From assembly GCA_030614945.1 (NCBI GenBank), contig JAUXAH010000097.1, positions 1 to 6,879 of the forward strand: 6,879 nt of DNA. The letters run 5' to 3'. Below are positions 1-6,879 of the stretch, one piece after another. The DNA is from Phycisphaerae bacterium (GTDB taxonomy: Bacteria; Planctomycetota; Phycisphaerae; Sedimentisphaerales; SG8-4). The translations under genes were made by a program, and so were the position numbers. The notes under the pieces were generated by a model that was not told the origin of the DNA, did no database searches, and was given only the letters and a program-made list of their open reading frames with translations. Within the stretch, counting starts at the first letter, position 1. Each line of letters opens with the position of its first letter.

Positions 1-122
1 CCCCACCACGCCGTGGGGATGCCGGTTGCAGCGGCTGCTTCGCGGACTTGCGACGCAAAGACCGTCGAGTTCAAGGCAAAGAACGAAACCAAAAATGCGA
101 CAGAGTGCTTAAAAAATTTCAC
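1..122 (-). CDS. N-terminus of a secreted protein of unknown function (runs off the left edge)
   Basis: Reading leftward from a GTG at 122-120, the minus strand is open to the window edge and encodes about 40 residues beginning MKFFKHSVAF. This is a textbook Sec signal peptide. Lysines at residues 2 and 5 are followed by a hydrophobic core at about residues 8-17, and a Val-Phe-Ala motif ends at residue 23, giving predicted cleavage before Ser24-Gln25. The GTG start is supported by a perfect AAGGAG Shine-Dalgarno sequence 8 nt upstream. The visible mature part (QVREAAAATGIPTAWWG) matches no family I recognise. The gene lies downstream of argJ on the same strand, separated by 175 bp that include a possible terminator, so it is probably a separate transcription unit. 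The product is inferred to be exported to the periplasm or cell surface. Confidence 0.72.
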   Translation of the reverse strand, partial: MKFFKHSVAFLVSFFALNSTVFASQVREAAAATGIPTAWW

Positions 123-130
123 TTTTACTG

Positions 131-136
131 CTCCTT
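131..136 (-). promoter_or_regulatory. Shine-Dalgarno AAGGAG deciding a GTG start
   Basis: The minus strand reads AAGGAG, then CAGTAAAA (8 nt), then GTG. No in-frame ATG lies nearby, and this site is what identifies the signal-peptide gene at the left edge and fixes its start. Confidence 0.75.
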
Positions 137-171
137 GTAGACTTTAACTATATTTTCTCTACACACACATC

Positions 172-194
172 CTTATGTGCATAAAATACATAAG
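172..194. repeat. perfect 7-bp inverted repeat upstream of the secreted-protein gene
   Basis: CTTATGT, 9 nt, then ACATAAG forms a perfect dyad 50-72 nt upstream of the GTG start. It is AT-rich and has no T tract after it, so it resembles an operator or weak hairpin more than a terminator. I found no convincing -35/-10 pair in 137-297, so any role in regulation is inference. Confidence 0.35.
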
Positions 195-256
195 ATTGCG
201 TGCAGTTTAACCAAACAGAGATGTTCTTCAAGTGTTTTGTTGTGGTAAATCCAAAT

Positions 257-280
257 AAAAAAGAAGAGCACAAGAGCGCT
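257..280 (-). terminator. possible weak intrinsic terminator after argJ
   Basis: Reading the minus strand 18 nt past the argJ stop, AGCGC pairs with GTGCT (one G-U pair) around a 4-nt loop. CTTC and then TTTTTT at 262-257 follow. The stem is only 5 bp, so this is a weak candidate, but position and U tract are right for the end of the argJ transcript. Confidence 0.4.
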
Positions 281-297
281 TACACACTTATCCACTG

Positions 298-1551
298 TTA
301 CGTATGGTAGTCCGCGTTGATTGTAACATATTCGGCGCTTAAATCGCAGCCGTAGCAAAAATCACTTTGCTTTCCTATTCCCAAATCCACCGTTATTGTG
401 TGTTCGGTTTGCGAAACGATTTTACCGGCCCTTTTTGCGTCAAACTTTTTAGGGGCACCGTTCTTAAAGACGGTTATACTGCCGAGTTTACAGGAGAGCT
501 TATTTGGGTTCAATTTTACGCCTGCTGAACCGACTGCACAGATAATTCTGCCCCAATTTGGGTCGCCGCCGTTGACCGCGCATTTTACCAGCGGATAATC
601 GGCTATCGCCCTGCTCGCTCTTGCAGCATCGGCCTTTGTAGCCGCACCTTCGACAACGACCTTGAACATCCGCGTTGCACCTTCGGCATCGAGGCCCATC
701 TGTTTGACTAAATCATCACACAGATCCGACAATGCCATAGCGAATCTCTTATATCGCGGACATCGGCTCACTATCGGGCGATTGCCAGCCAGACCGGAGG
801 CAAGAATTATCGCCGTATCATTCGTGCTTTGGTGGCCATCAACGGTTAGTTTGTTCAGCGAATTTCCGATAGCGGTCTTCAAAGCTCTCGCCAGCAGTGG
901 TTTTGTTATAGCGACATCGGTGGTAATAAAACAAAGTGTCGTCGCCATATTAGGAGCAATCATACCGGCTCCTTTGACCGCACCGGCTATGGTAATTTTT
1001 TTGCCGGAAATTTCGAGCCTACGGACGGCTTGCTTTGGCTTAGTATCGGTTGTCATTATCGCCTTCGCGAAATCCAGCCCGGCTTTAGATGAAGCTGAAA
1101 GCTTCGCCGCTGCCTTTGAAATGCCGGCAGTAATTTTCTCAATGGGCAATTGCTCCCCAATAATACCCGTAGAAGCAACCAGGACATTTCGTCCCTCCTC
1201 CTTCGTCTCTCGTCTCTCGTATTTCGTATGTCGTTCGAGATACGCTTCACGCTTCACGAAATACGCTGTTTTCGCACACATTGTTATTGCGTTTTTGACA
1301 CCTGCCTGGCCGGTGCACGTATTGGCATTGCCCGAATTGACAACCACCGCCGAAATGCCGGGGCTTTTTATATGCTTTTTGCTCACCTCTACTGCTGCCG
1401 ATACAATTTTGTTAGTTGTAAAGACCGCCGCCGCCTTCGCACCGGCTGGACAGACAAGAAGTGCCAGGTCAGACTTGCCTGATTTCTTAATCCCGCATTG
1501 CACCCCCGCCGCCAAAAACCCTTTAGCTGCAGTAATAGTATTATTAGCCAT
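298..1551 (-). CDS. argJ: glutamate N-acetyltransferase / ornithine acetyltransferase ArgJ, with an unusual internal insert
   Basis: ArgJ moves the acetyl group from N-acetylornithine to glutamate in the cyclic arginine pathway; family members may also use acetyl-CoA. The 417-aa protein has the expected N-terminus (GFLAAGV...GIKKSGKSDLALLV, residues 11-33), the VNSGNANTCTG motif (71-81), VLVASTGIIG (123-132), and the autocleavage site KGAGMIAPNMATT. Family knowledge places the self-cleavage between Ala203 and Thr204, which frees Thr204 as nucleophile and makes alpha and beta chains. VDGHQSTNDT (237-246), NGGDPNWGRI (327-336) and the C-terminal INADYHT are also family features. Between Gly81 and Val123 there are 42 residues where I expect about 25. 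The excess (about residues 97-121) is charged and is encoded by heptanucleotide repeat DNA. The start lies 24 bp after the preceding gene, with a weak AGAG ribosome site, which suggests co-transcription. Function is likely retained because every catalytic motif is present. Confidence 0.95.
   Translation of the reverse strand: MANNTITAAKGFLAAGVQCGIKKSGKSDLALLVCPAGAKAAAVFTTNKIVSAAVEVSKKHIKSPGISAVVVNSGNANTCTGQAGVKNAITMCAKTAYFVKREAYLERHTKYERRETKEEGRNVLVASTGIIGEQLPIEKITAGISKAAAKLSASSKAGLDFAKAIMTTDTKPKQAVRRLEISGKKITIAGAVKGAGMIAPNMATTLCFITTDVAITKPLLARALKTAIGNSLNKLTVDGHQSTNDTAIILASGLAGNRPIVSRCPRYKRFAMALSDLCDDLVKQMGLDAEGATRMFKVVVEGAATKADAARASRAIADYPLVKCAVNGGDPNWGRIICAVGSAGVKLNPNKLSCKLGSITVFKNGAPKKFDAKRAGKIVSQTEHTITVDLGIGKQSDFCYGCDLSAEYVTINADYHT
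1204..1266. repeat. palindromic heptanucleotide repeat array inside argJ
   Basis: On the plus strand, 7-bp units start at 1204 (CGTCTCT), 1211 (CGTCTCT), 1218 (CGTATTT) and 1225 (CGTATGT). A 4-bp unit CGTT follows at 1232, then 1236 (CGAGATA), 1243 (CGCTTCA), 1250 (CGCTTCA) and 1257 (CGAAATA). The two halves are partly inverted: CGTATTTCGT (1218-1227) is the exact reverse complement of ACGAAATACG (1256-1265), so a 10-bp stem with a 28-nt loop can form. The array encodes about residues 96-117 of ArgJ, in frame, where the family normally has only a short linker. It resembles heptameric short tandem repeats seen between genes in some bacteria, but here it lies inside a biosynthetic gene. Confidence 0.85.
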
Positions 1552-1575
1552 TGTTTTTCTCTAATCATCCTGTCA

Positions 1576-2169
1576 TCACCAAAGTAGGCAATTTAGGTCG
1601 ATTCTCGAACATATCTGATTTTCTGTAAGAACGTTATCATTGAAATAGTTCACCACTCCCCACAGTCTTTCTTGAATTTGCGCGTATGTATTCGCGTCGA
1701 AACGGTAAGCATGCTCTGTGAAGGGCTCTACAAGCTCTCGCAGATAATGTAATTCGTTATGGCCATTCTCGGCCCTACAAAGACGTTGAAACACAGTTCT
1801 GTCTAACGGCAGATGCAAACTCTTGTAGAGATACCGAAATCTATCATATTTCATAAGTTGATGCATAAAAGTGTTGACCAATTTTGCCGAAAGCGCAAAA
1901 GATGTATCGTTTTCGTCCTGCCTGTAATTTCCCTTTTTGATCACATGACTGAGTTGATTAACCCGTTTTTTGTGCCATACCTCGTAGTTTGCTATCTGTA
2001 CCTGAAGCTTGCCTGGATATACATTTTCAAAATGTTCTTGGATGGCTTCTTTAGCACCTCCTCTAAGCTTCCCGCCGAACCTTCCTGGGTACGACATCCT
2101 CGCGGTTTCACGTACGATATGTCGAAGAAACTCCAATTCTCCCATGATCATATCCTCACTGTTGCTCAT
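1576..2169 (-). CDS. 197-aa protein of unknown function, downstream of the HEPN/MNT genes
   Basis: I do not recognise this family. The protein is soluble-looking, with no signal peptide or membrane segment, and appears mostly helical. It is rich in His, Tyr, Asn and Arg, with three Cys (131, 187, 194) that do not form a CxxC motif. A glycine-rich basic stretch lies at residues 28-38 (YPGRFGGKLRGG). It contains Arg132-AENG-His137, formally an R-x4-H pattern like that of HEPN ribonucleases, and Arg112-x6-His119; both could be chance. The start is well supported by AGGAAGG 7 nt before the ATG. The gene begins 30 bp after the 67-aa gene and ends 24 bp before argJ, so it probably belongs to the same transcript. 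Context suggests it is either the last member of the HEPN/MNT cassette or an unrelated lineage-specific gene. Confidence 0.75.
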   Translation of the reverse strand: MSNSEDMIMGELEFLRHIVRETARMSYPGRFGGKLRGGAKEAIQEHFENVYPGKLQVQIANYEVWHKKRVNQLSHVIKKGNYRQDENDTSFALSAKLVNTFMHQLMKYDRFRYLYKSLHLPLDRTVFQRLCRAENGHNELHYLRELVEPFTEHAYRFDANTYAQIQERLWGVVNYFNDNVLTENQICSRIDLNCLLW

Positions 2170-2199
2170 TTTTGTGCCTTCCTGCTGAAATAACTTCTT

Positions 2200-2403
2200 T
2201 CACGTACCCACCTTGTTTATTACCCTAGCGATTCGGAGGACGGCTTCGAAGCCGTCCCAAATATTCTCGTGGCTGATTACGCCCAACGCAACGGCTTCTT
2301 TGTGCAGTGCTTCATATATAGAAAGTGCCTTTTTATGGGAAATATTTTCCTCCTTGATTAATTTTTGATAAAACTTGTTTAATTTATGCTTGTTTTTTAC
2401 CAT
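2200..2403 (-). CDS. 67-aa protein of unknown function, translationally coupled to the MNT gene
   Basis: A small, lysine-rich (basic N-terminus), probably all-helical protein with no membrane segment and no cysteines. Its core reads KALSIYEALHKEAVALG (about residues 25-41), followed by a second helix with GFEAVLRIARVINK (about 51-64). I vaguely recall similar small proteins in planctomycete genomes but cannot name a family. Its ATG shares one base with the MNT stop codon (TAATG), and no good Shine-Dalgarno sequence lies at the right distance: GAGG is 13 nt away. Translation is therefore likely coupled to the MNT gene. This tight coupling suggests a third component of the HEPN/MNT module, but that role is inference. 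Confidence 0.72.
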   Translation of the reverse strand: MVKNKHKLNKFYQKLIKEENISHKKALSIYEALHKEAVALGVISHENIWDGFEAVLRIARVINKVGT

Positions 2404-2756
2404 TAAAGCCAGACGACCTCTTTAAGAATATGGCGGAGCCATAAATTGTAATCTTTTTTCATTCTTTCGACTTCTTCGCTGGTATAGGGAAAGACGTCAC
2501 AGCTTACTGACAGGTTGTCCGGAATATAATCAGGGATTCTGTCCAGGAAGCATTTGCTGCTCTGCTTTAGAATTATCAAAAGGTCAACGTCGCTTGCCGG
2601 GCCGAAAGTGTCGGTGACGTAAGAGCCAAACAATCCTACTTTTTCTACCTCCGGCGAGGTCCGCTTGAGTTTTTTGGCGTAATCTTTTAACTGACGTAGA
2701 ACCTTGTCTTTATCGGCGAAGAAAACTTTTGCAAAATTTGATGATTTCTCTGGCAT
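2403..2756 (-). CDS. MNT-type minimal nucleotidyltransferase (antitoxin-like partner of HEPN)
   Basis: A 117-aa minimal nucleotidyltransferase. The signature GLFGSYVTDTFGPASDVDLL spans residues 41-60, with Gly44-Ser45 and the metal-binding pair Asp56/Asp58. A third acidic residue, Asp87, sits in SCDVFPYT. The full catalytic set is present, so the enzyme is predicted to be active. In studied HEPN/MNT pairs (for example HepT/MntA) the MNT enzyme transfers AMP to the HEPN toxin and neutralises it; whether that applies here is inference. I chose the ATG at 2756 because AAGAGG lies 9 nt upstream and family members start here. An upstream in-frame ATG at 2822 would add 22 unrelated residues buried in the HEPN gene. 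The gene overlaps the HEPN gene by 47 bp and the 67-aa gene by 1 bp, indicating one cytoplasmic operon. Confidence 0.88.
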   Translation of the reverse strand: MPEKSSNFAKVFFADKDKVLRQLKDYAKKLKRTSPEVEKVGLFGSYVTDTFGPASDVDLLIILKQSSKCFLDRIPDYIPDNLSVSCDVFPYTSEEVERMKKDYNLWLRHILKEVVWL

Positions 2757-3102
2757 TTTTGATCGCCTCTTGAGCCTCTCTTTTCGTGTAATAATCGGCA
2801 GGAATCCCACGTTCAAAACCATTAGGATAACGCGTGGGAATATAATGCTTATCCAGAATCTTTGCAGCTTCTAACAACTTCTGTGGCACTTTCACCTTCT
2901 CATTGAGGGCCTTTAGCAAGGCATAGACCGAGTGTCCCCAACCTTCACCATGCAGATAAAGAAAAACAGCCTTGACTGCTTTTTCTGCGCCCTGCTGGGC
3001 GCTGAAACAGGACCACTCAAAGTCATTATCTTTGCAGGCATGTACTGCGTGATTTAAATCCCGTTTAGCCTGCGCCAGCCAATCTTTCGATCTATCGGGC
3101 AT
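2710..3102 (-). CDS. HEPN-domain protein, partner of the MNT nucleotidyltransferase
   Basis: A 130-aa helical HEPN-domain protein of the PF05168 type. Visible family hallmarks are WLAQAKRDLNHA at the start (8-19), WSCFSAQQGAEKAVKA (30-45), GWGHSVYALL (54-63) and the family signature HYIPTRYPNG (86-95). The toxin-type ribonuclease motif (R-x4-6-H near the C-terminal helices) is not visible in its usual place; the only formal match is Arg14-x6-His21 in the first helix. It may therefore be a non-nuclease HEPN that acts as a substrate or scaffold for the MNT enzyme. AAGGA lies 8 nt before the ATG. It is the first gene of the cassette and has its own promoter candidate 53 bp upstream. HEPN/MNT pairs are widespread as toxin-antitoxin or abortive-infection modules, but many remain untested. 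Confidence 0.88.
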   Translation of the reverse strand: MPDRSKDWLAQAKRDLNHAVHACKDNDFEWSCFSAQQGAEKAVKAVFLYLHGEGWGHSVYALLKALNEKVKVPQKLLEAAKILDKHYIPTRYPNGFERGIPADYYTKREAQEAIKNAREIIKFCKSFLRR

Positions 3103-3129
3103 TTCTTAGTCCTTTAATAAACAGAACAA

Positions 3130-3149
3130 AATAGGAACGTTCACCTATT
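3130..3149. promoter_or_regulatory. operator-like palindrome at the predicted HEPN/MNT transcription start
   Basis: AATAGG (3130-3135) and CCTATT (3144-3149) are perfect inverted arms around 8 nt, and the 8-bp palindrome GAACGTTC overlaps the left arm and spacer (3135-3142). The site begins 5 bp after the -10 box and covers the predicted start point, which is where a repressor would act. Toxin-antitoxin operons are often autoregulated. The binding factor is unknown. Confidence 0.4.
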
Positions 3150-3154
3150 CTATA

Positions 3155-3184
3155 ATTATAAACCAAAATAGCTCTTTTAGCCAA
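3155..3184 (-). promoter_or_regulatory. sigma70-type promoter for the HEPN-MNT cassette
   Basis: On the minus strand, TTGGCT (3184-3179, 4 of 6 to consensus), an 18-nt spacer and a perfect TATAAT (3160-3155) lie upstream of the HEPN start, leaving a leader of about 45 nt. The gap between the nitrilase gene and HEPN is AT-rich. A CCAGCG/CGCTTGG hairpin (3200-3181) overlaps the -35 box, but no U tract follows it, so I do not call a terminator. Confidence 0.55.
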
Positions 3185-3214
3185 GCGTTTTTTGCGCTGG
3201 AACATGACTGCTGT

Positions 3215-4093
3215 CTAAAGACTTGTTGTGTTTCTTGAGCGCCGGTCTTTAATTGCTTTCGGGCCATTGCTAAGAACTCCCCTAATCACCATATCTCTAA
3301 AATCAGCCATTGGGTCGTAGAATTTCTTTTTCATTTCGACCGTATTGACCATCACGCCGGCCCGATTGCGTTTGAGCTGGCGGGCAATTTTGCCGTCCGG
3401 CGCAATTATGCACGATGAATACGGCGAATAGTACCCGCTTGAATTTGCCATACTCACCCAGAAATAATTCGTCGCCGCCCGGCACTGCATCGTCTGTCGC
3501 ATAATATGAGTGTGCACACTTGGCCCCTTCTGCCGGGCGTTGTAAAACGATTGGAAAATGCAATTGACTTTTTGTTTATACAACTGCCTGTAAATCTCCG
3601 GAAACCGCAAATCAAAGCATATCAGCAGTGAGCATTTTACGCCATTAACGCTAAAGTTCACAAATCTATTGCCCGGCGTATAACGGCGTAATTCGGCCCT
3701 GATGCAAAATCTCTTGTCGTAGCGGTCAACGATTTTGCCGTCCGGCCCTATCAGGTACAGACTGTTGTGCGGTTTGTTCGGCCCGGCCTGCCCCCGAACG
3801 TTTTTATTGGGGGTCAATTTGTGCGTACTGCCCAGCACAACCCAAAGGCCAAGTTTGGCCGCAAGCGCCATAATCTTCTCGGTCTCTTCCTTCAACAGTG
3901 CCCAATCGTACCCGTCGAATGTCGGAAAGTCGGTACCCACATAGCCGCTAAGGGCACACTCGGAAAAATGAACTATGTCGGCACCGGCCTTGCCCGATTT
4001 GCACAAAAATTCGCAGATTTGCCGACTATTCCGCTTTATAGAACGCCCGACCGCAAACTGACACGTCGCAACTTTCAGTACATCGGCAGCCAT
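3215..4093 (-). CDS. carbon-nitrogen hydrolase, nitrilase superfamily (substrate unknown)
   Basis: A 292-aa cytoplasmic amidohydrolase of usual family length. The nitrilase catalytic triad is complete: Glu45 in HFSECALSGY, Lys127 in DRYDKRF, and nucleophile Cys159 in LLICFDLRFPE. Glu134, before RRYTPGN, fits the additional conserved glutamate. Such enzymes hydrolyse amides, N-carbamoyl compounds or nitriles; the sequence does not fix the substrate. Residues 92-107, PNKNVRGQAGPN and flanks, look like a loop insertion. The gene starts 8 bp after the argC stop, and its AGGGG ribosome site overlaps that stop codon, so it is very likely co-translated with argC. That coupling suggests a role near amino-acid or nitrogen metabolism, which is inference. 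The C-terminus ends in a basic, disordered-looking tail (IKDRRSRNTTSL). Confidence 0.9.
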   Translation of the reverse strand: MAADVLKVATCQFAVGRSIKRNSRQICEFLCKSGKAGADIVHFSECALSGYVGTDFPTFDGYDWALLKEETEKIMALAAKLGLWVVLGSTHKLTPNKNVRGQAGPNKPHNSLYLIGPDGKIVDRYDKRFCIRAELRRYTPGNRFVNFSVNGVKCSLLICFDLRFPEIYRQLYKQKVNCIFQSFYNARQKGPSVHTHIMRQTMQCRAATNYFWVSMANSSGYYSPYSSCIIAPDGKIARQLKRNRAGVMVNTVEMKKKFYDPMADFRDMVIRGVLSNGPKAIKDRRSRNTTSL

Positions 4094-4101
4094 TATTACC
4101 C

Positions 4102-5112
4102 CTACGACAGACCTAAGCTCTCTTCGAGCCCGAAAACAATATTCATATTCTGAACTGCCTGGCCTGATGCACCCTTTACCAGATTGTCAATTGCTGAAAA
4201 ACTTACAATTCGTCCTTTGACAACCGTTACAAAGATATGGCAATAGTTCGTCCCGGCGACATCTTTAACAGCCGGAGCGTCATTGCATATCTGCACAAAT
4301 TGTTCGCAACAATAGAACTTGTCATAAAGCTCAGCCAATTTTTCGCAGTCCACCTTACCTTTGGGCTGGCAATAAACCGTCGAGAGGATTCCCCTGTCAA
4401 AAGGTCCCACGTGCGGCTGAAACAGCATCTGGACGTCGCAGCCGGCAATTTCGCTGGCGATTTGTTCCATCTCCGGCATATGGCGGTGCGTGCCGATTCC
4501 GTAAGCAAACAGGTTTTCATTCATATTCGGAAAATGAAATTTGCTCGAAGGATTTCTCCCCGCCCCGGATACACCGGTTACCGCATTGACAATAATCAAG
4601 TCTGTTTCAACAAGGCCTTCTTTAAGCAGCGGCGCTATGGCCAGCAATGCCCCTGTCGGGAAACAGCCGGGATTGGCGATTAAATCGGCGCCCTTTATCT
4701 GCTCGCGGAACAATTCCGGCAATCCGAATACCGCCCGCGACAGATTAGCAGTATCAATATGCTTTACGTTGTAGAACTTCTCGTAAACCTTGGGGTCCTT
4801 GAGCCGATAATCCGCACTGAAATCAATCACTTTTAGCCCGGCGTCCAGCAGTTTAGGTACAAATTCCATAGAGACCTTATGGGGCAAACAGCAAAGAGCG
4901 GCATCGGCCAGACCGGTGAGCTTATCAAAATCCAACGGCTCGATTTGTATATCGCATCGGCCTTTCAACTGCCCGAAAACATCTTCGGCGCGACCACATT
5001 CGGACTCGAGCGCCGTAAGATAAGTAAGCTCAGCTTCGGGATGGCGCAGAATGATTTCGATTGATTCGACGCCGGTATATCCGCTTGCTCCGATTATCGC
5101 AACTCGTACCAT
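4102..5112 (-). CDS. argC: N-acetyl-gamma-glutamyl-phosphate reductase ArgC
   Basis: ArgC reduces N-acetylglutamyl phosphate to N-acetylglutamate semialdehyde with NADPH, the third step of arginine synthesis. The 336-aa protein shows the dinucleotide-binding GASGYTG (residues 8-14), the catalytic Cys150 in NPGCFPTGALL, VTGVSGAGR (178-186), the catalytic-site HRHMPEM with His211, and the C-terminal NLVKGASGQAVQNMN (310-324). Length and motifs are those of the standard long-form family. The ATG at 5112 is chosen because MVRVAIIGASGYTG starts the Rossmann fold and GGAAGGA lies just upstream; reading further upstream would run through a terminator hairpin and into rpsI. The gene follows rpsI by 79 bp and leads directly into the nitrilase gene. 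All motifs are intact. Confidence 0.96.
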   Translation of the reverse strand: MVRVAIIGASGYTGVESIEIILRHPEAELTYLTALESECGRAEDVFGQLKGRCDIQIEPLDFDKLTGLADAALCCLPHKVSMEFVPKLLDAGLKVIDFSADYRLKDPKVYEKFYNVKHIDTANLSRAVFGLPELFREQIKGADLIANPGCFPTGALLAIAPLLKEGLVETDLIIVNAVTGVSGAGRNPSSKFHFPNMNENLFAYGIGTHRHMPEMEQIASEIAGCDVQMLFQPHVGPFDRGILSTVYCQPKGKVDCEKLAELYDKFYCCEQFVQICNDAPAVKDVAGTNYCHIFVTVVKGRIVSFSAIDNLVKGASGQAVQNMNIVFGLEESLGLS

Positions 5113-5126
5113 AATATTTCCTTCCC

Positions 5127-5161
5127 AAAAAAGCAGCCGCCAAGATTTGCTCTCGGCGGCT
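5127..5161 (-). terminator. strong intrinsic terminator after rpsI, in the argC leader
   Basis: On the minus strand, AGCCGCCGAGA pairs with TCTTGGCGGCT (11 bp, one G-U) around loop GCAAA, followed by GC and TTTTTT. It begins 30 nt past the rpsI stop and ends 14 bp before the argC ATG, so the argC ribosome site lies right behind the U tract. It should end the ribosomal-protein transcript, or regulate readthrough into argC. Confidence 0.88.
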
Positions 5162-5190
5162 ATTGTAACAATCCAAACAGAATAACGCAA
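5162..5190 (-). promoter_or_regulatory. possible argC promoter overlapping the rpsI terminator region
   Basis: Minus-strand TTGCGT (5190-5185), a 17-nt spacer and TACAAT (5167-5162, 5 of 6) lie directly between the rpsI stop and the terminator stem. Transcription would start around 5155, inside the first arm of the hairpin. Transcripts made here would lack part of the stem and could escape termination, while readthrough from rpsI would be stopped. The -35 box is weak (3 of 6), so this is tentative. Confidence 0.4.
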
Positions 5191-5191
5191 A

Positions 5192-5683
5192 TTAACGCTT
5201 CGAGAACTGGAATTTCCTCCTTGCGCCCCTTTGGCCCGGCTTCTTTCTTTCGACCATCCTGCTGTCACGGGTAAGATGCCCCCCATCGCGCAGCGCCTGG
5301 ATATAGTTTTCATCATAGATTTTCAATGCTCTGGCAATCCCCAGCAACACTGCACCCGCTTGTCCGGAAGTCCCGCCGCCTCGGACATTGACAAAGACAT
5401 CGAATGATTTTTCACCCTCAACTGTCTTCAAAGGAGCCAGGACTGCTTTTCTATCCTGTTCTCGAGGGAAGAAATCTGCAAGCTCCCTTTTGTTAATGAG
5501 CAATTTGCCCTTGCCGGGTTTGATTCTAACTCGCGCGACAGCGCTCTTTCTCCTGCCTGTACCCCAGTAGTAACCGCCTGGACTAGGTCCCTTCTTAGCT
5601 GGTTTTTGCGACGGTTGCGGCCTTTTCGCCGCCCTCTTCGCAGTCGCCTTAGCAGCAGGATTGTCAGTTTTGGTCTCTGCCAT
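5192..5683 (-). CDS. rpsI: 30S ribosomal protein S9
   Basis: S9 binds the 3' domain of 16S rRNA, and its C-terminal tail reaches the P-site tRNA. The 163-aa protein has GTGRRKSAVARVRIKPGKGK (41-60), VRGGGTSGQAGA (100-111), ARALK (117-121), LTRDSRMVERKKPG (137-150) and the invariant tail ending QFSKR. The S9 core starts near residue 38. The first 37 residues are an added Ala/Lys/Pro-rich, probably disordered extension, which makes the protein longer than the usual roughly 130 residues. I use the ATG at 5683; an in-frame TTG at 5692 would add only three residues, and the ribosome site is weak (AAGAAAGA). It follows rplM by 21 bp in the near-universal rplM-rpsI pair. Confidence 0.97.
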   Translation of the reverse strand: MAETKTDNPAAKATAKRAAKRPQPSQKPAKKGPSPGGYYWGTGRRKSAVARVRIKPGKGKLLINKRELADFFPREQDRKAVLAPLKTVEGEKSFDVFVNVRGGGTSGQAGAVLLGIARALKIYDENYIQALRDGGHLTRDSRMVERKKPGQRGARRKFQFSKR

Positions 5684-5704
5684 AATTTGCAATCTTTCTT
5701 AAAG

Positions 5705-6136
5705 TTAAAACAGCTCTATCTTTTCGGGTGTTTGGGCCTGGTGATTGTGCTCCGGGCCGCGATAAACCTTCAGTTTTTTCAGCATTTTTCTGCCGAGCTT
5801 ATTCTTCGGCAGCATTCGCCTTACCGCTAATTCAATTACCTTTCCAGGTTTCTTTGCCATCATATCGGCAAAGCTGACGAATTTATGGCCGCCGGGGAAA
5901 TGCGTGTAATAGTCATACTCCTTCACCTGAGCTTTTTTGCCGGTAACCTTTATTTTCTCAGCATTTACCACAATCACGTAGTCGCCTGTATCGACGTGAG
6001 GCGTATATGTGGGCTTGGTCTTTCCCATCAGTATAGGTGCGATTTTCGCAGCCATTCTGCCCAGAACGGCCCCGTCGGCATCGACAAGCAGCCACTTATG
6101 CTCGACCTGCTCTTTCTTTGCCATAAAGCTCTTCAT
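5705..6136 (-). CDS. rplM: 50S ribosomal protein L13
   Basis: L13 is an early-assembling large-subunit protein that binds 23S rRNA. The 143-aa product has the expected family length and hallmarks: KWLLVDADGAVLGRMA (14-29), YTPHVDTGDYVIVVNAEK (44-61), VTGKK (64-68), PGGHK (81-85), AVRRMLPKNKLGRKML (104-119) and VYRGPEHNHQAQTPE (124-138). I chose the ATG at 6136 because MKSFMAKKEQ matches the start of known L13 proteins (MKTF-type). An in-frame ATG at 6181 would add 15 residues that cover the promoter and leader, and one at 6124 would cut the conserved start. It is the first gene of the operon with rpsI. Confidence 0.97.
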   Translation of the reverse strand: MKSFMAKKEQVEHKWLLVDADGAVLGRMAAKIAPILMGKTKPTYTPHVDTGDYVIVVNAEKIKVTGKKAQVKEYDYYTHFPGGHKFVSFADMMAKKPGKVIELAVRRMLPKNKLGRKMLKKLKVYRGPEHNHQAQTPEKIELF

Positions 6137-6170
6137 AGAAACACTCTCATTGTACCACAGAAAAACACGC

Positions 6171-6198
6171 ATTTTAGCCATTCCGCTGGACCTGTCAA
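6171..6198 (-). promoter_or_regulatory. strong sigma70-type promoter for rplM-rpsI
   Basis: Minus-strand TTGACA (6198-6193, perfect) and TAAAAT (6176-6171, 5 of 6) are separated by 16 nt. The predicted start is near 6164, giving a leader of about 28 nt. That is too short for the structured L13-binding leaders known in other phyla. A strong constitutive promoter fits a ribosomal-protein operon. Confidence 0.75.
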
Positions 6199-6300
6199 AC
6201 TATTTTTGCATGGAACATTAAAGAATTTGGGCTTGGCTCGGTGAATGAGCAGGCGCTGGGTTTGAAATTGGGTTTGAATTGGGTTTGTTTTGAATAATAG

Positions 6301-6328
6301 TTCATTGTTCATTGTTCGTTGTTCATTG
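6301..6328. repeat. heptamer array (TTCATTG)x4
   Basis: Four consecutive 7-bp units, TTCATTG, TTCATTG, TTCGTTG and TTCATTG, lie directly in front of the first 50-bp repeat block. That copy's spacer is 43 bp instead of the 32 bp found before the other two blocks, so the array appears to have replaced or expanded the spacer. Confidence 0.85.
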
Positions 6329-6380
6329 TTATAATTCTTTGTTAAAACAGCACTTGCGTTCATTTTGGCTTTTCGGAAAT

Positions 6381-6428
6381 AGGTTCGACCCCTTCGACAA
6401 GCTCAGGACAGGCAAGCTCACTACAGGT
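6381..6428. mobile_element. short inserted element carrying the CTTCGACAAGCTCAGG motif
   Basis: Where the other two repeat copies run straight from AAAT into TGGGTTTG, the first copy is interrupted by about 46-48 bp. The interruption contains CCCTTCGACAAGCTCAGGAC (6390-6409) and a direct repeat CAAGCTC (6398-6404 and 6413-6419). Closely similar CTTCGACAAGCTCAGG motifs are, from memory, scattered through many unrelated bacterial genomes. No transposase is present, so it would be a non-autonomous or REP-like element. The boundaries are approximate. Confidence 0.5.
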
Positions 6429-6703
6429 TGGGTTTGTTTTGGGTTTGTTTTTTCATAGCCCTTATCCGCATTTTTCTTCATAATCCTTTGTAACTACACA
6501 CTTTGCATCAATTTTACCCTCTGGCAAATTGGGTTTGATTGGGTTTGAATTGGGTTTGTTTTTACCAAGTGTCCAATCGGATTTATTTTCATAATCCCTT
6601 GTATTATATGGATTTACATTCATTTGACTTTTTTGGAAATTGGGTTTGTTTTGCATAAAAAGGGTCGATTTGTAGAGCGTTCTCGACAGATGTAGAGCCG
6701 CCG

Positions 6704-6759
6704 AGGACAGAAGACAGAGGACAGAGGACAGAGGACAAAGGACAGAGGGCAGAAGACAG
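6704..6759. repeat. heptamer array (AGGACAG)x8
   Basis: Eight consecutive 7-bp units with consensus AGGACAG: four exact copies, the others with one change each (AAGACAG twice, AGGACAA, AGGGCAG). Purine-rich on the plus strand. A diverged direct repeat TGTAGAGC (6671 and 6691) flanks it on the left. Confidence 0.88.
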
Positions 6760-6829
6760 TTGGTAGTTGATTATTCATCATAAACCATTTCCTAACAATT
6801 AAATTTGGCTTGGCCTGCTGGCCGGGGGC

Positions 6830-6869
6830 AAAAAAGACGCGCCTCTATAATTGGCGTGAATATGCGCGT
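6830..6869 (-). terminator. possible intrinsic terminator of a gene beyond the right edge
   Basis: On the minus strand ACGCGC (6869-6864) and GCGCGT (6842-6837) can form a 6-bp GC-rich stem around a 21-nt loop, followed by C and TTTTTT (6835-6830). The loop is long, so confidence is limited. It would fit the end of an upstream minus-strand gene, none of which can be identified in the last few bases. Confidence 0.38.
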
Positions 6870-6879
6870 TTGAGTCGAA

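Follow-up and report, generated by a model that had tools for sequence, protein, structure and literature searches.

A translated heptamer repeat in ArgJ of a planctomycete, its dispersed copies, and repeat-bearing loops in other enzymes

The argJ gene of a Phycisphaerae bacterium contains an 81-bp palindromic array of heptamers, which is read in frame and takes the place of a native loop. The core of the insert is shared with copies dispersed in related genomes, the many classes of ArgJ loop do not track the gene tree, and other genes are affected as well. We think it probable, at roughly 0.7, that a heptamer-hairpin element, dispersed and mostly intergenic, gave rise to the insert when one of its copies came to stand in for a flexible ArgJ loop, and that versions of this loop then pass between lineages. 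The gene lies in what we call the window, the whole 6,879-nt stretch of DNA analysed here.

Results

A heptamer array read in frame

The argJ gene occupies positions 298–1551 of the minus strand and encodes a bifunctional glutamate/ornithine acetyltransferase of 417 aa, an assignment made from NCBIfam profiles (TIGR00120, 417.6 bits with a cut-off of 298; NF003802, 447.8 bits with a cut-off of 351) and an AF2 model. Its codons 96–122, at 1186–1266 of the same strand, are an embedded repeat of 81 bp that can be divided in one register into 11 degenerate heptamers and 4 nt: ATTTCGT CCCTCCT CCTTCGT CTCTCGT CTCTCGT ATTTCGT ATGTCGT TCGAGAT ACGCTTC ACGCTTC ACGAAAT ACGC. The units are degenerate, agreeing with a single consensus at only about 0.6, and the lag-7 self-match of the stretch, 0.65, was reached by 0 of 2000 dinucleotide shuffles. 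The left inverted arm (CGTATTTCGT, 10 bp, 1218–1227) is the exact reverse complement of the right arm (ACGAAATACG, 10 bp, 1256–1265), and an arm of this length arises in 4 of 2000 dinucleotide shuffles of 1186–1266. As RNA the insert folds at -18.8 kcal/mol (z -2.3), which 2 of 200 shuffles equalled; no Rfam family matched the window at the gathering score. Within the array, positions 1236–1265 of the minus strand hold a 30-nt core that is common to the dispersed copies (CGTATTTCGTGAAGCGTGAAGCGTATCTCG on the coding strand) and encodes YFVKREAYL. The first conserved residues past the insert, as placed by comparing codons across L003 and ten further loci, are VLVASTG (1165–1185, minus strand), at the start of modelled strand 123–130.

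The exact arms and the lag-7 signal beyond shuffles confirm the original prediction, made from the letters alone, that a palindromic heptanucleotide repeat is translated in frame within ArgJ. The prediction counted nine units, eight of them of 7 bp, which was right about the heptamers but too low in number, and it placed the repeat correctly while ending it at residue 117 rather than 122.

The insert replaces a native loop

The best match to the window by ArgJ in our genome collection is a Phycisphaerae MAG, L001. Codon comparison shows that the insert is a replacement and not a clean addition, as the native TAKRIEVDPHN-type loop is gone, and comparison of the window argJ with L003 and ten other loci gave no evident target-site duplication. 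Five relatives (417 aa, 86–91% identical) carry the same insert, with the loop identical in three and altered by a few substitutions in two. The three with the identical 30-residue loop are P0002, P0003 and P0005, and P0003 and L001 are probably the same sequence. The 117 nt spanning the insert are identical in the window and L001, though the two argJs differ at 141 of 1254 nt (permutation p 0.00035). Measured against the nearest insert-free relatives (P0007–P0014, 400 aa, 85–87% identical), the predicted excess of about 17 residues is right, and the repeat-free close relatives have the shorter native loop instead of a non-repetitive linker of equal length.

Among the best 120 homologues, a list biased towards the query, 117 matched our motif. 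Their loops span 44 residues in 41 sequences, 50 in 23, 55 in 22, 67 in 11 and 61 in 9, with spans of 45, 49, 51, 54, 58 or 72 residues in the remaining 11. The loop is of 44 residues in 73 of the best 80 genome loci and longer in 7.

The AF2 model of the window ArgJ was built from a deeper alignment of 75 sequences (pLDDT 91.5, pTM 0.91), used instead of close homologues only, which gave pLDDT 36.7; its top Foldseek matches in the PDB are 1vz8 and 1vz6. All columns that are invariant across this alignment, which reaches to Streptomyces, are kept in the window ArgJ. In the model, helix 81–107 extends into the insert and is followed by a loop and then by strand 123–130, with a mean pLDDT of 64 for residues 111–120. 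The beta chain of solved relatives aligns from residue 204, which would put the insert in the alpha chain, some 80 residues ahead of the cleavage site.

Other parts of the window also contain repeats or lack a match in L001. Heptamer arrays of GTTCATT (6300–6330) and GAGGACA (6703–6759) lie outside annotated genes, as do repeated units of about 11 bp, TTGGGTTTG/TTGGGTTTGTT, at 6256–6660, where short ORFs read NKPN. Two overlapping genes at 2403–3102 comprise a nucleotidyltransferase, with a weak match under cut-off to MntA antitoxin, and a small partner, which we take to be HEPN, the kind often paired with MntA-type nucleotidyltransferases. Positions 2757–3146 have no blastn match in L001, and neither does the region at 1576–2169, which holds a 197-aa ORF with no NCBIfam match.

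Copies of the element mostly stand before start codons

A search of 8 chosen genomes with window positions 1180–1272 as query gave at least three matches outside argJ, of 64–66 nt and 84–86% identity (in G061, G001 and G066; E 2e-15 to 1e-13), and the 30-nt core (query positions 8–37) was matched at 93–97% in 6 of the 8 genomes, among the matches listed. With up to 2 mismatches allowed, a 23-nt part of this core was counted 71 times, the G001 argJ copy included, across 14 of 18 chosen genomes, and its reversed control 0 times.

Twenty copies were taken from among the better matches, and an ORF had to reach 80 codons to be counted, or 40 when it extended past the end of the piece. A same-strand, ATG-started ORF begins no more than 31 nt from a point 5 nt inside the match end for 14 of the 20, at most 12 of them independent, since two pairs (L259/L260 and L261/L266) apparently precede the same genes. 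On the opposite strand an ORF lies within 80 nt for 3 of the 20 copies, and random positions have one within 80 nt in 443 of 2000 cases. With 14 of the 20 standing just before start codons, gene leaders seem to be where the element normally resides. Around CGTATCTCGAACGAGATACG, the folding energy is -9.8 kcal/mol or better in 7 of 17 dispersed copies and -4.7 kcal/mol in the window copy. Tags of the REP kind are not conserved, with GTAG in 2, CTAC in 1, CGTC in 2 and GACG in 3 of 21 sequences (the window among the last). The dispersed copies in relatives, mostly just 5′ of start codons, support the predicted view of the insert as intergenic-type repeat DNA within an essential gene, with the frame and conserved residues intact.

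One ArgJ site, many loop fillings

Going beyond the original prediction, we find that this ArgJ site is a hot spot, filled repeatedly and in many different ways, that its loops are discordant with the gene tree and that other enzymes are affected. By regular expressions of our own, 107 of 197 distinct ArgJs have a native-type loop and the other 90 fall into 12 classes, two of them single-row classes that are not evidently repeat-like; 6 of the 12 rows of the IENR class are of native length. The DNA was seen for a minority of classes, and heptamer units could be read in it as ATCGACA-type (L118), CGTCCAT (L028), AAATTTC (L011) and CTATACG (L002). The loop of L122 contains a GATTGCTTCGCTTCGCTCGCAATGAC palindrome. 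Elsewhere it is the peptides that suggest a heptamer origin, which would hold for most of the classes. The ArgJ of P0061 has an HSERS-type peptide inside its loop.

On a quick tree made with the loop removed, loop class changes 46 times, or 23 times if scored only as native versus non-native. ArgJ cores that are 96.1% identical can bear an IRDTRY loop in one case and the native loop in the other, and the same is seen for LLRFARND and native loops. We also considered a single origin of the KREAYL loop. Grouping its 12 rows into one clade was rejected (p 1.3e-44), and doing so for just the six nearest the window gave p 0.021, on a tree of 58 of the 197 rows that we chose ourselves, in which 23 of 55 inner branches are weak; KREAYL was defined as a group only once the first tree had been seen. 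Identity in the flanks is raised for SLVARR and IRDTRY loops and is not raised for KREAYL, LLRFARND or IENR loops; with flank identity thus mixed across classes, recombination is weakly supported. Different versions of the ArgJ loop appear to have been swapped between species.

Heptamer arrays in other genes and genomes

In 720,154 bp of the genome G001, sampled as 20 pieces from contigs with a heptamer hit and 20 from contigs without, there are 56 lag-7 arrays, and other lags from 4 to 15 give 0–5 arrays, except for 18 at lag 14. These arrays show the STRR-like trait of tandem 7-bp units dispersed in a genome. TRF reported 42 repeats of period 7 in 80 loci, along with 2 of period 6, 4 of period 8, 29 of period 9 and 58 of period 12, and 0 of period 7 in a Markov control. 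Only 2 arrays occur in 400 kb of G032, a closed genome from the same family, and ATACGARATACGA is present in 32 of 198 genomes of the class; the array phenomenon is strong in some lineages only. At L157:4276–4490 four heptamer arrays lie within about 215 bp. Inverted repeats near the arrays in general show no excess over chance (2/56 vs 14/560). A stop-free strand is found in 52 of the 56 arrays, which is not special, as 90% of random heptamers have one likewise. CGA or TCG occurs in 28 of the 56 array units, compared with 18% of random heptamers drawn from one piece.

Nineteen of the G001 arrays fall in 16 long ORFs (NCBIfam and Pfam were run on 10 of these ORFs, Pfam alone on 6), and 10 arrays lie inside a family match: two each in MurD and PBP2, and one each in SpoVD/FtsI-like, GpsA, ParA/MinD-like, SMC, TruA and M16 proteins. 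The NCBIfam matches of PBP2, the SpoVD-like and the ParA-like proteins are below cut-off; the PBP2 and ParA-like arrays sit in Pfam domains above threshold, and the SpoVD-like array is between its two Pfam domains. In SMC and M16 the array brings no net lengthening of the match. Of the other 9 arrays, 1 is in the linker of an O-antigen ligase/TPR protein, 4 precede the start of the match (ProS, TolC, RecG, DHH) and 4 are in family-less ORFs. In the ArgS of L018 there is an in-frame ACAGACG array that is absent from 40 aligned homologues, one of which has a different insertion there.

MurD in 30 genomes has two variable loops, above base length in 17 and 21 of the 30, and not all of the added sequence is heptamers. 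Loop 1 of L184 holds a GTCATTG(C)GAGCGAAGCGAAGCAATC-type palindrome with heptamers on both sides, and that of L180 has them on one side. Palindromic elements in MurD loop 1 are of GCGAAGCGAAGCAATC type in L180 and L184, and GGATTCCCGCTTGCGCGGGAATGAC in L208. Reading through the MurD palindrome gives VIASEAKQS in loop 1 and, in other genomes, SLRAKRSNL in loop 2. GpsA is longer than base in 14 of 30 genomes. The genome load of one heptamer motif correlates with the length of MurD loop 2 (Spearman 0.38, p 0.04); it did not predict MurD loop 1, GpsA or ArgJ loops, and no group comparison was significant.

Discussion

In the mechanism we propose, a hairpin-capable element built of heptamers would usually stand just 5′ of start codons in this planctomycete family, and one copy would have taken over the flexible helix-to-strand loop of ArgJ. 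That copy may have survived because it was open in the frame used and the loop is tolerant of length. As 7 and 3 are coprime, a heptamer array encodes one and the same cyclic heptapeptide whichever of a strand's three frames is read. Loop versions, whether the window's, other heptamer arrays or composites of array and palindrome, would then cross lineages, with homologous recombination in their conserved flanks as the likeliest means, and some arrays, such as those of GpsA, may grow locally. We infer that recombination is what carries the loops, that they are tolerated rather than functional, and that some mobilising activity is involved.

Growth in place would dispense with a dispersed element altogether: a chance heptamer in the DNA of the native loop would have expanded by replication slippage, with selection keeping the frame. 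The GpsA loops fit such local growth, with AAACTCAAAACT in L220 (15 aa in the stretch shown) and several ACTCAAA-type units in L214 (22 aa), and with a 7-aa difference in GGGACGA units between L211 and L209; steps of 7 aa are also seen within ArgJ classes (IENR, 13 to 20 aa; KREAYL, 23 to 30 aa). Length steps are nevertheless not generally multiples of 7 aa, as nearest-neighbour differences showed no enrichment in multiples (ArgJ 4/67, MurD 2/9 and 0/11, GpsA 4/13), and the window insert has its 30-nt core, and up to 66 nt, in common with other places in several genomes. To judge by this shared core outside argJ, local birth is an unlikely account of the window insert, but it may apply to GpsA.

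The insert could instead be a selected feature of the protein, a helix extension or an interaction surface, to which the DNA repeat is incidental. The 117 identical nucleotides around the insert in the window and L001, the one 30-residue loop of P0002, P0003 and P0005 (with P0003 probably the L001 sequence) and the helix that AF2 carries into the insert would all suit a selected feature. It is at odds with near-identical cores that bear unrelated loop classes or the native loop, and with copies of the element standing before start codons, and we consider it somewhat less plausible still than growth in place. Nearly all of the sequences are metagenome assemblies, in which repeat-rich reads might be misjoined or misbinned within argJ, but the insert recurs in separate entries from jgi (P0002), ncbi (P0003, P0006) and ena (P0004, P0005), always in a protein of 417 aa with the frame kept, making an artefact very improbable.

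If the preferred reading, a dispersed element copied into the ArgJ loop, is extended, a heptamer-hairpin family, possibly mobile and at home in gene leaders, could serve as a shared library of frame-indifferent protein loops, with the loops of ArgJ, MurD (twice) and GpsA as sites of cassette exchange between species. We offer this extension tentatively and regard it as rather more likely to be wrong than right. If true, loop-cassette exchange is a route from non-coding DNA to protein in housekeeping enzymes.

The repeats sit within enzyme domains, occupy matching sites in many species and change far more quickly than the remainder of the gene, so the process by which non-coding repeats become protein could be tested in one bacterial family with many natural alleles. 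Peptides of HSERS, LLRFARND or SEAKQS type are frequently dismissed as spurious ORFs. The present loops are a warning that such peptides can be genuine parts of proteins.

A close parallel is with the Rickettsia palindromic elements (RPEs). RPEs are short, dispersed palindromic repeats of about 150 bp that occur in frame in many unrelated genes (PMC10969869) and end in CGTC (PMC3733652). The original prediction drew this parallel fairly with regard to in-frame presence in genes: heptamer arrays in general are in frame within unrelated housekeeping genes (ArgJ, MurD, GpsA, ArgS, PBP2, TruA and others), the window's own element being read in frame only in ArgJ, and the window insert has stem-loop capacity through its 10-bp arms. 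It was also right that the two differ. Unlike RPEs, which are set apart here by their description, the planctomycete insert is of 81 bp with a 7-bp unit, a shared element of 64–66 nt, another sequence and no conserved GTAG or CGTC tag, and one gene site holds many types of insert. GTAG/CGTC REPs are found within genes, many of them for replication and repair, and often encode 20–30 aa (PMC3733652). They are simple palindromes, whereas the present element consists of tandem heptamers, and it lacks a conserved GTAG or CGTC tag in 21 sequences; the GTCATTGCGAGCGAAGCGAAGCAATC palindrome beside the MurD heptamers is, as a palindrome, nearer to this kind.

Among known heptamers, the TAACTGA repeats of Beggiatoaceae and cyanobacteria are dispersed direct repeats, often just 5′ of start codons, and their copies in function-assigned ORFs lie, with one exception, at protein ends or outside assigned domains (PMC4679880). 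The planctomycete arrays, in contrast, lie inside conserved enzyme domains, and the TAACTGA unit is absent from the units of the window insert and from the 56 G001 array consensuses. The G-rich heptamer arrays of Xanthomonas and Nostoc are also dispersed, and in Nostoc PCC 7120 68% are intergenic, with an unusually high part intragenic (PMC4692102); their units are different, and in-frame inserts in conserved domains are not described in the part of that account consulted. In the P6b element of the Nostoc tRNA-Leu intron, degenerate, hairpin-folding heptamers vary in copy number and foreign indels are taken up (PMC3488679), but those heptamers sit in intron RNA, whereas the planctomycete insert is in protein. 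PARCELs are palindromic protein-encoding DNA with seemingly horizontal movement, and consist of 25-residue tandem motifs in ORFs without assigned functions rather than inserts in enzyme loops (PMC2996958). Our searches of the open literature turned up no account of heptamer arrays within enzyme domains. The suggestion that the ArgJ insert could belong to an undescribed class of protein-embedding repeat needs narrowing: in-frame RPEs and intragenic REPs were already known, and what looks new is the presence of heptamer arrays in enzyme domains, apparently exchanged between species.
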